Positions 1-64,000 of a stretch of DNA of 64,000 bases are shown here, in pieces. The stretch is from Acidobacteriota bacterium. Its GTDB lineage: Bacteria; Acidobacteriota; Vicinamibacteria; Vicinamibacterales; UBA2999. The translations under genes and the position numbers were made by a program. Where the stretch lies: assembly GCA_016789705.1 (NCBI GenBank), contig JAEUQR010000129.1, positions 1 through 64,000 of the forward strand, in the 5' to 3' direction. Position 1 is the stretch's first letter. Every line of letters starts with the position of its first letter. The notes beneath the pieces were generated by a model. That model saw nothing but the letters and a program-made list of their open reading frames with translations, did no database searches and was not told the origin of the DNA.

Positions 1-1290
1 GTGCCAGCCGCCGTGCGCGACCAGGCGCCGCGCGCCAGTGCCGCACCCGCCGCCGACGGACCGGCGCGCATCGATCTGCTCGTGCTCTATTCCCCCGCTG
101 CGCGGGCGCGTGCCGGTGGACTCGCGGCGATCGAAGCGTCACTCGCCAACACCGTGGCGGTCACGAACACCGCCTTCCAGCGCAGCGGCGTCGATGCGAC
201 GCTTGCGACCGTGGCCCTGCGCGAGCTGCCGTACGCCGAGTCGCCGAGCGGCATCATCGCCGACCTTTATACGCTGGCCAGCGGCGGGGCCCTGTACGCG
301 ACGGTGGAGGCCTTACGCGCGGGTGTCGGGGCGGATCTCGTAGCGCTCGTCACCGGCCGCACGAACGCGACGGCCGGCTGTGGCGTGGCGTTCCTCGGCC
401 CGTCTCCGACCGCGATCTACAGCGTGACCGAGGAGGCCTGTCTGTTTGCCGGGCAGTGGTCGTTCTCCCATGAGGTGGGCCACAACCTGGGCGCCGACCA
501 TGCCCCGGGCGATCCCGTGGTCAGCCCGGTGCCCTATGCGCGCGGCTATCGCGACAGCAACGTGCGCACGCTGATGGCGTATGCCGCGCCCGGCACGCCG
601 GCGCGCAGCCTGAACTTCTCGAGCAGCACCGTGCGCGAACCCTCGCTCACCGGCGGGCCGACCGGCAACAGCCTGCAGGATAACGCGCGGCGGCTCGCCG
701 AGACGGCCGCGACGGTGGCCGCGTATGCCGCCGGCGGCCCGCCGCCCGGCACGCCCGGCGCATTGACGGCTGCGGTGCTCGGCGGCACCGTGACGCTGAC
801 GTGGACGCCGCCGGCCACCGGCGGCCCCGTCACCGGCTACCGCCTCGACGCCGGGCCGGCGCCGGGGGCGGCGTCGTACGGCCCGTTCTTCACGACGGCC
901 CGCGGCCTCGCGTTCCCCAACGTGATCCCCGGCCGCTACTACGCACGTGTCCGCAGTGTGGGGCCGGGCGGCGAAAGCGCCCCAGGGCCTGACGTGGCTG
1001 TGGATGTTACGACCGCGTGTGCCGTCCCCGGGCCGGCGTCCATCAGCGCCACCGTGTCGCCCGGGACCGCCATCCTCCAGTGGTTCGCTCCGGCGGGCAA
1101 CGGCCCGACGTTGTATGAGGTCGGGGTCGGCAGCGCCCCGGGCCTGCTGGACCTCGGCGTCTTCGCAGTGGGCACCCTGACGGCGGCCGCTGTACCGGCA
1201 CCACCCGGGCGATATGTGGTGCGCGTGCGCGGCGTCAATGCGTGCGGACCGGGCGCGCCGTCCGCCGAACGGCTCGTCGTCGTGCCGTGA
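1..1290 (+). CDS. Reprolysin-like zinc metalloprotease with fibronectin type III repeats (5' end at window edge)
   Basis: Likely a secreted zinc endopeptidase. The sequence shows the metzincin zinc site HEVGHNLGADH at residues 157-167 of the visible frame, with three His ligands and the catalytic Glu, in a reprolysin/M12B-like catalytic region (about residues 20-240). Two fibronectin type III-like modules follow (about 248-335 and 340-429), which in bacterial exoenzymes usually bind substrate or act as spacers. A GTG sits exactly at base 1, but no signal peptide is visible before the catalytic domain, so the real start, signal and propeptide probably lie left of the window. The stop is intact at 1288-1290. 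The family call is firm from the motif; the substrate is unknown. Confidence 0.8.
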   Translation: MPAAVRDQAPRASAAPAADGPARIDLLVLYSPAARARAGGLAAIEASLANTVAVTNTAFQRSGVDATLATVALRELPYAESPSGIIADLYTLASGGALYATVEALRAGVGADLVALVTGRTNATAGCGVAFLGPSPTAIYSVTEEACLFAGQWSFSHEVGHNLGADHAPGDPVVSPVPYARGYRDSNVRTLMAYAAPGTPARSLNFSSSTVREPSLTGGPTGNSLQDNARRLAETAATVAAYAAGGPPPGTPGALTAAVLGGTVTLTWTPPATGGPVTGYRLDAGPAPGAASYGPFFTTARGLAFPNVIPGRYYARVRSVGPGGESAPGPDVAVDVTTACAVPGPASISATVSPGTAILQWFAPAGNGPTLYEVGVGSAPGLLDLGVFAVGTLTAAAVPAPPGRYVVRVRGVNACGPGAPSAERLVVVP

Positions 1291-1326
1291 CCGGCGCCGG
1301 CCGCCACCGGCCGCTCGCCAGGCCGT

Positions 1327-1335
1327 TGATAGAAT
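1327..1335 (+). promoter_or_regulatory. Extended -10 promoter of the GNAT gene
   Basis: TG-A-TAGAAT at 1327-1335. A transcription start about 7 nt after the box falls near 1342, only about 4 nt before ATG 1346, so the transcript would be almost leaderless. The same TGN-TAGAAT box recurs at 2327, 43864 and 54746. Confidence 0.5.
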
Positions 1336-1345
1336 GGGCCCTCCC

Positions 1346-2314
1346 ATGACCGCCGCCCTTCCGCTGCGCGACGTGCCGCGCACGGCGCTCGACGCGCTCG
1401 TTGCCGCGTATCCGCACAAGCCGTATCGCCAGTACCGCGCCTACTCGCGACGCGAGCAGGCGGCCATCCTGCTGGCCGAGGTAGACGCCGCCCTCGCGGT
1501 GCCCGGCGAGTTCAGTCACGCGGCCGGCGGCGACAGCGTACGCGCGGCGGTCATCGCCCGGCCGCTCGCCTGGGACACGGCGTATTTCGGCGTGGCCATG
1601 GCGCGCCTCGACTACGTGCTGAGCACGCCGGATGCGACCACCGCCGATCGGCGCGCCGTGGTCGCGGCCGCGTGTGACGCAGCACGCGCCGCCGGGCTGC
1701 GTCATCTCACCGCGCGCGTCGATGTCGGCGATCTCGAAACGCTGGCGGTCCTCGAAGACGCCGGCTTCCGCACGATGGACGCGCTTGCGACCTACATCAT
1801 GCGGCCTGGCAAGGACATCCCGCGCGAGGTGCGCTCGGTGGGCCCCGTCCGCCTGGCGACTCCGGCCGACGCTGACGCGGTGCTCGAGATCACGCGCGAG
1901 GCGTACCACGGCTACCGCGGACGCTTCCACCTCGACGCGCACGTTCCGGCCGATCGCGCCGACGGCTTCTACGAGGAGTGGGCCCGCCAGTGTCTGGCCG
2001 GCGTCATGGCCGACCTCATCATGGTGTCGGAAGACTCGTCCGGCCGCGTCATCGGCTACCTCGCGCACCGGCGGCGCCAGCCTGCCTCGACCATCGGCAT
2101 GCCGATCTACGGCGGCGGCCTCGGCGCCTGTCGGCGGGACGCGCCCGGCGCCTATGCCAGCCTGATTCGCGAGTCGGCGGTGTGGGCACACGCTCAGGGT
2201 GCCGTGGCGGAGTGCCAGACGCAGAACGCGAACTTCCCGGTCATCCGTGTCTACGAGTCGGTCGGCTTCCACTACGTGCGGGCCGAATACACCCTGCACG
2301 CCTGGCTGGGGTAA
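1346..2314 (+). CDS. Tandem GNAT-family N-acetyltransferase
   Basis: A 322-residue cytoplasmic protein that looks like two GNAT folds in tandem. The N-terminal half resembles WecD/FdtC-type sugar-nucleotide acetyltransferases, with an LAWDTAYFG segment near residue 73 followed by a helix and DAGFRTMD. The C-terminal half, from about residue 170, carries a second acetyltransferase core ending in QNANFPVIRVYESVGF, the usual GNAT 'neighbouring residue and ageing helix' signature. ATG 1346 is preferred over the in-frame ATG 1334 because 1334 overlaps the TAGAAT box at 1330-1335. It is monocistronic and followed by a tRNA gene. The acceptor is unknown; the WecD-like half hints at an amino sugar, but no sugar-nucleotide genes flank it. 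Confidence 0.75.
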   Translation: MTAALPLRDVPRTALDALVAAYPHKPYRQYRAYSRREQAAILLAEVDAALAVPGEFSHAAGGDSVRAAVIARPLAWDTAYFGVAMARLDYVLSTPDATTADRRAVVAAACDAARAAGLRHLTARVDVGDLETLAVLEDAGFRTMDALATYIMRPGKDIPREVRSVGPVRLATPADADAVLEITREAYHGYRGRFHLDAHVPADRADGFYEEWARQCLAGVMADLIMVSEDSSGRVIGYLAHRRRQPASTIGMPIYGGGLGACRRDAPGAYASLIRESAVWAHAQGAVAECQTQNANFPVIRVYESVGFHYVRAEYTLHAWLG

Positions 2315-2326
2315 CCGTCGAGGCTG

Positions 2327-2335
2327 TGTTAGAAT
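2327..2335 (+). promoter_or_regulatory. Extended -10 promoter of tRNA-Ala
   Basis: TG-T-TAGAAT at 2327-2335, just after the stop of the acetyltransferase gene (2314). Predicted start of transcription is about 2342, leaving a roughly 36-nt 5' leader to be trimmed from the pre-tRNA, whose mature 5' end is 2378. No convincing -35 box was seen. Confidence 0.5.
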
Positions 2336-2377
2336 CTCAATGTTGTCGCGACCTGCGGACAACGTGCCGGTCATCGT

Positions 2378-2453
<76 letters not shown>

Positions 2454-2518
2454 CTCACTACCGGATCCCCTCGCGGGCCCACCTTCACACCCGCCCGGCG
2501 CAATCCAGGCCCGGGCCG

Positions 2519-2524
2519 TATACT
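2519..2524 (+). promoter_or_regulatory. -10 box of lolA (leaderless spacing)
   Basis: TATACT at 2519-2524 ends 6 nt before the GTG start of lolA at 2531. Transcription starting 7 nt after the box would begin on the start codon itself, so the lolA-secretin mRNA is predicted to be leaderless. No Shine-Dalgarno sequence precedes GTG 2531. Confidence 0.5.
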
Positions 2525-2530
2525 GAGATC

Positions 2531-3232
2531 GTGAACCTGCGTCTGCCGCCCGTTCGGCGCGCCGCCGGCCTGCTCGCCTTGGCCCTGCTCGCGTATGCCG
2601 CCCGCCCCGGGGCGCAGACGCCCCCCCCGCAAGCTCTACCCGCCGCCACGCCCGCGGCCGACGAGGTCGCACGCCGGGTGCAGGCCCGCTACGACACGGT
2701 CGGCGACTTCGAAGGGCAGTTCACCCAGACCTACGAGGGCGGCGTGCTCAGGACGAAGACGACCGAGCGGGGCACGGTGGTCATCAAGCGTCCCGGCCGG
2801 ATGCGCTGGCTCTACACCAGCCCGGAGCGCAAGGAATTCGTCTCGAATGGCGTGAAGGTCTACGCCTACTTCCCCGCCGATCGCCAGGTGCTCGTGAGCG
2901 ACGCCCCCAAGGGCGCCGACACCACCCCGGCGCTGTTCCTGACCGGCCAGGCCAACCTGACGCGTGACTTCGTCGCCTCCGCCATGGCGGTGCCAGGCGC
3001 GGCGCCGGGGTTGCTGGGCCTGAAACTCGTCGCCCGCAGACCCGACCCGGACTTCGAGTGGCTGGCCATCGCCGTCGATCCGGTGAGCTACCAGATCCGG
3101 CAGCTCGTGGCCCTCGACCGCCAGGGGGGACGGTCGTCCTTCACCTTCACGAACCTGAAGGAGAATCAGCGGCCACCCGATACACTCTTCGAGTTCCGCA
3201 TCCCCAAGGGCGTGGACGTCGTCACGCAATGA
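2531..3232 (+). CDS. lolA: LolA-type outer-membrane lipoprotein carrier
   Basis: Periplasmic chaperone that ferries lipoproteins from the inner to the outer membrane. The 233-residue product starts with an Arg-rich n-region and a hydrophobic stretch (about residues 11-24) ending in an Ala-rich cleavage area, which is a Sec signal peptide. The mature part follows the LolA pattern: an amphipathic helix VQARYDTVGDFEGQFTQ, then VVIKRPGRMRWLYTSPE and a TNLKENQRPPDTLFEFRIPKGVDVV C-terminal half typical of the open beta-barrel. Length is close to the family norm (about 200-235). GTG 2531 is set by the upstream -10 box. Its stop overlaps the start of the secretin lipoprotein gene (ATGA at 3229-3232), so the carrier is translationally coupled to a plausible client. 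Confidence 0.88.
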   Translation: MNLRLPPVRRAAGLLALALLAYAARPGAQTPPPQALPAATPAADEVARRVQARYDTVGDFEGQFTQTYEGGVLRTKTTERGTVVIKRPGRMRWLYTSPERKEFVSNGVKVYAYFPADRQVLVSDAPKGADTTPALFLTGQANLTRDFVASAMAVPGAAPGLLGLKLVARRPDPDFEWLAIAVDPVSYQIRQLVALDRQGGRSSFTFTNLKENQRPPDTLFEFRIPKGVDVVTQ

Positions 3233-5079
3233 CCCGCGAGCCCGTCTCCCCTCGTGCGCCCCGTCTCCGGCTGGCCGGCCTGTGGCTGTGCCTGCTGGCG
3301 CTCGGCGCCTGCGCGTCCGGCGGCGGCAACCTGCGGCAGGCCCGCATCGCCGAACAGCAACAGGACTACGACCTGGCCGTCGCGGAATACACCAAGGCGG
3401 CCCGCAGCCGCCCCGACGACCGCACCATCCGCCTCTCGCTCGACCGCGCCAAGCTGCGCGCCTCGCAGGACCACTTCGCGCGGGCCCGCCGCCACGCCGC
3501 CACCGGCAAGACCAACGAGGCGCTCGTCGAGTATCAGCTCGCCGCCGAGCTCAACCCCGGCAACGGCGAGATCCAGGACGAGCTCCGTACGCTGCGCGCG
3601 CAGATGCGCACCCAGGTCGCCATCGACCGCGGCGGCAAGACGACGATCGAAGGGCTCATACGCGACAGCCTCGCGGCCCCGCTCCCGGGCGCCGACCTGC
3701 CCCCCGACGTCGCCCTGCCCGACTCGCTCATCTTCCGTGACGCCGGCGCGCGCGACATCTTCACCGCCATCGGCAAGTTCGCGAACATGAGCGTGGTGTT
3801 CGATCCGGCGTTCCGCGATCAGACGCTCAGCATCGACCTGCGCAAGGCGCCGCTCGCCGACGCCCTCTCGGCGGTGGGCACGGCAACGCGGCACTTCTGG
3901 CGCGTCACGGCGCCGCGCACCGTGACCGTCGTGCCCGACACGGCCGCCAAGCGCCGCGAGTACGAAGAAGAGATCGTCCGCACCTTCTTCCTGAGCAACG
4001 CCGATCTCAAGGAAACCGTCGATGTGCTGCGCATCGTCGTCGACGCGCGCCGCCTGGCGCCGGTGGCCGCCACCAACGCCATCACCATCAAGGACACGCC
4101 CGAACGCGTCGCGGCGGCCGGCCGCATCATCCAGGCCATCGACAAGGCGCGGCCCGAGGTGGTCATCGACGTCGAGCTGCTCGAGGTCGATCGGACGCGC
4201 CTCCAGGACTACGGCCTCCAGATCGCCTCGCCCACCACGACGCCCACCGGAATCGACGGGCAGGCCGCGGTCGGGCGCGAGAATCTCACGCTGCGCGACC
4301 TGCGCAGCCTCACGTCCGCGGACGTCCTGCTCACGAACCTGCCGGGCCTCTACTACCGGTTGCTCAAGAGCGACACCAACACCCGAACGCTGGCCAATCC
4401 GCAGCTCCGGACGACCGAAGGCATCGCCGCCCAGGCGCGCTTCGGCGAGCGCGTGCCGGTGCCCGTCACGACCTTCTCGCCGATTGCCGCCGGCGGCGTG
4501 CAGACGCAGCCGATCACGTCCTTCAACTACGAGAACATCGGCGTCAACATCGACATCACGCCGCGCATGCACCACGACGACGACGTCTCGCTGGCCGTGA
4601 AAGTCGAGATCAGCAGCATCTCCGGCAGTGGCTTCGGCGGCCTGCCCACCTTCGGCAACCGCTCGATCAGCACGGTCATCCGTCTGCGCGACGGCGAGAC
4701 CAACATGCTGGCCGGCCTCATTCGCGACGACGAGCGCAAGGTGGCGTCGGGCATCAAGGGCCTGAGCGACATTCCGGTCATCGGCCGCATCTTCGCCTTC
4801 AACCGGCTCGAGACGCAGCAGACCGACATCATCCTCACCCTCACGCCACACATCGTGCGCGTGCTCGACCTGACCGACGCGGACGTGCGCGCGTTCAAGG
4901 TGGGCCGCGACACCGGGTCGACCATCATCGACGTGCCGACACCGACACCCAACCGCCCGCCGGGGAACGAAGGCGCCGGCGCACAGCCCGCCGTGCCGCT
5001 GCTCCGTCCGGCACCAGCGGTGCCGTCCACGGCCTCGCCGCTCAAGCCGCCGCCGCCACCCCCGCCGCCTGGCCGCTGA
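3229..5079 (+). CDS. Lipoprotein secretin with N-terminal TPR region (GspD/PilQ-like)
   Basis: Likely an outer-membrane secretin pore. The 616-residue protein begins with a lipoprotein signal; the lipobox LGAC places the lipidated Cys at residue 28. Residues about 32-130 are TPR-like helical repeats (QQDYDLAVAEYTKAARSRPD and a second copy). An STN/N0-like region follows (about 175-240), then a secretin N1 ring domain (about 247-325), then the conserved secretin core with the diagnostic block LAGLIRDDERKVASGIKGLS near residue 493 and DIPVIGRIF after it. The C-terminus is a Pro-rich tail. No GspE/F, pilM-Q or type III genes adjoin it; its only partner is lolA. It could be a T2SS/T4P-type secretin working with machinery elsewhere. 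Confidence 0.85.
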   Translation: MTREPVSPRAPRLRLAGLWLCLLALGACASGGGNLRQARIAEQQQDYDLAVAEYTKAARSRPDDRTIRLSLDRAKLRASQDHFARARRHAATGKTNEALVEYQLAAELNPGNGEIQDELRTLRAQMRTQVAIDRGGKTTIEGLIRDSLAAPLPGADLPPDVALPDSLIFRDAGARDIFTAIGKFANMSVVFDPAFRDQTLSIDLRKAPLADALSAVGTATRHFWRVTAPRTVTVVPDTAAKRREYEEEIVRTFFLSNADLKETVDVLRIVVDARRLAPVAATNAITIKDTPERVAAAGRIIQAIDKARPEVVIDVELLEVDRTRLQDYGLQIASPTTTPTGIDGQAAVGRENLTLRDLRSLTSADVLLTNLPGLYYRLLKSDTNTRTLANPQLRTTEGIAAQARFGERVPVPVTTFSPIAAGGVQTQPITSFNYENIGVNIDITPRMHHDDDVSLAVKVEISSISGSGFGGLPTFGNRSISTVIRLRDGETNMLAGLIRDDERKVASGIKGLSDIPVIGRIFAFNRLETQQTDIILTLTPHIVRVLDLTDADVRAFKVGRDTGSTIIDVPTPTPNRPPGNEGAGAQPAVPLLRPAPAVPSTASPLKPPPPPPPPGR

Positions 5080-5091
5080 GCCGGCCCGGCG

Positions 5092-6345
5092 TCAGACCCG
5101 CGCCACGTGCGCGCCGAGCGACTGCAGCCGCTCCACAAGCGTGCCGTAGCCGCGCTCCACCGTTTCGAGGGGCTCGACGCGGCTTTGCCCGCTCGCCGCC
5201 AGGGCCGCCGCGATGAGCGCCATCCCCGAGCGGATATCGCGGCTGTCGAGGGCCTTGCCGCGCAGCTTCGCCGGCCCGGTCACGATGATGCGGTGCGGAT
5301 CGCAGAGGAAGAGATCCGCGCCCATGCCGCTCATCTGTTCGAGCGCGAAGAGGCGCAGTTCGTACATCCAGTCGTGTACGAGCGTGGCGCCATCCGCCTG
5401 GGTCGCCAGCACCGTGGCCAGACTCACGAGGTCGCTCGGGAACGCCGGCCAGAGGCCCGTGGTGATGCGGCCGGCCCCGGTGAGCGTGGACGGCTCCACC
5501 GTGAGAATCTCGTCGCGCTGCTGACAGCGCACACCGAGCTTGCGCAGCGTGGCGGTCACGACCTCCATGTCGACCGCGCGCGCGCCGCGCACTTCCACGT
5601 CGCCGCCCGTGATCGCGCCGACCACCGCCCAGCTCCCCGCTTCGATGTAGTCGCCCCACAGCCGCCTGGTCGCCCCACCGAGCCGGGGACTGCCCTCGAC
5701 GCGGATGGTGTGCGACCCGGCCCCGGTGATGCCGGCGCCCATGCTCGCGAGGAACTCGCAGAGCTCGACGACGTGCGGCTCGCAGGCACAGTGGCGGATC
5801 TCCGAGATGCCGGGCGCGGCGGCGGCCGCGAGGAGCGCCGTTTCGGTGCCCGTGACCGACGCTTCGTCGAGATAGATGGAGGCCGGCGCGAGGCCGCGTG
5901 GCGCCTCGAGGCGATGCCCGGGGCCGTCGACCGGTTCGGCCCCCATGGCGACGAGTGCCTCGAGATGCGTGCGGATCGTGCGCCTGGCCGGGAAGTCGCC
6001 GCCGGGCGGTGCGATGTAGGCGCGGCCCGTGCGCGCGAGCAGCGGGCCGAGCAGCAGCACCGAGCCGCGCAGGCGTCCGACGAGCGCGCGGTCGGGCTCG
6101 TGCGTGCGAATCGTCTGACAGCGGATGGTGAGCGTCGGACTGCCGATCCCTTCCACCTCGGCGCCGAGATCGAGCAGCAGACGCGCCATCACGTCCACGT
6201 CGGCGATGCGCGGCACGTTCGTGAGCACGCAGGTGTCTTCGGTGAGCAGCGTCGCCGCCATGAGCGGCAGCGCGGCGTTCTTGTTGCCCTCGACGTCGAC
6301 GACGCCCGAGAGCCGGTGCCCACCTTCGATGATCAAAGTCGACAT
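5092..6345 (-). CDS. murA: UDP-N-acetylglucosamine 1-carboxyvinyltransferase
   Basis: Adds enolpyruvate from PEP to UDP-GlcNAc, the first committed step of peptidoglycan synthesis, in the cytoplasm. The 417 residues match MurA length. The NKNAALP substrate loop has Lys22, and the FPSDL segment holds the family Asp that acts as general base (Asp305 in E. coli). The mobile catalytic loop reads PPGGDFPARRTIRTH at residues 113-127, so the usual catalytic Cys (Cys115 in E. coli) is Asp117 and the rest of the loop diverges from the common IGxRPxD pattern. An Asp here is the known natural basis of intrinsic fosfomycin insensitivity in mycobacteria and chlamydiae. It is the last gene of the nagZ-to-murA operon, 10 nt after murB. 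A divergent paralogue with another MurA elsewhere cannot be excluded. Confidence 0.9.
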   Translation of the reverse strand: MSTLIIEGGHRLSGVVDVEGNKNAALPLMAATLLTEDTCVLTNVPRIADVDVMARLLLDLGAEVEGIGSPTLTIRCQTIRTHEPDRALVGRLRGSVLLLGPLLARTGRAYIAPPGGDFPARRTIRTHLEALVAMGAEPVDGPGHRLEAPRGLAPASIYLDEASVTGTETALLAAAAAPGISEIRHCACEPHVVELCEFLASMGAGITGAGSHTIRVEGSPRLGGATRRLWGDYIEAGSWAVVGAITGGDVEVRGARAVDMEVVTATLRKLGVRCQQRDEILTVEPSTLTGAGRITTGLWPAFPSDLVSLATVLATQADGATLVHDWMYELRLFALEQMSGMGADLFLCDPHRIIVTGPAKLRGKALDSRDIRSGMALIAAALAASGQSRVEPLETVERGYGTLVERLQSLGAHVARV

Positions 6346-6355
6346 GCGTGCAAGC

Positions 6356-7306
6356 CTACCCTGTCGCCTGCCAATCGCCCAGCCGGACGATCTCGTCTCT
6401 GAGTCTCACGCCGAAGCGGTCGGCGACCGTCGCGCGGCACAGTTCGACGAGCGCGGCGATGTCCGCGGCCGTCGCCGTGCCGTCGTTCACGATGAAGTTC
6501 GCATGCACCGGCGACACGCGGGCGCCGCCAATGACGTGGTCCTTGAGCCCGGCGCGATCGATGAGCGCGCCGGCCGACGGCGGAATCCCTTCGGGCACCG
6601 CGTCGCGCCGCGGCTGCGGGTTCTGGAAGATGCAGCCGGCACTGGGCGCGGCGAGGGGCTGCGTCTGCTTGCGGAACGCGAGCGAGGCCCGCGCCACCGC
6701 GCGCAGGGCGTCGGGATCCTGGCCGGGTCGCACGCGAAACGCCGCCCAGACCAGGATCTCGCCGCTCTGCTGCAGGCGGCTCGTGTCGTAGTCGAAGTCG
6801 AGGCGGTCGGCCGGGATCTGCCGCACGCCGCCGTCACGCGTCAGCACGCGCACGCTCTCGACGACATCGCCGATGTTGGCCTGGCGCCAGTGGGCGTTGC
6901 CGTAGATGGCGCCGCCCACGGTGCCGGGCGTCCCGGCCCAGGCCTCGAGACCGGCCAGGCCGCGGCCAACGGTCCACCGCACGAGCCCGTTGATCGTCAC
7001 AGCCGCATCGGCCCGCACGATGTCGCGGCCGACGAGCTGGAGCGTGCCGCCCCGCGGCCGCACCACCACCCCGCGGATGCCCGCGTCGGCGATGAGCACG
7101 TTCGACCCGCCGCCGAGCATCGTGAGCGGCAGGCCGTGGCGCAGCACGCACTGCACGACGCGCACGAGGTCGTCGCCGCTTGTCGGCTCCACCAGCCAGT
7201 CGGCCGGGCCGCCGACCTTGAACGTGGTGAGCGGCGCCAGCGGCGCATTGGCCTGCACCGACACGCCGGGCGCCACCGCGCGAATCGCGTCGCCAATACT
7301 CGTCAT
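6356..7306 (-). CDS. murB: UDP-N-acetylenolpyruvoylglucosamine reductase
   Basis: FAD- and NADPH-dependent reduction of the MurA product to UDP-MurNAc. The 316-residue protein shows the FAD-binding segment LGGGSNVLI (residues 64-72), the GTPGTVGGAIYGNA loop (126-138), and the C-terminal HANFIVN and RLRDEIVRLG blocks, whose Glu is the expected proton donor. The active-site segment reads PSAGCIFQNP (221-230), so Cys225 stands where E. coli MurB has Ser229. The domain layout is the shorter type II form. ATG 7306 overlaps the pxpC stop (ATGA); the frame stays open further upstream, but that part is antisense-frame noise over pxpC. The murB-murA order places two successive pathway steps together. 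Confidence 0.93.
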   Translation of the reverse strand: MTSIGDAIRAVAPGVSVQANAPLAPLTTFKVGGPADWLVEPTSGDDLVRVVQCVLRHGLPLTMLGGGSNVLIADAGIRGVVVRPRGGTLQLVGRDIVRADAAVTINGLVRWTVGRGLAGLEAWAGTPGTVGGAIYGNAHWRQANIGDVVESVRVLTRDGGVRQIPADRLDFDYDTSRLQQSGEILVWAAFRVRPGQDPDALRAVARASLAFRKQTQPLAAPSAGCIFQNPQPRRDAVPEGIPPSAGALIDRAGLKDHVIGGARVSPVHANFIVNDGTATAADIAALVELCRATVADRFGVRLRDEIVRLGDWQATG

Positions 7307-8259
7307 GCGTCGCCTCCTTCGGGCAACGCCCGCAACAGGTCGCGCTCGCGGGCGACGAGCGCGCTGCGCGCCTCGGCGCGCGTGCACGCGGCAAACCGCA
7401 CCGATTCCCCCGGCGCGAGCTGTCCGGCCAGGGGCAGATCGGCGGTGATGACGGTCGCGATCTTCGGATAGCCGCCGGCGGTCTGCCGATCGGCCATGAG
7501 CAGAATCGGCGCCCCCCCCGATGGCACCTGAATCGACCCGAACACCACCGGCTCCGACACGAGTTCGCCGGGACGCTTCGTCGTGAGCGCCGGCCCGTCG
7601 AGCCGGAAGCCCATGCGGTCGGACTGCGGCGACACCGAGAAGGTGCCCCCGAGGAGCGCGTCCACCGACGACAGCGTGAACCATTCGTCCTGCGGCCCGA
7701 GCAGCACGCGCAGGCGCCGTGCCCCCGGCGCGGAGGCGAGCGGCAGCGGCGCCCGCGTGGCGCGACGGGCTGGGCGCGAGCTGGTCGATGCCACCGGCAC
7801 GACGTCCCCGGCCACGAGGGCGCGGCCGTCGAGCCCGCCCATGCGGCTCACGAGGTGCGTGGCCCGGCTCCCGAGCACGCGTGGCGTGTCGATGCCGCCG
7901 GCAACCGCGAGATACGCGCGGGCTCCGGCGCGGCGTTCCTGGAAGCGCAGCACGCTGCCGGCGGCCAGCGCGATCGGCGCGCCGTGCGCGACCGGCTGTC
8001 CGTCGACCTGCAGGTCGAAGATCGCACCGGCGACGGCGATGACGAGCGGCGCCTCGGCCCGGAGCGTCGGGCCGAGCAGCGTGACTTCGAGCGCGGCCGC
8101 CGTCTCGGGGTTCCCGACGAGCCCGTTGGCGAGGCGCAGCGAGTACGTGTCCATGGCGCCGGCCACCGGCACACCGACGGCCTGATGCCCCCAGCGGCCG
8201 AGGTCCTGCACCGTAGTCAGCAGACCCGGACGCAGCACGGTGAACGCCCGGGCCGTCAC
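7303..8259 (-). CDS. pxpC: 5-oxoprolinase subunit C (biotin-dependent carboxyltransferase-like)
   Basis: Subunit of the PxpABC ATP-dependent 5-oxoprolinase, which opens pyroglutamate to glutamate. The 318 residues correspond to the AHS2/allophanate hydrolase subunit 2 domain. Characteristic segments are LLTTVQDLGRWGHQAVGVP near the N-terminus, the GAMDTYSLRLANGLVGNP block, GGIDTPRVLGSRATHL, and GPALTTKRPGELVSEPVVFGSIQVP with MADRQTAGGYPKIATVI near the C-terminus. The GTG start at 8259 makes a GTGA overlap with the stop of pxpB, and its own stop overlaps the murB start. The partner PxpA (LamB/YcsF) is not in the window. Relatives include urea amidolyase and KipA, but the paired order with PxpB favours oxoprolinase. 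Confidence 0.87.
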   Translation of the reverse strand: MTARAFTVLRPGLLTTVQDLGRWGHQAVGVPVAGAMDTYSLRLANGLVGNPETAAALEVTLLGPTLRAEAPLVIAVAGAIFDLQVDGQPVAHGAPIALAAGSVLRFQERRAGARAYLAVAGGIDTPRVLGSRATHLVSRMGGLDGRALVAGDVVPVASTSSRPARRATRAPLPLASAPGARRLRVLLGPQDEWFTLSSVDALLGGTFSVSPQSDRMGFRLDGPALTTKRPGELVSEPVVFGSIQVPSGGAPILLMADRQTAGGYPKIATVITADLPLAGQLAPGESVRFAACTRAEARSALVARERDLLRALPEGGDA

Positions 8260-8948
8260 GCGGTGCGGCCCGCCAGGCGGTCGTGCGGCGTGGGCACGAA
8301 GCGTACGACATCCCCCGGCGCGAGGAGCGCCGGCTCCGGACGCGCCAGGTCGAACATCGCGACCGGCGTGCGGCCGATGAGCCGCCAGCCGCCGGGACTT
8401 TCGCATGGATAGACGCCCGTCTGCCGTCCGGCGATGCCGACGCTGCCGGCCGGTACCGACGTCCGCGGCGCGCTCCGCCGCGGCATCGCGATGGTCGCAT
8501 CGACGCCGCCCAGGTAGGCGAACCCCGGCAGGAAGCCCAGCATGTAGACCCGGTAGCGCCCGGCCGCGTGGCGCGCGACCACGTCGTCCTCCGAACAGCC
8601 GGCAAACGCGGCCACCTCCGGCAGATCCGGACCGAACGTCCCCCCGTAGCAGACGGGAATCTCGACGAGACGGGCCGGTGGCTCCGCCCCCACGGCCGTA
8701 TCCCACGCGTGCGACACCACGGCGTCGAGCGACGCCTGGTCGAACCGCAGCGGATCGACGTGCACGCCGACCGACGCGTACGCCGGTACCACGTCGCGCA
8801 CGCCCGGCACGCGCGCCGCCGCGATGGCGCCGGCGAGCGCCACGGCGCGGCGGTTCACCTCTGGCGCAATCGTGCTCTCGAACTCGACGAGCACGAGACT
8901 GTCGCCCGCGTGGTGCAGCCGCGGCCGCGAGATCGTGGTCACGCTCAT
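8256..8948 (-). CDS. pxpB: 5-oxoprolinase subunit B (KipI/AHS1 family)
   Basis: The 230-residue AHS1 subunit that pairs with PxpC. Conserved segments visible are DSLVLVEFESTIAPEVNRRAVAL at the N-terminus (beta-strand plus helix of the cyclophilin-like fold), ETPVCYGG-type segment EIPVCYGGTFGPDLPEVA (about residues 97-114), LGFLPGFAYLGGVD (about 136-149) and SVGIAGRQTGVYPCESPGGWRLIGRTP (about 168-194), which is the family hallmark. The ATG at 8948 overlaps the mpl stop (ATGA at 8945-8948), so mpl, pxpB, pxpC and murB are coupled in translation. B. subtilis KipI, a kinase inhibitor, is a relative; the operon partner argues for an enzyme subunit. Confidence 0.87.
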   Translation of the reverse strand: MSVTTISRPRLHHAGDSLVLVEFESTIAPEVNRRAVALAGAIAAARVPGVRDVVPAYASVGVHVDPLRFDQASLDAVVSHAWDTAVGAEPPARLVEIPVCYGGTFGPDLPEVAAFAGCSEDDVVARHAAGRYRVYMLGFLPGFAYLGGVDATIAMPRRSAPRTSVPAGSVGIAGRQTGVYPCESPGGWRLIGRTPVAMFDLARPEPALLAPGDVVRFVPTPHDRLAGRTA

Positions 8949-10351
8949 GCGAGCGCCTCGAGCAGCTTGCCGTGGATGCCGCCGAAGCCGCCGTTCGACA
9001 TCACGAGCACGTCATCGCCGTCGCGGGCCTCGCGCGCCACGGTCTCGACGATCGCCTCGACCGACGGCAGCTCGCGCGCGGCGACGCCCGCGGCCGCAAG
9101 ATCACGGACGAGTTCAGGGACGTCGAGACGATCCGCCTCGGGCAACGTATTCCTGAAGACCGGCGCGATGACGACCGCGTCGGCGCCGCCGAACGCCCGG
9201 GCGAAGTCGGACTGGAAGACCCGCCGGCACGACGAGGCCGAGCGCGGCTCGAAGAGTGCCCACAGGCGCCGCCCGGGGCGCGCCGCCCGGAGGGCCGCAA
9301 TCGTTTCGGCAACGGCCGTCGGATGGTGCGCGAAGTCGTCGTAGACGGTGACGCCGCGCCGCTCGCCCACCACCTCCAGCCGCCGCTTCACGCCGCGGAA
9401 GGTCATGAGACCCGTGCGGATCGCGTCGAGCGACAGGCCGCAGTCGTGCGCCACGGCAATCGCCGCGAGGGCGTTGCGCACGTTGTGCTGCCCGAGCAGC
9501 GGCACATCGAGCGTGGCCGTCAGGCCGGACGGTCCGTGCAGCGTGAAGCGCGTGCCGGCGCCCTGCTGTTCGAGACCGGTCGCCCGCCACGTCACGCCGT
9601 CGCCGAGTCCGAACGTCTGCACGCGCGACCGCGCGCCAGCGGCCAGCCCGGCCGCTTCCGCACTGTCGGCGCCGAGCAGCACGAGCCCGCGTCTCGGCAC
9701 GAGGGTGACCAGGCGCCTGAACGCCAGCCGCACGGCGTCGAGGTCCTCGTAGATGTCGGCGTGATCGAACTCGACATTGTTCACGACGGCGATGTCGGGC
9801 AGGTACTTCAGGAACTTCGCGCTCTTGTCGAAATAGGCGCTGTCGTATTCGTCGCCCTCGATGACGAACGCACGCCCCCGGCCCAGCCGGTAGCTGCCGC
9901 CCTGGCCATCCTGCCCGAGGTTGCGCGCGATGCCGCCGACGAGCACCGACGGATCCATGCCGCCGCTCGTCAGCAGCCAGCCCGTGAGTGCCGTGGTCGT
10001 GGTCTTGCCGTGCGTGCCGGCGATGACGATGGCGTCGGCATCCCACAGGAACGTCTCGCGGATGATCTCCGGCATCGAGACATAGCGGATCGAACGATCG
10101 AGCACGGCTTCGAGTTCGGGATTGCCGCGCGAGATGGCGTTGCCGACGACCACGACGTCGATGGCGCCGTGAATGTGCGACTCGTCGTAGCCTTCGAGCA
10201 GCGCGATCCCTTCGGATCGCAGGAAGTCGCTCATCGGCGGATACACATGCGCATCCGAGCCCTGCACGCGGTCGCCGCGGCGCTGCAGCATCGCAGCGAG
10301 CGTGCCCATGGCCGTGCCGCAGATGCCGATGAAATGTACGGTGCGTGGCAT
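8945..10351 (-). CDS. mpl: UDP-N-acetylmuramate:L-Ala-gamma-D-Glu-meso-DAP ligase
   Basis: Recycles murein tripeptide by ligating it directly to UDP-MurNAc, using ATP in the cytoplasm. The 468-residue protein starts with a Rossmann segment FIGICGTAMGTLAAML (7-22) and GSDAHVYPPMS (31-41); the 'GSDANVYPPMS' pattern separates Mpl from MurC. The ATP P-loop is AGTHGKTTTT (111-120). Further Mur-ligase blocks are VEFDHADIYED, GQHNVRNALAAIA and YDDFAHHPTAV. It lies between ldcA and pxpB in the recycling operon; start TGATG shares a base with the ldcA stop. Presence of Mpl implies DAP-containing murein. MurC is the alternative, but the N-terminal signature and context fit Mpl better. Confidence 0.92.
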   Translation of the reverse strand: MPRTVHFIGICGTAMGTLAAMLQRRGDRVQGSDAHVYPPMSDFLRSEGIALLEGYDESHIHGAIDVVVVGNAISRGNPELEAVLDRSIRYVSMPEIIRETFLWDADAIVIAGTHGKTTTTALTGWLLTSGGMDPSVLVGGIARNLGQDGQGGSYRLGRGRAFVIEGDEYDSAYFDKSAKFLKYLPDIAVVNNVEFDHADIYEDLDAVRLAFRRLVTLVPRRGLVLLGADSAEAAGLAAGARSRVQTFGLGDGVTWRATGLEQQGAGTRFTLHGPSGLTATLDVPLLGQHNVRNALAAIAVAHDCGLSLDAIRTGLMTFRGVKRRLEVVGERRGVTVYDDFAHHPTAVAETIAALRAARPGRRLWALFEPRSASSCRRVFQSDFARAFGGADAVVIAPVFRNTLPEADRLDVPELVRDLAAAGVAARELPSVEAIVETVAREARDGDDVLVMSNGGFGGIHGKLLEALA

Positions 10352-11304
10352 CAGCAGACCGCCGGTTCTTCGATGGAGAGGCCGGCGCCACTGGGACCGG
10401 CCGTGAGGCGCGCGGTGACGCCCACGGGCAGCGTCCAGGCCGGCATCTCGGTGTGGCCCGACGGGAACCCGAAGACGACCGGCCCGGGGAAGCGCGCCAG
10501 CAGATCGCGCAGCACGCCGCGCGCCGTGGGCCCGCCGCCGCCCTCGTCGCACCGCGGGAACGTGCCGAGCACGAGGCCGGTCACGCGCGAGAACATCCCG
10601 GCCTGATGCAGCTGCGTCATCAGGCGGTCGAGACGATACGGGCGTTCGCCCACGTCTTCAAGGAAGAGAATCGTGGGCTCGCGCGGAATCACCGCCCACG
10701 GCGTGCCGAGCAGCGCCGCGAGTTGCGTGATGGTGCCGCCAAGCAGCACGCCGTGCGCATCACCCGGACGGAAGACTTCGAGGCCCGCCGGCGTCAGCGT
10801 GCCCATGGGGACGGGCCGCGTCACGGCCGCCATGAACGACGCGCGGTCGTAGCCGCCGATGCCGCGGGCGAGGCGGCCCTCGACCATCGGGCCGTGGAAC
10901 GCGACACCGCCCTGCGCCACGTGCCAGGCCAGGAGCGCCGTGATGTCGCTGTAGCCCACGAAGACCTTGGGGTCGGCGGCCAGCCACCGGGGATCGAGCG
11001 CCGGCAGCAGTTGCTGGCTGCCGTAGCCGCCGCGCACGGCGATGATCCCGCGAATCGACGGGTCACGCCACGCGTCGGCCAGGCAGGCCACGCGCACGGC
11101 CGGCGTGCCGGCCACGTACCCGTGACGCGCCAGCACACGTTCGTCGTACACCGGCTCAAAGCCCAGGGCGCGCAGTTCGTCGGCGCCGCGCGTCAGCTCG
11201 TCGGCCTGCACGGGACTCGCCGGGGCCACGAGGGCGATGCGATCGCCGGGTTGCAGACGCCGCGGGCGCCGGCGCCCGGCGAGCGTGCGTGTCTCGTCAC
11301 TCAT
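10351..11304 (-). CDS. ldcA: LD-carboxypeptidase (peptidase S66)
   Basis: Cytoplasmic serine peptidase that removes the terminal D-Ala from murein tetrapeptide, giving the tripeptide used by Mpl. The 317-residue product has the S66 nucleophile in VGYSDITALL (Ser119), the catalytic Glu in ILFLEDVGERPYRLDR (Glu216) and His in GFPSGHTEMP (His284). This spacing is nearly the same as Ser115/Glu217/His285 in Pseudomonas LdcA. The RGGYGSQQLLPALD block precedes the nucleophile elbow. No signal peptide is present. The start ATG 11304 overlaps the nagZ stop (ATGA) and the stop shares a base with mpl's start. It is embedded between nagZ and mpl, in pathway order. Confidence 0.94.
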   Translation of the reverse strand: MSDETRTLAGRRRPRRLQPGDRIALVAPASPVQADELTRGADELRALGFEPVYDERVLARHGYVAGTPAVRVACLADAWRDPSIRGIIAVRGGYGSQQLLPALDPRWLAADPKVFVGYSDITALLAWHVAQGGVAFHGPMVEGRLARGIGGYDRASFMAAVTRPVPMGTLTPAGLEVFRPGDAHGVLLGGTITQLAALLGTPWAVIPREPTILFLEDVGERPYRLDRLMTQLHQAGMFSRVTGLVLGTFPRCDEGGGGPTARGVLRDLLARFPGPVVFGFPSGHTEMPAWTLPVGVTARLTAGPSGAGLSIEEPAVC

Positions 11305-12392
11305 GCGAATGCTGCCATTTCCGCCGCGACGAGCTGGTGCTCCTCGCATCCGACGACCTGCTTCCAGCCCCTGAGCCGCTCACGGGCCGGAGGGCGCGGC
11401 CCGCCGAGGAAACGGGCCTTCTGCCTTGTCACCCGGGCTACCGCGTCGTCGAGACGCGCCAGCGGAATGTCGCCCGTCTCCACCGCCTTGACGAGCCCTT
11501 CGAGCACGGCGGCCTGCACATCGACGTCGCCGGCGCAGACGAGCACGGCATCACAGCCCGCACGCACCGCGGCCACGGCCGCTTCGGCCGGTGTCCACTG
11601 CTTCGCGATCGCCTTCATCTCGAGGTCGTCGCTCACGATCATGCCCGCGTGGCCGAGTTCCTCGCGCAGCAGCCGCAGCACCACGGGGGAAAGCGTGGCC
11701 GGGCGCGAGTCGTCGAGCGCCGGCACGAGCACGTGCGCCGTCATGACGCAGGCCACACCCGCGGCGATCGCGGCGCGGAAGGGCGCGAACTCCACACCGC
11801 GCAGGCGATCCGGACCGTGCTCGACGAGCGGCAGTTCGAAATGGGAGTCGACCGTCGTGTCGCCGTGCCCCGGGAAGTGCTTGCCACAGGCCGCGACACC
11901 CTCGCCCTGGAGCGCCGAGATGATGGCCGCGCCGAGCGCGGCGGTGCCGGCGGCGTCGTCTGAAAGCGCACGGTCGCCGATGGCCGGATTGGCGGCGTTC
12001 GTGAGCACGTCGAGCACCGGCGCGAAGTCGAGCGTCACGCCGACGGCCCGCAGTTCGCGCGCGAGCGCGGTGGCAAACCGTGTGGCGAGTTCGGGCGAGG
12101 CCGCGCGCCCGAGTGTGGCGGCCGGCGGCCACACGGTGAACGGCGTCTTGAGGCGGGCGACGCGGCCACCTTCCTGATCGACACTCACCCACGCCGGCGC
12201 GCCGGCGCCAAGCGCCTCAACGGAGAACGCGACCTCGAGCACCTGCTCGGGGCTCTCGACGTTGCGTGCGAAGAGCGTGACACCGCCCAGATCGAATTCA
12301 CGAGCGAGGGCGGTGAGCTCCACGGGCACCGCGTGACCGGTGAAGCTCCCGATGAGCACCTGCCCGACGCGTCGACGTAGCGGCATCGGCAT
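11301..12392 (-). CDS. nagZ: Beta-N-acetylhexosaminidase NagZ (GH3)
   Basis: Cleaves GlcNAc from GlcNAc-anhydroMurNAc(-peptide) in the cytoplasm during murein recycling. The 363-residue single GH3 domain carries WVSVDQEGGRVARL (68-81), the NagZ loop KHFPGHGDTTVDSH (171-184) with the His acid/base of the His/Asp dyad, and MIVSDDLEMKAI (251-262) holding the nucleophilic Asp. There is no signal peptide, as expected for NagZ and unlike periplasmic GH3 glucosidases. ATG 12392 is chosen from two nearby ATGs (12392, 12386) and lies about 6 nt after the predicted transcription start. It is the first gene of the seven-gene murein operon and divergent from a GHMP kinase. Confidence 0.94.
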   Translation of the reverse strand: MPMPLRRRVGQVLIGSFTGHAVPVELTALAREFDLGGVTLFARNVESPEQVLEVAFSVEALGAGAPAWVSVDQEGGRVARLKTPFTVWPPAATLGRAASPELATRFATALARELRAVGVTLDFAPVLDVLTNAANPAIGDRALSDDAAGTAALGAAIISALQGEGVAACGKHFPGHGDTTVDSHFELPLVEHGPDRLRGVEFAPFRAAIAAGVACVMTAHVLVPALDDSRPATLSPVVLRLLREELGHAGMIVSDDLEMKAIAKQWTPAEAAVAAVRAGCDAVLVCAGDVDVQAAVLEGLVKAVETGDIPLARLDDAVARVTRQKARFLGGPRPPARERLRGWKQVVGCEEHQLVAAEMAAFA

Positions 12393-12404
12393 GCGAATAC
12401 GAGC

Positions 12405-12412
12405 ATTATAAT
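12405..12412. promoter_or_regulatory. Divergent promoter with overlapping -10 boxes
   Basis: The 8-bp near-palindrome ATTATAAT gives TATAAT on the plus strand (12407-12412) and TATAAT on the minus strand (12410 to 12405). The plus-strand box ends 6 nt before GTG 12419, so the kinase mRNA should be leaderless. The minus-strand box predicts a start near 12398, about 6 nt before nagZ ATG 12392. Two polymerases could not occupy both boxes at once, so the two operons should compete. Confidence 0.6.
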
Positions 12413-12418
12413 TCCGCC

Positions 12419-13414
12419 GTGACCGTGACCGCTTCCGCCCCGACGCGTGTGGATCTCGCCGGCGGCACCATCGACATCTGGCCGCTCTACCTGCTCCACC
12501 CGGGTGCACAGACCCTGAACGCCGCCCTGACCATCCGCACGACGGTGCGCCTCGAGGCGCGGGCCGATGAGGGTATCGTGCTCGTGTCAGAGGACCTCGG
12601 CATCACCACACCGCCCCTGCCCTTCGACGCCCTGCCGCACGAAACGACCCTGCCGCTCCTGGCCAGGCTGGCGCACGCGTTCGGGGCGCGTGGTCTCACG
12701 GTCACGACGCGCAGCGATGCGCCGGCCGGCGCCGGCATCGCCGGGTCTTCGGCCCTGAACATCGCCGTCACGGCGGCGCTGTCGGCGTGGACAGGGCGAC
12801 ACCTCGACCACGAGGGGATCCTCGAGGTGGCCAAGAACGTCGAGGCCCAGGTGATTCGCGTGCCCACAGGCCTCCAGGACTACCGCCCGGCGCTCTACGG
12901 CGGCGTGGCCGCGGTGGAACTCGGCCCATTCGGCGCGGCCCGCGTGGCACTGCCGGTGGATGCCGCGGCGCTCGGCGCGCGGTTGGCGCTCTGCTACACG
13001 GGCGCCCCCCGCCAGTCGGGCATCAACAACTGGGAGATCACCAAGCGCCGCATCGATGGCGACGCGGCCGTCACCGCGGCCTTCGACGCCATCGTCGATG
13101 CCACCACGCGGATGCGGGCGGCACTCGTGGCCGGCGACTGGCCCGGCGCCGGCGCCTGTCTGGCCGAGGAGTGGTCGACGCGGAAGCAGCTCGCGCCCGG
13201 CGTCACCACCCCCACCATCGACGCCCTGCTCGACGCCGCGCGGGCGGCCGGTGCGTGGGGCGGCAAAGTGTGCGGGGCCGGTGGCGGCGGCTGCCTCTTC
13301 GCCCTGGCGCCGCCCGACCGCGTGGACGCCATTCGCGACCTGTGGCGCGCGGCCGGCGCGCGCGTGCTCGACACGGGTATCGACCCGGAAGGACTGCAGG
13401 TGACGACCTCATGA
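12419..13414 (+). CDS. GHMP-superfamily sugar kinase
   Basis: A 331-residue small-molecule kinase. The three GHMP motifs are visible: motif 1 near the N-terminus (APTRVDLAGGTIDI, 7-20), the Gly/Ser-rich ATP loop PAGAGIAGSSALNIA (102-116) and motif 3 GGKVCGAGGGGCLFAL (281-296). The motif 1 form PxRVDLAGGxxD is shared with heptose-7-phosphate kinase and fucokinase-like members, so a sugar or sugar phosphate is a better guess than mevalonate. GTG 12419 is fixed by the -10 box 6 nt upstream. It is divergent from nagZ, which raises the possibility of a murein-sugar substrate, but that is inference from position only. It is coupled (ATGA) to the small gene downstream. Confidence 0.8.
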   Translation: MTVTASAPTRVDLAGGTIDIWPLYLLHPGAQTLNAALTIRTTVRLEARADEGIVLVSEDLGITTPPLPFDALPHETTLPLLARLAHAFGARGLTVTTRSDAPAGAGIAGSSALNIAVTAALSAWTGRHLDHEGILEVAKNVEAQVIRVPTGLQDYRPALYGGVAAVELGPFGAARVALPVDAAALGARLALCYTGAPRQSGINNWEITKRRIDGDAAVTAAFDAIVDATTRMRAALVAGDWPGAGACLAEEWSTRKQLAPGVTTPTIDALLDAARAAGAWGGKVCGAGGGGCLFALAPPDRVDAIRDLWRAAGARVLDTGIDPEGLQVTTS

Positions 13415-13707
13415 CACGCCGCCCCGATGCGCTCGCCGAAATCAGGAAGCTCTACTACGGCACGACGAAGGCCACGGTGGTCCGCGATCTCGACCGCGCC
13501 ATCGACCTCCTGAAAGGCCTGCCGAGTGACGACGAGCGCGAGAAGGCGGCCGTCTACATGGACGGCCTCGCCCAGATGCGGTCGGAGTGGGGGGTGAAGA
13601 GCCAGGCACCCGCCGGCGGCGCGAAGCCCCTTGCCGGCGCGAAGAAGACGGCGGCGCCGGCGCGGGCGCCGCGCGGCGGCCGCGGCCGGGCGTCGAAGGC
13701 GCGCTAG
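13411..13707 (+). CDS. Small basic protein of unknown function
   Basis: A 98-residue protein I do not recognise. Residues 1-65 look like a compact helical domain (RRPDALAEIRKLYYGTTKAT, then an acidic helix SDDEREKAAVYMDGLAQMRS). Residues 66-98 form a low-complexity Ala/Lys/Arg/Gly tail resembling those of nucleic-acid-binding proteins. It starts inside the stop of the GHMP kinase (ATGA at 13411-13414), so it is probably made with the kinase. Its stop codon overlaps by 4 nt the stop of the convergent gene on the minus strand. Confidence 0.7.
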   Translation: MTRRPDALAEIRKLYYGTTKATVVRDLDRAIDLLKGLPSDDEREKAAVYMDGLAQMRSEWGVKSQAPAGGAKPLAGAKKTAAPARAPRGGRGRASKAR

Positions 13708-14510
13708 CCGTTCGACGACTTCACGAGACGCTTCCGCGCCGCAAGACGCAGCGCCTCCGGCACGTTGCGATCGATCGACAGGGCGCGCACGTCGCGTTCG
13801 ATGAGGCGCTGCATCAGCGTCATCGACATCGCCACCGGCGTCTTCGGATTGCGGGTGAGCGACGCCGCCACGCCGTAGTTCTTCACCCACGCCCGGTTCT
13901 GGCCGATGGCCCGCAGCACGTCTTCGGCGACATTGGCCATCTTCGCGAAGCTCTCGACTTCGGCGCTCGTGAGCTTCGGCGACGACAGCACGGCCGACGA
14001 CACCATCTTGTTGGGATCGCGGATGAGCAACGCGCGCACTTCGCGCGAGCCCTTCATCGCCGCGCGCACGCGCTCGACGACGTTCATCTGCTGGATCTGC
14101 TGCGTGATCGACTGTCCGGGTTCGGCGGGCCTCTCGCCCTCGGGTTCGTCGGCGATCGTGTCCCACACGTCACCGCCGGCCTGCAACAGCGGTGTCTCGT
14201 CTTCGATGGCCGACGTCTCGGGTCCGGGCACCGGGGTGATGCCGCGGGCGGCGAAGAAGCGCGCGAGTTCGGCCGGCGTGTCGGACCGCGCGAGCACGGC
14301 GGCGAGCGGCGCCGGCGGAATGGCCGCGAGCGTCTGCTCCGCGGCCGCCCGCACGTCGGCGTCCGCGTCGTCGACGAGCAGCGCCAGGAGCGCGAGCTGT
14401 TCCTGGCCGCGCGGTGCCACGTGACCGAGCGCCGCGTCGAGACGCACGTCGCGCGGCACGTCGGGCTTCCGGAAGCTGTCGAGGAGCAGCGTCTTCAGGC
14501 CACAGTCCAT
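13704..14510 (-). CDS. Alpha-helical repeat protein, function unknown
   Basis: A 268-residue protein without a signal peptide. The N-terminal third has HEAT-like repeat features: helices with the pattern LDAALGHVAPRGQEQLALLA and LLVDDADADVRAAAEQTLAA. A linker rich in Pro/Glu (about 100-150) leads to a second helical domain with VRALLIRDPNKMVSSAVLSS and a repeat-like continuation ending in NVPEALRLAARKRLVKS. Such 'RDPNKxVxxAxL' repeats occur in uncharacterised Acidobacteriota and delta-proteobacterial proteins. ATG 14510 is chosen because it makes TGATG with the RodZ-like gene's stop; the frame continues upstream without support. It is the last gene of the 14980-13704 unit. Confidence 0.7.
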   Translation of the reverse strand: MDCGLKTLLLDSFRKPDVPRDVRLDAALGHVAPRGQEQLALLALLVDDADADVRAAAEQTLAAIPPAPLAAVLARSDTPAELARFFAARGITPVPGPETSAIEDETPLLQAGGDVWDTIADEPEGERPAEPGQSITQQIQQMNVVERVRAAMKGSREVRALLIRDPNKMVSSAVLSSPKLTSAEVESFAKMANVAEDVLRAIGQNRAWVKNYGVAASLTRNPKTPVAMSMTLMQRLIERDVRALSIDRNVPEALRLAARKRLVKSSNG

Positions 14511-14980
14511 CAGCGCGTCCGTCCCGGGGCCGCCGCGGCCACGGTGCCCGCCCCGCGCGACGTGTCGCCGACGGCCGCCGACCGCGGCCACAGCAGGTAC
14601 GCGGCCACGACGAGGGCCACGATCACGCCCACGGCCAGGCCGGTGAGGATGACCGACGTCCAGCCACGCGGCCGGACCGGCAGGTCGGCCACCGGCCCCT
14701 GCGGCGGGCCCGGCGGCGGGAGCGCGTCGGGATACCGGCCCAGGAAGACACGCAGAGTCTCTTCGGGATCGAGGCCGACTTCCCTCGCGTACGCCCGCAC
14801 GACCGCGCGGCGGAAGATCCCGGGCGGCAGGCGGTCGATCTGATTGCGCTCGAGCGCGTCGAGGGTGCGCACGCCGAGCTTCGTGACATCGGCCACGTCG
14901 CGCAGCGTCCGGCCGGCCGCCTCGCGCGTCGTGCGCAACGCGAGTCCGAAGTCTTCGGCTGTCTCGAGTCCCACAGTCAT
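14510..14980 (-). CDS. Short RodZ-like protein: helix-turn-helix plus one membrane segment
   Basis: A 156-residue protein with an N-terminal RodZ/Xre-type HTH (about residues 9-80: LRTTREAAGRTLRDVADVTK, then IDRLPPGIFRRAVVRAYARE) and a Pro-rich linker. One transmembrane helix follows (about 107-133, WTSVILTGLAVGVIVALVVA). RodZ links MreB to the membrane for rod shape. Here only about 20 residues follow the membrane helix, so the periplasmic domain of full RodZ is missing. It could be a minimal RodZ or a membrane-tethered regulator. It has its own TTGACT-17-TAACAT promoter and is coupled to the helical-repeat gene downstream. Confidence 0.75.
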   Translation of the reverse strand: MTVGLETAEDFGLALRTTREAAGRTLRDVADVTKLGVRTLDALERNQIDRLPPGIFRRAVVRAYAREVGLDPEETLRVFLGRYPDALPPPGPPQGPVADLPVRPRGWTSVILTGLAVGVIVALVVAAYLLWPRSAAVGDTSRGAGTVAAAAPGRTR

Positions 14981-15016
14981 CCAGTTGCCGATCGAGGCTC
15001 GCGCCTCAATCCACCG

Positions 15017-15045
15017 ATGTTAGTTACGCCTCAGCCGTCAGTCAA
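15017..15045 (-). promoter_or_regulatory. Sigma70-type promoter of the RodZ-like gene
   Basis: Reading the minus strand, TTGACT (15045-15040) lies 17 nt upstream of TAACAT (15022-15017). The predicted start is near 15010, giving a leader of about 30 nt before ATG 14980. The -35 box overlaps the stop codon of the ThiE-like gene. Confidence 0.55.
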
Positions 15046-15706
15046 TCGCGGTGACGGCGTCGTCGACGGCCCGTCGCACCGCGACGCCAACCGTTTCGCC
15101 GGGCCGCGGGAGGAACAGCCCGATGGCCGCCATACCGAAGGCACCGCTTGCCGCCACCCAGGGCCAGTGCGCCGGGCCGAGGCCGCCGATGGCGAAGACC
15201 GGCACTCGCGCCTCCGCCACCAGGACCGCGAGGCCGGCCGGACCAAGCGTCGGGCTGCCGGCGGGCTTCGACACCGACGGGGCCGCGGTGCCGGCGACGA
15301 GGGCGTCCACCGGACCTGCGGCGGCCACGTCGGCGACCGTGTGCACGGCGCGGGTCATCCACGTGCCCGCCGGAACCCATACGCGCGCGACGGCCGCGGG
15401 GAGCGAACCGTGCCGCAGATGCAGCCCGGCGGCGGCGACGGCCGCGACATCGGCGCGATCGTTGACCACGATGCGTGTCCGGCCGGCAGCAATCGCCAGA
15501 AGGGCGCGGGTGAGCGCCAGGAGGGCGGCACCGCCCAGGTCGGGCTCCCGCACCTGGAAGAAGGCCACCCCGCAGGCCGCCGCCGCCTCGACCTGTTCAG
15601 CGAGCAGCGCCGGCGCGTCGTCGAGCGCGCGGCCGGCGGCAGCCGCGAGCCGGCGCCGATCGCTCACGATACCGAGCCGCGAGACCGGCGCGACCCGCGT
15701 GGTCAC
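15038..15706 (-). CDS. Divergent ThiE/TenI-family protein
   Basis: A 222-residue TIM-barrel protein of the thiamine-phosphate synthase/TenI family. It keeps a degenerate N-terminal FFQVREPDLGG (family VQLREK), VVNDRADVAAVAAAGLHL (NDRxDlAxxxxAdGvHL) and the phosphate-binding IGGLGPAHW region. The residues expected at 'GxHLGQ' read LRHGS and the Ser/Thr-Lys phosphate loop is altered, so ThiE activity is doubtful; a TenI-like thiazole tautomerase or another role is possible. No other thi genes are nearby. GTG 15706 overlaps the stop of the small membrane gene upstream (GTGA). An in-frame start further in is less likely. Confidence 0.7.
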   Translation of the reverse strand: MTTRVAPVSRLGIVSDRRRLAAAAGRALDDAPALLAEQVEAAAACGVAFFQVREPDLGGAALLALTRALLAIAAGRTRIVVNDRADVAAVAAAGLHLRHGSLPAAVARVWVPAGTWMTRAVHTVADVAAAGPVDALVAGTAAPSVSKPAGSPTLGPAGLAVLVAEARVPVFAIGGLGPAHWPWVAASGAFGMAAIGLFLPRPGETVGVAVRRAVDDAVTAID

Positions 15707-15933
15707 GAGACCGAACGGCGGCGCACGAGCGCGGCGAGATCAGCGAGCGCGGCGAGCACGTTGACGGCGCCAAGGCCGGTGATGGCGCCACGCACGTAGT
15801 TGTTCGTGACGATGGCCTCGACCACCGGCGAGATCTGCGCGAAGTAGTTGCGCTCCCAGTAGGTGGACCACGGCACCACGATCAGCAGCAGGCCCAGTTC
15901 GATGAGCACCGCGATGATAAGGAGGCGACGCAC
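15703..15933 (-). CDS. Small membrane protein
   Basis: A 76-residue protein with two predicted membrane helices: residues 3-21 (RLLIIAVLIELGLLLIVVPW without an obvious cleavage site) and about 50-68 (AITGLGAVNVLAALADLAAL), ending in a basic RRRS tail. This two-helix form with a polar loop SPVVEAIVTNNYVRGA is seen in small uncharacterised inner-membrane proteins. GTG 15933 lies 7 nt after the stop of the large TPR gene and its stop overlaps the ThiE-like gene, so it is part of the run. No function can be assigned. Confidence 0.7.
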   Translation of the reverse strand: MRRLLIIAVLIELGLLLIVVPWSTYWERNYFAQISPVVEAIVTNNYVRGAITGLGAVNVLAALADLAALVRRRSVS

Positions 15934-15940
15934 GCTGCGC

Positions 15941-17926
15941 CTAGCCCCGGACCTGGGCGCGGCTCAGTCGTTCGATGCGGGCGGTGACGTCGCGGAAGCC
16001 GCGGGCATCTGCCTGGAGCTCGCCGAACACCGCCAGGGCGCGGCCCGCTTCCCCGAGGTCTTCGAGCACGCTCGCGAGGTCGTAGAGGAGGGCGCGGCCG
16101 GCTTCCACCGTGGGCGCGGGCGCTTCGGCGGCCCGTTCGAACCACTCGAGCGCGGCGCCGCGGTCACCGCGCTCCGCCTGCAGGCGGCCCAGCACCGACG
16201 CGGCCTCGAAGCGCTGGCGCGAGGAACGCGACGCCAGTTCGAGCGACTGAATCGCGTCGTCGAGCATGCCCATGTCGCGATACGTCAGCCCCAGGCGGAG
16301 CTGCTCGGCCGCGAGGCCTTCGTCCTGCGCCCGCCCGGCTTCGAGGACGGCGTCGGCAGGACGGAGCGGCTTCTTCGCCCGGGCGGACTTCCCAGTCTTC
16401 GGCGCGGCGAGCTCGTCGGCGAGATCGATCTCGACCTCATCGTTCGGCGCCACGGCGGGCTCGGGAATCTCGACCGGGTCATCGAACGTGATGCCTTCAT
16501 TCAGGTCCATCTTGTTCGTGGCCATGAACGGGCTGTCGCCGCTCAGCCGGTCGGCGATGATGGCATCGGGGTCGGATTCGCCGAGCATCTCGAGGGCGCG
16601 ACGGAAGCGCGCGATGTTCGCGCTGTCCCACGGCTCGCGGGCCACGAGGTCTTCGCTGATGATGCGCGCTTCGAGGCCGCGGCCGGCATCGAGGTAGGCG
16701 TCGGCGAGCTGTGCCTGCGCCGAATACATCGTCGCTTCGAGGCCGCCGTCGACGCAGATTTCGACCAGGCGCATCAGGGCCACGATGTGGCGGCGCACGC
16801 GCGTGACGAACTCGTGCAGGGCGGCTGCGGCCGCGGCGTAATCGCCGTCGGCCACGGCGGCGTCGGCCACGGCTTCGATGCCGGGGTACGCCGAGTCGGC
16901 ATCGTGCTCCGCCAACCGGCACGCCATCGCAATCGCCGCTTCGCGCTGCGACGGATCGGCCGCGAGCGCGCTCGCCACCGCGGCTTTGCCTTCGTCGAGG
17001 TGCCCCTGCCTGAGCTCGGCTTCCGCCACGACCATCCACAGCGTCGGGTCGGCCGCCACCACATCGGTCGTGAGGTAACGCCGCGCCGTGCCGAGGTCGC
17101 CGTTGGCGATGTGAGCGCGCACGAGCTGCACGCGGGCCTCGATGTCCGAGGCGTCCATGTCGGCTACGCGGCCGAGCACCGAGAGCGCCTCGCTGTGCTG
17201 GCCGGCCGCTTCGAGCGCGGTCGCCAGCTGCCGCAGTTCGGCCGGCGAGGCCGCCCAGGCGAGCGCGCGGGCGAACTCACCGCTCGCGATGTCGGCGGCG
17301 AGCACCTGCGTGCGCGCGTCGTCGTCCGTCGGGTCGAGCTCCAGGAGGTCGCGATACGCCGACCGCGCCTCGTCGACGCGGCCTTCCTTCGTGAACCACT
17401 CGGCGACGGCCTTGAATTCACGCGCGGCGGTGTCGGTGTCGCCGAGATCGCGGGCCGCCTTCGCGGCCGTGAAGCGGGCGCCGTAATCTTCGGGGTCGAC
17501 CATCCCGAGGCGCACGGCCATCTCGGCGGCGCCGCGGATGTTGCCGATCTTGCGGCGGCGGTCGGCGACGGTCTGATAGGCCGCCTTTGCGTCCGCGAGC
17601 AGGCCCTGCTTGGCGGCGACGTCGCCCGAGCGGATGAGGGCGTATTCGTCGGTCGCCTTGACCTTCAGGATCTTCTTGAAGAGCGCTGACGCCTTCGGAT
17701 AGAAGCCTTCGTCGGCGAGATGGTCGGCGATGCGGGTGTACTGCTCGACGCCCTTGTCGAGCTGACCGGCGCGCACGAAGAGATCGCCGAGCGCGTTGGC
17801 GCTGTTCCAGTCGCGGGGCTGCGCCAGCACCAGCGCCTGGTACTCGTCGATGGCTGCGTCCACCTTGCCGAGCCGGAGGGCCTTTTCCGCCCGCTTCAGA
17901 GCCCCTTCGCGATCGAATGGCGCCAC
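15941..17926 (-). CDS. Large tetratricopeptide-repeat protein
   Basis: A 661-residue protein made of TPR-like units. Clear ones include KAEKALRLGKVDAAIDEYQA (about 11-30), then YTRIADHLADEGFYPKASAL, a run of degenerate units to about 420, an acidic linker (about 450-540, IPEPAVAPNDEVEIDLADEL), and C-terminal TPRs from about 555 (GLTYRDMGMLDDAIQSLELA). No signal peptide or membrane helix is seen, so a cytoplasmic scaffold is likely. Similar proteins occur in Acidobacteriota and Myxococcota and are uncharacterised; a link to motility or stress cannot be drawn from the sequence. GTG 17926 is 12 nt after the rnhB stop. Confidence 0.8.
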   Translation of the reverse strand: MAPFDREGALKRAEKALRLGKVDAAIDEYQALVLAQPRDWNSANALGDLFVRAGQLDKGVEQYTRIADHLADEGFYPKASALFKKILKVKATDEYALIRSGDVAAKQGLLADAKAAYQTVADRRRKIGNIRGAAEMAVRLGMVDPEDYGARFTAAKAARDLGDTDTAAREFKAVAEWFTKEGRVDEARSAYRDLLELDPTDDDARTQVLAADIASGEFARALAWAASPAELRQLATALEAAGQHSEALSVLGRVADMDASDIEARVQLVRAHIANGDLGTARRYLTTDVVAADPTLWMVVAEAELRQGHLDEGKAAVASALAADPSQREAAIAMACRLAEHDADSAYPGIEAVADAAVADGDYAAAAAALHEFVTRVRRHIVALMRLVEICVDGGLEATMYSAQAQLADAYLDAGRGLEARIISEDLVAREPWDSANIARFRRALEMLGESDPDAIIADRLSGDSPFMATNKMDLNEGITFDDPVEIPEPAVAPNDEVEIDLADELAAPKTGKSARAKKPLRPADAVLEAGRAQDEGLAAEQLRLGLTYRDMGMLDDAIQSLELASRSSRQRFEAASVLGRLQAERGDRGAALEWFERAAEAPAPTVEAGRALLYDLASVLEDLGEAGRALAVFGELQADARGFRDVTARIERLSRAQVRG

Positions 17927-17938
17927 GATGCTTCGCCC

Positions 17939-18562
17939 TCAGTCCAGAGTATCAAACAGCGACGCCGGCTTGAACGACCGCCGGTGTGCCTCGGAGTATC
18001 CATGCTGCGCGACCGCCGCGAGGTGCGCCGCCGTGGCGTACCCCTTGTGCCGATCGAAGCCATACCGGGTATCGGTTCGATGGAGGTCGTCCATCAGCCG
18101 GTCACGGGTGACTTTCGCGACGATCGACGCCGCCGCGATGGCCGACGACAGGCGGTCGCCCCCCACCACGGCACGCTGGGCCATCCGCAGGCCTTCGATC
18201 CGGAAGGCATCGACCAGCACGAGGTCGGGCTGCGGCGCCAGGGCGGCCACGGCCCGTGCCATGGCGCGCAACGACGCGCGATGGATGTTGTATCGGTCGA
18301 TTTCGGGAGGGTCTGCAATGCCGACGGCCCAGGCGAGCGCCCGGGCCGTGATGAGGTCGTACAGGCGGTCCCGCGCCGCCGCCGTCAGGAGCTTCGAGTC
18401 GGCCAGGCCGGGAATATGGCGGGCGGGGTCGAGCACCACCGCCCCGGCCATGACGGGGCCGGCCAGGCAGCCGCGCCCCACTTCGTCGACCCCGGCGATA
18501 AGGCCGAAGCCGTACCGCCGGTAGTGATTCTCGATCGTGCGCCGGGCACGCGCTTTCGCCAT
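17939..18562 (-). CDS. rnhB: Ribonuclease HII
   Basis: Cleaves RNA in RNA-DNA hybrids and starts removal of misincorporated ribonucleotides. The 207-residue protein has the type 2 RNase H active-site blocks: GVDEVGRGCLAGPV (the DExGRG motif with two acidic ligands), LADSKLL, LVDAF with a catalytic Asp, and ASIVAKVTRD with a fourth acidic ligand in RDRLMDDLH. The GDRLSSAIAAASIVAKV segment is typical of bacterial RnhB. It follows rplS by 21 nt, an arrangement (rplS-rnhB) found in many bacteria. Confidence 0.95.
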   Translation of the reverse strand: MAKARARRTIENHYRRYGFGLIAGVDEVGRGCLAGPVMAGAVVLDPARHIPGLADSKLLTAAARDRLYDLITARALAWAVGIADPPEIDRYNIHRASLRAMARAVAALAPQPDLVLVDAFRIEGLRMAQRAVVGGDRLSSAIAAASIVAKVTRDRLMDDLHRTDTRYGFDRHKGYATAAHLAAVAQHGYSEAHRRSFKPASLFDTLD

Positions 18563-18583
18563 GACCCGGCGCCGGCCGTGTGC

Positions 18584-18934
18584 CTAGACCGGGGTCTTGC
18601 GGACTTCCTTCATGCGGGCCGCCTTGCCCTTCAGGTCGCGCAGGTAGTAGAGCTTGGCGCGGCGGACCTTGGCGGAACGCACGACGTCGATCTTCTGGAC
18701 GATCGGCGAGTGCAGCGGGAAGATACGCTCGACACCCTGGCCGAACGACACCTTGCGCACGGTGAACGACGCGCGCGTGCCGCCGCGGCGCAGGTTGATG
18801 ACGATGCCCTCGAAGATCTGGACACGTTCCTTGTCGCCTTCCTTGACCCGGACGTGCACCTTGATCGTGTCGCCGGCCTGCATCGCGGGCCGCGCCACCG
18901 TCTGCGCCTTCTCGATCATTTCCACTGCGTTCAT
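18584..18934 (-). CDS. rplS: 50S ribosomal protein L19
   Basis: Large-subunit protein at the 30S-50S interface. The 116 residues match family length and show the signature [16 protein letters not shown] and [39 protein letters not shown] pattern (given here in two parts at about residues 38-53 and 73-111). ATG 18934 overlaps the trmD stop (ATGA). The gene order rpsP-khpA-rimM-trmD-rplS is the standard bacterial cluster. Confidence 0.97.
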
Positions 18935-19671
18935 CGGTCCTCGCCCTTCCCTTCCACGAACCCCGGCGTTCCACGAAGCAGATCCGGCCGGCGCGCGCGG
19001 GTGCGCGCCTCGGCCGCCTCGCGGCGCCACCGTTCAATCTCCCCGTGATGCCCCGACAGGAGCACCTCGGGCACCGCCCGTCCGCGCCACACGGCCGGCC
19101 GTGTGTAGTGCGGGTAGTCCAGTTGACCGGCGGAGAACGAATCGTTCGACACCGACCGTTCGTCACCGACCACGCCCGGCACGAGCCGGGCAATCACATC
19201 GAGCATCACGAGCGCCGGGAGTTCGCCGCCGCTGAGCACGTAGTCACCAATCGACCACTCCTCGGCGCCGACGGCCTCGACCAGCCGCTCGTCCACCCCT
19301 TCGTATCGGCCGCAGAGCCACGTCACGCTCGCTTCGCGCGCCATCCGCTCCGCTGCCGCCTGGTCGAAACGCCGGCCTGCCGGTGAGGTCATCACCACCA
19401 GCCCGGGCCCGCCCCGGCGTGCCCGAATCGCCTCCACCGCGAGGTGGAACGGTTCGGCCTTCATCACCATGCCCGGCCCGCCGCCAAATGGCATGTCGTC
19501 CACGACGTGGTGGCGATCCGAGGTGTACGTCCGCAGATCGTGCACCGCCACGTCGATGAGCCCGCGCGCCCGCGCCCGGCCCACGACCCCCTCGGCCAGC
19601 CCGGCCTCGATCATCGCCGGGAAGATCGTGACGACGTCGAACGCCACGACTCGCGGGGCCTCCGTCGTCAT
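18931..19671 (-). CDS. trmD: tRNA (guanine-37-N1)-methyltransferase
   Basis: SPOUT methylase that makes m1G37 in tRNAs reading CNN codons, preventing +1 frameshifts; uses S-adenosylmethionine. The 246-residue protein has the SAM trefoil-knot blocks: [17 protein letters not shown] (about 58-74), [15 protein letters not shown] (about 113-127) and [19 protein letters not shown] (about 135-153), plus the C-terminal [14 protein letters not shown] 19671 overlaps the rimM stop (ATGA); the frame extends upstream but that part covers rimM. Length matches the family (about 240-255). Confidence 0.97.
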
Positions 19672-20192
19672 GCCCGCCAGCCGCCGTTCACCTCGAGCAG
19701 CCCCGCGGGCGGGTCGATCGTGATACACCGCGCCGCGACGTCCACCGTGCAGAACGCCTGCGTCAGCGGCACCAGCACCTGCCGCCGGGCGGTCGTCACC
19801 ACGAGCCGGACGGCAGCACCGTCGCCATCCACCGCGGCCACCGTGCCAACCTCCTCGCCCTGCACCGTCCGCACCGCGCACCCCACCAGTTCGTGATGGT
19901 AGTACACGTGCGGCGGCAACTGAGGCGCCGTCTCGATCGGCACGCGCAGTTCCCAGCCGGTGAACCGCTCGGCGTCGTTGATCGACGCCACCCCACCGAA
20001 GATGACCGCCGGCCGCCCCAGATGCATCCGGGAATGCGCGACGGTCAGCCGTTCGATCGGGCCGGCCGGCACCGCCCGGCCGAAGAGCTCGGCGCCGGCG
20101 CCGAACCGTTCCTCCACGAAGTCGGTGGTCGCGTTGACGACCACTTCACCCCGGATGCCCTGCGTGCGGGCCACGATGCCCACGAGGAGCAT
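19668..20192 (-). CDS. rimM: Ribosome maturation factor RimM
   Basis: Binds S19 and helps mature the 30S head. The 174 residues begin LLVGIVARTQGIRGEVVVNA, the RimM N-terminal beta-barrel signature, with PHVYYHHELVGCAVRTVQGE marking the PRC-barrel domain from about residue 97 and IDPPAGLLE near the C-terminus. ATG 20192 is chosen because the protein then begins exactly at the conserved first strand; the open frame upstream lies over khpA in another frame. It is 25 nt after the khpA stop and coupled to trmD. Confidence 0.93.
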   Translation of the reverse strand: MLLVGIVARTQGIRGEVVVNATTDFVEERFGAGAELFGRAVPAGPIERLTVAHSRMHLGRPAVIFGGVASINDAERFTGWELRVPIETAPQLPPHVYYHHELVGCAVRTVQGEEVGTVAAVDGDGAAVRLVVTTARRQVLVPLTQAFCTVDVAARCITIDPPAGLLEVNGGWRA

Positions 20193-20217
20193 CGAGTCCC
20201 ACGTCGCCGCCAGCGCC

Positions 20218-20472
20218 TCAGCGCTGGCCGTCGACGTCGCGGATGTCGAGCTGGATCTTCGTGCCATCCACGTCAGCCGCGGCGGCCAGCAGCGTGCGCA
20301 GTGCCGCGGCCGTGCGTCCCTGCCGGCCAATCACCCGGCCGAGATCGCCGGGCGCCACCCGCAGTTCGAAGTAGAGTCCGCCCCGTCGCTCCCCCTGCGC
20401 CACCTCGATGGCATCCGGCTCATCGGCCAGCGCCTTCGCAACGGTTTCCACGAGAGTCTTGAGCTCGGCCAC
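20218..20472 (-). CDS. khpA: KH-domain RNA-binding protein KhpA
   Basis: An 84-residue protein that is almost entirely one KH fold. The nucleic-acid loop GxxG appears in LGRVIGRQGRTAAALRTLL (about residues 44-62). KhpA pairs with KhpB/Jag in Gram-positives to bind mRNAs affecting cell division; in other phyla its role is less clear. It sits in the usual place between rpsP and rimM, 14 nt after rpsP. Confidence 0.92.
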   Translation of the reverse strand: MAELKTLVETVAKALADEPDAIEVAQGERRGGLYFELRVAPGDLGRVIGRQGRTAAALRTLLAAAADVDGTKIQLDIRDVDGQR

Positions 20473-20486
20473 GGCGTCAGCTCCCG

Positions 20487-20780
20487 TTACGCCTGCGGCG
20501 CGGCGGCCGCGGCTTCCACCGGCGCCACGACAGCACCGAGGTCGCGCGTGACGTGCTTGGCGAGCAGCGTGCGCACCGAGTCGGACGGGCGCGCGCCCTG
20601 CGAGATCCAGTGTTCGATGCGCGCCTTGTTCACGTCGACCACGGCGGGCTTGGTACGCGGGTTGTAGAACCCCAGCGTCTCGATGAATCCGCCCTCGCGC
20701 GGCGAGCGCCGCTCGGTGACGACCACCCGGTAGTGGGGACGCTTCTTCGACCCCGTGCGACGCATGCGAATGACCAACAT
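20487..20780 (-). CDS. rpsP: 30S ribosomal protein S16
   Basis: Small-subunit assembly protein. The 97-residue product begins LVIRMRRTGSKKRPHYRVVV and contains ETLGFYNPRTKPAVV and RIEHWISQGARPSDSVRTLL, all hallmark S16 segments. The C-terminal Ala-rich tail (about residues 80-97) is an ordinary extension. It is 36 nt downstream of ffh and starts the ribosomal sub-cluster; GAGGAC before the ATG is a plausible ribosome binding site. Confidence 0.96.
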   Translation of the reverse strand: MLVIRMRRTGSKKRPHYRVVVTERRSPREGGFIETLGFYNPRTKPAVVDVNKARIEHWISQGARPSDSVRTLLAKHVTRDLGAVVAPVEAAAAAPQA

Positions 20781-20816
20781 AGGTAGTGTCCTCGTCCTGG
20801 CCAGCCGGACCTCCGG

Positions 20817-22175
20817 CTAGCGCATCAAGCTGAACGGCCCTTTCTTCTTCTTCCTGGGAGCCTCGGGCACGGCCTCGCCCGTCATCTGGCCCACCATCTT
20901 CAGCATCTTCCGCATCTCGTCGTACTGCTTGAGCAGGCGGTTGACGTCTTCGACCGACGTGCCGCTGCCGCGCGCGATGCGCTTACGGCGGCTGCCATCG
21001 ATGACTTCGGCGTGTTCGCGTTCTTCGGGCGTCATCGAGTTGATGATCGCCTCGACGCGGCGCAGCTGCTTTTCGTCCGGCTTCTGCGCGCCGAGTTCCT
21101 TGAGCTGGCCCATGCCGGGCAGCAGCTTCATGATGTGTTCGAGCGGGCCCATCTTCCGGATCGTGCGGAGCTGATCGCGGAAGTCACCGAGGCTGAACGT
21201 GTTCCTGCGGATTTTCTCTTCGAGACTGGCCGCCGTGGAGGAATCCACGACCTCCTCGGCCTTCTCGATGAGCGACAGCACGTCACCCATGCCGAGCAGG
21301 CGCGACACGAAGCGATCGGCATGGAAGGCGTCGAGGTCTTCGAGACGTTCGCCGGCGCCGACGAACGCAATCGGCACGCCGACGACCGACACGACCGAGA
21401 GCGCGGCGCCGCCGCGCGAATCGCCGTCGATCTTCGACAGCACGACGCCGGTCACGCCCACCTGCCGGTTGAACTCGCCGGCGCTCCGGATGGCGTCCTG
21501 GCCCGTCATCGCGTCGGCCACATAGAGCAGGTCCGACGGCTTCGCCACGTCCTTGATGGCAACGAGTTCGGCCATCAGCTCGTCGTCGATGTGCAGGCGG
21601 CCGGCGGTGTCGACGATGACCACGTCGCAGCCGGTGTTGCGGGCCTCGACAAGCGCGCCTCGGGTGCGCGACACCGGGTCGAGATCGCCGGGGGGGTCGA
21701 ACACACGCACGCCGGCCTTGCCGGCTACGACCGACAACTGTTCGATGGCCGCCGGGCGGCGCACGTCGGTCGAGACAACCAGGGGGAACTTGCCCTGTTT
21801 CGCCAGCATCCGCGCCAGCTTGCCGGTGGTCGTGGTCTTGCCCGAGCCCTGCAGCCCGAGCATCAGGATGACCTTGGGCCGCGGCCCGCCGGTCGAGAGG
21901 CCGCCCTTCGCGTCGCCGAAGAGCGCAAGCAGCTCGTCGCGGACGATCTTGACGACCTGCTGGTCGGGGCTGAGGCTGGTCTGGACCTCCTGCGCGGAGG
22001 CGCGATCGCGGACGCGATCGACGAACGCCTTGACCACCTGCAGGTTGACGTCGGCCTCGATGAGCGCCACGCGGATTTCGCGCAGCACCCGTTCGGTCGT
22101 CTCCGGCGTGAGGCGGACTTCACCCCGCAGGGACTGGAAGACGTCTTGCAGGCGATTGCTCAGGGCGTCGAACAT
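20817..22175 (-). CDS. ffh: Signal recognition particle protein Ffh
   Basis: SRP54 GTPase that binds 4.5S RNA and hydrophobic nascent chains and hands them to FtsY. The 452 residues have an N domain (1-90), a G domain with P-loop LGLQGSGKTTTTGKLA (about 105-120), DTAGRLHIDDELM, TKxD equivalent LSKIDGDSRGG, and a Met-rich M domain from about 325 with RIARGSGTSVEDVNRLLKQY and MRKMLKMVGQM. It has its own TTGACC-18-TAGGAT promoter and about an 8-nt leader. The receptor gene ftsY is 3 kb upstream on the same strand. Confidence 0.97.
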   Translation of the reverse strand: MFDALSNRLQDVFQSLRGEVRLTPETTERVLREIRVALIEADVNLQVVKAFVDRVRDRASAQEVQTSLSPDQQVVKIVRDELLALFGDAKGGLSTGGPRPKVILMLGLQGSGKTTTTGKLARMLAKQGKFPLVVSTDVRRPAAIEQLSVVAGKAGVRVFDPPGDLDPVSRTRGALVEARNTGCDVVIVDTAGRLHIDDELMAELVAIKDVAKPSDLLYVADAMTGQDAIRSAGEFNRQVGVTGVVLSKIDGDSRGGAALSVVSVVGVPIAFVGAGERLEDLDAFHADRFVSRLLGMGDVLSLIEKAEEVVDSSTAASLEEKIRRNTFSLGDFRDQLRTIRKMGPLEHIMKLLPGMGQLKELGAQKPDEKQLRRVEAIINSMTPEEREHAEVIDGSRRKRIARGSGTSVEDVNRLLKQYDEMRKMLKMVGQMTGEAVPEAPRKKKKGPFSLMR

Positions 22176-22189
22176 ACGGACAAACCCTT

Positions 22190-22219
22190 ATCCTACCGGA
22201 CTTTCAGGAGAGCGGTCAA
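22190..22219 (-). promoter_or_regulatory. Sigma70-type promoter of ffh
   Basis: On the minus strand TTGACC (22219-22214) is 18 nt upstream of TAGGAT (22195-22190). The predicted start near 22183 leaves about 8 nt before ATG 22175. The -35 box overlaps the last codons and stop of ribBA, so ffh and the ribosomal genes can be transcribed apart from the rib genes. Confidence 0.6.
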
Positions 22220-23511
22220 ACCTTGGTCAGCCGGTGGCCGAGCTTCCGCTTCTTGGTGGTCAGGTAGCCGCGGGTCGTGTCAGAGGGTGCAATCTCGAGC
22301 GGAACCGTCGCCACGACCGAGAGGCCGTAGCCCTGGAGGCCGACGAACTTGCGCGGGTTGTTCGTCAGCAGGCGCATCGTGCGCACACCGAGGTCGCGCA
22401 GCACCTGAGCGCCGATGCCGTAGTCGCGCTGGTCGGGCTTGAAGCCGAGCCGCTCGTTCGCCTGCACGGTGTCGAGGCCCTGGTCCTGCAGCGCGTAGGC
22501 GCGAATCTTGTTGCCGAGGCCGATGCCGCGACCCTCCTGGTTCAGGTACAGCAGCACGCCGCGTCCCTCGGCCGCGATGCGCTGCATGGCGGCGTCGAAC
22601 TGCGGCCCGCAGTCACACCGCAACGAGTGGAACACGTCGCCCGTCAGGCACTTCGAGTGCACGCGGACCAGCACGTCCTTGCCGTCGCCGATGTCGCCGC
22701 AGACGAGCGCCACATGGGTCTCGCCGTCGAGCGGGCTTTCGTAGGCGTGGATGCGGAAGGCGCCGTGCACGGTGGGCATGCTGGCGTCGGCCACGCGCGT
22801 GACCAGTCGTTCATGCCGCATGCGGTACTGGATGAGCGCCGCGACGGTGATGAGCTTGAGCTTGTGGCGCCGCGCGAACTTCACAAGGTCGGGCACGCGC
22901 GCCATGCTGCCGTCGGCCTTGGCGATCTCGCAGATGACGCCGGCCGGGTAGAGCCCGGCGGCCCTCGCCAGGTCGACGGCCGCTTCGGTCTGGCCGGCGC
23001 GCACGAGCACGCCGCCGTCGCGGGCTCGGAGCGGCAGGACGTGCCCGGGGCGCGCCAGGTCCGTCGGCCGCGTCTTGCGGTGAATCGCCGTCTGAATGGT
23101 GCGCGCGCGGTCCGCCGCCGAGATCCCCGTCGTGACGCCGCGGCGCGCCTCGATCCCGACGCAGAACGCGGTATCGAAGGCGGTGGTGTTGCGGCCGGCT
23201 GGTACCTGCAGCGGAATCTCGAGTTCGTCGAGCCGCTCGGCCATCATCGGCATGCAGATGAGGCCGCGGCCCTCGGTCATCATGAAGTTGATGATCTCGG
23301 GCGTGACCTTCTCGGCCGCGACCGTCAGGTCTCCCTCGTTCTCGCGGTCCTCGTCATCGACGACGATCACCATCTCGCCGCGGCGGATCGCCGCCACCGC
23401 GTCTTCGACGCTCGAGAACGGCGCCGACGCGCGGGTCGCAGCGGCGCGGCGGGGGGCGGGCCGGCCGACGGCACGCGGGGAGGAGGAGCGTTTCTTCGGG
23501 GTCGTGGCCAT
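22216..23511 (-). CDS. ribBA: Bifunctional DHBP synthase / GTP cyclohydrolase II
   Basis: Makes both precursors of riboflavin: 3,4-dihydroxy-2-butanone 4-phosphate from ribulose 5-phosphate, and the pyrimidine from GTP. Of 431 residues, about 35-235 form RibB ([12 protein letters not shown] acidic loop, [33 protein letters not shown]) and about 240-431 form RibA with the zinc site [15 protein letters not shown] and [10 protein letters not shown] Lys/Arg/Ala-rich N-terminal extension of about 35 residues precedes RibB. ATG 23511 lies 11 nt after the ribE stop. It follows ribD-ribE, completing all steps except lumazine synthase (RibH), which is not in the window. Confidence 0.96.
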
Positions 23512-23522
23512 GACGGGGCGCC

Positions 23523-24134
23523 TCAGCGCCGGCGGAGATCGGCGAGCCCGGCGATTTCCGTGGCTCGCAGGACGTATTTTCCGAGCACGTCGCACTCGAG
23601 GTTGACGCGGTCGCCCGGACGCAGTTCGCCGAGCGTCGTGTGCTCGCGAGTGTAGGGGATGACCTGGATATCGAAGCGGCGCTCATCGAGGCCGGCCACG
23701 GTCAGGCTGACACCGTCCACTGTCACGCTGCCCTTGCGGATGAAAAGTGCCGACAGCGACGGCGGAAAGCTGATCGTGAGCCAGAGACTCTCGCCCTCGG
23801 TGCGCGTCTCCTCCACCACGCCGACGCCATCGACATGGCCGAGCACGAAGTGTCCGCCCAGGCGGGCATCGGCGCGCAGGGGCCGCTCGAGGTTGACGCG
23901 CCGGCCTCGGGCGAGTGCGCCGAGTGTGGTGATCCGCGCCGTCTCCGGCCCGATGTCGGCGTGAATCTCGCCGTTCGCCACGACGAGCGCCGTCAGGCAG
24001 ACACCGCTCACGGCGAGGCTGTCGCCGGGCGCGGTCCCGGCGGCGAGTGGCGTCTCGATGCGCACGCGAAATCCGCCGGCCATCGGCTTCACCTCGGCCA
24101 GCTGGCCGACCTGCTCAACGATCCCAGTGAACAT
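23523..24134 (-). CDS. ribE: Riboflavin synthase alpha subunit
   Basis: Dismutates two 6,7-dimethyl-8-ribityllumazine to riboflavin. The 203-residue protein shows the two internal lumazine-binding repeats: [15 protein letters not shown] starting the first and [16 protein letters not shown] starting the second (about residue 98), with GVCLTALVV and [12 protein letters not shown] in matching places. Its start overlaps the ribD stop region by 20 nt, which suggests translational coupling. Length fits the family (about 200-215). Confidence 0.95.
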
Positions 24135-25197
24135 CGGCGTCCATCCACATATCGGGCCCGCACGGCACGCTCGTCACGCGTGACAGCCGGGACCAGGGCA
24201 CGGCGAGGCCGTCGAAGAGCGGCACCGCCGCCCCGCCCAGCCGCGCCGGCGCCACGATGAGGTGCAGGCGATCGACGAGCTCCGCCTCCCAGAAACTCCG
24301 GTGCAGCGCCGCCCCGCCTTCGACGAGCAGCGTGTGGACCCCGCGCGCGAGCAACGCGCGCACGGCCGCATCGGGCGTCGCGGCCGGCACGACGTCGGCG
24401 CCGGCCTGCGCGAAACGCTCCACCCGCTCCGGATACGCGACCATGGCGGCGGGATCCGCCACGACGATGGCAGGCCCGCCGGCGGCGCTGTCGTAGACGC
24501 GCGCCCGCGGCGACGTCACCAGCGCGCGGTCGAAGACCACGCGCGTGAGCGGACGCGCGCGCACCACATCGCGCGCCGTGAGGCGCGGGTCATCGGCGCA
24601 GACGGTGCCGGCGCCGACGGCGATGCCATCCACCGACGCGCGCAGGCGCTGCGTGCGGCGGGCGGCGGCCGCCCCGGAAATCGCCGTGGGCTGGTCGCGC
24701 ATGGCGGCGATGCGCCCATCGCGTGTCGTCGCCGCCTTGAGCACGACGAACGGGCGCTGCCGCTCCTGCACCATCAGATAAGCCGCGTTCAGACGCCGCG
24801 CCGCGGCTTCTTCGAGTCCGATCTCCACGACGACGCCCGCCTCGCGCAGTTCGCGCACACCCTGCCCCGACACGCGTGGAAACGGATCGAGCGTCGCCGC
24901 CACGACTCGCGAGATGCCGGCGGCGAGAATCCGCTTCGTGCAGGGGCCGGTCCGGCCGACGTGGCAACACGGCTCGAGGGTGACGTACAGCGTGGCACCA
25001 TGCGCGCGCGGACCGGCGGCGTCGAGCGCCACGACCTCGGCGTGCGGTTGCCCGGCCCGCTCGTGGAACCCCTGGCCGACGACCACACCGGCGCGATCGA
25101 CCACGACGGCGCCCACCATCGGGTTGGGAACCGTGGCGCCAAGGGCGCGCTCCGCATGGAAGAGCGCCCGCCGCATCATCGCCCTGTCGTCTACCAC
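24115..25197 (-). CDS. ribD: Bifunctional riboflavin deaminase-reductase
   Basis: Performs the second and third steps of the pyrimidine branch: deamination, then NADPH-dependent ribose reduction. The 360-residue protein has the cytidine-deaminase zinc site PHAEVVAL (His52, Glu54) and LEPCCHVGRTGPC (Cys77, Cys86), then a reductase domain from about 150 (PFVVLKAATTRDGRIA, then LLVEGGAALHRSF near 300). GTG 25197 gives the usual N-terminus DDRAMMRRAL; the two ATG codons at 25179 and 25176 would trim it. It overlaps ftsY by 7 nt and ribE by 20 nt. No FMN riboswitch was recognised upstream. Confidence 0.95.
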   Translation of the reverse strand: MVDDRAMMRRALFHAERALGATVPNPMVGAVVVDRAGVVVGQGFHERAGQPHAEVVALDAAGPRAHGATLYVTLEPCCHVGRTGPCTKRILAAGISRVVAATLDPFPRVSGQGVRELREAGVVVEIGLEEAAARRLNAAYLMVQERQRPFVVLKAATTRDGRIAAMRDQPTAISGAAAARRTQRLRASVDGIAVGAGTVCADDPRLTARDVVRARPLTRVVFDRALVTSPRARVYDSAAGGPAIVVADPAAMVAYPERVERFAQAGADVVPAATPDAAVRALLARGVHTLLVEGGAALHRSFWEAELVDRLHLIVAPARLGGAAVPLFDGLAVPWSRLSRVTSVPCGPDMWMDADVHWDR

Positions 25198-26117
25198 GAT
25201 GGTCGGAACAACGCGTCGGCGTAGGTGCCGGCGTCGAACGGCAGCAGGTCGTCGATGCCTTCGCCGACACCGACGAAGCGAATCGGCAGGCCCAGATCGT
25301 GCGCGATGGCCACCGCGATGCCGCCCTTGGCGGTGCCGTCGAGCTTCGTGAGCACGACGCCGGTTACGCCCGCGGCCGCCGCGAACTCACGGGCCTGCAC
25401 GAGACCGTTCTGCCCGACCGTGGCGTCGAGCACGAGCAACACCTCATGCGGCGCGCCCGGAATCTCGCGCGCGGTGATGCGGCGGATCTTCTCGAGCTCC
25501 GCCATGAGGTTCACGCGTGTGTGGAGCCGACCCGCCGTGTCGATGATGACCGTGTCGACGCCCCGCGCCTTGGCCGCCGTGAGCGCGTCGAAGACGACGG
25601 CCGCCGGGTCCGAGCCTTCGTTGGCACGGACGATGTCCACGCCGGCACGGGTGGCCCAGACCTGGAGCTGGTCGACGGCCGCGGCGCGGAAGGTGTCGGC
25701 GGCACAGATGAGCGTCTTCTGTCCGTCCTGCCGGACGCGATGGGCGAGCTTGCCCACCGTGGTGGTCTTGCCGGTGCCGTTCACGCCGACGATGAGCACG
25801 ACGCGCGGCGGCGAGGCCGGCTGCACGGGCGGCCTGGTGACACCGGCGAAGATGTCGCAGATCTCTTCGGTGAGCGCCGCCCGCAGACCGGCGCCGGTGC
25901 GCGGGCGCTTCTTCACGCCTTCGATGAGGCGGGCGGTCGCACCAAGGCCGACGTCGGCGCCGAGCAGCAGTTCCTCCAGCGCTTCGATCGTGTTGACGTC
26001 GAGCGCCGCCGTCTCACGCCCGGGCGCGTCGGCCCGGCCGACGATGTCGTCGAACCGCTGCGCCAGGCGCTCCGCCGTGCGCGCCAGGCCCCGTGTGAGA
26101 CGATCGAGCAGACCCAT
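25191..26117 (-). CDS. ftsY: Signal recognition particle receptor FtsY
   Basis: Membrane-associated GTPase that receives Ffh-ribosome complexes. The 308 residues comprise an N domain and a G domain with P-loop VGVNGTGKTTT (110-120), ADTFRAAAVDQL, DTAGRLHTRVNLMAEL and TKLDGTAKGG. The acidic A domain of E. coli FtsY is absent, as in many phyla. ATG 26117 is preferred to GTG 26123 because an extended -10 box ends only 7 nt upstream of it, so GTG 26123 would lie before the transcript start. Riboflavin genes follow with overlap; the ffh partner is downstream. Confidence 0.95.
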   Translation of the reverse strand: MGLLDRLTRGLARTAERLAQRFDDIVGRADAPGRETAALDVNTIEALEELLLGADVGLGATARLIEGVKKRPRTGAGLRAALTEEICDIFAGVTRPPVQPASPPRVVLIVGVNGTGKTTTVGKLAHRVRQDGQKTLICAADTFRAAAVDQLQVWATRAGVDIVRANEGSDPAAVVFDALTAAKARGVDTVIIDTAGRLHTRVNLMAELEKIRRITAREIPGAPHEVLLVLDATVGQNGLVQAREFAAAAGVTGVVLTKLDGTAKGGIAVAIAHDLGLPIRFVGVGEGIDDLLPFDAGTYADALFRPSW

Positions 26118-26124
26118 CTGCACG

Positions 26125-26133
26125 ATCTTAACA
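26125..26133 (-). promoter_or_regulatory. Extended -10 promoter of ftsY
   Basis: Minus strand TG-T-TAAGAT, reading 26133 to 26125. It ends 7 nt before ATG 26117, so the ftsY transcript would be leaderless within one base. It lies in the 46-nt gap between gpsA and ftsY. Confidence 0.5.
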
Positions 26134-26163
26134 GGGCGCTGCCCCGGGACCGAATCGCGGCAC

Positions 26164-27162
26164 TCAGTCGGTTTCGGCGCGCTGCCGCCGGCCCATCAGG
26201 TCGGCCACGGCCGCGGCCGGCGCCACGCGCCCGGCCAGGAGGGCATCGACCTGGGCGGTAATCGGCAGTTCCACGCCGAGCCTGGCCCCGAATGCCAGCG
26301 CGGCGTGCGTCGTCTTGACGCCTTCCGCCACCATCTTCATCCCGGCCACGATGTCCGGCAGCGTGCGGCCCTGGGCCAGCTCGAGGCCGACGTGCCGGTT
26401 GCGACTGAGCTGGCCCGTGCAGGTCAGCACGAGGTCGCCCATGCCCGCGAGGCCGGCCAGCGTCTCGCGCTCGCCGCCCGCGGCCACCGCGAGGCGCGAG
26501 ATCTCCGCCAGCCCGCGCGTGATGAGCGCGGCCAGCGCGTTGTGGCCGAGCCCCAGGCCCTCGACGACGCCGGCGGCAATCGCGATCACGTTCTTGAGGG
26601 CCCCGCCAAGTTCCACCCCGATCACATCGCTGCTCGCGTACAGCCGCAGGGCGCCCGAGCGGAACTCTTCCTGCACGTGGCGTACGGCGCCCTCGCTGGC
26701 GGAGGCCACGACGACCGCCGTGGGCAGTGAGCGCGCCAGCTCACGCGCGAAGCTCGGACCCGAGAGGGCCGCCACTTCGGCCACGTGGCTCCACTCGGCG
26801 CGGATCACCTGCGACATGCGGAGCAGCGTGCCGTCTTCGAGACCCTTGGTGGCACTGAGGACGACGGCGGCCGGATCCACGTGCGCGGCGCCCTGTCTCA
26901 ACACCTGGCGCAGCCCATGCGACGGCACGGCGACGACAACGAACTGCGCGCCGCCGAGCGCCGCCGGCAGGTCGGCGGTCGCGGCCAGCGTCTCCGGGAA
27001 GCCGATATCCGGCAGGTAGACCGCGTTGGCGCGCCGCGCGTTCATCTCGGTCACGAGTTCGGCATCGCGCGCCCACAACTGCACCTGGTGGCCCACGCGC
27101 GCCAGATGCACGGCAAGCGCCGTGCCCCAGCTGCCGGCGCCGACAACCGTCACACTACGCAT
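26164..27162 (-). CDS. gpsA: Glycerol-3-phosphate dehydrogenase [NAD(P)+]
   Basis: Reduces dihydroxyacetone phosphate to sn-glycerol 3-phosphate for phospholipids. The 332-residue protein has the Rossmann motif VVGAGSWGTALAVHLA (5-20), ATKGLEDGTLLRMS, LSGPSFARELA, the catalytic Lys in ELGGALKNVIAIAAG and GMGDLVLTCTGQLSRNR. ATG 27162 fits the first strand of the Rossmann fold; the longer open frame covers plsY. It overlaps plsY by 8 nt. The gpsA-plsY pair gives successive steps: G3P supply, then its acylation. Confidence 0.96.
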   Translation of the reverse strand: MRSVTVVGAGSWGTALAVHLARVGHQVQLWARDAELVTEMNARRANAVYLPDIGFPETLAATADLPAALGGAQFVVVAVPSHGLRQVLRQGAAHVDPAAVVLSATKGLEDGTLLRMSQVIRAEWSHVAEVAALSGPSFARELARSLPTAVVVASASEGAVRHVQEEFRSGALRLYASSDVIGVELGGALKNVIAIAAGVVEGLGLGHNALAALITRGLAEISRLAVAAGGERETLAGLAGMGDLVLTCTGQLSRNRHVGLELAQGRTLPDIVAGMKMVAEGVKTTHAALAFGARLGVELPITAQVDALLAGRVAPAAAVADLMGRRQRAETD

Positions 27163-27748
27163 GCGGCATCCCCCTGCGCGCCAGTCGATGCTCCGTGCCC
27201 CGACGAAGCCGGGCCAGATTCCCGCGGTGGCGCCATACGATGAGCAGTCCGGCGAGCGCACTGCCCCATACGACCGCCGTCGCCGCGCCGGTCATGGCCG
27301 TCGCAACCGGCAGTGCCACGCTGGCGATGAGCGATCCGGCCGACACCACGCGGGTCAGGGCAACCGTGAGCGCGAAGGCCAAGGCGGCGACGAGGGTCGC
27401 AACGGGCGCCAACAGGGCGAAGGCGCCGCACGCGGTCGCCACGCCCTTGCCTCCGTGGCCGCGCAGCCAGATCGGATACACGTGCCCGGCCACTGCGGCA
27501 ACGCCGGCCGCCACGGGATCGGCGCCCTCGACGGCCGCGGAGGTGAGCGCGACGGCGAGCGCGCCTTTGGCCATGTCGAGAATCATCACGGCCACGCCCA
27601 GCCGCGGCCCCGACACGCGATACATGTTCGTCGCGCCGACATTGCGGCTGCCAACGGCCCGGAGATCCACGCCGCCCCAGCGCCGGCCCGCCAGATAGCC
27701 GAGTGGCAGCGAGCCGATCGCGTAGCCGGTACAGGCCGAGAGGATCAC
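27155..27748 (-). CDS. plsY: Glycerol-3-phosphate acyltransferase PlsY
   Basis: Inner-membrane enzyme that acylates glycerol 3-phosphate with acyl phosphate from PlsX. The 197-residue protein has multiple hydrophobic helices and the three family motifs: GSLPLGYL near the N-terminus with SRNVGATNMYR (motif 1, about 34-44), HVYPIWLRGHGGKGVATACG (motif 2, about 89-108) and a C-terminal WRHRGNLARLRRGTEHRL (motif 3). GTG 27748 overlaps the cinA stop (GTGA). A partner plsX was not seen. Confidence 0.95.
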   Translation of the reverse strand: MILSACTGYAIGSLPLGYLAGRRWGGVDLRAVGSRNVGATNMYRVSGPRLGVAVMILDMAKGALAVALTSAAVEGADPVAAGVAAVAGHVYPIWLRGHGGKGVATACGAFALLAPVATLVAALAFALTVALTRVVSAGSLIASVALPVATAMTGAATAVVWGSALAGLLIVWRHRGNLARLRRGTEHRLARRGMPHA

Positions 27749-29037
27749 CGCGCGTCACTCGCGCGGACATAGCGCCGCAGCAGGTCGAGAGCCGTCGTGG
27801 CGGCGAGGGAACGGACGACGTGGCGATCGCCCGTGAAGCGCGACGTGCGGACCACGGTGCCTCGCCCGCCGGTGACCGCGAAGCACACGAGGCCCACCGG
27901 CTTCTCCTCCGAACCGCCACCCGGCCCGGCGATCCCCGTGATTGCGACCGCCACGTCGACGCCCGCCCGTGCCCGCACCCCTTCGGCCATCGCCGTCGCC
28001 ACAGGTTCACTCACGGCCCCGTGCGTCGCAAGGAGCGCGTCGGGCACGCCGAGCGCATCGACCTTGGCCGCGTTGCTGTAGGAGACGACCGCGCGGTCGA
28101 CCCACGCGCTCGATCCGGCCACGTCGGTGAGACGCGTCGTGACGAGGCCCCCGGTGCACGACTCGGCCAGCGCCACACGCCAGCCGCGCGCCGCCAGCAG
28201 TTCACCCACCGTGCGCTCGAGCGACCGCCCGTCGTCATTCACGACATCGTCGCCGAGCGCCGCCGCGAGCGCCGCCGCCGCGGCGTCGAGCCGGTGCGTG
28301 AGTGCACCCGCGTCGCCGCCATGACACGACAGGTGCAGTTCCACCGTCCCGAGGCTCGCGAGGATGGTCGTCGCAATCGGCAGCGGTTCGTCGCGCCACG
28401 GGGCGTAGATCGGCTGCGCCCGCTCGTCCACCCACGACTCGCTGCGGCCGGCCACGACGAGCGCCCGCTGCCGGATGAGGCCGCCGCCCCAGCGCGGCGT
28501 GACGTGGGTCGACAACGCGTCCTCGAGCATCGGCACCATCTCGCGCGGCGGGCCCGGCAGGAGCAGCATGGCGCGATCGCCGGCAGGAATCCACAGGCCC
28601 GGCGCCGTGCCGCGCTCATTGGGCACGACGGCGGCGCCGGCCGGCACCTGGGCCTGGCGCCGGTTGATGTCGGGCATGGTCAGCCCACGCCGCCCGAAGC
28701 GTTCGCGGATTCCGGCCAGCACGCCGGCGTCTTCCTGCATCGGCAGACCGAGGACGGCTGCGGCGACATCCCGCGTGCGATCGTCGTCAGTCGGGCCGAG
28801 CCCCCCGGTACACACGACGAGGTCGGCGCGCGCGAGTGCATGGCGGACGGCATCGGTGAGGTCGGCGAGGTCGTCGCCGACGACAGTCGTGAACCGCACG
28901 GCGAGCCCGTGGCGCTGCATGGCCGCGACGATGTGCGGCGAATTCGTGTCGGCCCGGCCGAGTGTGAGCAACTCGCTGCCCACGGCGATGACGGCCACGC
29001 CCGCCGGCGCCGCTGCCGGCGCACTCACGCCAGCCAT
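27745..29037 (-). CDS. cinA: CinA-family nicotinamide-nucleotide amidohydrolase/ADP-ribose pyrophosphatase
   Basis: Two-domain CinA. The N-terminal COG1058/MoCF domain (to about 170) shows VIAVGSELLTLGRADTNS and CTGGLGPTDDDRTRD; the C-terminal PncC deamidase domain (from about 265) shows ALAESCTGGLVTTRLTDVAGSS and AITGIAGPGGGSEEKPVGLV. In studied bacteria CinA repairs or recycles pyridine nucleotides (NMN deamidation, ADP-ribose hydrolysis). ATG 29037 is given; GTG 29028, which would make the GTGA overlap common in this run, is an equal candidate. It overlaps pgpA and plsY. Confidence 0.92.
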   Translation of the reverse strand: MAGVSAPAAAPAGVAVIAVGSELLTLGRADTNSPHIVAAMQRHGLAVRFTTVVGDDLADLTDAVRHALARADLVVCTGGLGPTDDDRTRDVAAAVLGLPMQEDAGVLAGIRERFGRRGLTMPDINRRQAQVPAGAAVVPNERGTAPGLWIPAGDRAMLLLPGPPREMVPMLEDALSTHVTPRWGGGLIRQRALVVAGRSESWVDERAQPIYAPWRDEPLPIATTILASLGTVELHLSCHGGDAGALTHRLDAAAAALAAALGDDVVNDDGRSLERTVGELLAARGWRVALAESCTGGLVTTRLTDVAGSSAWVDRAVVSYSNAAKVDALGVPDALLATHGAVSEPVATAMAEGVRARAGVDVAVAITGIAGPGGGSEEKPVGLVCFAVTGGRGTVVRTSRFTGDRHVVRSLAATTALDLLRRYVRASDAR

Positions 29038-29495
29038 CCCGGTGCCAGCCACAGCACGGCCTGCAACGCCGCCCACGCGTAGAGGCCGGCCGCCAGGTCG
29101 TCGAGCATGATGCCCCAGCCGCCATGGGCCTTCTCGAGTTGCCGCGCCGGCGGCGGCTTCACGATATCGAAGACACGGAACAGCAGGAATCCCAGCAGGG
29201 CCACCGGCCAGGTGAGGGGCGCCGCGATGAGCGTGACGCACATGCCCATCACCTCGTCGATGACGACGGGCCCGGGGTCGGTCGTGCCGAGGGCGCCTTC
29301 GGCCGCCGTCGCCGCGACGGCGCCGGCGACGAAGAGTGCGGTCACCACCGCAAGTTCCACGGCCACCGGCGCGCCGGCCAGCCGCACGCCCCACCACAGC
29401 ACGACGCCCACGGCCGACCCGACGGTGCCCGGCGCGAACGGAAAGAACCCGGTGTAACCCGCGCTGGCAAACGCGAGCGCGAGACGACTCATCAT
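29025..29495 (-). CDS. pgpA: Phosphatidylglycerophosphatase A
   Basis: Dephosphorylates phosphatidylglycerol phosphate to phosphatidylglycerol at the inner membrane. The 156-residue protein has the PgpA pattern: FASAGYTGFFPFAPGTVGSA at the N-terminus, a DPGPVVIDEVMGM metal-binding segment (about 73-85) and DIVKPPPARQLEKAHGGWGIMLDDLAAGLYA, here split across about residues 113-142. Four hydrophobic helices are present. ATG 29495 overlaps the RDD gene's stop (ATGA). It groups with plsY and gpsA in phospholipid synthesis. Confidence 0.93.
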   Translation of the reverse strand: MMSRLALAFASAGYTGFFPFAPGTVGSAVGVVLWWGVRLAGAPVAVELAVVTALFVAGAVAATAAEGALGTTDPGPVVIDEVMGMCVTLIAAPLTWPVALLGFLLFRVFDIVKPPPARQLEKAHGGWGIMLDDLAAGLYAWAALQAVLWLAPGWLA

Positions 29496-30370
29496 GCGCT
29501 GACCTTGACGACGCGCGTGTGCGCGATCTGATCGTGCACGGCGCGCCGATCGGCGCGGAACAGTGCGGGAAGGAAGCCGACGCCCGCGATGAGCCCGCCG
29601 GCGATGGCCGCGGCCACGCGCACGACGGCCCCGCCAAAGGTGAGCGCGCCGTCGGTGCTCTCGACCCGCAGGCCGGTGGCCATCTTGCCGAGCGTCTGGC
29701 CCCCGTTGGCGGTGAAGACGGCCAGGTAGGCCACGTTCAGGCCGATCACGAAGGCCGCCAGGGGCACGAGTGGGAGCGTCAGTACCTGCCCCATCGGCAC
29801 GCTTGCGATCTGCGCGGTCAGGTACACGACCGCGGCGTCGATCCCCGAGAGCAGCACCACATCGACCACGACCGACAGGAGTCGTGCGACCGGCGGCGCG
29901 GCCACGACGGCCTCCGGCGGCGGTTCGGCCTCTGTCGCGGCGTCAGCGGTCGACGACTCGAGCAGGACGGGACGCGGCCGGCGGACGACCGCCGGGGTGG
30001 CGCGGCTCCGGGGCCGTTCCGCCGTGCGCCGCACGGCGAGCGGCGTGCGGGCCGGCGGTGGCTGCGGATCCGCGAAGAGCGACGGCGGCAAGGGCACCGG
30101 CGCGGCGGACGCGCCGGCGGGAAGTGACGTCGGCGCCGCCGCCGCGAGCGGCAGATCGACGAGCGGCGCGGCGGCCTCGACGTTCAGATCCGCGTCGATG
30201 GTGGCTCTCGACGGCTCCCGGTACGAGGCATGGCGCGGCATGTCGGCGGCGCGCAGGGGCTCCGGAGACGCCGCGGCCTCCGCCGGCGCCATCAGCGAGA
30301 AGTCGTAGCCACAATGCCGGCAGCGATCCGACTCCTCGAAGCCCACGTAGGCGCACTTCGGACATTTCAT
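29492..30370 (-). CDS. Zinc-ribbon and RDD-domain membrane protein
   Basis: A 292-residue protein. The N-terminus is a zinc ribbon, CPKC at 3-6 and CRHC at 17-20. A long low-complexity Ala/Pro-rich linker (about 28-160) leads to a C-terminal RDD domain with helices near 162-182, 196-217 and 250-270; the Arg/Asp pattern is seen in ARLLSVVVDVVLLSGIDA and FRADRRAVHDQIAHTRVV. RDD proteins are small inner-membrane proteins, some with Na+/H+ exchange activity; the function here is unknown. It is coupled to the TPR-membrane gene upstream and pgpA downstream, and may work with the former, which shares a membrane location. Confidence 0.82.
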   Translation of the reverse strand: MKCPKCAYVGFEESDRCRHCGYDFSLMAPAEAAASPEPLRAADMPRHASYREPSRATIDADLNVEAAAPLVDLPLAAAAPTSLPAGASAAPVPLPPSLFADPQPPPARTPLAVRRTAERPRSRATPAVVRRPRPVLLESSTADAATEAEPPPEAVVAAPPVARLLSVVVDVVLLSGIDAAVVYLTAQIASVPMGQVLTLPLVPLAAFVIGLNVAYLAVFTANGGQTLGKMATGLRVESTDGALTFGGAVVRVAAAIAGGLIAGVGFLPALFRADRRAVHDQIAHTRVVKVSA

Positions 30371-31155
30371 GGCAGCCCCGCCTCCCGGCTGCCCGATCCC
30401 GCCGCCGCCAGCAGTTCACGCTGGACGCGTCCGCGCAGCGCCTGCGCGTCGGCATACGCGGCATCGCCCTGGTCGATGCGATCCAGCACCTGCAACGCAT
30501 CCGGCAGCTTTCCCGCCTCGAACAGCTGCCGCGCCCGCGACAGGTGCGCCTCGGACGCCGCGGGAACCGGCAGCGAGACCGCGTCCACATCGATCGCTGA
30601 GGTGGGAAGCGCCGACGGCGTGCTGTCCTCCGACAGGAAGACGGCTGCGCCGCCGATGGCGGCGATGGTCGCCGCCAGCAGCCACGGCCCGAGCCGGGAC
30701 GACGGCGCGCCGGTCGAGGGCCGGTCGCTGCGGCGCCACCGCGACCGGGCCGCCGCCGCCGGCGGCATCGGCGCGGCCACGTCGAGGAGTCCGATGCGAT
30801 GCAGCACCGGCAGCGCCTGTTCGTGTGGCGCGCCCCGCTCGACGGCCGCCGTCAGCAGCCGCCGGGCACGCTCCACATCGCCCTCGTCGAACGCCTGGAG
30901 CCCCTGGTGCATCAGCCCCTCGGACTCGCGCTGACGCTCGGCCTGCGCGCGCCGCGCCCGATCGATGTAGGCGCGGGCGCGGTCGTTGGTGCGGTCGAGG
31001 AACAGCACACGCGTCCAGACGTTGACGGCGTGGTCCATGCGGCCCGCGAAGTACTCGTCGAGTCCCGAGACGAGGAGCTGTTCGATGCGCGCCTCACGTT
31101 CGGCATCGGTCAGCGGAAGCGCGAGCGGCGAGTCGCCGGACGTCGGGTCGATCAT
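30367..31155 (-). CDS. TPR-like single-pass membrane protein
   Basis: A 262-residue protein I cannot name. It begins with TPR-like helices (EARIEQLLVSGLDEYFAGRM, then AVNVWTRVLFLDRTNDRARA, and GLQAFDEGDVERARRLL), then one membrane helix (about 160-177, LGPWLLAATIAAIGGAAVF), and a further helical segment with LFEAGKLPDALQVLDRIDQG. ATG 31155 is preferred because an extended -10 box lies at 31181-31173 and the frame further upstream crosses it. It is the first gene of the long minus-strand run and is coupled to the RDD gene. Confidence 0.75.
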   Translation of the reverse strand: MIDPTSGDSPLALPLTDAEREARIEQLLVSGLDEYFAGRMDHAVNVWTRVLFLDRTNDRARAYIDRARRAQAERQRESEGLMHQGLQAFDEGDVERARRLLTAAVERGAPHEQALPVLHRIGLLDVAAPMPPAAAARSRWRRSDRPSTGAPSSRLGPWLLAATIAAIGGAAVFLSEDSTPSALPTSAIDVDAVSLPVPAASEAHLSRARQLFEAGKLPDALQVLDRIDQGDAAYADAQALRGRVQRELLAAAGSGSREAGLP

Positions 31156-31172
31156 GCCTGCAAATCGCAGCG

Positions 31173-31181
31173 AGTATAGCA
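31173..31181 (-). promoter_or_regulatory. Extended -10 promoter at the head of the 31155-26164 unit
   Basis: Minus strand TG-C-TATACT, reading 31181 to 31173. Predicted start near 31166, giving an 11-nt leader before ATG 31155. It is divergent from the ftcD promoter 27 nt away. Confidence 0.5.
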
Positions 31182-31204
31182 CCGGGGTGCACGTCTCCCG
31201 GCTG

Positions 31205-31213
31205 TGATACAAC
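31205..31213 (+). promoter_or_regulatory. Extended -10 promoter of ftcD (leaderless spacing)
   Basis: TG-A-TACAAC at 31205-31213. The -10 hexamer ends 6 nt before ATG 31220, so transcription is predicted to begin on the start codon. The hexamer lacks the final T of the consensus, which makes this the weakest of the set. Confidence 0.4.
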
Positions 31214-31219
31214 CCGCCG

Positions 31220-32116
31220 ATGGCCTGGCTCGAGTGTGTGCCGAACGTGAGTGAAGGGCGCGATGCGCGGGCGCTCGATCGGATGACGGCACGGTTGTCA
31301 CAGGCGCCCGGTGTGCGCCTGCTCGACGTGCATCGCGACGCCGATCATCATCGCTCGGTGTTCACGCTCGTGGGCGAGGCGCCGGCCCTGACCGAGGCGC
31401 TCCTCGGGCTGTGCGACGAGGCCCTCGGCGCCATCGACCTGCGGCACCACCGCGGCGCGCATCCGCGCATCGGTGCCGTCGATGTCGTGCCCTTCGTGCC
31501 GCTCGGCCGCGCCACGATGGACGAGGCCGTCGCGGCGGCGCGAGCCACCGGCCGGGCGATCGCCGAGCGCTTCGGTATTCCGGTTTTCCTCTACGAGGAA
31601 GCGGCAACCGCCCCGCATCGGCGGCGCCTCGAGCAGGTACGCCGCGGCCGCTTCGAAGGGCTGGCCGGCAAGCTGCGGACGCCGGAGTGGGCGCCCGATT
31701 TCGGGCCCGCGTCACCACATCCGAGCTTCGGGGCGGTGGCGGTCGGCGCCCGCCGTATCCTCGTCGCCTACAACATCAACCTGGCAACCGACCGGCTCGA
31801 GATCGGCACTGCCATCGCGGCCGCCGTGCGGGCGAGCAGCGGCGGCCTGCCGCACGTCAAGGCGATGGCCCTGCCCCTGCCGGCCCGCGGCCTCATCCAG
31901 GTGTCGATGAACCTGACCGACGTGAACATCACGCCGCTCGCCGTGGTGTTCGACACGGTGGCGCGCGAAGCGGCACGGCACGGCGTGGCGGTGGCCGAGA
32001 GCGAGGTGGTGGGCCTCGTCCCGGCCGCCGCGCTCGCCGACGTGGCGGCCCGCTACCTCCGCGTGGCGGGGTGGTCGCCCGACAAGATCCTCGACACGCG
32101 GCTCCTGCCGGACTAG
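31220..32116 (+). CDS. ftcD: Glutamate formimidoyltransferase
   Basis: Transfers the formimino group of N-formiminoglutamate (last step of one histidine-degradation route) to tetrahydrofolate. The 298 residues contain only the formiminotransferase half: LECVPNVSEGRD at the N-terminus and DLRHHRGAHPRIGAVDVVPFVPL (about 73-94, split here), where His81 corresponds to the catalytic His82 of the mammalian enzyme, and VAYNINLATDR in the C-terminal subdomain. The cyclodeaminase half and hut genes are absent from the window. Monocistronic; its stop is 2 nt from the stop of the convergent ntrX. Confidence 0.93.
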   Translation: MAWLECVPNVSEGRDARALDRMTARLSQAPGVRLLDVHRDADHHRSVFTLVGEAPALTEALLGLCDEALGAIDLRHHRGAHPRIGAVDVVPFVPLGRATMDEAVAAARATGRAIAERFGIPVFLYEEAATAPHRRRLEQVRRGRFEGLAGKLRTPEWAPDFGPASPHPSFGAVAVGARRILVAYNINLATDRLEIGTAIAAAVRASSGGLPHVKAMALPLPARGLIQVSMNLTDVNITPLAVVFDTVAREAARHGVAVAESEVVGLVPAAALADVAARYLRVAGWSPDKILDTRLLPD

Positions 32117-32118
32117 CG

Positions 32119-33495
32119 CTACTCCAGCTCGCGGCGCGTCGGGGCGATGCCGAACGCGCGCATCTTCTTGTAGAGATTGCTGCGCTCGACGCCGAGGGCG
32201 TCGGCCGTGCGGGAGATGTTGCCCTGATGCGCCGCAAGGACCCGCAGGATGTAGCCGCGTTCGAAGGCGTCGCGTGCCTCGGCGAGCGGCGTGGCCGGGC
32301 CGGCCGCGGCGCCGCCCGGGGCGGCGGCCGCCGCCCCGCCGTCGTCGATGAAGCTGAGGTCCTCGGCCGTCACCGTCTGGTCGTGCACCATGATCAGCAG
32401 GCGCTCGATGACGTTGTGCAGTTCGCGCACGTTCCCCGGCCACGCGTAGTGCTGCAGCCGTGCCATCGCCTCGGGCGCGAAGCGCTTGACGCGCCGGCCG
32501 TATTCGGCCGCGAGCGTCGCCATGAAGTGCTCGGCCAGGCGCGGGATGTCCTCCATGCGATCGCGCAGCGGCGGCACGAAGATCGGCACGACGTTCAGGC
32601 GGAAGAACAGGTCCTCGCGGAACCGCCCGGCGCGAATCTCCTCCTGGAGATCTTTGTTGGTCGCCGCGACCACCCGCACGTCCACACGAATCGTCGCCGT
32701 GCCGCCGACCGGCTGCACCGCCTGTTCCTGCAACGCGCGCAGCACTTTGGCCTGCGTCTTCAGGCTCATGTCGCCGATTTCGTCGAGGAAGATCGTGCCG
32801 CCGTGGGCGTGCTCGAAGCGCCCGCGCCGATCGGCCACGGCGCCGGTGAAGGCGCCCTTCGTGTGGCCGAAGAGCTCCGATTCGATGAGCTCTTCCGGAA
32901 TCGCCGCGCAGTTGACCTCGACGAACGGGCCGGTGCGGCGGCGGCTGTGCGCGTGCAGCGTGCGGGCCACGAGTTCCTTGCCCGTGCCGTTCTCGCCGAG
33001 GATGAGCACACGGCCGTTGGTGGGCGCCGCGAGCAGCACCTGCTCGCGCAGGTGACGCATCACCGGGCTCTCCCCCACCATCACGTGCCGGCGGTCGACC
33101 TGTGCGCGCAGGTCGCGGTTCTCGACCTCGAGGGCGCGCTGCCGCAGTGCATTGCGCACGACGAGCACGGCCTTGTCGAGCGACAGCGGCTTCTCCACGA
33201 AGTCGAAGGCGCCGAGCTTGATGGCGCGCACCGCCGACTCCACGTTGCCGTGCCCCGAAATGACGACGACCTGGCTGTCGACCTTGCGCTCACGAAGACG
33301 CTGCAGGGTCTCGAGCCCGTCGATGCCGGGCATCCACACGTCGAGCAGCACGACGTCGAACTCCTGCTCGACCAGCCGCTCGAGACACGCCTCTCCTGAC
33401 TCCACGGCCTCGACCGTGTAGCCTTCGTCACGCAGCACGCCGCCAAGGGCGGAGCGTACGCCGGGTTCGTCGTCGACGATGAGAATCGCGGCCAT
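32119..33495 (-). CDS. ntrX: NtrC-family sigma54-dependent response regulator (NtrX-like)
   Basis: A 458-residue regulator: receiver domain (1-120; phospho-acceptor Asp52 in VVLLDVWMPG, acidic pair DD near 8-9, Lys102), AAA+ domain with Walker A LGENGTGKEL (166-175), the sigma54-contact loop GAFTGA (214-219), and a C-terminal Fis-type HTH (about 410-450, ISRTADALGVERSNLYKKM). The GAFTGA loop is intact, so it should activate RpoN promoters. It lies 11 nt downstream of its NtrY-like kinase. NtrX is the best match by context; a generic NtrC/AtoC-type name is equally safe. Confidence 0.93.
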   Translation of the reverse strand: MAAILIVDDEPGVRSALGGVLRDEGYTVEAVESGEACLERLVEQEFDVVLLDVWMPGIDGLETLQRLRERKVDSQVVVISGHGNVESAVRAIKLGAFDFVEKPLSLDKAVLVVRNALRQRALEVENRDLRAQVDRRHVMVGESPVMRHLREQVLLAAPTNGRVLILGENGTGKELVARTLHAHSRRRTGPFVEVNCAAIPEELIESELFGHTKGAFTGAVADRRGRFEHAHGGTIFLDEIGDMSLKTQAKVLRALQEQAVQPVGGTATIRVDVRVVAATNKDLQEEIRAGRFREDLFFRLNVVPIFVPPLRDRMEDIPRLAEHFMATLAAEYGRRVKRFAPEAMARLQHYAWPGNVRELHNVIERLLIMVHDQTVTAEDLSFIDDGGAAAAAPGGAAAGPATPLAEARDAFERGYILRVLAAHQGNISRTADALGVERSNLYKKMRAFGIAPTRRELE

Positions 33496-33506
33496 GGAGC
33501 GTCAGG

Positions 33507-35750
33507 TCAGCACGGCAGCTCGATCGTGAACCGGCTGCCCGTCGGACTATTGTCCGATACTTCGACGTTGCCGCCATGCTCGGCCACGATGCGGCGGACG
33601 ATGGCGAGACCCAGGCCCGATCCGCGGCCCTTGGTCGAGTAGTACGGCAGGAACAGCTTGTCGCGGTCGCCTTCGGGGATACCGGGGCCGTCGTCGGCCA
33701 CGACCACGCGCGCCACCCGGTGCACGGGGTCGTGCGCCGTCTCGACGACGATGCGCCCCTGCCGGTGCATCGCCTCCACGGCGTTGTCGACGAGGTTGAT
33801 GATGACGCGCTTGATCTGCTCGTCGTCGAGGCGCACCGGCGGCAGATCGGACGCCAGCGCGACATCGAGCGTGAGCGACGGAAAGAGCCCCCGGTAGAGA
33901 GTCAGCGCCTCGGTGACCGCCTGATTCAGCGACGAGGGCACGGCCTTCGGCGCCGGCATGCGCGCGAACTGCGAGAATTCGTCCACCAGCCCCTTGAGCG
34001 ACTCGACCTCGGCGATGATCGTGCTCGTGCATTCCCTGACGAGCGCCTCGTGCGGTGCCCCGGCCTCGCCGAGCTTGCGCTGCAGCCGCTCGGCCGAGAG
34101 CTGAATCGGCGTCAGCGGGTTCTTGATCTCGTGCGCCAGCCGGCGCGCCACCTCACGCCACGCCGCCACCTTCTGCGCCCGGATGAGCGGCGTCACGTCG
34201 TCGAGCACGAGGACCGTGCCTTCGAAACCGCCCGCGCCGTGCAGGCGGGTCGCGGCGACGGCGAGCGTCACCTCGCGGCCCTCGCACGTGATGCTCACTT
34301 CCTGGGCGACCGATTCCGAACGCGCCCGGGCCGCGTCGTCGAGTACGGCCGTCACGGCGGTCAGGTCGGGGCCGAGCACCTGCGCCACCGGCCGCCCTTC
34401 GACGCCGGCCGGCAGCCCCAGCAGGCGGGCCGCCGCCGAGTTCACCCGGCCGACCCTCCCCGCCGCGTCGATCGAAATCACGCCCGTGGCGATCCGCTCG
34501 AGGATCGTCTCGACCGACCGGTGGCGGCGTTCGACGGCCTGGTGCCGCTGCTCGAGGTCGAGGGAGGCCCGCTCGAGCCGCCGCTGCCGCGTCGCGAGGT
34601 CGGCGGCCATGGCATTGAACGACTCGACCATGTGGCCGAACTCGTCATCGGCCTGGTGCTCGATGCGATGTTCGAGCCGGCCGGCGCCGATCTCGCGCGC
34701 CGCCGCCGAGAGCATCTGGACGGGCCGCGTGATGCGCTTGGCGAGATAGAGCCCCATCCACGTCGAGCCGACCAGGATGAGCAGCGTCACCATCACGAAG
34801 AACGACAGATACACACCCGCCAGGGGCTGCTTGAGCACGCGGAGCTGCGTGTAGTCTTCGTAGGCCTTGGTCATACGGCGGGCGCGATCGGCCATCTCAC
34901 CGGTGAGCACGTCACTCGCCAGCACGACCCCGGCCAGCCGCCCGTCGGGCGCGCGGATGGCCTGCGCCACGCGCAGCAGTTCGCCACCCGCGTCGGGCAC
35001 GGGCTCGAAGAGCAGCTTGCCGCTCTCGATGGCGCGGGCGGCGAGCCGATCGGCTCCGGAACGCGCCGAGCCGGCCGGCAGGCTCGGGTTCGCCACGTCG
35101 AGCACGGGCGTCGCGGCGGCGCCGTCGGCCACGCGGTAGACCTGGACGAGCGCCACGCGGCGGCCCGTCACGTCAGGCGACACGACCGCCCGCACCGCCT
35201 CGACGTCGGCGAGGTCGACGCGCGACAACGCCTGCGCCATCCGCACCGCCTCGTCGCTCACGACGCGCTGCCGCTCGAGGTAATAGTCGGACGCGATGCG
35301 GCTCGCCGAGGCGAGCACCTCATCCATCGGCGCGTTGAACCAGCGGTCCACGGCCGTCAGCACGACCTGCGAGCCAACGGCCAGCACGAGCACCGCCGGC
35401 ACGAGCGTGAGGCCCAGCAGGAGCGCGACCAGCTTGGCGCGGAAGCGTGCGAAAGGCAGCGCGCGCCGGCGTTCGACCACGATCTTGACGACGTTGCGCG
35501 CCAGGAAGAATCCCAGCGCGAGCAGCATCATGACGTTGGTGGCGCTGAGCGCGTAGAGCACGAAGCCCGTCAGGAAGTCGGGCGAGAGCCGGGCCGACCG
35601 GTTGGCCAGCCAGACGAGGCTGGCGAGCGCGGCCAGGAGCAGCAGGATGCCGAGCAGGATGAGACGCGGGTTGTCACGGAACGGACGCCGGACGGTGCTC
35701 TCGGCGGAAGCCGCGGAGCCGGCCGCGCGCGGGAGCGTTGGCGTCGCCAT
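33507..35750 (-). CDS. ntrY: NtrY-like transmembrane sensor histidine kinase
   Basis: A 747-residue kinase. Membrane helices lie near residues 25-50, 60-85 and 95-125, with another at about 305-325; between the third and fourth is a periplasmic sensor region of roughly 170 residues. Then follow HAMP (KRITRPVQMLSAAAREIGAG), a PAS domain, the phospho-acceptor His540 in RRLAHEIKNPLTPIQL and an HATPase domain with NLVDNAVEAM and DDGPGIPEGD. The RLxHEIKNPLTPIQLSAERL block and the helix arrangement match NtrY, which senses nitrogen or redox cues. ntrX follows. Upstream is nrdR with a 21-nt gap. Confidence 0.9.
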   Translation of the reverse strand: MATPTLPRAAGSAASAESTVRRPFRDNPRLILLGILLLLAALASLVWLANRSARLSPDFLTGFVLYALSATNVMMLLALGFFLARNVVKIVVERRRALPFARFRAKLVALLLGLTLVPAVLVLAVGSQVVLTAVDRWFNAPMDEVLASASRIASDYYLERQRVVSDEAVRMAQALSRVDLADVEAVRAVVSPDVTGRRVALVQVYRVADGAAATPVLDVANPSLPAGSARSGADRLAARAIESGKLLFEPVPDAGGELLRVAQAIRAPDGRLAGVVLASDVLTGEMADRARRMTKAYEDYTQLRVLKQPLAGVYLSFFVMVTLLILVGSTWMGLYLAKRITRPVQMLSAAAREIGAGRLEHRIEHQADDEFGHMVESFNAMAADLATRQRRLERASLDLEQRHQAVERRHRSVETILERIATGVISIDAAGRVGRVNSAAARLLGLPAGVEGRPVAQVLGPDLTAVTAVLDDAARARSESVAQEVSITCEGREVTLAVAATRLHGAGGFEGTVLVLDDVTPLIRAQKVAAWREVARRLAHEIKNPLTPIQLSAERLQRKLGEAGAPHEALVRECTSTIIAEVESLKGLVDEFSQFARMPAPKAVPSSLNQAVTEALTLYRGLFPSLTLDVALASDLPPVRLDDEQIKRVIINLVDNAVEAMHRQGRIVVETAHDPVHRVARVVVADDGPGIPEGDRDKLFLPYYSTKGRGSGLGLAIVRRIVAEHGGNVEVSDNSPTGSRFTIELPC

Positions 35751-35771
35751 GCGGGATGAGGCGACGGCCGC

Positions 35772-36236
35772 CTACTCCTTGGCGCCGAGCAGGTCCTTCA
35801 GCTCGGTCATGAACTCCCCGATATCGCGGAAATGCCGGTAGACCGAGGCGAAGCGGACATAGGCGACCTTGTCGAGCGCCTTGAGCTCCTGCATCACGAA
35901 GGCGCCGATCTCGGCGGTGGCGATCTCCTTCTCCGCCCGGTCCTGCAGCATCGCCTCGACGCGGTCGGCGACACCTTCGATCGCCGCCACCGACACCGGC
36001 CGCTTCTCGCAGGCCTTGAGCAGGCCGGCCACCAGCTTCTGGCGCTCGAAACGTTCGCGCGTGCCGTCCTTCTTCACGACCATGTAGGGGATCTCGTCGA
36101 TCCGCTCGTAGCTCGTGAAGCGTTTGCCGCACTCACCGTTCAGGCACTGCCGCCGCCGGCGGATGACATCGCCCTCCTTGCTTTCGCGTGAATCGACGAC
36201 CTTGTCGCCAAGCTGGCCACAGTACGGACACTTCAC
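35772..36236 (-). CDS. nrdR: Transcriptional repressor NrdR
   Basis: Zinc-ribbon/ATP-cone repressor of ribonucleotide reductase genes. The 154-residue protein starts MKCPYCG with zinc Cys3 and Cys6; the ATP-cone follows from about residue 49 ([20 protein letters not shown]) and the C-terminal helix has [17 protein letters not shown]. The second zinc knuckle is CLNGEC (Cys31, Cys36) instead of the usual CxxC, a two-residue insertion. GTG 36236 overlaps the flippase-like gene's stop (GTGA). No nrd genes are in the window to show its operator. Confidence 0.93.
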
Positions 36237-37264
36237 GGGCGTGCCTCCTCGCGCGTCGCGCGCTGCGCTTCGGCACCCAGGTGCGTGAGCGACAGACCTT
36301 CGCGGGCCATCAGCCAGGCCCCGGCTACCAGCGTAGGCACGAACCCGACGGCATGCAAGACGATCGCAGCACCCACGGCATGGTCGTTGTCGGCGCCGAA
36401 GAAGGCGGTGGCCGCCACGCGGTAGGCCTCGTGGAAGCCGCCGACGGCGCCAGGGGTGGGCACGGCCACGCCGACGACGAGGATCGCCATGATGAGCAGC
36501 GCACCGGTGGGCGGGAGCGTCACGCCGACGGCCATCGACACCAACCAGATCTGGGCCGCGATGATGAACCAGAGCGGAAACGACCACGCCAGGGCCAGGG
36601 CCAGCCTGGCCGGATCGCGCACCACGGCGAGGCCGGCCGCGAACTGACCGGCCAGGCCGGTGATGACGCGGCGGAGCCGCGCCGGCAGCCAGCCCGTGAG
36701 GGCTGCGACGATGCGCAGCAGCAGGTCCGGGCGGGCGGCGGCGCCCATGAGAGCGGCCATGCCGGCCACGGCGGCATAACCGGCGCGCGTGCCCCACGTC
36801 CTCACCGTCTGGAACATCGCCGGGTCCATGGCCGAGAGCCCGGGATCGAAGAAGGTGAAGAACGAGGCCAGCAGCACCAGCACGGTCACGAAATCGAGCA
36901 GGCGCTCGATGATGATGGTGGTGATGACCGCCGCGGTGTCGAGGCCTTCACGCCGCGCGAGCAGCCACGGCCGCAGGATTTCGCCGGCGCGTGCCGGCAG
37001 GATGAAGGACGCGGCGAAGCCGATGACGGTGGCGCGCAACGCCGGCCCGAAATGTGTGCGCCCGAGCGGCGCGAGCATCACCTGCCAGCGCAGCGCGCGC
37101 AGCGCATAGCTCGCGAACAGGCAGCCGACGCCAGCCGCGACGAGCCCCGGATGCGCCGTGCGCATGACGTGCCACACCTCCGCGAGATTCGCGTTGCGGA
37201 GAAAGACGCCGACCAGGACGAGCATCAGCGCGACGAGGACGGTATTGCGGAGCCACGGTCGCAT
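36233..37264 (-). CDS. Flippase-like membrane protein (YbhN/AglD family)
   Basis: A 343-residue integral membrane protein of the lysylphosphatidylglycerol-synthase TM / YbhN family. Around eight hydrophobic helices run the whole length. The family blocks [13 protein letters not shown] (about 58-70), [20 protein letters not shown] (about 82-101) and [14 protein letters not shown] near residue 275 are present. Members are linked to lipid or polyprenyl-glycan transport; the substrate here is unknown. ATG 37264 is used; an upstream extension is open but lacks membrane-protein features. It begins the flippase-nrdR-ntrY-ntrX run. Confidence 0.8.
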
Positions 37265-37357
37265 GCGGTTGGGGCCGAGCGGCCGCGGCGGCGCCAGCGC
37301 GATCGGGCCCGTCCATACTACATGACGCTGCCCGGGGTCTTGCACCCGTCACCTCGA

Positions 37358-38305
37358 ATGACTACGATGCACGTTCTCCTTCACGAGCCCACCGTGTCAC
37401 TGGCCCCACCACTGCTCTCCACGTCGTTGCCTGGTCTGTCTCTCGTCCGTCAAGGCAAGGTGCGCGACCTGTACGAAGTCGGCGATCGTCTGCTGATGGT
37501 GGCGACCGATCGCATCTCCGCTTTCGACTACGTGCTCGGCTCCGGCATTCCTGACAAGGGTCGCGTCCTGACGCAGCTCTCGAACTTCTGGTTCGACCGC
37601 ACGCGGAGCATCGCGCCGAACCATCTGATCTCGGCCGACGTCGATGCGTTCCCGGCGGTGCTGGCGCCACACCGCGAGCAACTGCGCGGCCGCTCGATGC
37701 TCGTGCGCAAGACCACGCCGCTGCCGGTCGAGTGCGTGGCGCGCGGCTACCTCTCCGGCTCCGGCTGGAAGGACTACGTCGCCACCGGCGAGGTGTGCGG
37801 CGTGCGCCTGCCCGCCGGCCTGCGCGAGTCGGACCGCCTGCCCGAGGTGCTCTTCACGCCGGCGACCAAAGCCAGTTCCGGGCACGACGAGAACATCTCC
37901 GAGGCCGCCGCCGCCGCAGTCGTCGGCGCGGAACTCCTGGCGCGCCTCAAGGCGCTGACGCTGGCCATCTACGCGGCGGGCGTCGCCCACGCGGAGTCGT
38001 GCGGCATCATCCTCGCGGACACCAAGTTCGAGTTCGGGCTGACCGACGACGGCGAGCTCCTCCTCATCGACGAGGTGATGACGCCGGATTCGTCGCGCTA
38101 CTGGCCGAAGGACCACTACGCGCCGGGCGGCGCGCAGCCGAGCTTCGACAAGCAGTTCGTGCGCGACTACCTCGAGTCGATCAAGTGGAACAAGCAGCCG
38201 CCGGTGCCGACGCTGCCCGACGACGTCGTGCGCCGCACCCGCGAGAAGTACCTCGACGCCTACACCCGGCTGACCGGCCGCGCGCTGGAGACTCCGAATG
38301 CGTGA
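37358..38305 (+). CDS. purC: Phosphoribosylaminoimidazole-succinocarboxamide synthase
   Basis: SAICAR synthase, joining aspartate to CAIR with ATP in purine synthesis. The 315-residue protein is the longer yeast-Ade1-like form. Segments include RQGKVRDLYEVGDRLLMVAT (24-43), DRISAFDYVLGSGIPDKG, FNRT-type FWFDRTRSIAPNHL, VECVARGYLSGSGWKDY (about 124-140) and LADTKFEFGL with LIDEVMTPDSSRYW. Starts at 37358 or 37367 are both possible; 37358 is given. Its stop overlaps by 8 nt the mini-Fis gene. The region upstream is shared with the divergent flippase-like gene. Confidence 0.95.
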   Translation: MTTMHVLLHEPTVSLAPPLLSTSLPGLSLVRQGKVRDLYEVGDRLLMVATDRISAFDYVLGSGIPDKGRVLTQLSNFWFDRTRSIAPNHLISADVDAFPAVLAPHREQLRGRSMLVRKTTPLPVECVARGYLSGSGWKDYVATGEVCGVRLPAGLRESDRLPEVLFTPATKASSGHDENISEAAAAAVVGAELLARLKALTLAIYAAGVAHAESCGIILADTKFEFGLTDDGELLLIDEVMTPDSSRYWPKDHYAPGGAQPSFDKQFVRDYLESIKWNKQPPVPTLPDDVVRRTREKYLDAYTRLTGRALETPNA

Positions 38306-38519
38306 GGAACTCGACCGCATCGTCAACGAGATGGTCGACAAGGGTGTGCACTTCGACGACGCGCAGCGCGAGTTCGAACGCCGCTTCATCGCCCGGGTCG
38401 TCGCCCACTGCGACGGCAACGTCGGCAAGGCCGCCGAGGCCCTGGGCATGCACCGCAATACCCTCACCCGCAAGGTCAGCGCGCTCAAGATCCGCGTCCG
38501 TCGCAGTTCTGCGGCCTGA
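38298..38519 (+). CDS. Stand-alone Fis-type DNA-binding protein
   Basis: A 73-residue protein consisting of a short N-terminal helix (EELDRIVNEMVDKGVHFDDA) and a Fis/NtrC-type C-terminal HTH, GNVGKAAEALGMHRNTLTRK (about residues 40-59), with a basic end. It resembles the DNA-binding domain of NtrC regulators or E. coli Fis (98 residues) without the beta-hairpin arm. It overlaps the purC stop by 8 nt, so it is co-translated with purine synthesis. It could be a nucleoid protein or a local regulator; no target is visible. Confidence 0.8.
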   Translation: MREELDRIVNEMVDKGVHFDDAQREFERRFIARVVAHCDGNVGKAAEALGMHRNTLTRKVSALKIRVRRSSAA

Positions 38520-38530
38520 CGCCCCCGCCC

Positions 38531-38560
38531 TTGACAGCCCGCGCGGCTTGTCGCTACGAT
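38531..38560 (+). promoter_or_regulatory. Sigma70 promoter of groES-groEL
   Basis: Perfect -35 TTGACA (38531-38536), 18-nt spacer, -10 TACGAT (38555-38560). Predicted start is near 38567, inside the CIRCE element, which leaves a leader of about 148 nt before groES. Confidence 0.85.
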
Positions 38561-38586
38561 TAGCAGTCTAGTGACGTGAGTGCTAG
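38560..38586 (+). promoter_or_regulatory. CIRCE element (HrcA operator)
   Basis: Inverted repeat TTAGCAGTC (38560-38568), 9-nt spacer, GAGTGCTAG (38578-38586). It matches the consensus TTAGCACTC-N9-GAGTGCTAA except for one base in each arm. It overlaps the -10 and the predicted start, so HrcA binding would block initiation. HrcA itself is not encoded in the window. Confidence 0.9.
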
Positions 38587-38714
38587 CTCCCATTGGGGGC
38601 GAGTGCCAAACGCACGGGTGGGCCCACCCGGCCGGCGAGTCGCCGTTCCGGTGGGCTGGCATCCTGACTTCGCGGCCCTGCCGGGCCGCAGATTGAATGA
38701 CCGGAGTCCCAGAT
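38587..38714 (+). other. Structured leader upstream of groES
   Basis: No ORF of note. The leader contains a perfect 16-bp palindrome CGGGTGGGCCCACCCG (38615-38630) and a 7-bp GC hairpin with 4-nt loop, GCGGCCC/GGGCCGC (38672-38689). The second ends 25 nt before ATG 38715 and just upstream of a GGAG ribosome site (38703-38706). A cis-regulatory role is possible but not shown. Confidence 0.45.
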
Positions 38715-39011
38715 ATGGCAACGAAGCTGCGTCCGCTGCACGACCGTATCCTCGTCGAGCGCATCGAGGAAGGTGAACAGAAGGTCGGGGGCATCATCAT
38801 CCCCGACAGCGCCAAGGAAAAGCCCCAGCAGGGCAAGGTCGTCGCCGTCGGCGCCGGCAAGCCTGACAAGGACGGCAAGAAGGTCGCCCTGGACGTCCAG
38901 GCCGGCGACACCATCCTCTTCGGGAAGTACTCGGGCCAGGAAATCAAGATCGACGGCAGCGAGTACCTCATCATGCGTGAGGACGAAGTCCTCGCCGTGC
39001 TCGAGAAGTAA
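38715..39011 (+). CDS. groS: Co-chaperonin GroES
   Basis: Ten-kilodalton lid of the GroEL folding chamber. The 98 residues are full length and carry the N-terminal [20 protein letters not shown], the mobile loop [22 protein letters not shown] and the C-terminal [17 protein letters not shown] 38715 follows a GGAG motif by 8 nt. It is 27 nt upstream of groEL and shares the CIRCE-controlled promoter. Confidence 0.98.
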
Positions 39012-40664
<1,653 letters not shown>

Positions 40665-40747
40665 CAGGGACTGGAGGCTCGGGGCTGAGGACTGGGGCTC
40701 GCCAAGAGCATCCGCCTCGGCTCCGCTGCTCACCGGCTCTTTTTCGC

Positions 40748-40784
40748 AAGGCCCGGCGGGTCACCCGCCGGGCCTTTTTTCTTT
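40748..40784 (+). terminator. Rho-independent terminator after groEL
   Basis: Stem GGCCCGGCGGG (40750-40760), loop TCA, stem CCCGCCGGGCC (40764-40774), followed by six T (40775-40780) and more T after a C. The 11-bp GC-rich stem and T tract predict strong termination on the plus strand; the minus strand has only a weak T-poor tail. Confidence 0.92.
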
Positions 40785-40825
40785 GCCCGCGCCAGCCCCC
40801 AGCCCCCGGCGAGTGCACCCGGCCC

Positions 40826-41905
40826 TCAGTCCTTGTCCAGCGCCTTCAGGAACTCGGCGAGGTACGGCCCGAAGACCTGCGGCCTGGAGTGGGTGCCGTG
40901 ACCGCGCGTCTCGTCGCTCGCCGGAATCAGCACGAAGCGGCCCCGCGTCACCGTGCCGATCATCGACTGCATCATCGGCAGCTCCGGCGGGTTCACGAAA
41001 TCATCGGCGGAGTTGATGGCAAGCAGCGGCGCCGTGATGCGGGCGAGATGCGGCGAGGGGTCGAAGTCCTCCGACGCGCGGAAATGGTAGATGGTGTCGT
41101 TGGCGTCGGTCGTCCTCGTCCGCGTCGCGAGCTGATCGGCGAGCCAGGCATCGGCGGCCTTCGCGGTACCGAACTCCTTCTGCCAGAGACGCGGCGTACT
41201 GGTGGCGATGAGCAGGAAGCCGAGCGCGTTTGCCATCCCCTTCGGCGGTTCGGTGTAGTCCCCGCCCTTCCACGTCGGGTCGTTCACGATCGCATCCACC
41301 AGCAGCTTGCGCCAGACGCGGTTGCGCCCCGCGATCTCGACCGGGTTGCTCGCGAGCGGCACGAGGCCGTCGGTGAAGGCCGGGAACATGTAGCCCCACA
41401 TCCAGGCATGCATCGCGCCCATCGACGTGCCCATGACGAGCCGGAGATGCGTCAGGCCCAGCGCCTCGGTCACGAGGCGATGCTGGAGCCGCACCATGTC
41501 GGTGTAGCGGTAGTTCGGAAAGCGCATCCGCAGGCCATCGCTCGGCTTGCTCGACTGTCCGTGCCCGATGTTGTCGGGCAGAACGAGGAAGTAACGCTCG
41601 GCATCGAGCACCTGCCCCCTGCCGAAGAGCAGGCCGGCATACCCGGGCGAGACGAAGCCAGCCCCACTGCCGCCGGTGCCGTGCAGGATGAGCACGGCGT
41701 TGCGCACGACGCCGTCGGCGTCCTTTCGCGGCTGGCCGACGGTGCGGTAGTGGAGGCGGACTTCCGCGGCCACCTCCCCGCTCTCGAACCGCACATCGCG
41801 GGCGATGAAATCGTGCTCGACGGGCGCCGGAAACGGCGCCTGCGCCGCGGCCGGGCGCGCCGTCATCAGGAGGACCGCCAGCAGCAGCACGTATCGCATG
41901 GGCAT
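40826..41905 (-). CDS. Secreted alpha/beta hydrolase, homoserine acetyltransferase-like
   Basis: A 359-residue protein with a signal peptide (about residues 4-21, ending AAAQA). The alpha/beta-hydrolase core shows the oxyanion segment LILHGTGGSG (72-81), the nucleophile elbow MGTSMGAMHAW (Ser161), an acidic residue in LLAINSADDFVNP and the C-terminal His in GHGTHSRP. The overall MetX-like pattern (LPDNIGHGQSSKPS, RFPNYRYTDM) is typical of the family, but a secreted form is unlikely to make O-acetylhomoserine, so an esterase or amidase role is more plausible. It is the last gene of tonB-cyclase-hydrolase; ATG 41905 or 41899. Confidence 0.8.
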   Translation of the reverse strand: MPMRYVLLLAVLLMTARPAAAQAPFPAPVEHDFIARDVRFESGEVAAEVRLHYRTVGQPRKDADGVVRNAVLILHGTGGSGAGFVSPGYAGLLFGRGQVLDAERYFLVLPDNIGHGQSSKPSDGLRMRFPNYRYTDMVRLQHRLVTEALGLTHLRLVMGTSMGAMHAWMWGYMFPAFTDGLVPLASNPVEIAGRNRVWRKLLVDAIVNDPTWKGGDYTEPPKGMANALGFLLIATSTPRLWQKEFGTAKAADAWLADQLATRTRTTDANDTIYHFRASEDFDPSPHLARITAPLLAINSADDFVNPPELPMMQSMIGTVTRGRFVLIPASDETRGHGTHSRPQVFGPYLAEFLKALDKD

Positions 41906-41955
41906 CGTCTCGCGTGAACGTCCGGCCGGGTCACACGCCGCCTGCGCCGGGCGCC

Positions 41956-42786
41956 TCAGCGCACGAAACGCACGCGGAACAACTTCGGCCAGAGCTTGCC
42001 GGTAATGAGGAAGGTGTCGTTCGACGGATCGTGGGCGATGCCGTTCAGCACATCGGTGCCGTAGCGTTCGGCCGCCGGCAGCAGATTCGAGGCGTCGATG
42101 GTCGCGGTCACGGCGCCGGTCTTCGGGTCGATGCGCACGATGCGTTCGGTCATCCAGACGTTGGCGTAGACGTGCGGGCCCACACACTCGAGTTCGTTCA
42201 GCGAATCGACCGGCTGGCCGCCCTCACGCACGACCACCTCGCGCATCGCGCGAAACGTCTCGGGGCCGCGGAACGTCAGGCGGGCGCTGCCGTCGCTCAT
42301 CACGAGCTCCTGGCCATTGTGGCAGAGGCCCCAGCCTTCGCCGCTGTAGGGAAACGTCGGGCCCTTCTTGAAAGTGTCGCGATCGTAGGTGTAGACCGTC
42401 TCGTGTTTCCAGGTGATCTGGAAGAGGCGGGTGCCGACGAGCGCGAGGCCCTCGGCGAACACGGGCGCCGGCACGTCGAGCCGGCGCAGCACGCGGCCCG
42501 TCGTCAGGTCCACCTCGCGCAGACTCGAACGGCCTTCGAGACCCGTGCTCTCGAAGAGCCGGCCCCCGGCCAGGACGAGCCCCTGGGTGAACGCGTTCGG
42601 ATCGTGCGGATAGGTCTGCACGATCTGGACACGGAGGCGCTCGGTCGCCACCCGCTGCTCGCCGGCACCGGCTGCCGCCACGGCCGGAGGCGCCGGCGCG
42701 GCGCGTCCCGTGGCCGCACTGGCCGCCGCACCAAGGATGCCCGCACCGAGAAGGACGTAGGCCAGCCACTGCAGTGATTGCGTCAC
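41956..42786 (-). CDS. Glutaminyl-peptide cyclotransferase (papaya type)
   Basis: Cyclises N-terminal Gln of exported peptides to pyroglutamate. The 276-residue protein has an N-terminal hydrophobic segment (about 7-24), likely a signal or anchor, and the five-bladed propeller signature of the plant/bacterial glutamine cyclotransferase family: AFTQGLVL (65-72), FESTGLEGRSSLREVDL (78-94), GEGWGLCHNGQELVMSDGS (149-167), LNELECVGPHVYANVW (196-211) and DVLNGIAHD with GKLWPKLF near the end. It is not homologous to mammalian QPCT. GTG 42786 lies 14 nt after the tonB stop. Confidence 0.9.
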   Translation of the reverse strand: MTQSLQWLAYVLLGAGILGAAASAATGRAAPAPPAVAAAGAGEQRVATERLRVQIVQTYPHDPNAFTQGLVLAGGRLFESTGLEGRSSLREVDLTTGRVLRRLDVPAPVFAEGLALVGTRLFQITWKHETVYTYDRDTFKKGPTFPYSGEGWGLCHNGQELVMSDGSARLTFRGPETFRAMREVVVREGGQPVDSLNELECVGPHVYANVWMTERIVRIDPKTGAVTATIDASNLLPAAERYGTDVLNGIAHDPSNDTFLITGKLWPKLFRVRFVR

Positions 42787-42800
42787 GTAATCTCTCCGCG

Positions 42801-43697
42801 TCAGCGCAGCGTGAACGACAGTTCGAGCACGACACGCACCGCCACCGGCTCGCCGAGACGCATGCCGGGCGCGAACCGCCACTGCCGCGCCGCCTTGATG
42901 GCTTCCTGGTCCAGACCGAACACCGAGTCGAGCGACTTGAGCACTTCGACGCGGCCCACCGACCCATCGGGCAGCACCACCGCGCGCAGCTGCACCACCC
43001 CCTGGACCTTGGCGCGCATCGCCTCGGCCGTATAGACGGGCTTGATTTCCTTGAGGAGTCGTGGCGAGCTGACGCCGTTGCCGATGTCGTACTCGCCGCC
43101 ACCCACGCCGCGCGTGTTGCCGGGCCCGAGGCCCACGCCGTCGCCGGACCCGGAACCGCCGCCGGTGCCCGTGCCGCCGCCCCCGCCAGAGCCGCTGCCG
43201 GCCGAGGTGGCCCCAGGCGACTCGGCCATGATGGCCCCGGGCGCCTCCGTGGGCGCGGCCGCGGTCTGCACCGCCGGAATGAGCGTCTCCTGGGGCGGCT
43301 CTTCGGTCTTCGGTTCTTCCTTCACGGGTTCCGGCTCAACGGCCACCGGAACGCTGACCTTTTCCTTGCCGGGCAACTCGACCGCTTTCGGGGGTTCCGG
43401 CGTGTTATCACCGCCGCCACCACCGCCGCCACCAGGACCTTCCTCGGCAATCCAGACGATGTCGTCGGGCAGGCGCTCGGGGATGAACTCGGCGACCTGG
43501 GGCCGCGGCATGTACCGCACGGCCAAGAAGACCAGCACGATCATCGCGACGTGCGACGCCACGGACGCGCCAAAGGCGCCCCCCATGCGCTGCTGCTCGA
43601 AGTCGAACGACACTTCGTGCGGTCGATCGAGCAGGATGTGCGTCGGGCGGGCGGACCCCCGGCGAGCGTTGGCGGCCGTGCTCTGTGGTTCGGACAT
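42801..43697 (-). CDS. tonB: TonB energy transducer
   Basis: Couples the inner-membrane proton gradient to TonB-dependent outer-membrane receptors. The 298-residue protein has a cytoplasmic N-terminus, one membrane helix (about 47-63, ASHVAMIVLVFLAVRYM), a long Pro/Glu- then Gly/Ser-rich periplasmic spacer (about 85-200), and a C-terminal TonB fold from about 212 with IKPVYTAEAMRAKVQGVVQL and EAIKAARQWRFAPG. ExbB/ExbD are not in the window. The start at 43697 is 181 nt from the divergent tatA start. Confidence 0.92.
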   Translation of the reverse strand: MSEPQSTAANARRGSARPTHILLDRPHEVSFDFEQQRMGGAFGASVASHVAMIVLVFLAVRYMPRPQVAEFIPERLPDDIVWIAEEGPGGGGGGGGDNTPEPPKAVELPGKEKVSVPVAVEPEPVKEEPKTEEPPQETLIPAVQTAAAPTEAPGAIMAESPGATSAGSGSGGGGGTGTGGGSGSGDGVGLGPGNTRGVGGGEYDIGNGVSSPRLLKEIKPVYTAEAMRAKVQGVVQLRAVVLPDGSVGRVEVLKSLDSVFGLDQEAIKAARQWRFAPGMRLGEPVAVRVVLELSFTLR

Positions 43698-43863
43698 GCG
43701 CGGTCAGCGAAGGGGACGGGCGGCGCGTGCCTCAATTCTGACCGACGCTTCTCGCCGGAGACAAGGGCAATCGACAGGCGCGGCCGTCCGATCCGCGTCC
43801 TCTTCCCTTTGGACGCCGTCCGGCGCGTCATGGGCGCATCGTCCGGCGGACACCGTCGAGCGG

Positions 43864-43872
43864 TGCTAGAAT
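43864..43872 (+). promoter_or_regulatory. Extended -10 promoter of tatA (leaderless spacing)
   Basis: TG-C-TAGAAT at 43864-43872. The hexamer ends 6 nt before ATG 43879, so the tatA transcript is predicted to start on its first codon. There is no Shine-Dalgarno sequence before the ATG. The 43698-43863 stretch shows nothing else beyond possible tonB promoter sequence. Confidence 0.6.
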
Positions 43873-43878
43873 CTGGGC

Positions 43879-44052
43879 ATGGCCACGCACGCACTTGCTC
43901 TCTTCGGGCCGATCGGGTTGCCGGAGATGCTCATCATCCTGGCGATCGTCATCCTGATCTTCGGCGCCAACCGTCTGCCGGAACTCGGCCGGGGCATCGG
44001 CGCGGGCATCAAGAACTTCAAGTCCGGCATGAAGGACGAAAGCCCGAAGTAA
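43879..44052 (+). CDS. tatA: Sec-independent translocase subunit TatA
   Basis: Pore-forming subunit of the twin-arginine system. The 57-residue product has the TatA plan: short periplasmic N-terminus, membrane helix (about 14-29, [16 protein letters not shown]), the [14 protein letters not shown] hinge, and an amphipathic helix with [11 protein letters not shown]. TatB would be longer and usually begins with GFxEL; TatA is the better fit at this length. TatC is not in the window. ATG 43879 is fixed by the -10 box. Monocistronic; convergent with selB. Confidence 0.93.
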
Positions 44053-44080
44053 GACCCGTTGTCGCCGCTGCCAGGCGGCG

Positions 44081-45994
44081 TCACAGCACGATGCGCGCGT
44101 CGCCCACGCGGCGTGTCACTCGCTCCCTATCCAGATACTCCAGCAGCGGAATCGCGTACTTGCGCGTGACGTTGTAGGTGTCCTTGAAGGTCTTCACGTC
44201 CACCGTCGCCCGGCCGTCCGGCGCCGCGTCCCTCCGGGCACGAATCTCCCCCTTCAGCCGCTCAAGCACCTCGACGTGGTACACGAGCGTGTCGATGCGC
44301 ACGAGCGTCTTCGCCTTGACGAGGAGCTGCAGCAGCGTCTCGATCACCGCGGCCGGCCGCCGGGCCTCGCCCGGCAGCGCGACCACGTCCGGCGGCGCCA
44401 GGCCGGCGTCGCGGAAGCGCTGGTCGAGCCAGGCACGCGTGGCCTCGTCCTCCGCCGACAACGCCACGCGGTGCGAGGCCAGCGCCAGCGTGTCGGTGGC
44501 CACGATCCGGCCAGCCGCCGCGAGCGACCCGACGACGCTGTCCACCACCGGCGGCGGCACCGCGCGGAACCAGCGGCCGCGCGCGTCTTCCAGGCCCGGT
44601 CCCGCGGCGAGCGGCTGGGCGCGGTGGAACTCGGCGAGCCCGGCGAGCATCGTCGCAATCGGTCGCACCAGCGCCGCCGAGGCCACGACCCAGTCACCGC
44701 CGCGCACGGCTGCGTCCGCGGCCACCAGCCGGTCGACGACGGCGAGGACCTCCGCGCGCGTCGCGCCCACGCGCCGCGCCAGGTCCGGCACGGACACCCC
44801 CGACGGTCCGGCGGACGTGACGAGCACCCCAATCGCGGCGGCACGGTCGGCGAGGACGTCGCGCTGCACGGCCAGTGCCGCCATGCGGGCCACCCCGCGC
44901 GGGGTGCGTACACCGGGCCGCGGCGGCAGCGGGTCGAGCACAACACCGCCACCGATTGTGACGAGCGGCGAATAGCTGCGCACGATGAGGCGGTCACCGC
45001 GAGTGAGCACGGCCGGCGCTTCGAAGCGCAGCCGCACGTCGGCCTCGCCGCCGGCCGCGACCACCCCCGCCTCCCCCGCCACCGACACCCGCGCCAGCAG
45101 TTCCGCGGTGCCCTGGTGCACGCGCACACGCGCGCCGTGCTTGAGCGTGGCGCCCGGCAACATCGTCAGATGCACATCGGCGCGCCGGGTCGCGGCGAGC
45201 GCACCGGGCGTCGCCAGGACGCTCCCGCGCGGCACGTCGGCCACGTCGACGCCGGCCAGATTCACGGCCACCCGCTTGCCTGCCGTGACGCGTGGCCGCG
45301 CGCCGCCGTGCATGTGCAGGCCCCGGACCTTGACGAGCCGCTCGTCGGGCAGCAGCGCCAGTTCGTCATCGACGGCGATGGTGCCGTGCACGAGCGTGCC
45401 GGTGACCACGGTGCCGAAGCCCTTCAGCGTGAAGGCGCGGTCGACGGGCAGGCGCGCCGCGCCGCGATCGTTGCGTGTCGGGACGTCGCGCGCCAGCGCG
45501 GCAATCGCGCGCCGCAGCACGTCGAGGCCGTCGCCCGTGCGGGCCGACACCGACACGATCGGCGCGCCCTCGAGGAACGAACCGGCGACCAGCTCGCGCA
45601 CCTCCTCGATCACGAGCTCCGTCATCCCCGGCTCGGCCGCATCCGTCTTCGTGACGACGACGAGGCCGCGCCCCACGTCGAGCAGCCGGCAGATGTCGAA
45701 GTGCTCGCGCGTCTGCGGCATCACCGATTCGTCGGCGGCGACGACAAGCAGCACGAGGTCGATGCCGCCCACACCGGCCAGCATGGCGCGTACGAAGCGT
45801 TCATGCCCGGGCACGTCCACGAACGACGCCATCACGTCGTCGGCCACCGGCGCATGCGCGAAACCGAGCTCGATGGTGATCCCGCGCGCCTTCTCTTCCT
45901 TCAGGCGATCAGGGTCGGTGCCCGTCAGCGCCGTGACGAGCGCGCTCTTTCCGTGGTCGATGTGCCCGGCCGTGCCCACGACGATCGTGCGCAT
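44081..45994 (-). CDS. selB: Selenocysteine-specific elongation factor SelB
   Basis: GTPase that brings selenocysteinyl-tRNA to UGA codons marked by a SECIS hairpin. The 637-residue protein begins with an EF-Tu-like G domain: [20 protein letters not shown] (6-25), [15 protein letters not shown] (about 57-71) and VVTKTDAAE (about 112). Domains 2-3 follow with [13 protein letters not shown]. The C-terminal region (about 380-637) has the winged-helix repeats that bind SECIS RNA, the last being [20 protein letters not shown]. selA, selD and selC are not in the window. TGATG shares a base with the rnr stop. Confidence 0.93.
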
Positions 45995-48273
45995 CAGCGG
46001 CCGCCCCGCTTCTTCGCGCTCCGCTCGCGGCGGCCGTCGCGCCGCCGCTTCCCCGTGCGCGGCGGCGCCGGGCGGCCCTTCTTCGGCGAGGCGTGGCTGC
46101 GCCTGGGGCCGCGCGTCCGCTCGTCCCGACGTACCCGCTCGAGCACTTCGGCGATGCCGAGCTCGACCTGGCGGCGGTCCATGTCGACCCGGAGCACCTG
46201 CACACGGACGCCGTCGCCCAGGCGGAAGATCCGCTGCGTGCGCTCGCCGAAGAGCACACGCGCCTGCTCGTCGAAGCGGTAGAAGTCGTCGGCGAGCGTC
46301 GAGACGTGCACCAGGCCCTCGACGAAGTGGTCGGTCATCTGCACGAACAGGCCGAACGCGGTCACACCCGTGACGTAGCCGGCGAAGACTTCGCCGACCT
46401 TGTCGGTCATGAAGCGGACCTTCTTCCACTGCAGGAGCTCACGCTCGGCCTCCTGCGCGCGCCGCTCCATCGCCGAGGTGTGCTGCGCCACTTCGGGCAG
46501 CGCCTCCTCGAGCTCGGCGCGCCGCTCCTCGTCGGCGAGGCCGTGCCGCAGCTCGCGCAGGACGCGGTGCACGACGAGGTCCGGGTAGCGACGGATCGGC
46601 GACGTGAAGTGGGTATAGGTGTGCGCGGCGAGCCCGAAGTGACCGAGGTTCTGGGCGTCGTAGCGCGCCTTCTGCATCGTGCGCAGCATGAGGAAGGCAA
46701 TCGGACGTTCCTCGGGCGTGCCCTTGATGCGATCCACAAGCCGCTGGAAGTCGCGCGGATGCACGCCGCCGGGCGCGGCCTCGAGACCGACGCCGAGCGA
46801 CGAGACGAAGTCCTCGAACTCGAGCACGCGCAGCGGTTCCGGCGCCTCGTGCACGCGGTAGAGCGACGGCATCCCCTGCGCTTCGAGGTGCGCGGCCACC
46901 GTTTCGTTGGCGAGGAGCATGAACTCCTCGATGAGCCGGTGGGCGACGTTGCGCTCGGCGGCGACGATGTCGAAGATGGCGCCGTCCGCGTCTACCCGTA
47001 CCTCGGCCTCCGGCAGGTCGAAGTCGATCGACCCGCGGCGGCGGCGGCGTCCGTTCAGCACGGTGAAGAGCTCGTGCATCAGCTCGAAGGTGGGCACGAG
47101 CGCGTGGTAGGTCTCGCGCAACGCCGGGTCGCGTTCGGCGACGATGCCGTTGACGGCGGTGTAGGTCATGCGCGCCCGGCTGTGGATGACGCCGTCGTGC
47201 AGTTCGTAGCGCACCACGTCCCCCTGACGGTTCACCTCCATCAGGCAGCTCTGCACGAGCCGATCGACGTGCGGATTCAGACTGCAGACGCCGGTCGCCA
47301 GTTCGTGCGGGAACATGTGCACGGCGCGCTCGGGGAAATACACCGAGGTGCCGCGCTCGAAACCGTCGAGGTCGAGCGCGCTGCCCTCGCGCACGTAGTG
47401 CGCCACGTCGGCGATGTGCACGCCGAGCCAGTAATGCCCGTTCGGCCGCCGCGTGAGGGAGATGGCGTCGTCGAAGTCGCGGGCGTGCTCGCCGTCGATC
47501 GTGACCACGATGTCGCCGCGAAAATCGGTGCGGCCGGCGATTTCGTGCGGATGCACGGCCGCGTCACGGGCCCGCGCTTCGGCCACCGCGTCGGGCGCGT
47601 GGTCGTCGGGGATCCCATGTTTGCGCAGCACGACCTCGGTATCGACGCCGGGATCGTCGAGCGGACCCAGCACCTCCACGACGCGGCCGGCGGCATCGGC
47701 CGTCGGGCCGGGCCAGCGCGTGATCTCGACGGTGACCATGTCGCCGTCGGCGGCCTCGAGCAGCGCGTCGGCCGGCACGCGGATATCGGTGTCGAGCCGC
47801 GCATCGAAGGGCCGCACGAGCGCCACGCCGCGACGGTCGCGCCGTACCTGGCCCACGATCCGCGCGCTGCGGCGCTCCCGCACTTCGAGGATGCGGCCTT
47901 CGAGACGACCGGTCTCACGCCCCGACTCGACGCGCGCGACGACGCGGTCACCGTGCATGGCGCCGCCGCGGCGCGAGGCCGGGATGAATACATCGGGCCC
48001 GCCGCCCTCCGGCAGCACGAAGGCGATGCCGCTGGCGTGTCCCTGCAGCCGCCCCGTGACGTCGTGCACGCGGTCGGGCAGCGTGTAGCGGTTGCCGCGC
48101 ACGACGACGAGCGCGCCTTCGGCCACGAGCGCCTTCAGCTCTCGGCGGAACGTCGCCTGCACCTCGCGAGGGATCGCGAGCTGGCGTGCCAGATCGCGGG
48201 TCGTCGCCGGCGGACCGGCCGCCGCGCGGAGCTGTTCGAGGAGGTGATGACGATCGAGCGCAGGCACGGGCAC
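45994..48273 (-). CDS. rnr: Ribonuclease R (RNB family exoribonuclease)
   Basis: Processive 3'-5' exoribonuclease that degrades structured RNA. The 759-residue protein has an N-terminal winged-helix region (to about 65), two cold-shock domains, the RNB catalytic domain (about 255-580; the acidic cluster [11 protein letters not shown] holds the metal-binding Asp residues, and [15 protein letters not shown] closes the domain) and an S1 domain with [18 protein letters not shown] (about 645). The last about 45 residues are a Lys/Arg-rich tail, common in RNase R and used for structured RNA. GTG 48273 or the in-frame GTG 48267 could start it. Confidence 0.95.
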
Positions 48274-48306
48274 AGTCGCGGCGCCGACGGCCGCGGCCCA
48301 AGCGTA

Positions 48307-49641
48307 TCAGGCCGGGCCGGTGAGCAGCACCTGCAGATCGCCGACGTTCGTGCCGGTGGGCCCGAGACACACGAGGTCACCGGTGGCGTCGAGGTAGCGA
48401 TACGCGTCGTTGTCGTCGAGGGCCCGCGCCGCATCGACCCCGGCGGTGACGGCGCGCGCCGCCGTCGCTGCGTCCACGATGGCGCCGGCCGCATCGGTCG
48501 GGCCGTCGATGCCATCGGTGCCGATTGACGCCACGACGGTGGCGCCGCCGTGCGCCGCCAGCGTCTCCACGAGTGCGACGGCGAACTCCTGGTTCCGGCC
48601 GCCGCGCCCATGGCCGCGCACGCGCACGGTGGTCTCGCCGCTCGTGATGAGTGCACACGGCCGGCCCGCTGTCGCAGTGGCGGCGAGTGCCGTCCGCCAC
48701 CACAGCAGAGCGGCGGTTCGCGCTTCGCCGGTAATCGGCGGGTCGAGCACGATCGGGGTGTAGCCGCGGGCGGCAGCCGCCGTGGCCGCTCCGGCCATCG
48801 CCTGGCGGCGGCCGCCGATGACCTCGGCCGTCGCGCGCGCCAGCCGCGAGTCCCCGGCCTTCGGCGTCTCGGGCAAGGCGCCACGGCGTCCGGCCTCGAG
48901 AATCGCCCGCACCTCGGCCGGCAGGCCGTCCCAGCCGCCATACCGCTCGACAGCCGCCGCGGCGTCGGCCCAGGTCGAACCGTCGGGTACGGACGGCCCC
49001 GAGCCGATCACGCTGAGATCGTCGCCAATCACGTCCGAGATGGCGAAGGTCACGACCGTCCCGGGACACGACGCGGCCAGGCGGCCGCCCTTCACGCGCG
49101 ACAGGTGCTTGCGCACGGCGTTGAGCGCCGTGATGTCGGCCCCGCCCGTCATGACGTGCGCCACGGCCCGCTGCTTGACGGCGAGCGTCACCCCCTCAAT
49201 CGGCGCCGCCATGAGCGCGCTTGCGCCCCCGGAGAGCAGGCAGACGAGGCATCCCTCCGGCGGGACGCGGGCGGCCAGCGTGAGCGCGAGACGAGCGCCC
49301 TCTTCGCTGCCGGCGGTGGCAAACGGATGCCCGCCCTCGACGAACGACGCGGGCAGGTGCCAGTTGTTCGGACGATGCGGCGCGATGACGAGTCCGTGCG
49401 CGACGGGCCAGGGCGGAGCGGCGGCAAACGTCTCGTACATCCCGGCCGCCGCCTTCCCCACCGCGATGACGTGCAGGCCGCCGCCGTGCGTCGGGCCCGG
49501 AAGGCGCCGCACGGCATCGGCCACGCGCGGCATGAGCACACGGGGCGACACCGCATCGACACCGGCGGCGGCGATGGCGAGCGCATCAGCGCGACGGGAG
49601 CCGCCGAGGGCGGCTAGTTGATGCGGAGCGGGTCGGTCCAA
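48307..49641 (-). CDS. Glycerate 2-kinase (MOFRL/GckA family)
   Basis: Phosphorylates D-glycerate to 2-phosphoglycerate. The frame encodes 444 residues in the two-domain DUF4147-MOFRL layout: VIAVGKAAAGMYETFAA (about 58-74), VCLLSGGASALMAAPIEGV, LNAVRKHLSRVKGGRLAA, ISDVIGDDLSVIGSGP and, near the C-terminus, RGHGRGGRNQEFAVALV with GTDGIDGPTDAAGA. The only start before the conserved RADALAI segment is TTG 49641, which overlaps the preceding gene by 28 nt; the next in-frame GTG falls inside the domain. No other glyoxylate or serine-cycle genes adjoin it. Confidence 0.88.
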   Translation of the reverse strand: MDRPAPHQLAALGGSRRADALAIAAAGVDAVSPRVLMPRVADAVRRLPGPTHGGGLHVIAVGKAAAGMYETFAAAPPWPVAHGLVIAPHRPNNWHLPASFVEGGHPFATAGSEEGARLALTLAARVPPEGCLVCLLSGGASALMAAPIEGVTLAVKQRAVAHVMTGGADITALNAVRKHLSRVKGGRLAASCPGTVVTFAISDVIGDDLSVIGSGPSVPDGSTWADAAAAVERYGGWDGLPAEVRAILEAGRRGALPETPKAGDSRLARATAEVIGGRRQAMAGAATAAAARGYTPIVLDPPITGEARTAALLWWRTALAATATAGRPCALITSGETTVRVRGHGRGGRNQEFAVALVETLAAHGGATVVASIGTDGIDGPTDAAGAIVDAATAARAVTAGVDAARALDDNDAYRYLDATGDLVCLGPTGTNVGDLQVLLTGPA

Positions 49642-49922
49642 GCCGACAGCCTGGTCACGACGTCGAACTCTTTGAGCAGGCGGGCGACGACCACATCGGC
49701 GTCGGCCTTGTGCGAGAGCGCGTCGATCTCCGAGATGATGCGGCAGAGCGCAACTTCAACCGACCGGATGGCGTGTTCCGAGAAGTATTCGCGCTGGGCA
49801 TCCAGGCATTCCTGGTGCTTCACGAATTCTTCACGGTAGAAATCGATGAGGGAGAGTACAGGGACAGCCGGGAGGGGGCGGGCACTCAGGAAGTGCGGCA
49901 TGGGGCCTCGGGTCCTGTGCAT
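49614..49922 (-). CDS. Small protein of unknown function
   Basis: A 102-residue frame (95 if ATG 49901 is the start) that I do not recognise. It is mostly helical and acidic (SLIDFYREEFVKHQECLDAQ, then IRSVEVALCRIISEIDAL, then a C-terminal helix ending in SAWTDPLRIN). No signal peptide or membrane helix. The frame overlaps the glycerate kinase start by 28 nt and starts 44 nt after the ftsX stop. Coding is likely because the alternative frames lack starts and helix-like amino-acid use continues throughout. Confidence 0.6.
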   Translation of the reverse strand: MHRTRGPMPHFLSARPLPAVPVLSLIDFYREEFVKHQECLDAQREYFSEHAIRSVEVALCRIISEIDALSHKADADVVVARLLKEFDVVTRLSAWTDPLRIN

Positions 49923-49965
49923 TCAGTCAGCGTGTCTTCGAGTGTAGGTCGGGCCCCGGCACCTG

Positions 49966-50865
49966 TCAACGGGCCAGCGGGCCTTGCGGATCCCACTTCC
50001 AGGTCGCCAGCAGCCCCGCCGCGGCGCCGACGAGCGCCCCGCCAGCGAGCAGACCTGCGATATCGGTCCAGAGCAATGGCCGGATGGCGTCGGACCCGAG
50101 GGCGGCGGCGAGCGGCCCGAGCGCGCGGCTGAGCGCACGTCCGAGCAGCGCCAGGCCGCCGAGTGCGGCGAGCGCGCCGAGCGCGCCCTGAATGGCGCCT
50201 TCGACCACGAACGGCCCGCGGATGAAGGCCACGGGTGCGCCGACAAGGGCCATGATCCCGATTTCGTCGCGGCGGGCCTCGAACGAGAGGCGCACCACCG
50301 CGACGACCGTCGTGGCTGCGCCGAGCACGAGAGCGAGGGCCGCGAGCCAGCCCGCCGTGCGCAGCGCCGTGATGACGGCGATGAGCCGTGAGAGCCACTG
50401 CCGGTCGAAGCGGACGTCGGCCACGCCGGGCATCGCCGCCAGGCTCGCGGCCAGCGCGTCGGCTCCCGCCATGCCGGCTTCGGAGAGCCGGACTTCGAAC
50501 GACGCCGGAAACGGATTGGCATCGAGCGACGCCGTGACGTCCCCGAGTTCGGGGAACTCGGCGCCGAAACGCGCCAGCGCCTGCTCCTTCGACACCGGCG
50601 TCACGCCGGCCGCCAGTCCGCTTCGATCGATCACCTGGCGGATGGCGGCCTGCTCCGCCTCGGTCACGACGTCATCCAGGTAGACGGAGACCTCCGCGGC
50701 TTCCGACCATCCGCCGGCCACACGTTCGACCGTGCCGGAGACGACGCGGAACGCGCCGAGCATGGCAAACGCCACGGCAATCGTGGCAATCGAGAGCAGC
50801 AGCGTCCAGCGGGCGCGGGCCAGGCTGGCCACCGCCTCCTGCCACGCGTAGGCCAGCGCCCTCAT
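49966..50865 (-). CDS. ftsX: Cell division ABC-transporter permease FtsX
   Basis: Membrane partner of FtsE, controlling periplasmic murein hydrolases at the septum. The 299-residue protein has four helices (about 20-40, 168-192, 225-245 and 272-292) and the large extracytoplasmic loop (about 45-165) with the usual VSVYLDD and GVADVRFDRQWLSRL segments. ATGA overlap with ftsE (50862-50865) couples the two. In many phyla FtsX partners an amidase activator, which is not adjacent here. Confidence 0.93.
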   Translation of the reverse strand: MRALAYAWQEAVASLARARWTLLLSIATIAVAFAMLGAFRVVSGTVERVAGGWSEAAEVSVYLDDVVTEAEQAAIRQVIDRSGLAAGVTPVSKEQALARFGAEFPELGDVTASLDANPFPASFEVRLSEAGMAGADALAASLAAMPGVADVRFDRQWLSRLIAVITALRTAGWLAALALVLGAATTVVAVVRLSFEARRDEIGIMALVGAPVAFIRGPFVVEGAIQGALGALAALGGLALLGRALSRALGPLAAALGSDAIRPLLWTDIAGLLAGGALVGAAAGLLATWKWDPQGPLAR

Positions 50866-51524
50866 GCGTCGGCCCTCGCTCCGCGCGTCGACTCGAGGTG
50901 CAGCACGCGCCGCCCGACGTGCGCGATGAGCGCGCGGTCGTGGGTGGCGACGAGCACCGTCGTGCCGGCAGCGTTGATGTCGCGGAAGACATCCATGATC
51001 TCGAGCGACAGGTCGGGGTCGAGGTTGCCTGTCGGCTCATCGGCCAGCACGACCTGCGGCTCGTTCACGAGCGCGCGGGCGATGGCGATGCGCTGCTGCT
51101 CTCCGCCCGACAGCTCCGGCGGATACGCGAGGGCGCGGTGCTGCAGGCCGACACCTTTCAACACCTGATACGTGCGCCGGCGCTGCTGCTCGACCGGCAC
51201 ACCCAGCACCCGCATCACGAAGGCGACGTTGTCGAAGACCGTCTTCGTCGGGATGAGTTTGAAGTCCTGGAAGACGACGCCGAGCGAGCGCCGGTACGCC
51301 TGCACCTCGCGGGTCGAGAGCGTCGCCAGTTCACGGCCGCCCACGGTGAGCGTGCCCTCGGTGGGCACCTCCTGGCGTAGCAGCAGGCGCAGCAGCGTGG
51401 ATTTGCCGGCGCCGCTTGGTCCGGTAAGGAACACGAACTCGCCCTTCTCCACCGCGAAGGACAGGCGGTCGAGCGCGGTGACGTCGGTGCCGTAGACCTT
51501 GGTGACGTTGTGGAGTTCGATCAC
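50862..51524 (-). CDS. ftsE: Cell division ATP-binding protein FtsE
   Basis: ABC ATPase that powers FtsX. The 220-residue protein has Walker A GPSGAGKST (35-43), the Q loop VVFQDFKLIP, the signature LSGGEQQRIAIARAL (about 137-151), Walker B VVLADEPTGNLDP (about 160-172) and the switch His in VATHDRAL. The FtsE-like start IELHNVTKVYG is clear. GTG 51524 lies about 38 nt after a predicted start from an extended -10 box. Confidence 0.95.
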   Translation of the reverse strand: MIELHNVTKVYGTDVTALDRLSFAVEKGEFVFLTGPSGAGKSTLLRLLLRQEVPTEGTLTVGGRELATLSTREVQAYRRSLGVVFQDFKLIPTKTVFDNVAFVMRVLGVPVEQQRRRTYQVLKGVGLQHRALAYPPELSGGEQQRIAIARALVNEPQVVLADEPTGNLDPDLSLEIMDVFRDINAAGTTVLVATHDRALIAHVGRRVLHLESTRGARADA

Positions 51525-51569
51525 GGGAAGTGGCGCCGGCGGCGCGGCCGTCGCGCCGCCGCCGCGGAC

Positions 51570-51578
51570 ATAGTAGCA
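51570..51578 (-). promoter_or_regulatory. Extended -10 promoter of ftsEX
   Basis: Minus strand TG-C-TACTAT, reading 51578 to 51570, in the 81-nt gap between gatB and ftsE. Predicted transcript start is near 51563. The rest of the gap is very GC-rich (51530-51562) and shows no other element. Confidence 0.45.
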
Positions 51579-51605
51579 GGGCGCACGACGCGCCGCCGAC
51601 CGAAA

Positions 51606-53062
<1,457 letters not shown>

Positions 53063-53066
<4 letters not shown>

Positions 53067-54655
53067 ACCCGCGGGCCGGCGGCGACCACCGCGGCATCGA
53101 CGTCAGCCGCGAACGTCCTGAAGTTGTCGACGAACATCTGGGCGAGCTTGCGCGCCTGCGCGTCGTAGGCGGCGCCGTCAGCCCAGGTGCCGCGCGGGTT
53201 GAGCACGGCCGCCGGCACGTCCGGGCAACTCGTCGGCACATCGACGTTGAACACCGGGTGCCGCTCGAAACTCACCTCGTCGAGCGCGCCCGAGAGCGCC
53301 GCCCGGATCATGGCGCGGGTGTAGGCGATCTTCATGCGCGAGCCCACGCCGTACGGGCCGCCGGTCCAGCCGGTGTTCACGAGCCACACCCTGGCGTTGT
53401 GCGTCGCGATCTTCTCGCCGAGCATCTTCGAGTAGACGTTCGGGTTCATCGGCAGGAACGGCGCGCCGAAGCACGTGCTGAACGTGGCGCTCGGTTCGGT
53501 CACGCCCTTCTCGGTGCCGGCCACCTTGGCCGTGTAGCCCGAGAGGAAGTGATACATCGCCGCTTCGGGCGACAGGCGCGCGATCGGCGGCAGCACGCCG
53601 AAGGCATCGGCCGTCAGCATGACGACCGTGGAGGGGTGACCGCCCTGGCCGCCCGGCACGGCGTTGTCGATGAATTCGATCGGGTAGGCGGCGCGGGTGT
53701 TCTCGGTGTATCTGGACGAATCGAGGTCGAGCACACGCGTGACCGGATCGAACTCGACGTTTTCGAGCACCGTGCCGAAACGGCGCGTGGTGCTGTAGAT
53801 CTGCGGCTCGGCCTCGGCCGAGAGGCGGATGGTCTTGGCGTAGCAGCCGCCCTCGAAGTTGAACACGCCGCGGTCGCTCCAGCCGTGTTCGTCGTCACCG
53901 ATGAGGCCGCGTTCGGGGTCGCTCGAGAGCGTCGTCTTGCCGGTGCCCGAGAGCCCGAAGAAGAGCGCCGTGTCGCCCGACTTGCCGATGTTCGCCGAGC
54001 AGTGCATCGGCAGCACGCCCTTGAGCGGCAGGACGTAGTTGAGCACGGTGAAGATGGACTTCTTGTTCTCGCCGGCGTAGCTCGTGCCGCCGATGATGAC
54101 TTCCCTGGCCGCGATGTTGACCGCAATCACGCAATCCGACCGCGTGCCGTGCGTGGCCGGATCGGCCTTGAACGTCGGCGCGCAGATGACCGTCCACTCC
54201 GGCGAATGGTGGGCCAGTTCCCCGGCCGTCGGCACGATGAAGAGGTTGCGGACGAACAGGCTGTGCCACGCGTACTCGCTCACCATCCGCACCGGAAGGC
54301 GATAGGCAGGGTCGGCACCGGCGTGCAGGTTCTGGACGAAGAGGTCCTTGTTGCCGAGGTGGGCGACGACATCGGCGCGGAGCGCCGCGTAGTGCTCGGG
54401 GGCCAGGGGGCGGTTGACCTTGCCCCATTGGATGTGAGCCTCGCTCGACGGTTCCTTGACGAAGAACTTGTCGTTCGGCGAACGGCCCGTGTGCTGGCCG
54501 GTGCGGCAGACGAGCGGCCCCTCGGCGGCAAGCATGCCCTCACCGCGCTGCAGCGCATGCTCGTAGAGCACCGCAGCGGTCAGATTCCAGTACACGGACC
54601 CGGTCGTCGAGATGCCGTGTGCGTCCAGTCCGGACGTTCCTTGCGTCGAAGCCAT
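53063..54655 (-). CDS. pckA: Phosphoenolpyruvate carboxykinase (ATP)
   Basis: Converts oxaloacetate and ATP to phosphoenolpyruvate in gluconeogenesis. The 530-residue protein has the ATP-PEPCK signature: [10 protein letters not shown] (57-66), [18 protein letters not shown], the kinase-1a P-loop [14 protein letters not shown] with Lys240, kinase-2 [11 protein letters not shown], and [19 protein letters not shown]. The P-loop form GTGKTTLS identifies the ATP rather than the GTP enzyme. It has a TTGACT-18-TACGAT promoter and a GGGAG ribosome site 9 nt before ATG 54655. Divergent from the sigma factor gene. Confidence 0.97.
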
Positions 54656-54700
54656 TAGGTCTCCCGCGGCCGCGAGCGGAATCTGCGGCCCAATTTACAG

Positions 54701-54730
54701 ATCGTACCGAGCATGTTTACGAGAAGTCAA
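54701..54730 (-). promoter_or_regulatory. Sigma70 promoter of pckA
   Basis: Minus strand TTGACT (54730-54725), 18-nt spacer, TACGAT (54706-54701). Predicted start near 54694, leaving a 39-nt leader. Box sequence and spacing match the groES promoter (TTGACA, 18 nt, TACGAT). Confidence 0.7.
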
Positions 54731-54745
54731 TACGATGCCGGCTCT

Positions 54746-54754
54746 TGATAGAAT
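54746..54754 (+). promoter_or_regulatory. Extended -10 promoter of the ECF sigma operon
   Basis: TG-A-TAGAAT at 54746-54754, the same box as before the GNAT gene (1327). Predicted start near 54761, 30 nt before ATG 54791. It lies 16 nt from the -35 of the divergent pckA promoter. It does not look like an ECF-type autoregulatory promoter. Confidence 0.5.
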
Positions 54755-54790
54755 CTGTAAACGGCGTGCCCTCGCCGGACGTATCCACAC

Positions 54791-55408
54791 ATGACAGGCG
54801 TGCCTTCCGGCCCTCACCGTGCCACCCAGGCCGACGACGCGTCGGTCGTGGCGGCCGACGTCAAGGGGCTCATCGAGGCCGGCCGCCGCGACGAGGCGGC
54901 CGAACGGTTCGGGGATCTCGTGACACTGTGGCAGCGCCGGGCCGTACGGCTCGCCTGCTACTACCTCGGGAACGCCGCCGACGCCGATGAGGCCGTGCAG
55001 GACGCGTTCGTGAAGGTATATGCGCACATGACGTCATTCCGGGTCGATCAGCCGTTCGACGCGTGGTTCACGAGAATTCTCGTGAATACGTGCCTCGACC
55101 GCCTGAAGAGCCGCCGACGCACGCCCGGGGCATCCCCTGCCGACGTCCTGGCGGCCGACGCCCTCGACGCCGTGCCCAGCCACGAGCCCTCGCCCGAGCG
55201 GCGGCTCCTCGCCGAATCGAGCTGGCGTGAGGTGGCCGAGGCCGTCCGGGCCCTGCCCGAACGCCAGCGCGACGTGTTCCTGCTCTGTCACATCGATGAG
55301 GCGTCGCCGCGCGACGCCGCCGAATCCCTCGGGATGAACGCCGCCACCCTGCGCGTACATCTCTTCCGCGCGCTGCGCCGGCTGCGCGGGGTGTTGGGAG
55401 CGCCCTGA
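54791..55408 (+). CDS. ECF-type RNA polymerase sigma factor
   Basis: A 205-residue sigma factor of the extracytoplasmic-function group. Region 2 is seen at about 41-110: GDLVTLWQRRAVRLACYYLG, then NAADADEAVQDAFVKVYAHM, and FDAWFTRILVNTCLDRLKSR. Region 4 is at about 145-200: LPERQRDVFLLCHIDEASPR, then DAAESLGMNAATLRVHLFRA. It shares an ATGA-type one-base overlap with the anti-sigma gene. An N-terminal 20-residue extension precedes region 2. Likely responds to envelope signals through the adjacent zinc-binding anti-sigma factor. Confidence 0.93.
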   Translation: MTGVPSGPHRATQADDASVVAADVKGLIEAGRRDEAAERFGDLVTLWQRRAVRLACYYLGNAADADEAVQDAFVKVYAHMTSFRVDQPFDAWFTRILVNTCLDRLKSRRRTPGASPADVLAADALDAVPSHEPSPERRLLAESSWREVAEAVRALPERQRDVFLLCHIDEASPRDAAESLGMNAATLRVHLFRALRRLRGVLGAP

Positions 55409-55971
55409 TGCGACTGTTCCGACGCCACCTGGATACCGCGGCCCTGGGCATGAGCCTGGTCGAGCCGCCCGACCGCGCCACCGCGGCGCACCTCGAGTCG
55501 TGCGCCCGCTGCCGGCGCGAGCGCGATCGTCTGGCCACGCGCCTCGCGGCTACGCGCGTGGCCGCCCGGGCCGCTGCCGACGCCGCCTTCTCCCCGGCGG
55601 ACCTCGACCGCCAGCGCCAGTCGATTCTCGAGCGGATCGGCCGGCTGGGCGCCGCGGCCCGCGTACTGCCCTTCCCGGCGCCGGCCGCGCCCCGTCCGGC
55701 GCCGACGGCGGCGGACAGGCGCTGGGTGCTGGCAGCCGCCGCGGCCGGAATCATCCTCGGGATCGGCGTGGGACGGCTGCCAGGCGGCGGACCGGCCACG
55801 CCTTCGCCCGCTCCGGCTCCGGCCGCACGGATGGCCACGGCTGAGCCAGCCGCTGATCCGTTCCGGGACGATCGGCTCCTGAGCGACGTCGAAGAGCTGT
55901 TGACCCGCGAAATCCGTCCGGAGTTCGAAGCCCTCGACGGTCTCACCCCGATCACCTACGAGGCGCGATAA
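55408..55971 (+). CDS. Zinc-finger (ZAS) anti-sigma factor, membrane-anchored
   Basis: A 187-residue protein whose start shares one base with the sigma stop. The N-terminus has the HxxxCxxC zinc-binding site (His28, Cys32, Cys35) of ZAS anti-sigma factors. One membrane helix is seen (about 104-122, RWVLAAAAAGIILGIGVGRL) with a Pro/Ala-rich extracytoplasmic part and an acidic end EELLTREIRPEFEALDGLTP. It should hold the sigma factor inactive at the membrane. Function is inferred from motif and position. Confidence 0.83.
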   Translation: MRLFRRHLDTAALGMSLVEPPDRATAAHLESCARCRRERDRLATRLAATRVAARAAADAAFSPADLDRQRQSILERIGRLGAAARVLPFPAPAAPRPAPTAADRRWVLAAAAAGIILGIGVGRLPGGGPATPSPAPAPAARMATAEPAADPFRDDRLLSDVEELLTREIRPEFEALDGLTPITYEAR

Positions 55972-55976
55972 GCCAG

Positions 55977-57188
55977 GTGCCAGCACTCATCTTCAAGAAG
56001 GGCCTTGACCTCAAACGCGAGGTGGCCGGTCAGCTTTCGGCCAGTTACCACAGCGACCTGGTCGCCGGGATCAAAGCGCGCGACTACCGTCACGACGTCG
56101 GCCGCCTCACGATTCACCTCGCCCGCGAGTTCGGCTTCTGCTACGGCGTGGACCGCGCCGTCGACTACGCCTATCAGGCGCGGCTGAAGTTTCCGGCGCG
56201 GCGGGTATTCCTCACCGGCGAAATCATCCACAACCCGCACGTGAACGACCAGTTGCGTGCGCAGGGCATCCGATTCCTGTCCGATCCCGGCGAGTCGTGG
56301 GAGGCGCTGATGGCCGACGACGTGGTCATCCTGCCGGCCTTCGGCGTCACAGTCGACGACCTGATGCGGCTCGACACCCTGGGCTGCACGCTCGTCGATA
56401 CGACCTGCGGGTCGGTGCTGAACGTGTGGAAGAACGTCAAGCGCTACGCCGCCGACGGCTTCACGTCGATCATCCACGGCAAACACTGGCATGAGGAGAC
56501 GCGGGCCACCGCATCGCAGGCCGTGCAGGTGCCCGGCGGCCACTATCTCGTGCTGCTCGACACCCGCGAGGCGGACGTGGTGTGCGACTTCATCACCGCG
56601 GCACATCCGCCGGGCAGCGCCGCCCGCGCCGCGCTGCTCGACCGCTATCGCGAGGCGTGCTCGCCCGGCTTCGATCCCGACCTGCACCTGAGCCGCGTCG
56701 GCTGCGCCAACCAGACGACGATGCTCAGCACGGAGTCGTTCGCCATCGGCGAGCAGTTCCGCGCCGCGATTCGCCAGCGCTACGGTGCCGCGGCCGAGGC
56801 CGCGCATTTCCGTGCCTTCGACACCATCTGCAGCGCCACCCAGGACCGGCAGGATGCCGTGCTCGCGATGCTGGCCGACCTGTCGCTCGACGCGATGATC
56901 GTCATCGGCGGCTACAACAGCAGCAACACGTGCAATCTGGCCCGGATCTGCGCCGAGAAAGTGCCCACGTATCACATCGCCGACCCGAGCGGCCTGGTCT
57001 CGGCAGACACCATCCGCCACCGCGACGTGCATACCAAGGCCGAGGTGGTCTCGACCGGCTGGCTGCCCGATGGCCCGATCACGATTGGCCTCACCTCGGG
57101 CGCCTCGACTCCCGACAACCTGGTCGAAGCCGTCGTGAAGTCCCTCACCGTCTTCACGGCCGAGCCGGCTGGCGCCGCCGCGCCGTAA
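55977..57188 (+). CDS. ispH: 4-hydroxy-3-methylbut-2-enyl diphosphate reductase, long form
   Basis: Last enzyme of the MEP isoprenoid pathway, reducing HMBPP to IPP and DMAPP through a [4Fe-4S] cluster. The 403-residue product is the long cyanobacterial/plant-like form, compared with about 315 in E. coli. The three cluster Cys are Cys55 (FGFCYGVDRAV), Cys144 (DTTCGSV) and Cys285 (DTICSATQDRQ); GYNSSNTCNLA provides substrate-binding Ser/Asn. It begins with GTG 55977, 5 nt after the anti-sigma stop, so it appears co-transcribed with the sigma/anti-sigma pair. Confidence 0.94.
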   Translation: MPALIFKKGLDLKREVAGQLSASYHSDLVAGIKARDYRHDVGRLTIHLAREFGFCYGVDRAVDYAYQARLKFPARRVFLTGEIIHNPHVNDQLRAQGIRFLSDPGESWEALMADDVVILPAFGVTVDDLMRLDTLGCTLVDTTCGSVLNVWKNVKRYAADGFTSIIHGKHWHEETRATASQAVQVPGGHYLVLLDTREADVVCDFITAAHPPGSAARAALLDRYREACSPGFDPDLHLSRVGCANQTTMLSTESFAIGEQFRAAIRQRYGAAAEAAHFRAFDTICSATQDRQDAVLAMLADLSLDAMIVIGGYNSSNTCNLARICAEKVPTYHIADPSGLVSADTIRHRDVHTKAEVVSTGWLPDGPITIGLTSGASTPDNLVEAVVKSLTVFTAEPAGAAAP

Positions 57189-57225
57189 ACGCGGCACTGC
57201 GCCCGGTCGTATTCCAGACAGACCC

Positions 57226-57675
57226 ATGCCACGGCCCCTCACACTCCCCGTCTGCGCCGTCGTCGCCGCCGCGCTCCTCATCGGCGGCGCGGTGCCTGCC
57301 GCCGCTCAGAGCTTCAAGTGGTGGCAGCACGAGAAGTTCCAGCGCGAGCTGGTGCTCTCGCCCGAGCAGGTGACGCGGCTCGAAGAAATCTTCCAGGCTG
57401 CCGGTCCGGCGATGCGGACCAACAAGGCCGCGGTCGACCGGCTCCAGGCGGAGCTGTCGGCCGTCGTGCAGGACGCCCGCGCCGACGAGGCCACGGCCAC
57501 TGAACTCATCATCCGCGTCGAAACCGCACGCGGCGATCTCGGACGCACGCGCGCCCTCATGCTCTACCGGATGCGCCGCGTCCTCACCTCCGACCAGTAC
57601 ACGAAGCTCAAAGTGCTCTTCGACGAGCACGAACGTTCCAGGCGGGGCCATAACCGGCCCGGACCCGGCGCCTAA
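57226..57675 (+). CDS. Spy/CpxP-like periplasmic protein
   Basis: A 149-residue exported protein: signal peptide (about 5-27, ending AAAQ), then a helical LTxxQ-type protein. Two motif-like segments are LSPEQVTRLEEIF (about 43-55) and LTSDQYTKLKVLF (about 121-133), the pattern of Spy/CpxP chaperones and heavy-metal sensors. The C-terminus is basic. It starts 37 nt after ispH and ends 22 nt before the TolC gene, suggesting a link between envelope-stress signalling and the efflux system. Confidence 0.8.
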   Translation: MPRPLTLPVCAVVAAALLIGGAVPAAAQSFKWWQHEKFQRELVLSPEQVTRLEEIFQAAGPAMRTNKAAVDRLQAELSAVVQDARADEATATELIIRVETARGDLGRTRALMLYRMRRVLTSDQYTKLKVLFDEHERSRRGHNRPGPGA

Positions 57676-57697
57676 CCCGCACGAAGGTTGTTCAACG

Positions 57698-59368
57698 ATG
57701 ACGAGATGTGGTCTTTCCCTGGCATTGGCGGTGTCACTCGCCGGCGCCGCGGCCGTGCCTGCCGGTGCGCAGGATGCCCGAACTGAGGCGATCGTCCGCG
57801 ATGCCATCGCACGTTACGAAGCGGAACGGCTCGATGGCGGCATCGTCGTGCCGGCAGCGACCGTCGCCACCCAGGCCGGCGGCGCCCGCGAGCTCCGCCT
57901 CATGGACGCCATCGAGCTGGCCCTGCAGCAGAACCTCGACATCGCGGTGGAACGCCTGAATCCGCAGGCGGTCGACTTCCAGCTCGCCGGCCTGCGCAAC
58001 AACTTCCGGCCGCTCGCCTCGTCCAACTTCGGCCAGCGTAGCCAGGTCAACCCGCCGACCAACCAGTTGAACGGCGGCCAGCGCGTCACCAACGACACGA
58101 CCACCTACAACTTCGGCGTCTCGCAGGAAGTGCCGTGGGGCGGCGGTAACTTCTCGGTCACGTTCAACAACAGCCGCCTGGCCACGTCGAACGTGTTCGC
58201 CAACTTCAACCCGACGTTCACCTCGACGCTCACGGCCACCTACGTGCAGCCGCTGCTGCGCGACTTCGGCATCGACAACATCCGTCAGCAGATCGCCGTC
58301 ACGCAGATCAACCGCGACATCGGCCAGGAGACGCTGCGCGCGACCATCGCGCAGACGATCGCCAACGTCCGCAACGCCTACTGGGAACTCGCCTACGCCC
58401 GCGCGGCCGTCGACGTCGCCCGCCGTTCGCTCGAACTGGCCGAGAAGCTGGTCGAAGACAACAAGGCGCGCGTCGAGGTCGGCACGCTCGCGCCGCTCGA
58501 CATCGTCCAGGCCGAAGCCGAGGCCGCCAATCGGCGCCAGAGCCTTGCGCAGGTAGAAGCCACCCTCGCCACCGCGCAGCTCACCCTCAAGCGCCTCGTC
58601 GTGACCGGCACGAACGATCCGGTCTGGACGCAGGATCTGCGGGCGACCGACCTGCCGCAGCTCCAGGCACCGCCCATCGACATCGAAGGCGCCGTGCGCA
58701 ACGCGCTCGAGAAGCGCACGGATCTGGCCGCTGCGCGCCTGAATCTCGACAGCAACGACGTGACGCTCCGGTTCTGGCGCAACCAGACGCGGCCGGCGGT
58801 GGACCTGCAGCTCAACTACGGCGCCCAGGGCGTCGGCGGCACGCAGTTCATCCGCCAGGGCAGCGGCCTCGGCAGCACCGTCATCGGCACCATTCCTGGC
58901 GGCTACACCGACGCGCTCTCGCTGCTCGGCGGCCGCGACTTCCCCACCTGGAACGCCGCGCTCACCGTGAGTTATCCAATTGGCGGCAACAACGCCGACG
59001 GACAGTACGCGAGGACGCGCGTGCTGCGCACGCAGCAGAGCACGCGGCTGCGCGCGCTCGAACTCCAGGTGGCGACCGAGGTCACGAACGCCGCCCTCCA
59101 GGTGCAGGCGAACCTGCGCCGCGTCGACGCCTCGCGGGCGGCCCGCGCGCTGGCCGAGCGCCGGCTCGAAGCCGAACAGAGCAAGTTCGAAGTGGGCCTC
59201 TCGACGAACTTCTTCGTCGTGCAGGCGCAGCGTGACCTGGCCGACGCGCAGAACGTCGAGCTGCGGGCACTCACGGATCTTCAGCGCGCGCTCGTCACGT
59301 TCGAACGGGCGCAGGAAGCGCCCGCGGGTGGCTTCGGCGGCGCCGCCGGGGCAGGCGGCGGTAACTAG
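57698..59368 (+). CDS. TolC-family outer-membrane efflux protein
   Basis: Outer-membrane channel of a tripartite pump. The 556-residue protein has a signal peptide (about 4-24, ending AGAQ) and the OEP repeat architecture: LMDAIELALQQNLDIAVERL at the start of the first repeat (about 68-87), NVRNAYWELAYARAAVDVAR with coiled-coil helices (about 228-247), and a second repeat near 345-500 ending in STNFFVVQAQRDLADAQNVE. The C-terminus is Gly/Ala-rich. The order TolC-MFP-RND makes a complete pump operon. Confidence 0.92.
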   Translation: MTRCGLSLALAVSLAGAAAVPAGAQDARTEAIVRDAIARYEAERLDGGIVVPAATVATQAGGARELRLMDAIELALQQNLDIAVERLNPQAVDFQLAGLRNNFRPLASSNFGQRSQVNPPTNQLNGGQRVTNDTTTYNFGVSQEVPWGGGNFSVTFNNSRLATSNVFANFNPTFTSTLTATYVQPLLRDFGIDNIRQQIAVTQINRDIGQETLRATIAQTIANVRNAYWELAYARAAVDVARRSLELAEKLVEDNKARVEVGTLAPLDIVQAEAEAANRRQSLAQVEATLATAQLTLKRLVVTGTNDPVWTQDLRATDLPQLQAPPIDIEGAVRNALEKRTDLAAARLNLDSNDVTLRFWRNQTRPAVDLQLNYGAQGVGGTQFIRQGSGLGSTVIGTIPGGYTDALSLLGGRDFPTWNAALTVSYPIGGNNADGQYARTRVLRTQQSTRLRALELQVATEVTNAALQVQANLRRVDASRAARALAERRLEAEQSKFEVGLSTNFFVVQAQRDLADAQNVELRALTDLQRALVTFERAQEAPAGGFGGAAGAGGGN

Positions 59369-59424
59369 TGGCACGGCGTCTTCGCGGATGGCGTCTCACG
59401 GAAGGTGTGTCAGGCGGAAGAACT

Positions 59425-60873
59425 ATGCGTAGCACGGTGTGGATGGGTCTGGGCATCGCGGTGATGGCCGGGAGTCTCGTGGCCACGAGCGCATGCTCGA
59501 GCCAGTCGTCGAGCGCGCCACAGGGCGCACAGGCGGGTGGCGCAAACCAGGGCGGCGCTCCGCAGGGCGGCGGCCGTCCCGGCGGTCAGGGCGGTCAGCA
59601 GCCCGGCGGGGGCGGCGGACGCCCGGGCGGCGGCTTCGGCGGCGGTGGGTTCCGTCCGCCGATGACGGTCGAAGTTACCAAGGCGTCGAAGGGCGACATC
59701 ACCGCGGAGCTGAATGTCGTCGGCAACCTCATCGGCGCGCAGACCGTGGACGTCGTGCCGCGCACGGCCGGGCGCCTCGTCTCGATGAACGTCAAGCTCG
59801 GCGACCGCGTGTCACGCGGCCAGACGCTCGCCCGCATCGAAGATCAGGAGATCAACGAGCAGGTGAAGCAGGCCGAGGCCGCGTTCGAAGTGGCACAGGC
59901 CACCATTCGCCAGCGCGAAGCCGACCTCAAGTTCGCCGTCGTCAACCTCGAACGCTCGCAGAACCTCTTCCAGCGGCAGCTCCTGCCCCGGCAGTCGCTC
60001 GACGACGCGGAAGCGCGGCAGGCCGCCTCGTCCGCCCAGCTCGATCTGGCCCGTGCGCAGCTCCAGCAGACGCAGGCCCGCCTCGAGGAACTGCGGATCG
60101 CGAAGGGCAACACGAACATCGTGTCGCCGGTCAACGGCTTCGTCGGCCGGCGCAACATGGACGTCGGCGCCTGGGCCTCGCAGCAGTCGCCGGTGGCTTC
60201 CGTCGTCGACATCAGCTCGGTGCGCCTGGTCGCCAACGTGGTGGAAAAGGATCTGCGGCTGGTGAACGCCGGCGACCCGGCGCGTGTGACCGTGGACGCC
60301 TTCCCCGGCGAGACGTTCTCGGGACGCATCGCCCGCGTGGCCCCGGTGCTCGACCCGGCCACGCGCACGGCCGAGATCGAGATCGAAGTCCCCAACGGCG
60401 ACTTCCGCCTCAAGCCTGGCATGTACGCCCGGATGAGCGTCACGATCGAGAGCCGGCGCGACACCACCCTCGTGCCGAAGGTCGCCGTCGTCGACTATGA
60501 AGGCACGCGCGGCGTCTTCACGATGAACGCCGACAACAAGGCGAAGTTCCTGCCGATCGAGATCGGCATCGAAGACGCCGACCGCGTCGAAGTGCGCGCC
60601 GGCCTCACCGGCGCCGATACCGTCGTGACGAGCGGCGCGTCGGCCCTGCGCAACAACGACACGCTCATCGTGGCCGGCCAGCCACAGGGCGGCGGCCGTC
60701 CCGGCGGACGGCGGCCCGAGGGTCAGGGCCAGCCCGGCGCCGGCGCCCCGCCGTCTGGCGGCGGCACGGCCGCGCCCACGCCGTCCGGCGCGCCCACGCC
60801 GCGCGCCGAAGGCGCCGCGTCGGCCGAGGGTGGCCGTCAACGCGGCCGTCCCGGCGCCCGCCCCGCACAGTAG
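59425..60873 (+). CDS. RND membrane-fusion (adaptor) protein
   Basis: Periplasmic adaptor. The 482-residue protein has an N-terminal signal and a possible lipid-modified Cys24 (TSAC, an imperfect lipobox), then a Gly/Gln/Pro-rich stretch (about 30-80). The hairpin/lipoyl region follows (VVPRTAGRLVSMNVKLGDRV near 110, with RGQTLARIEDQEINEQVKQA), then a beta-barrel (VTVDAFPGETFSGRIARVAP) and a MPD-like domain. A second Gly/Pro/Gln-rich tail ends the protein. ATG 59425 has GGAAG 5 nt upstream; an earlier start at 59368 overlaps the TolC stop. Confidence 0.92.
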   Translation: MRSTVWMGLGIAVMAGSLVATSACSSQSSSAPQGAQAGGANQGGAPQGGGRPGGQGGQQPGGGGGRPGGGFGGGGFRPPMTVEVTKASKGDITAELNVVGNLIGAQTVDVVPRTAGRLVSMNVKLGDRVSRGQTLARIEDQEINEQVKQAEAAFEVAQATIRQREADLKFAVVNLERSQNLFQRQLLPRQSLDDAEARQAASSAQLDLARAQLQQTQARLEELRIAKGNTNIVSPVNGFVGRRNMDVGAWASQQSPVASVVDISSVRLVANVVEKDLRLVNAGDPARVTVDAFPGETFSGRIARVAPVLDPATRTAEIEIEVPNGDFRLKPGMYARMSVTIESRRDTTLVPKVAVVDYEGTRGVFTMNADNKAKFLPIEIGIEDADRVEVRAGLTGADTVVTSGASALRNNDTLIVAGQPQGGGRPGGRRPEGQGQPGAGAPPSGGGTAAPTPSGAPTPRAEGAASAEGGRQRGRPGARPAQ

Positions 60874-60903
60874 TTCCGACGTTTTGTTCGACCTGGAGGA
60901 CCG

Positions 60904-63900
60904 ATGAGTATTCCGAGACTCGCCATCGAACGGCCCGTGACGATGTTCATGCTGAGCTTCGTCGTGGTGCTGCTGGGCGCCATCTCGCTGACCCGCCTGC
61001 CGGTGGACCTGATGCCCGACGTGAGTTTTCCGTCGATCACGGTCCGCGTCTCGTATCAGGGTGTCGGTCCGCTTGAGATGGAGGAGCTCATCACGCGCCC
61101 GATCGAGCAGGCCGTGAGCGCCGTGGCCGGCCTCGACCAGGTCAACTCCACGTCGTCCGAGGGCAACAGTACCGTGCGCCTCAACTTCACGTGGGGCACG
61201 GACCTCAACGAGGCGGCCGATGAAGTGCGCTCGCGCATCGACCGCGTCCGCGGCCGCCTGCCGGAAGACGCCGATCCGCCCACCATCTTCAAGTTCGACT
61301 CGACGTCGTTCCCGATCATGGGCGTGGGCGTCGAGGGCAACTTCGACCCCGTCACGCTGCGCGAGATGGCGCAGAACGATCTCTCGCCGCGTCTCGAGCG
61401 CGTCGCCGGCGTCGCCGCGGTGAGCGTCGACGGCGGCCTGCGGCGGCAGATTCGCGTCGACCTCTCGCGCGAGAAGATCACGGCGCTCAACCTGCCGGTC
61501 GACCGTGTCGTCAATATCCTCCGCACCGAGAACCAGAACATCCCGCTCGGCGAGGTCTTCGAGGCCGACCGCATGTTCCTGCTGCGCAGCCCCGGCCAGT
61601 TCACGAACATCGACGAGATCCGCAACCTCGTCGTGATGACCAAGGACGGCGTGCCGGTCTACCTGCGCGACATCGCCGAGGTCCGCGACACCACGGAAGA
61701 CCGCCGCAGCTTCACCCGCATCAACGGCAATCCCGGCATCCGCATGCGCGTGACCAAGCAGTCGGGCACCAACACGGTGCAGATCGCCGAAGGCGTGCGC
61801 GCCGAAATCGAGCGCATCAACCGCGAAATCCCCGGCGTGACGCTGCAGGTGCTCGACGACCAGTCGGTCTACATCCAGCGCTCGATCGGCAGCGTGCAGG
61901 AACACGCCCTCGTCGGCAGCCTGCTCGTCATCCTCGTCATCTTCGCGTTCCTGCGCGACCTGCGCTCGACGATCATCATCTGCACGTCGATTCCGATTTC
62001 GGTCGTCGGCACCTTCGCCCTGCTCTACTTCGGCGGCTACACCCTCAACACGCTGACGTTCGGCGGCCTGGCCCTTGGCATCGGCATGATCGTGGATGCA
62101 GCCATCGTCGTGCTGGAGAACACCTACCGGCACCTCGAGATGGGCAAGGACGGCATGACGGCGGCCATCGAAGGCGCCGAGGAGGTGTGGAGTGCGATTC
62201 TCGCCTCGACGCTCACACACATCGCCGTGTTCGTGCCGATGCTCTTCCTGACCGGCGTCTCGAGCATCATGTTCGGCCAGCTCGCCGCCGTCGTCTCCTT
62301 CTCGCTGGCGATGTCGCTGTTCGTCGCCGTCACCATCGTGCCCGTGCTGTGCTCGCGGCTGCTGCGACTGGCGCCGCCAGCCGAAAGCCGGAAGGGCCCG
62401 GTCGGCATCGTCTTCCGCTGGAGCGAACGCGCGCTCGCCGGGCTCGATGCCGCCTACGCGCGCGTCCTGCACGCCTCGCTCCAGCATCGGCCGACGGTCT
62501 TCGCGGTCGGCCTCGTGATGTTCGTCGCCGCCATCGCGCTGCTGACCCGCGTCGGCTTCGAACTCCAGCCCACGACCGACGAAGGTGAGGTGACGGTCGA
62601 TGCGGAACTCGCCGTCGGCACCCGCATCGAAACCACCGAGGAAGTGCTCGTCCGCCTCGAGGAGACCATCCGCCAGAGCACGCCCGAAGCGGTGATGCTC
62701 ATCACGCAGGCCGGCGGCGGCGGGATGGGCGGCTTCGGCAACAGCTCGACCAACCGCGGCAACATCACGGTGCGCCTGACCCCCAAGGATCAGCGCGCGC
62801 GCGCCAGCGACCAGATTGCCATGGACCTGCGCCGGCAGCTCTCGGGGCTTCCTGGCGTCATCATCCGTACCCGCGCCTCCGGCGGTCAGATGATGATGAT
62901 GCGCGGCGGCGGCGGTGGCGACGGCAGCCGTCTCTCGGTCGAAATCCGCGGCCACGAACTGGATCAGGCCAAGGCCGTGGCCCAGGACCTGAAGGCGATC
63001 CTCGACACCACGCCAGGCATCGCCGACGCCCGCCTCGGCCGTGACGAAGGCCGGCCGGAGCTGGCCGTGAACGTCGATCGCGACAAGGCGGCCGTGCTCG
63101 GCATGACCGTCACGGGCGTTGCCAACACCATCCGCACGAACGTGGCCGGCACGCAGGCCGCGATGTTCCGCGAAGCCGGCAACGAATACCCGATCGTGGT
63201 GCGCCTGCGCGAGTCCGACCGCGACGAAATTTCGTCGGTCGGCGACGTGCTGCTCAGCACGCCGAGCGGGCGTGTGCTCCCGGCGAAGAACGTCATGGTG
63301 GTCAACCGCGACACCGGCCCGACGCAGATCGACCGCAAGAACCAGGAGCGCATCACCCGCGTGAACTCCGAGGTCGAAGTGACGTTGAGCGAGGCCGTCT
63401 CCAACGTGCAGGCCCGCCTCCCCGAGCTGAACATCCCGAAGGATTTCGAGGTCAGCTTCGGCCAGGAGGTGGAAGACCAGGCCCGCTCGTTCCGCGAGCT
63501 GCAGCTCGTGCTCATCCTGGCCATCGTGCTGGTCTACACGGTGATGGCGTCGCAGTACGAGTCGCTGCGCGACCCGTTCATCATCATGTTCTCGATTCCG
63601 CTGGCCGCCATCGGCGTCGTCGGGGCCCTGCTGCTGACGAACACGCCCTTCAGCATGCAGGCCTACATCGGCGTCATCATGCTCGCCGGCATCGTCGTGA
63701 GCAACGCCATCCTGCTCGTCGACTACGCCAACACGCTGCGCCGGCGCGACAAGCTGCCGCTCCGTCAGGCCATCGAACAGGCCGGCCACCACCGGCTGCG
63801 CCCGATTCTGATGACCAGTATCTGCACGGCCCTCGGCCTCGTGCCGATGGCCCTCGGCATCGGCGAAGGCGCCGAGCTGCAGGCGCCGCTGGCCCGCGTG

Positions 63901-64000
63901 GTCATCGGCGGCCTGCTCACCTCCACGCTCATCACGCTGGTGTTCGTGCCGGCGATGTACACGCTTTTCGAAGAAGGCCTGGGCGCGATCTTCAAGCGCG
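60904..64000 (+). CDS. RND efflux pump inner-membrane transporter (3' end beyond window)
   Basis: Proton-driven AcrB/MdtB-type permease. The visible 1032 codons start IPRLAIERPVTMFMLSFVVV, with SITVRVSYQGVGPLEMEELI, the transmembrane segment holding LGIGMIVDAAIVVLENTYRH (the Asp and neighbours of the proton relay, about residue 400), a second large periplasmic loop and C-terminal helices with YIGVIMLAGIVVSNAILLVD and LRPILMTSICTALGLVPMAL. Internally duplicated as expected. ATG 60904 follows GGAGGA by 5 nt. The reading frame is open to the last base, so the C-terminus lies outside. The stop is missing only because of the window edge. Confidence 0.94.
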   Translation, partial: MSIPRLAIERPVTMFMLSFVVVLLGAISLTRLPVDLMPDVSFPSITVRVSYQGVGPLEMEELITRPIEQAVSAVAGLDQVNSTSSEGNSTVRLNFTWGTDLNEAADEVRSRIDRVRGRLPEDADPPTIFKFDSTSFPIMGVGVEGNFDPVTLREMAQNDLSPRLERVAGVAAVSVDGGLRRQIRVDLSREKITALNLPVDRVVNILRTENQNIPLGEVFEADRMFLLRSPGQFTNIDEIRNLVVMTKDGVPVYLRDIAEVRDTTEDRRSFTRINGNPGIRMRVTKQSGTNTVQIAEGVRAEIERINREIPGVTLQVLDDQSVYIQRSIGSVQEHALVGSLLVILVIFAFLRDLRSTIIICTSIPISVVGTFALLYFGGYTLNTLTFGGLALGIGMIVDAAIVVLENTYRHLEMGKDGMTAAIEGAEEVWSAILASTLTHIAVFVPMLFLTGVSSIMFGQLAAVVSFSLAMSLFVAVTIVPVLCSRLLRLAPPAESRKGPVGIVFRWSERALAGLDAAYARVLHASLQHRPTVFAVGLVMFVAAIALLTRVGFELQPTTDEGEVTVDAELAVGTRIETTEEVLVRLEETIRQSTPEAVMLITQAGGGGMGGFGNSSTNRGNITVRLTPKDQRARASDQIAMDLRRQLSGLPGVIIRTRASGGQMMMMRGGGGGDGSRLSVEIRGHELDQAKAVAQDLKAILDTTPGIADARLGRDEGRPELAVNVDRDKAAVLGMTVTGVANTIRTNVAGTQAAMFREAGNEYPIVVRLRESDRDEISSVGDVLLSTPSGRVLPAKNVMVVNRDTGPTQIDRKNQERITRVNSEVEVTLSEAVSNVQARLPELNIPKDFEVSFGQEVEDQARSFRELQLVLILAIVLVYTVMASQYESLRDPFIIMFSIPLAAIGVVGALLLTNTPFSMQAYIGVIMLAGIVVSNAILLVDYANTLRRRDKLPLRQAIEQAGHHRLRPILMTSICTALGLVPMALGIGEGAELQAPLARVVIGGLLTSTLITLVFVPAMYTLFEEGLGAIFKR

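Follow-up and report, generated by a model that had tools for sequence, protein, structure and literature searches.

Two divergent gene units separated by 26 nt

The window analyzed here, a 64,000-nt stretch from the genome of an Acidobacteriota bacterium, contains two gene units that point away from each other across a gap of 26 nt (12393-12418). The minus-strand unit, for which we infer cotranscription of all three genes, consists of nagZ, an ldcA-like gene and mpl. These assignments, made by profile matches, bear out the murein operon that a first-pass annotation had placed on this strand, and the unit is a murein-recycling set. The plus-strand unit opens with a sugar kinase of the GHMP family, followed by a small ORF. 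The genes and the features between them are as follows, from left to right.

8945..10342, minus strand: mpl, UDP-MurNAc:tripeptide ligase (TIGR01081, 419.6 bits against a curated cut-off of 388.7)
10351..11304, minus strand: ldcA-like L,D-carboxypeptidase (PF02016 and PF17676; under the NCBIfam cut-off of NF008424)
11301..12392, minus strand: nagZ, glycoside hydrolase family 3 beta-N-acetylhexosaminidase (PF00933, 4.4e-84; NF003740, 229.1 bits against a cut-off of 207)
12398, minus strand: predicted nagZ transcription start, with a leader of about 6 nt
12405..12410, minus strand: TATAAT of nagZ, 12 nt between box end and ATG
12405..12412, unstranded: putative shared -10 element ATTATAAT, palindromic in 31/56 kinase-bearing genomes
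12407..12412, plus strand: TATAAT of the kinase, 6 nt between box end and GTG
12419, plus strand: predicted kinase transcription start, coinciding with the first base of the GTG
12419..13414, plus strand: GHMP-family sugar kinase (PF00288 and PF08544)
13411..13707, plus strand: small ORF of 98 aa with no family match, overlapping the kinase stop by ATGA

The kinase is nearest to heptose-phosphate kinases, its top solved relatives (led by 3k85, 1.8e-24) being annotated as heptose-phosphate or putative sugar kinases; it matches several sugar-kinase models, all under the NCBIfam cut-offs listed. Its neighbors suggest a role in murein-sugar recycling, and the idea that its substrate is a sugar set free by NagZ is a conjecture. 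ATGA overlaps occur in both units, joining the nagZ stop to the ATG of the ldcA-like gene (11301-11304) and the kinase stop to the start of the 98-aa ORF (13411-13414). No Rfam family matched at its gathering threshold within 11800-13000.

A TATAAT box readable on both strands

Within the gap, ATTATAAT occupies positions 12405-12412 and reads TATAAT on the plus strand (12407-12412) and again on the minus strand (12410-12405), with an offset of two bases and four bases in common. That is, two -10-like hexamers overlap on opposite strands, as expected of a shared -10 element, and the coordinates confirm what the first-pass annotation had said of the two hexamers, their offset and the width of the gap. 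The left AT of the palindrome belongs to the nagZ side and the right AT to the kinase side; the form with an altered left AT is GCTATAAT. The surroundings have a G+C content of 66.5-78.5% (200-base windows). There is a single copy of ATTATAAT in the window, none of 100 shuffles contained one, and the whole genome (5,034,211 bases) has two, at C87:12405, which is the window site, and at C172:19409.

The 7-bp distance between -10 element and start site, described as optimal in passages of PMC12825309, predicts that transcription begins at 12419 on the plus strand and at 12398 on the minus strand, 21 bp apart. The first of these positions is also where the inferred GTG of the kinase begins. Since the inferred ATG of nagZ (beginning at 12392) lies 12 nt from its TATAAT, a leader of about 6 nt is expected on that side. 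The commonest geometry of bidirectional promoters, with starts 18 bp apart, coinciding -7 and -11 positions and a T at -18 (usual, not required), is not the one found in the window; the T at -18 is absent on both strands, G (12401) standing there for the plus strand and C (G at 12416) for the minus strand.

Spacing between the boxes and the start codons

Transcripts that begin at or next to the start codon would be in keeping with the genome at large. The pattern TATAATN5-7RTG occurs 20 times in the genome of the window, compared with 2 occurrences of the reversed control pattern, and it exceeds that control in each of the 59 genomes that we searched, this one included. For the related loci, we compiled a set of 136, of which 116 were distinct after removal of duplicates and 83 carried an exact TATAAT at the expected place. 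The kinase box is separated from the start codon by 5-7 nt in 79 of these 83, 58 of them having a spacing of exactly 6. On the other side, the spacing between box and nagZ ranges from 6 to 13 nt across the 35 loci in which a palindromic box has nagZ close by.

In the window, the first T of the kinase box (12407) precedes the GTG (12419) by 12 nt, which is the leaderless distance, and the corresponding distance for nagZ (12410 to 12392) is 18 nt, which exceeds it. Elsewhere the two sides can be more alike, the first T lying 12-15 nt from the nagZ start (spacing 6-9) in 18 of the 35 close palindromic loci. We thus predict a leaderless transcript for the kinase and a nearly leaderless one for nagZ; the expectation of the first-pass annotation that both would be leaderless or nearly so fits this prediction.

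Palindromic boxes and the distance to nagZ

The symmetry of the kinase box varied with the position of nagZ. Among the 83 loci with an exact TATAAT, the box was palindromic in 35 of the 36 with nagZ at most 14 nt away, in 4/15 with nagZ at 15-40 nt, in 14/24 with nagZ beyond 40 nt and in none of the 8 that have no nagZ upstream. The start codons of nagZ and the kinase are 19-28 nt apart in the 35 close palindromic loci. The single close locus with a non-palindromic box, L090, offers a further in-frame ATG at a distance of 27 nt and could have been assigned wrongly. The contrast between 35/36 and 0/8 suggests that the palindrome persists where both genes rely on it, and agrees with the earlier proposal of one palindromic -10 box serving two divergent units.

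The remaining 33 of the 116 distinct loci showed no exact TATAAT at the expected place. An upstream nagZ was present in 10 of them, no closer than 35 nt to the kinase start except in L027 (18 or 36 nt, depending on start choice), and ATTATAAT was found within 60 nt in none of these 10.

Where nagZ is distant, the two kinds of kinase box differed in what accompanies them. We counted nagZ as having a separate -10 element when a hexamer with no more than one mismatch stood 5-14 nt ahead of a start. Such an element was present in 18/21 loci in which the kinase box is non-palindromic, 11 of them exact where shuffling predicts 0.6, and in 0/18 loci in which it is palindromic (Fisher p = 2.7e-8, a value that ignores relatedness). 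The split version is seen most clearly in L018, L024, L026 and L116, where two TATAAT boxes, each at leaderless spacing, have their outer ends 25-34 bp apart. This swap between fused and separate boxes can be read directly from the genomes, as can the presence, spacing and recurrence of the palindrome.

The 18 palindromic loci with a distant nagZ (L052, L085, L084, L062 and 14 others) mean that the palindrome also exists without a close nagZ. Here nagZ starts 28-222 nt away and lacks a -10 element of its own. We looked in these leaders for a consistent start, a ribosome-binding site and a short upstream ORF, and found none of them; Shine-Dalgarno-like sequences preceded nagZ in 2/18 loci, against 2.2 expected by chance.

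Recurrence in related genomes

Of the 59 genomes searched, 56 had a kinase ortholog that could be read, the other three (G037, G043 and G049) giving weaker matches only. The palindrome was found at the kinase in 31 of the 56, that of the window included, with nagZ at most 14 nt away in 25 and further off in 6; a non-palindromic box was present in 17, and 8 were without an exact TATAAT at the expected place. Palindromic boxes occur in 11 of 13 families and in all five genomes searched from the genus of the window. Within the family of the window (36 genomes), all 16 palindromic loci have nagZ close by and none of the 15 non-palindromic ones does, five loci without an exact box having been left unscored. 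Among the related loci, the best 80 of at least 500 confirmed come mostly from Acidobacteria, several of them from Vicinamibacterales. The check suggested along with the original observation, whether relatives that share the gene order conserve the palindrome, left the shared box standing.

A quick kinase tree was built from 93 rows, 82 of them with both traits; 27 of its 90 inner branches are weakly supported. It requires at least 7 changes of the palindrome and at least 11 of nagZ proximity, and the two traits differ together between the sister rows L030/L032, L064/L061 and L028/L026. Seven independent pairs that differ in nagZ proximity gave a palindrome difference in the same direction in 4-5, no difference in 2-3 and the opposite direction in none (p 0.06-0.125). 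Five independent pairs that differ in the palindrome went the same way in 4-5, with one opposite in some pairings (p 0.06-0.375). On their own, the independent-pairs tests are not significant.

Other copies of the palindrome

We also inspected 54 other ATTATAAT sites, 53 from relatives plus the second copy in the genome of the window, with the contig-edge site G048:C32:203 excluded. Their neighbors were divergent in 41 cases, codirectional in 2 and unclear in 11. The 59 non-palindromic leaderless TATAAT sites that served as controls, a hand-picked, non-random sample of 41 sites from seven genomes (among the matches listed) and the 18 non-palindromic ones from the genome of the window, comprised 16 divergent and 22 codirectional cases, with 21 unclear or otherwise arranged. 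The ratios of divergent to codirectional neighbors, 41:2 versus 16:22, differ at p = 9e-8 when relatedness is ignored, and when homologous sites are clustered, using the first 45 controls, they stand at 17:2 versus 11:13 (p = 0.004). Orientation was called by a codon model that was right for 82/82 kinase and 66/66 nagZ sides, but these are the same loci on which it was trained. Start codons on the far side, at 5-13 nt, were not enriched (18/54 palindromes versus 14/59 controls, p = 0.30), so that the argument from orientation depends on what the codon model called.

The second copy in the genome of the window, C172:19409 (L003, 1501-1508), lies between genes called divergent, with an ATG 7 nt past its TATAAT; by eye, the neighbor on the other side has a signal-peptide-like N-terminus. 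Annotated pairs at other palindromes were a transketolase-like protein with a DUF4149 protein, a DUF255 thioredoxin-like protein with a GAF protein, and a sulfatase with a zinc carboxypeptidase, three pairs for which a common function is not obvious. Within genus g11, two groups of palindromic boxes (L196, L198 and L199; L197 and L200) are flanked on either side by start codons at 8-13 nt and lie between homologous pairs. The 23-bp geometry (ATTATATAAT) was tried as well and set aside, giving just 7 match rows in 4/59 genomes.

A candidate bidirectional promoter and its alternatives

On the strength of these comparisons we regard it as highly probable that ATTATAAT is a bidirectional promoter of the sigma-70 type, its palindrome being the fusion of two -10 boxes, one from each of the facing genes. 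RNA polymerase would load on ATTATAAT in either orientation. Rightward, it would start at the kinase GTG and produce a leaderless mRNA; leftward, its start would lie about 6 nt ahead of the nagZ ATG, giving a nagZ-ldcA-mpl mRNA. Each gene appears to require TATAAT a few bases ahead of its start codon. With starts 19-28 nt apart, one palindrome could meet the needs of both, and a nagZ that lies further off would often have its own box, leaving a kinase box that is non-palindromic.

A simpler reading takes the box as the promoter of the kinase only, the extra AT being due to chance or part of that promoter, and has nagZ transcribed from elsewhere. The 18 palindromic loci in which nagZ starts 28-222 nt off, without a -10 element near its start, speak for this reading. 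It sits poorly with a palindrome that is absent from all eight loci without an upstream nagZ and present in 35/36 with a close one, with the separate nagZ -10 in 18/21 distant non-palindromic but 0/18 distant palindromic loci, and with the 41:2 excess of divergent neighbors at palindromes elsewhere, and we consider it unlikely. That ATTATAAT is instead the operator of a dimeric regulator strikes us as very improbable, even though a perfect 8-bp palindrome invites the thought and the first flanking pair is often complementary too. Such complementarity was seen in 34/48 kinase loci (the palindromic members of an earlier locus set, itself 7 loci short owing to a missing motif) against a mean of 22.5 in shuffles that ignore relatedness, and in 21/41 other divergent sites against a shuffled mean of 14.3, a count reached in 1.6% of shuffles. 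The second and third flanks, however, were complementary at chance level in both site sets, and symmetry so confined to the first flank is more in line with a -10 element than with a long operator. Moreover, the core equals the -10 consensus and stands at the spacing of a leaderless gene (5-7 nt in 79/83 loci), and the same 8-mer serves gene pairs of differing kinds. A column table of the 35 close palindromic loci (18 clusters) revealed no TTGACA-like -35 block on either side of the box, and its conserved columns to the right of the box are the kinase start and its first codons. The 8-mer is invariant in this table because only close palindromic loci were entered, which says nothing on its conservation.

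A further possibility builds on the bidirectional promoter and does not compete with it, namely that exclusive binding sets the kinase against the murein operon and that the arrangement is conserved as such a reciprocal switch. The original observation had gone this far, deriving built-in reciprocal control from exclusion at the box. Its two parts fare differently. Passages of PMC12825309 state that opposing polymerases are unable to bind a bidirectional promoter together, which makes polymerase exclusion at ATTATAAT likely by analogy; a reciprocal switch does not follow from it. According to the same passages, the other side is repressed once one direction is substantially activated, but basal activity was too low for competition at all five E. 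coli bidirectional promoters tested, so that exclusion, though expected here, may matter only where one side is strongly activated. The gene content lends the switch some appeal, the minus-strand genes serving murein recycling and the kinase possibly handling a released sugar. Against this, relatives separate the two boxes or have no nagZ upstream, and the lack of an obvious common function in the three other annotated pairs fits gene compaction better than a switch. As an explanation for the conservation of the box, we find the switch improbable.

Returning to the bidirectional promoter, we tentatively put forward a broader proposition, which we hold to be somewhat less likely than not: facing genes with little or no leader in Vicinamibacterales-type Acidobacteriota would, on coming close, repeatedly fuse their -10 boxes into ATTATAAT as a dedicated two-way promoter, and would separate the boxes once more as the distance grows. 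If true, promoter bidirectionality would be a conserved and evolvable device for packing genes, not a by-product of -10 symmetry. A gap of 26 nt may in this way suffice for two divergent genes, with neither a ribosome-binding site nor a -35 element visible. Relatives that carry fused, split or lone non-palindromic boxes at one gene are near-replicates spread across a bacterial order, and comparing them offers a way to test for selection on symmetry in boxes that serve two genes.

Comparison with known systems

Bidirectional promoters that share a -10 element are reported from all prokaryotes in passages of PMC12825309. As far as the available text of that paper and of PMC10268837 goes, this work concerns E. 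coli and Salmonella and describes the symmetry as inherent to the -10 element. The arrangement in the window resembles the promoters described by Warman, Grainger and co-workers (PMC12825309, PMC10268837) in that one symmetrical -10 element would yield divergent RNAs and polymerases that exclude each other, here as a prediction from sequence. It differs in that the palindrome is exact over 8 bp and the starts are predicted to lie 21 bp from each other, unlike the separations of 18 (the commonest), 10 and 23 bp that PMC12825309 gives as common in the passages available. In addition, and unlike what those passages of the two papers describe, the box is found again in different families within a single bacterial order, and the predicted mRNAs have no leader (kinase) or a very short one (nagZ); neither paper uses the word "leaderless" in the available text. 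A search of the open-license literature, at the level of top-ranked titles and abstract openings, returned no description of a fused nagZ/kinase box.

Leaderless genes with TANNNT about 12 bp before the start codon are described in the available part of PMC3160421, which counts Acidobacteria among the groups that have them (3/3 genomes). The kinase follows this rule, the first T of its TATAAT lying exactly 12 nt before the GTG, whereas nagZ in the window, 18 nt from its first T, would have a short leader. That paper deals with single genes, "divergent" occurring 0 times in its main text and once in its full text as available, and the present case is a divergent pair. Back-to-back divergent promoters with separate -10 boxes, finally, are found among the relatives themselves, in L018, L024, L026 and L116; the window instead has them fused.
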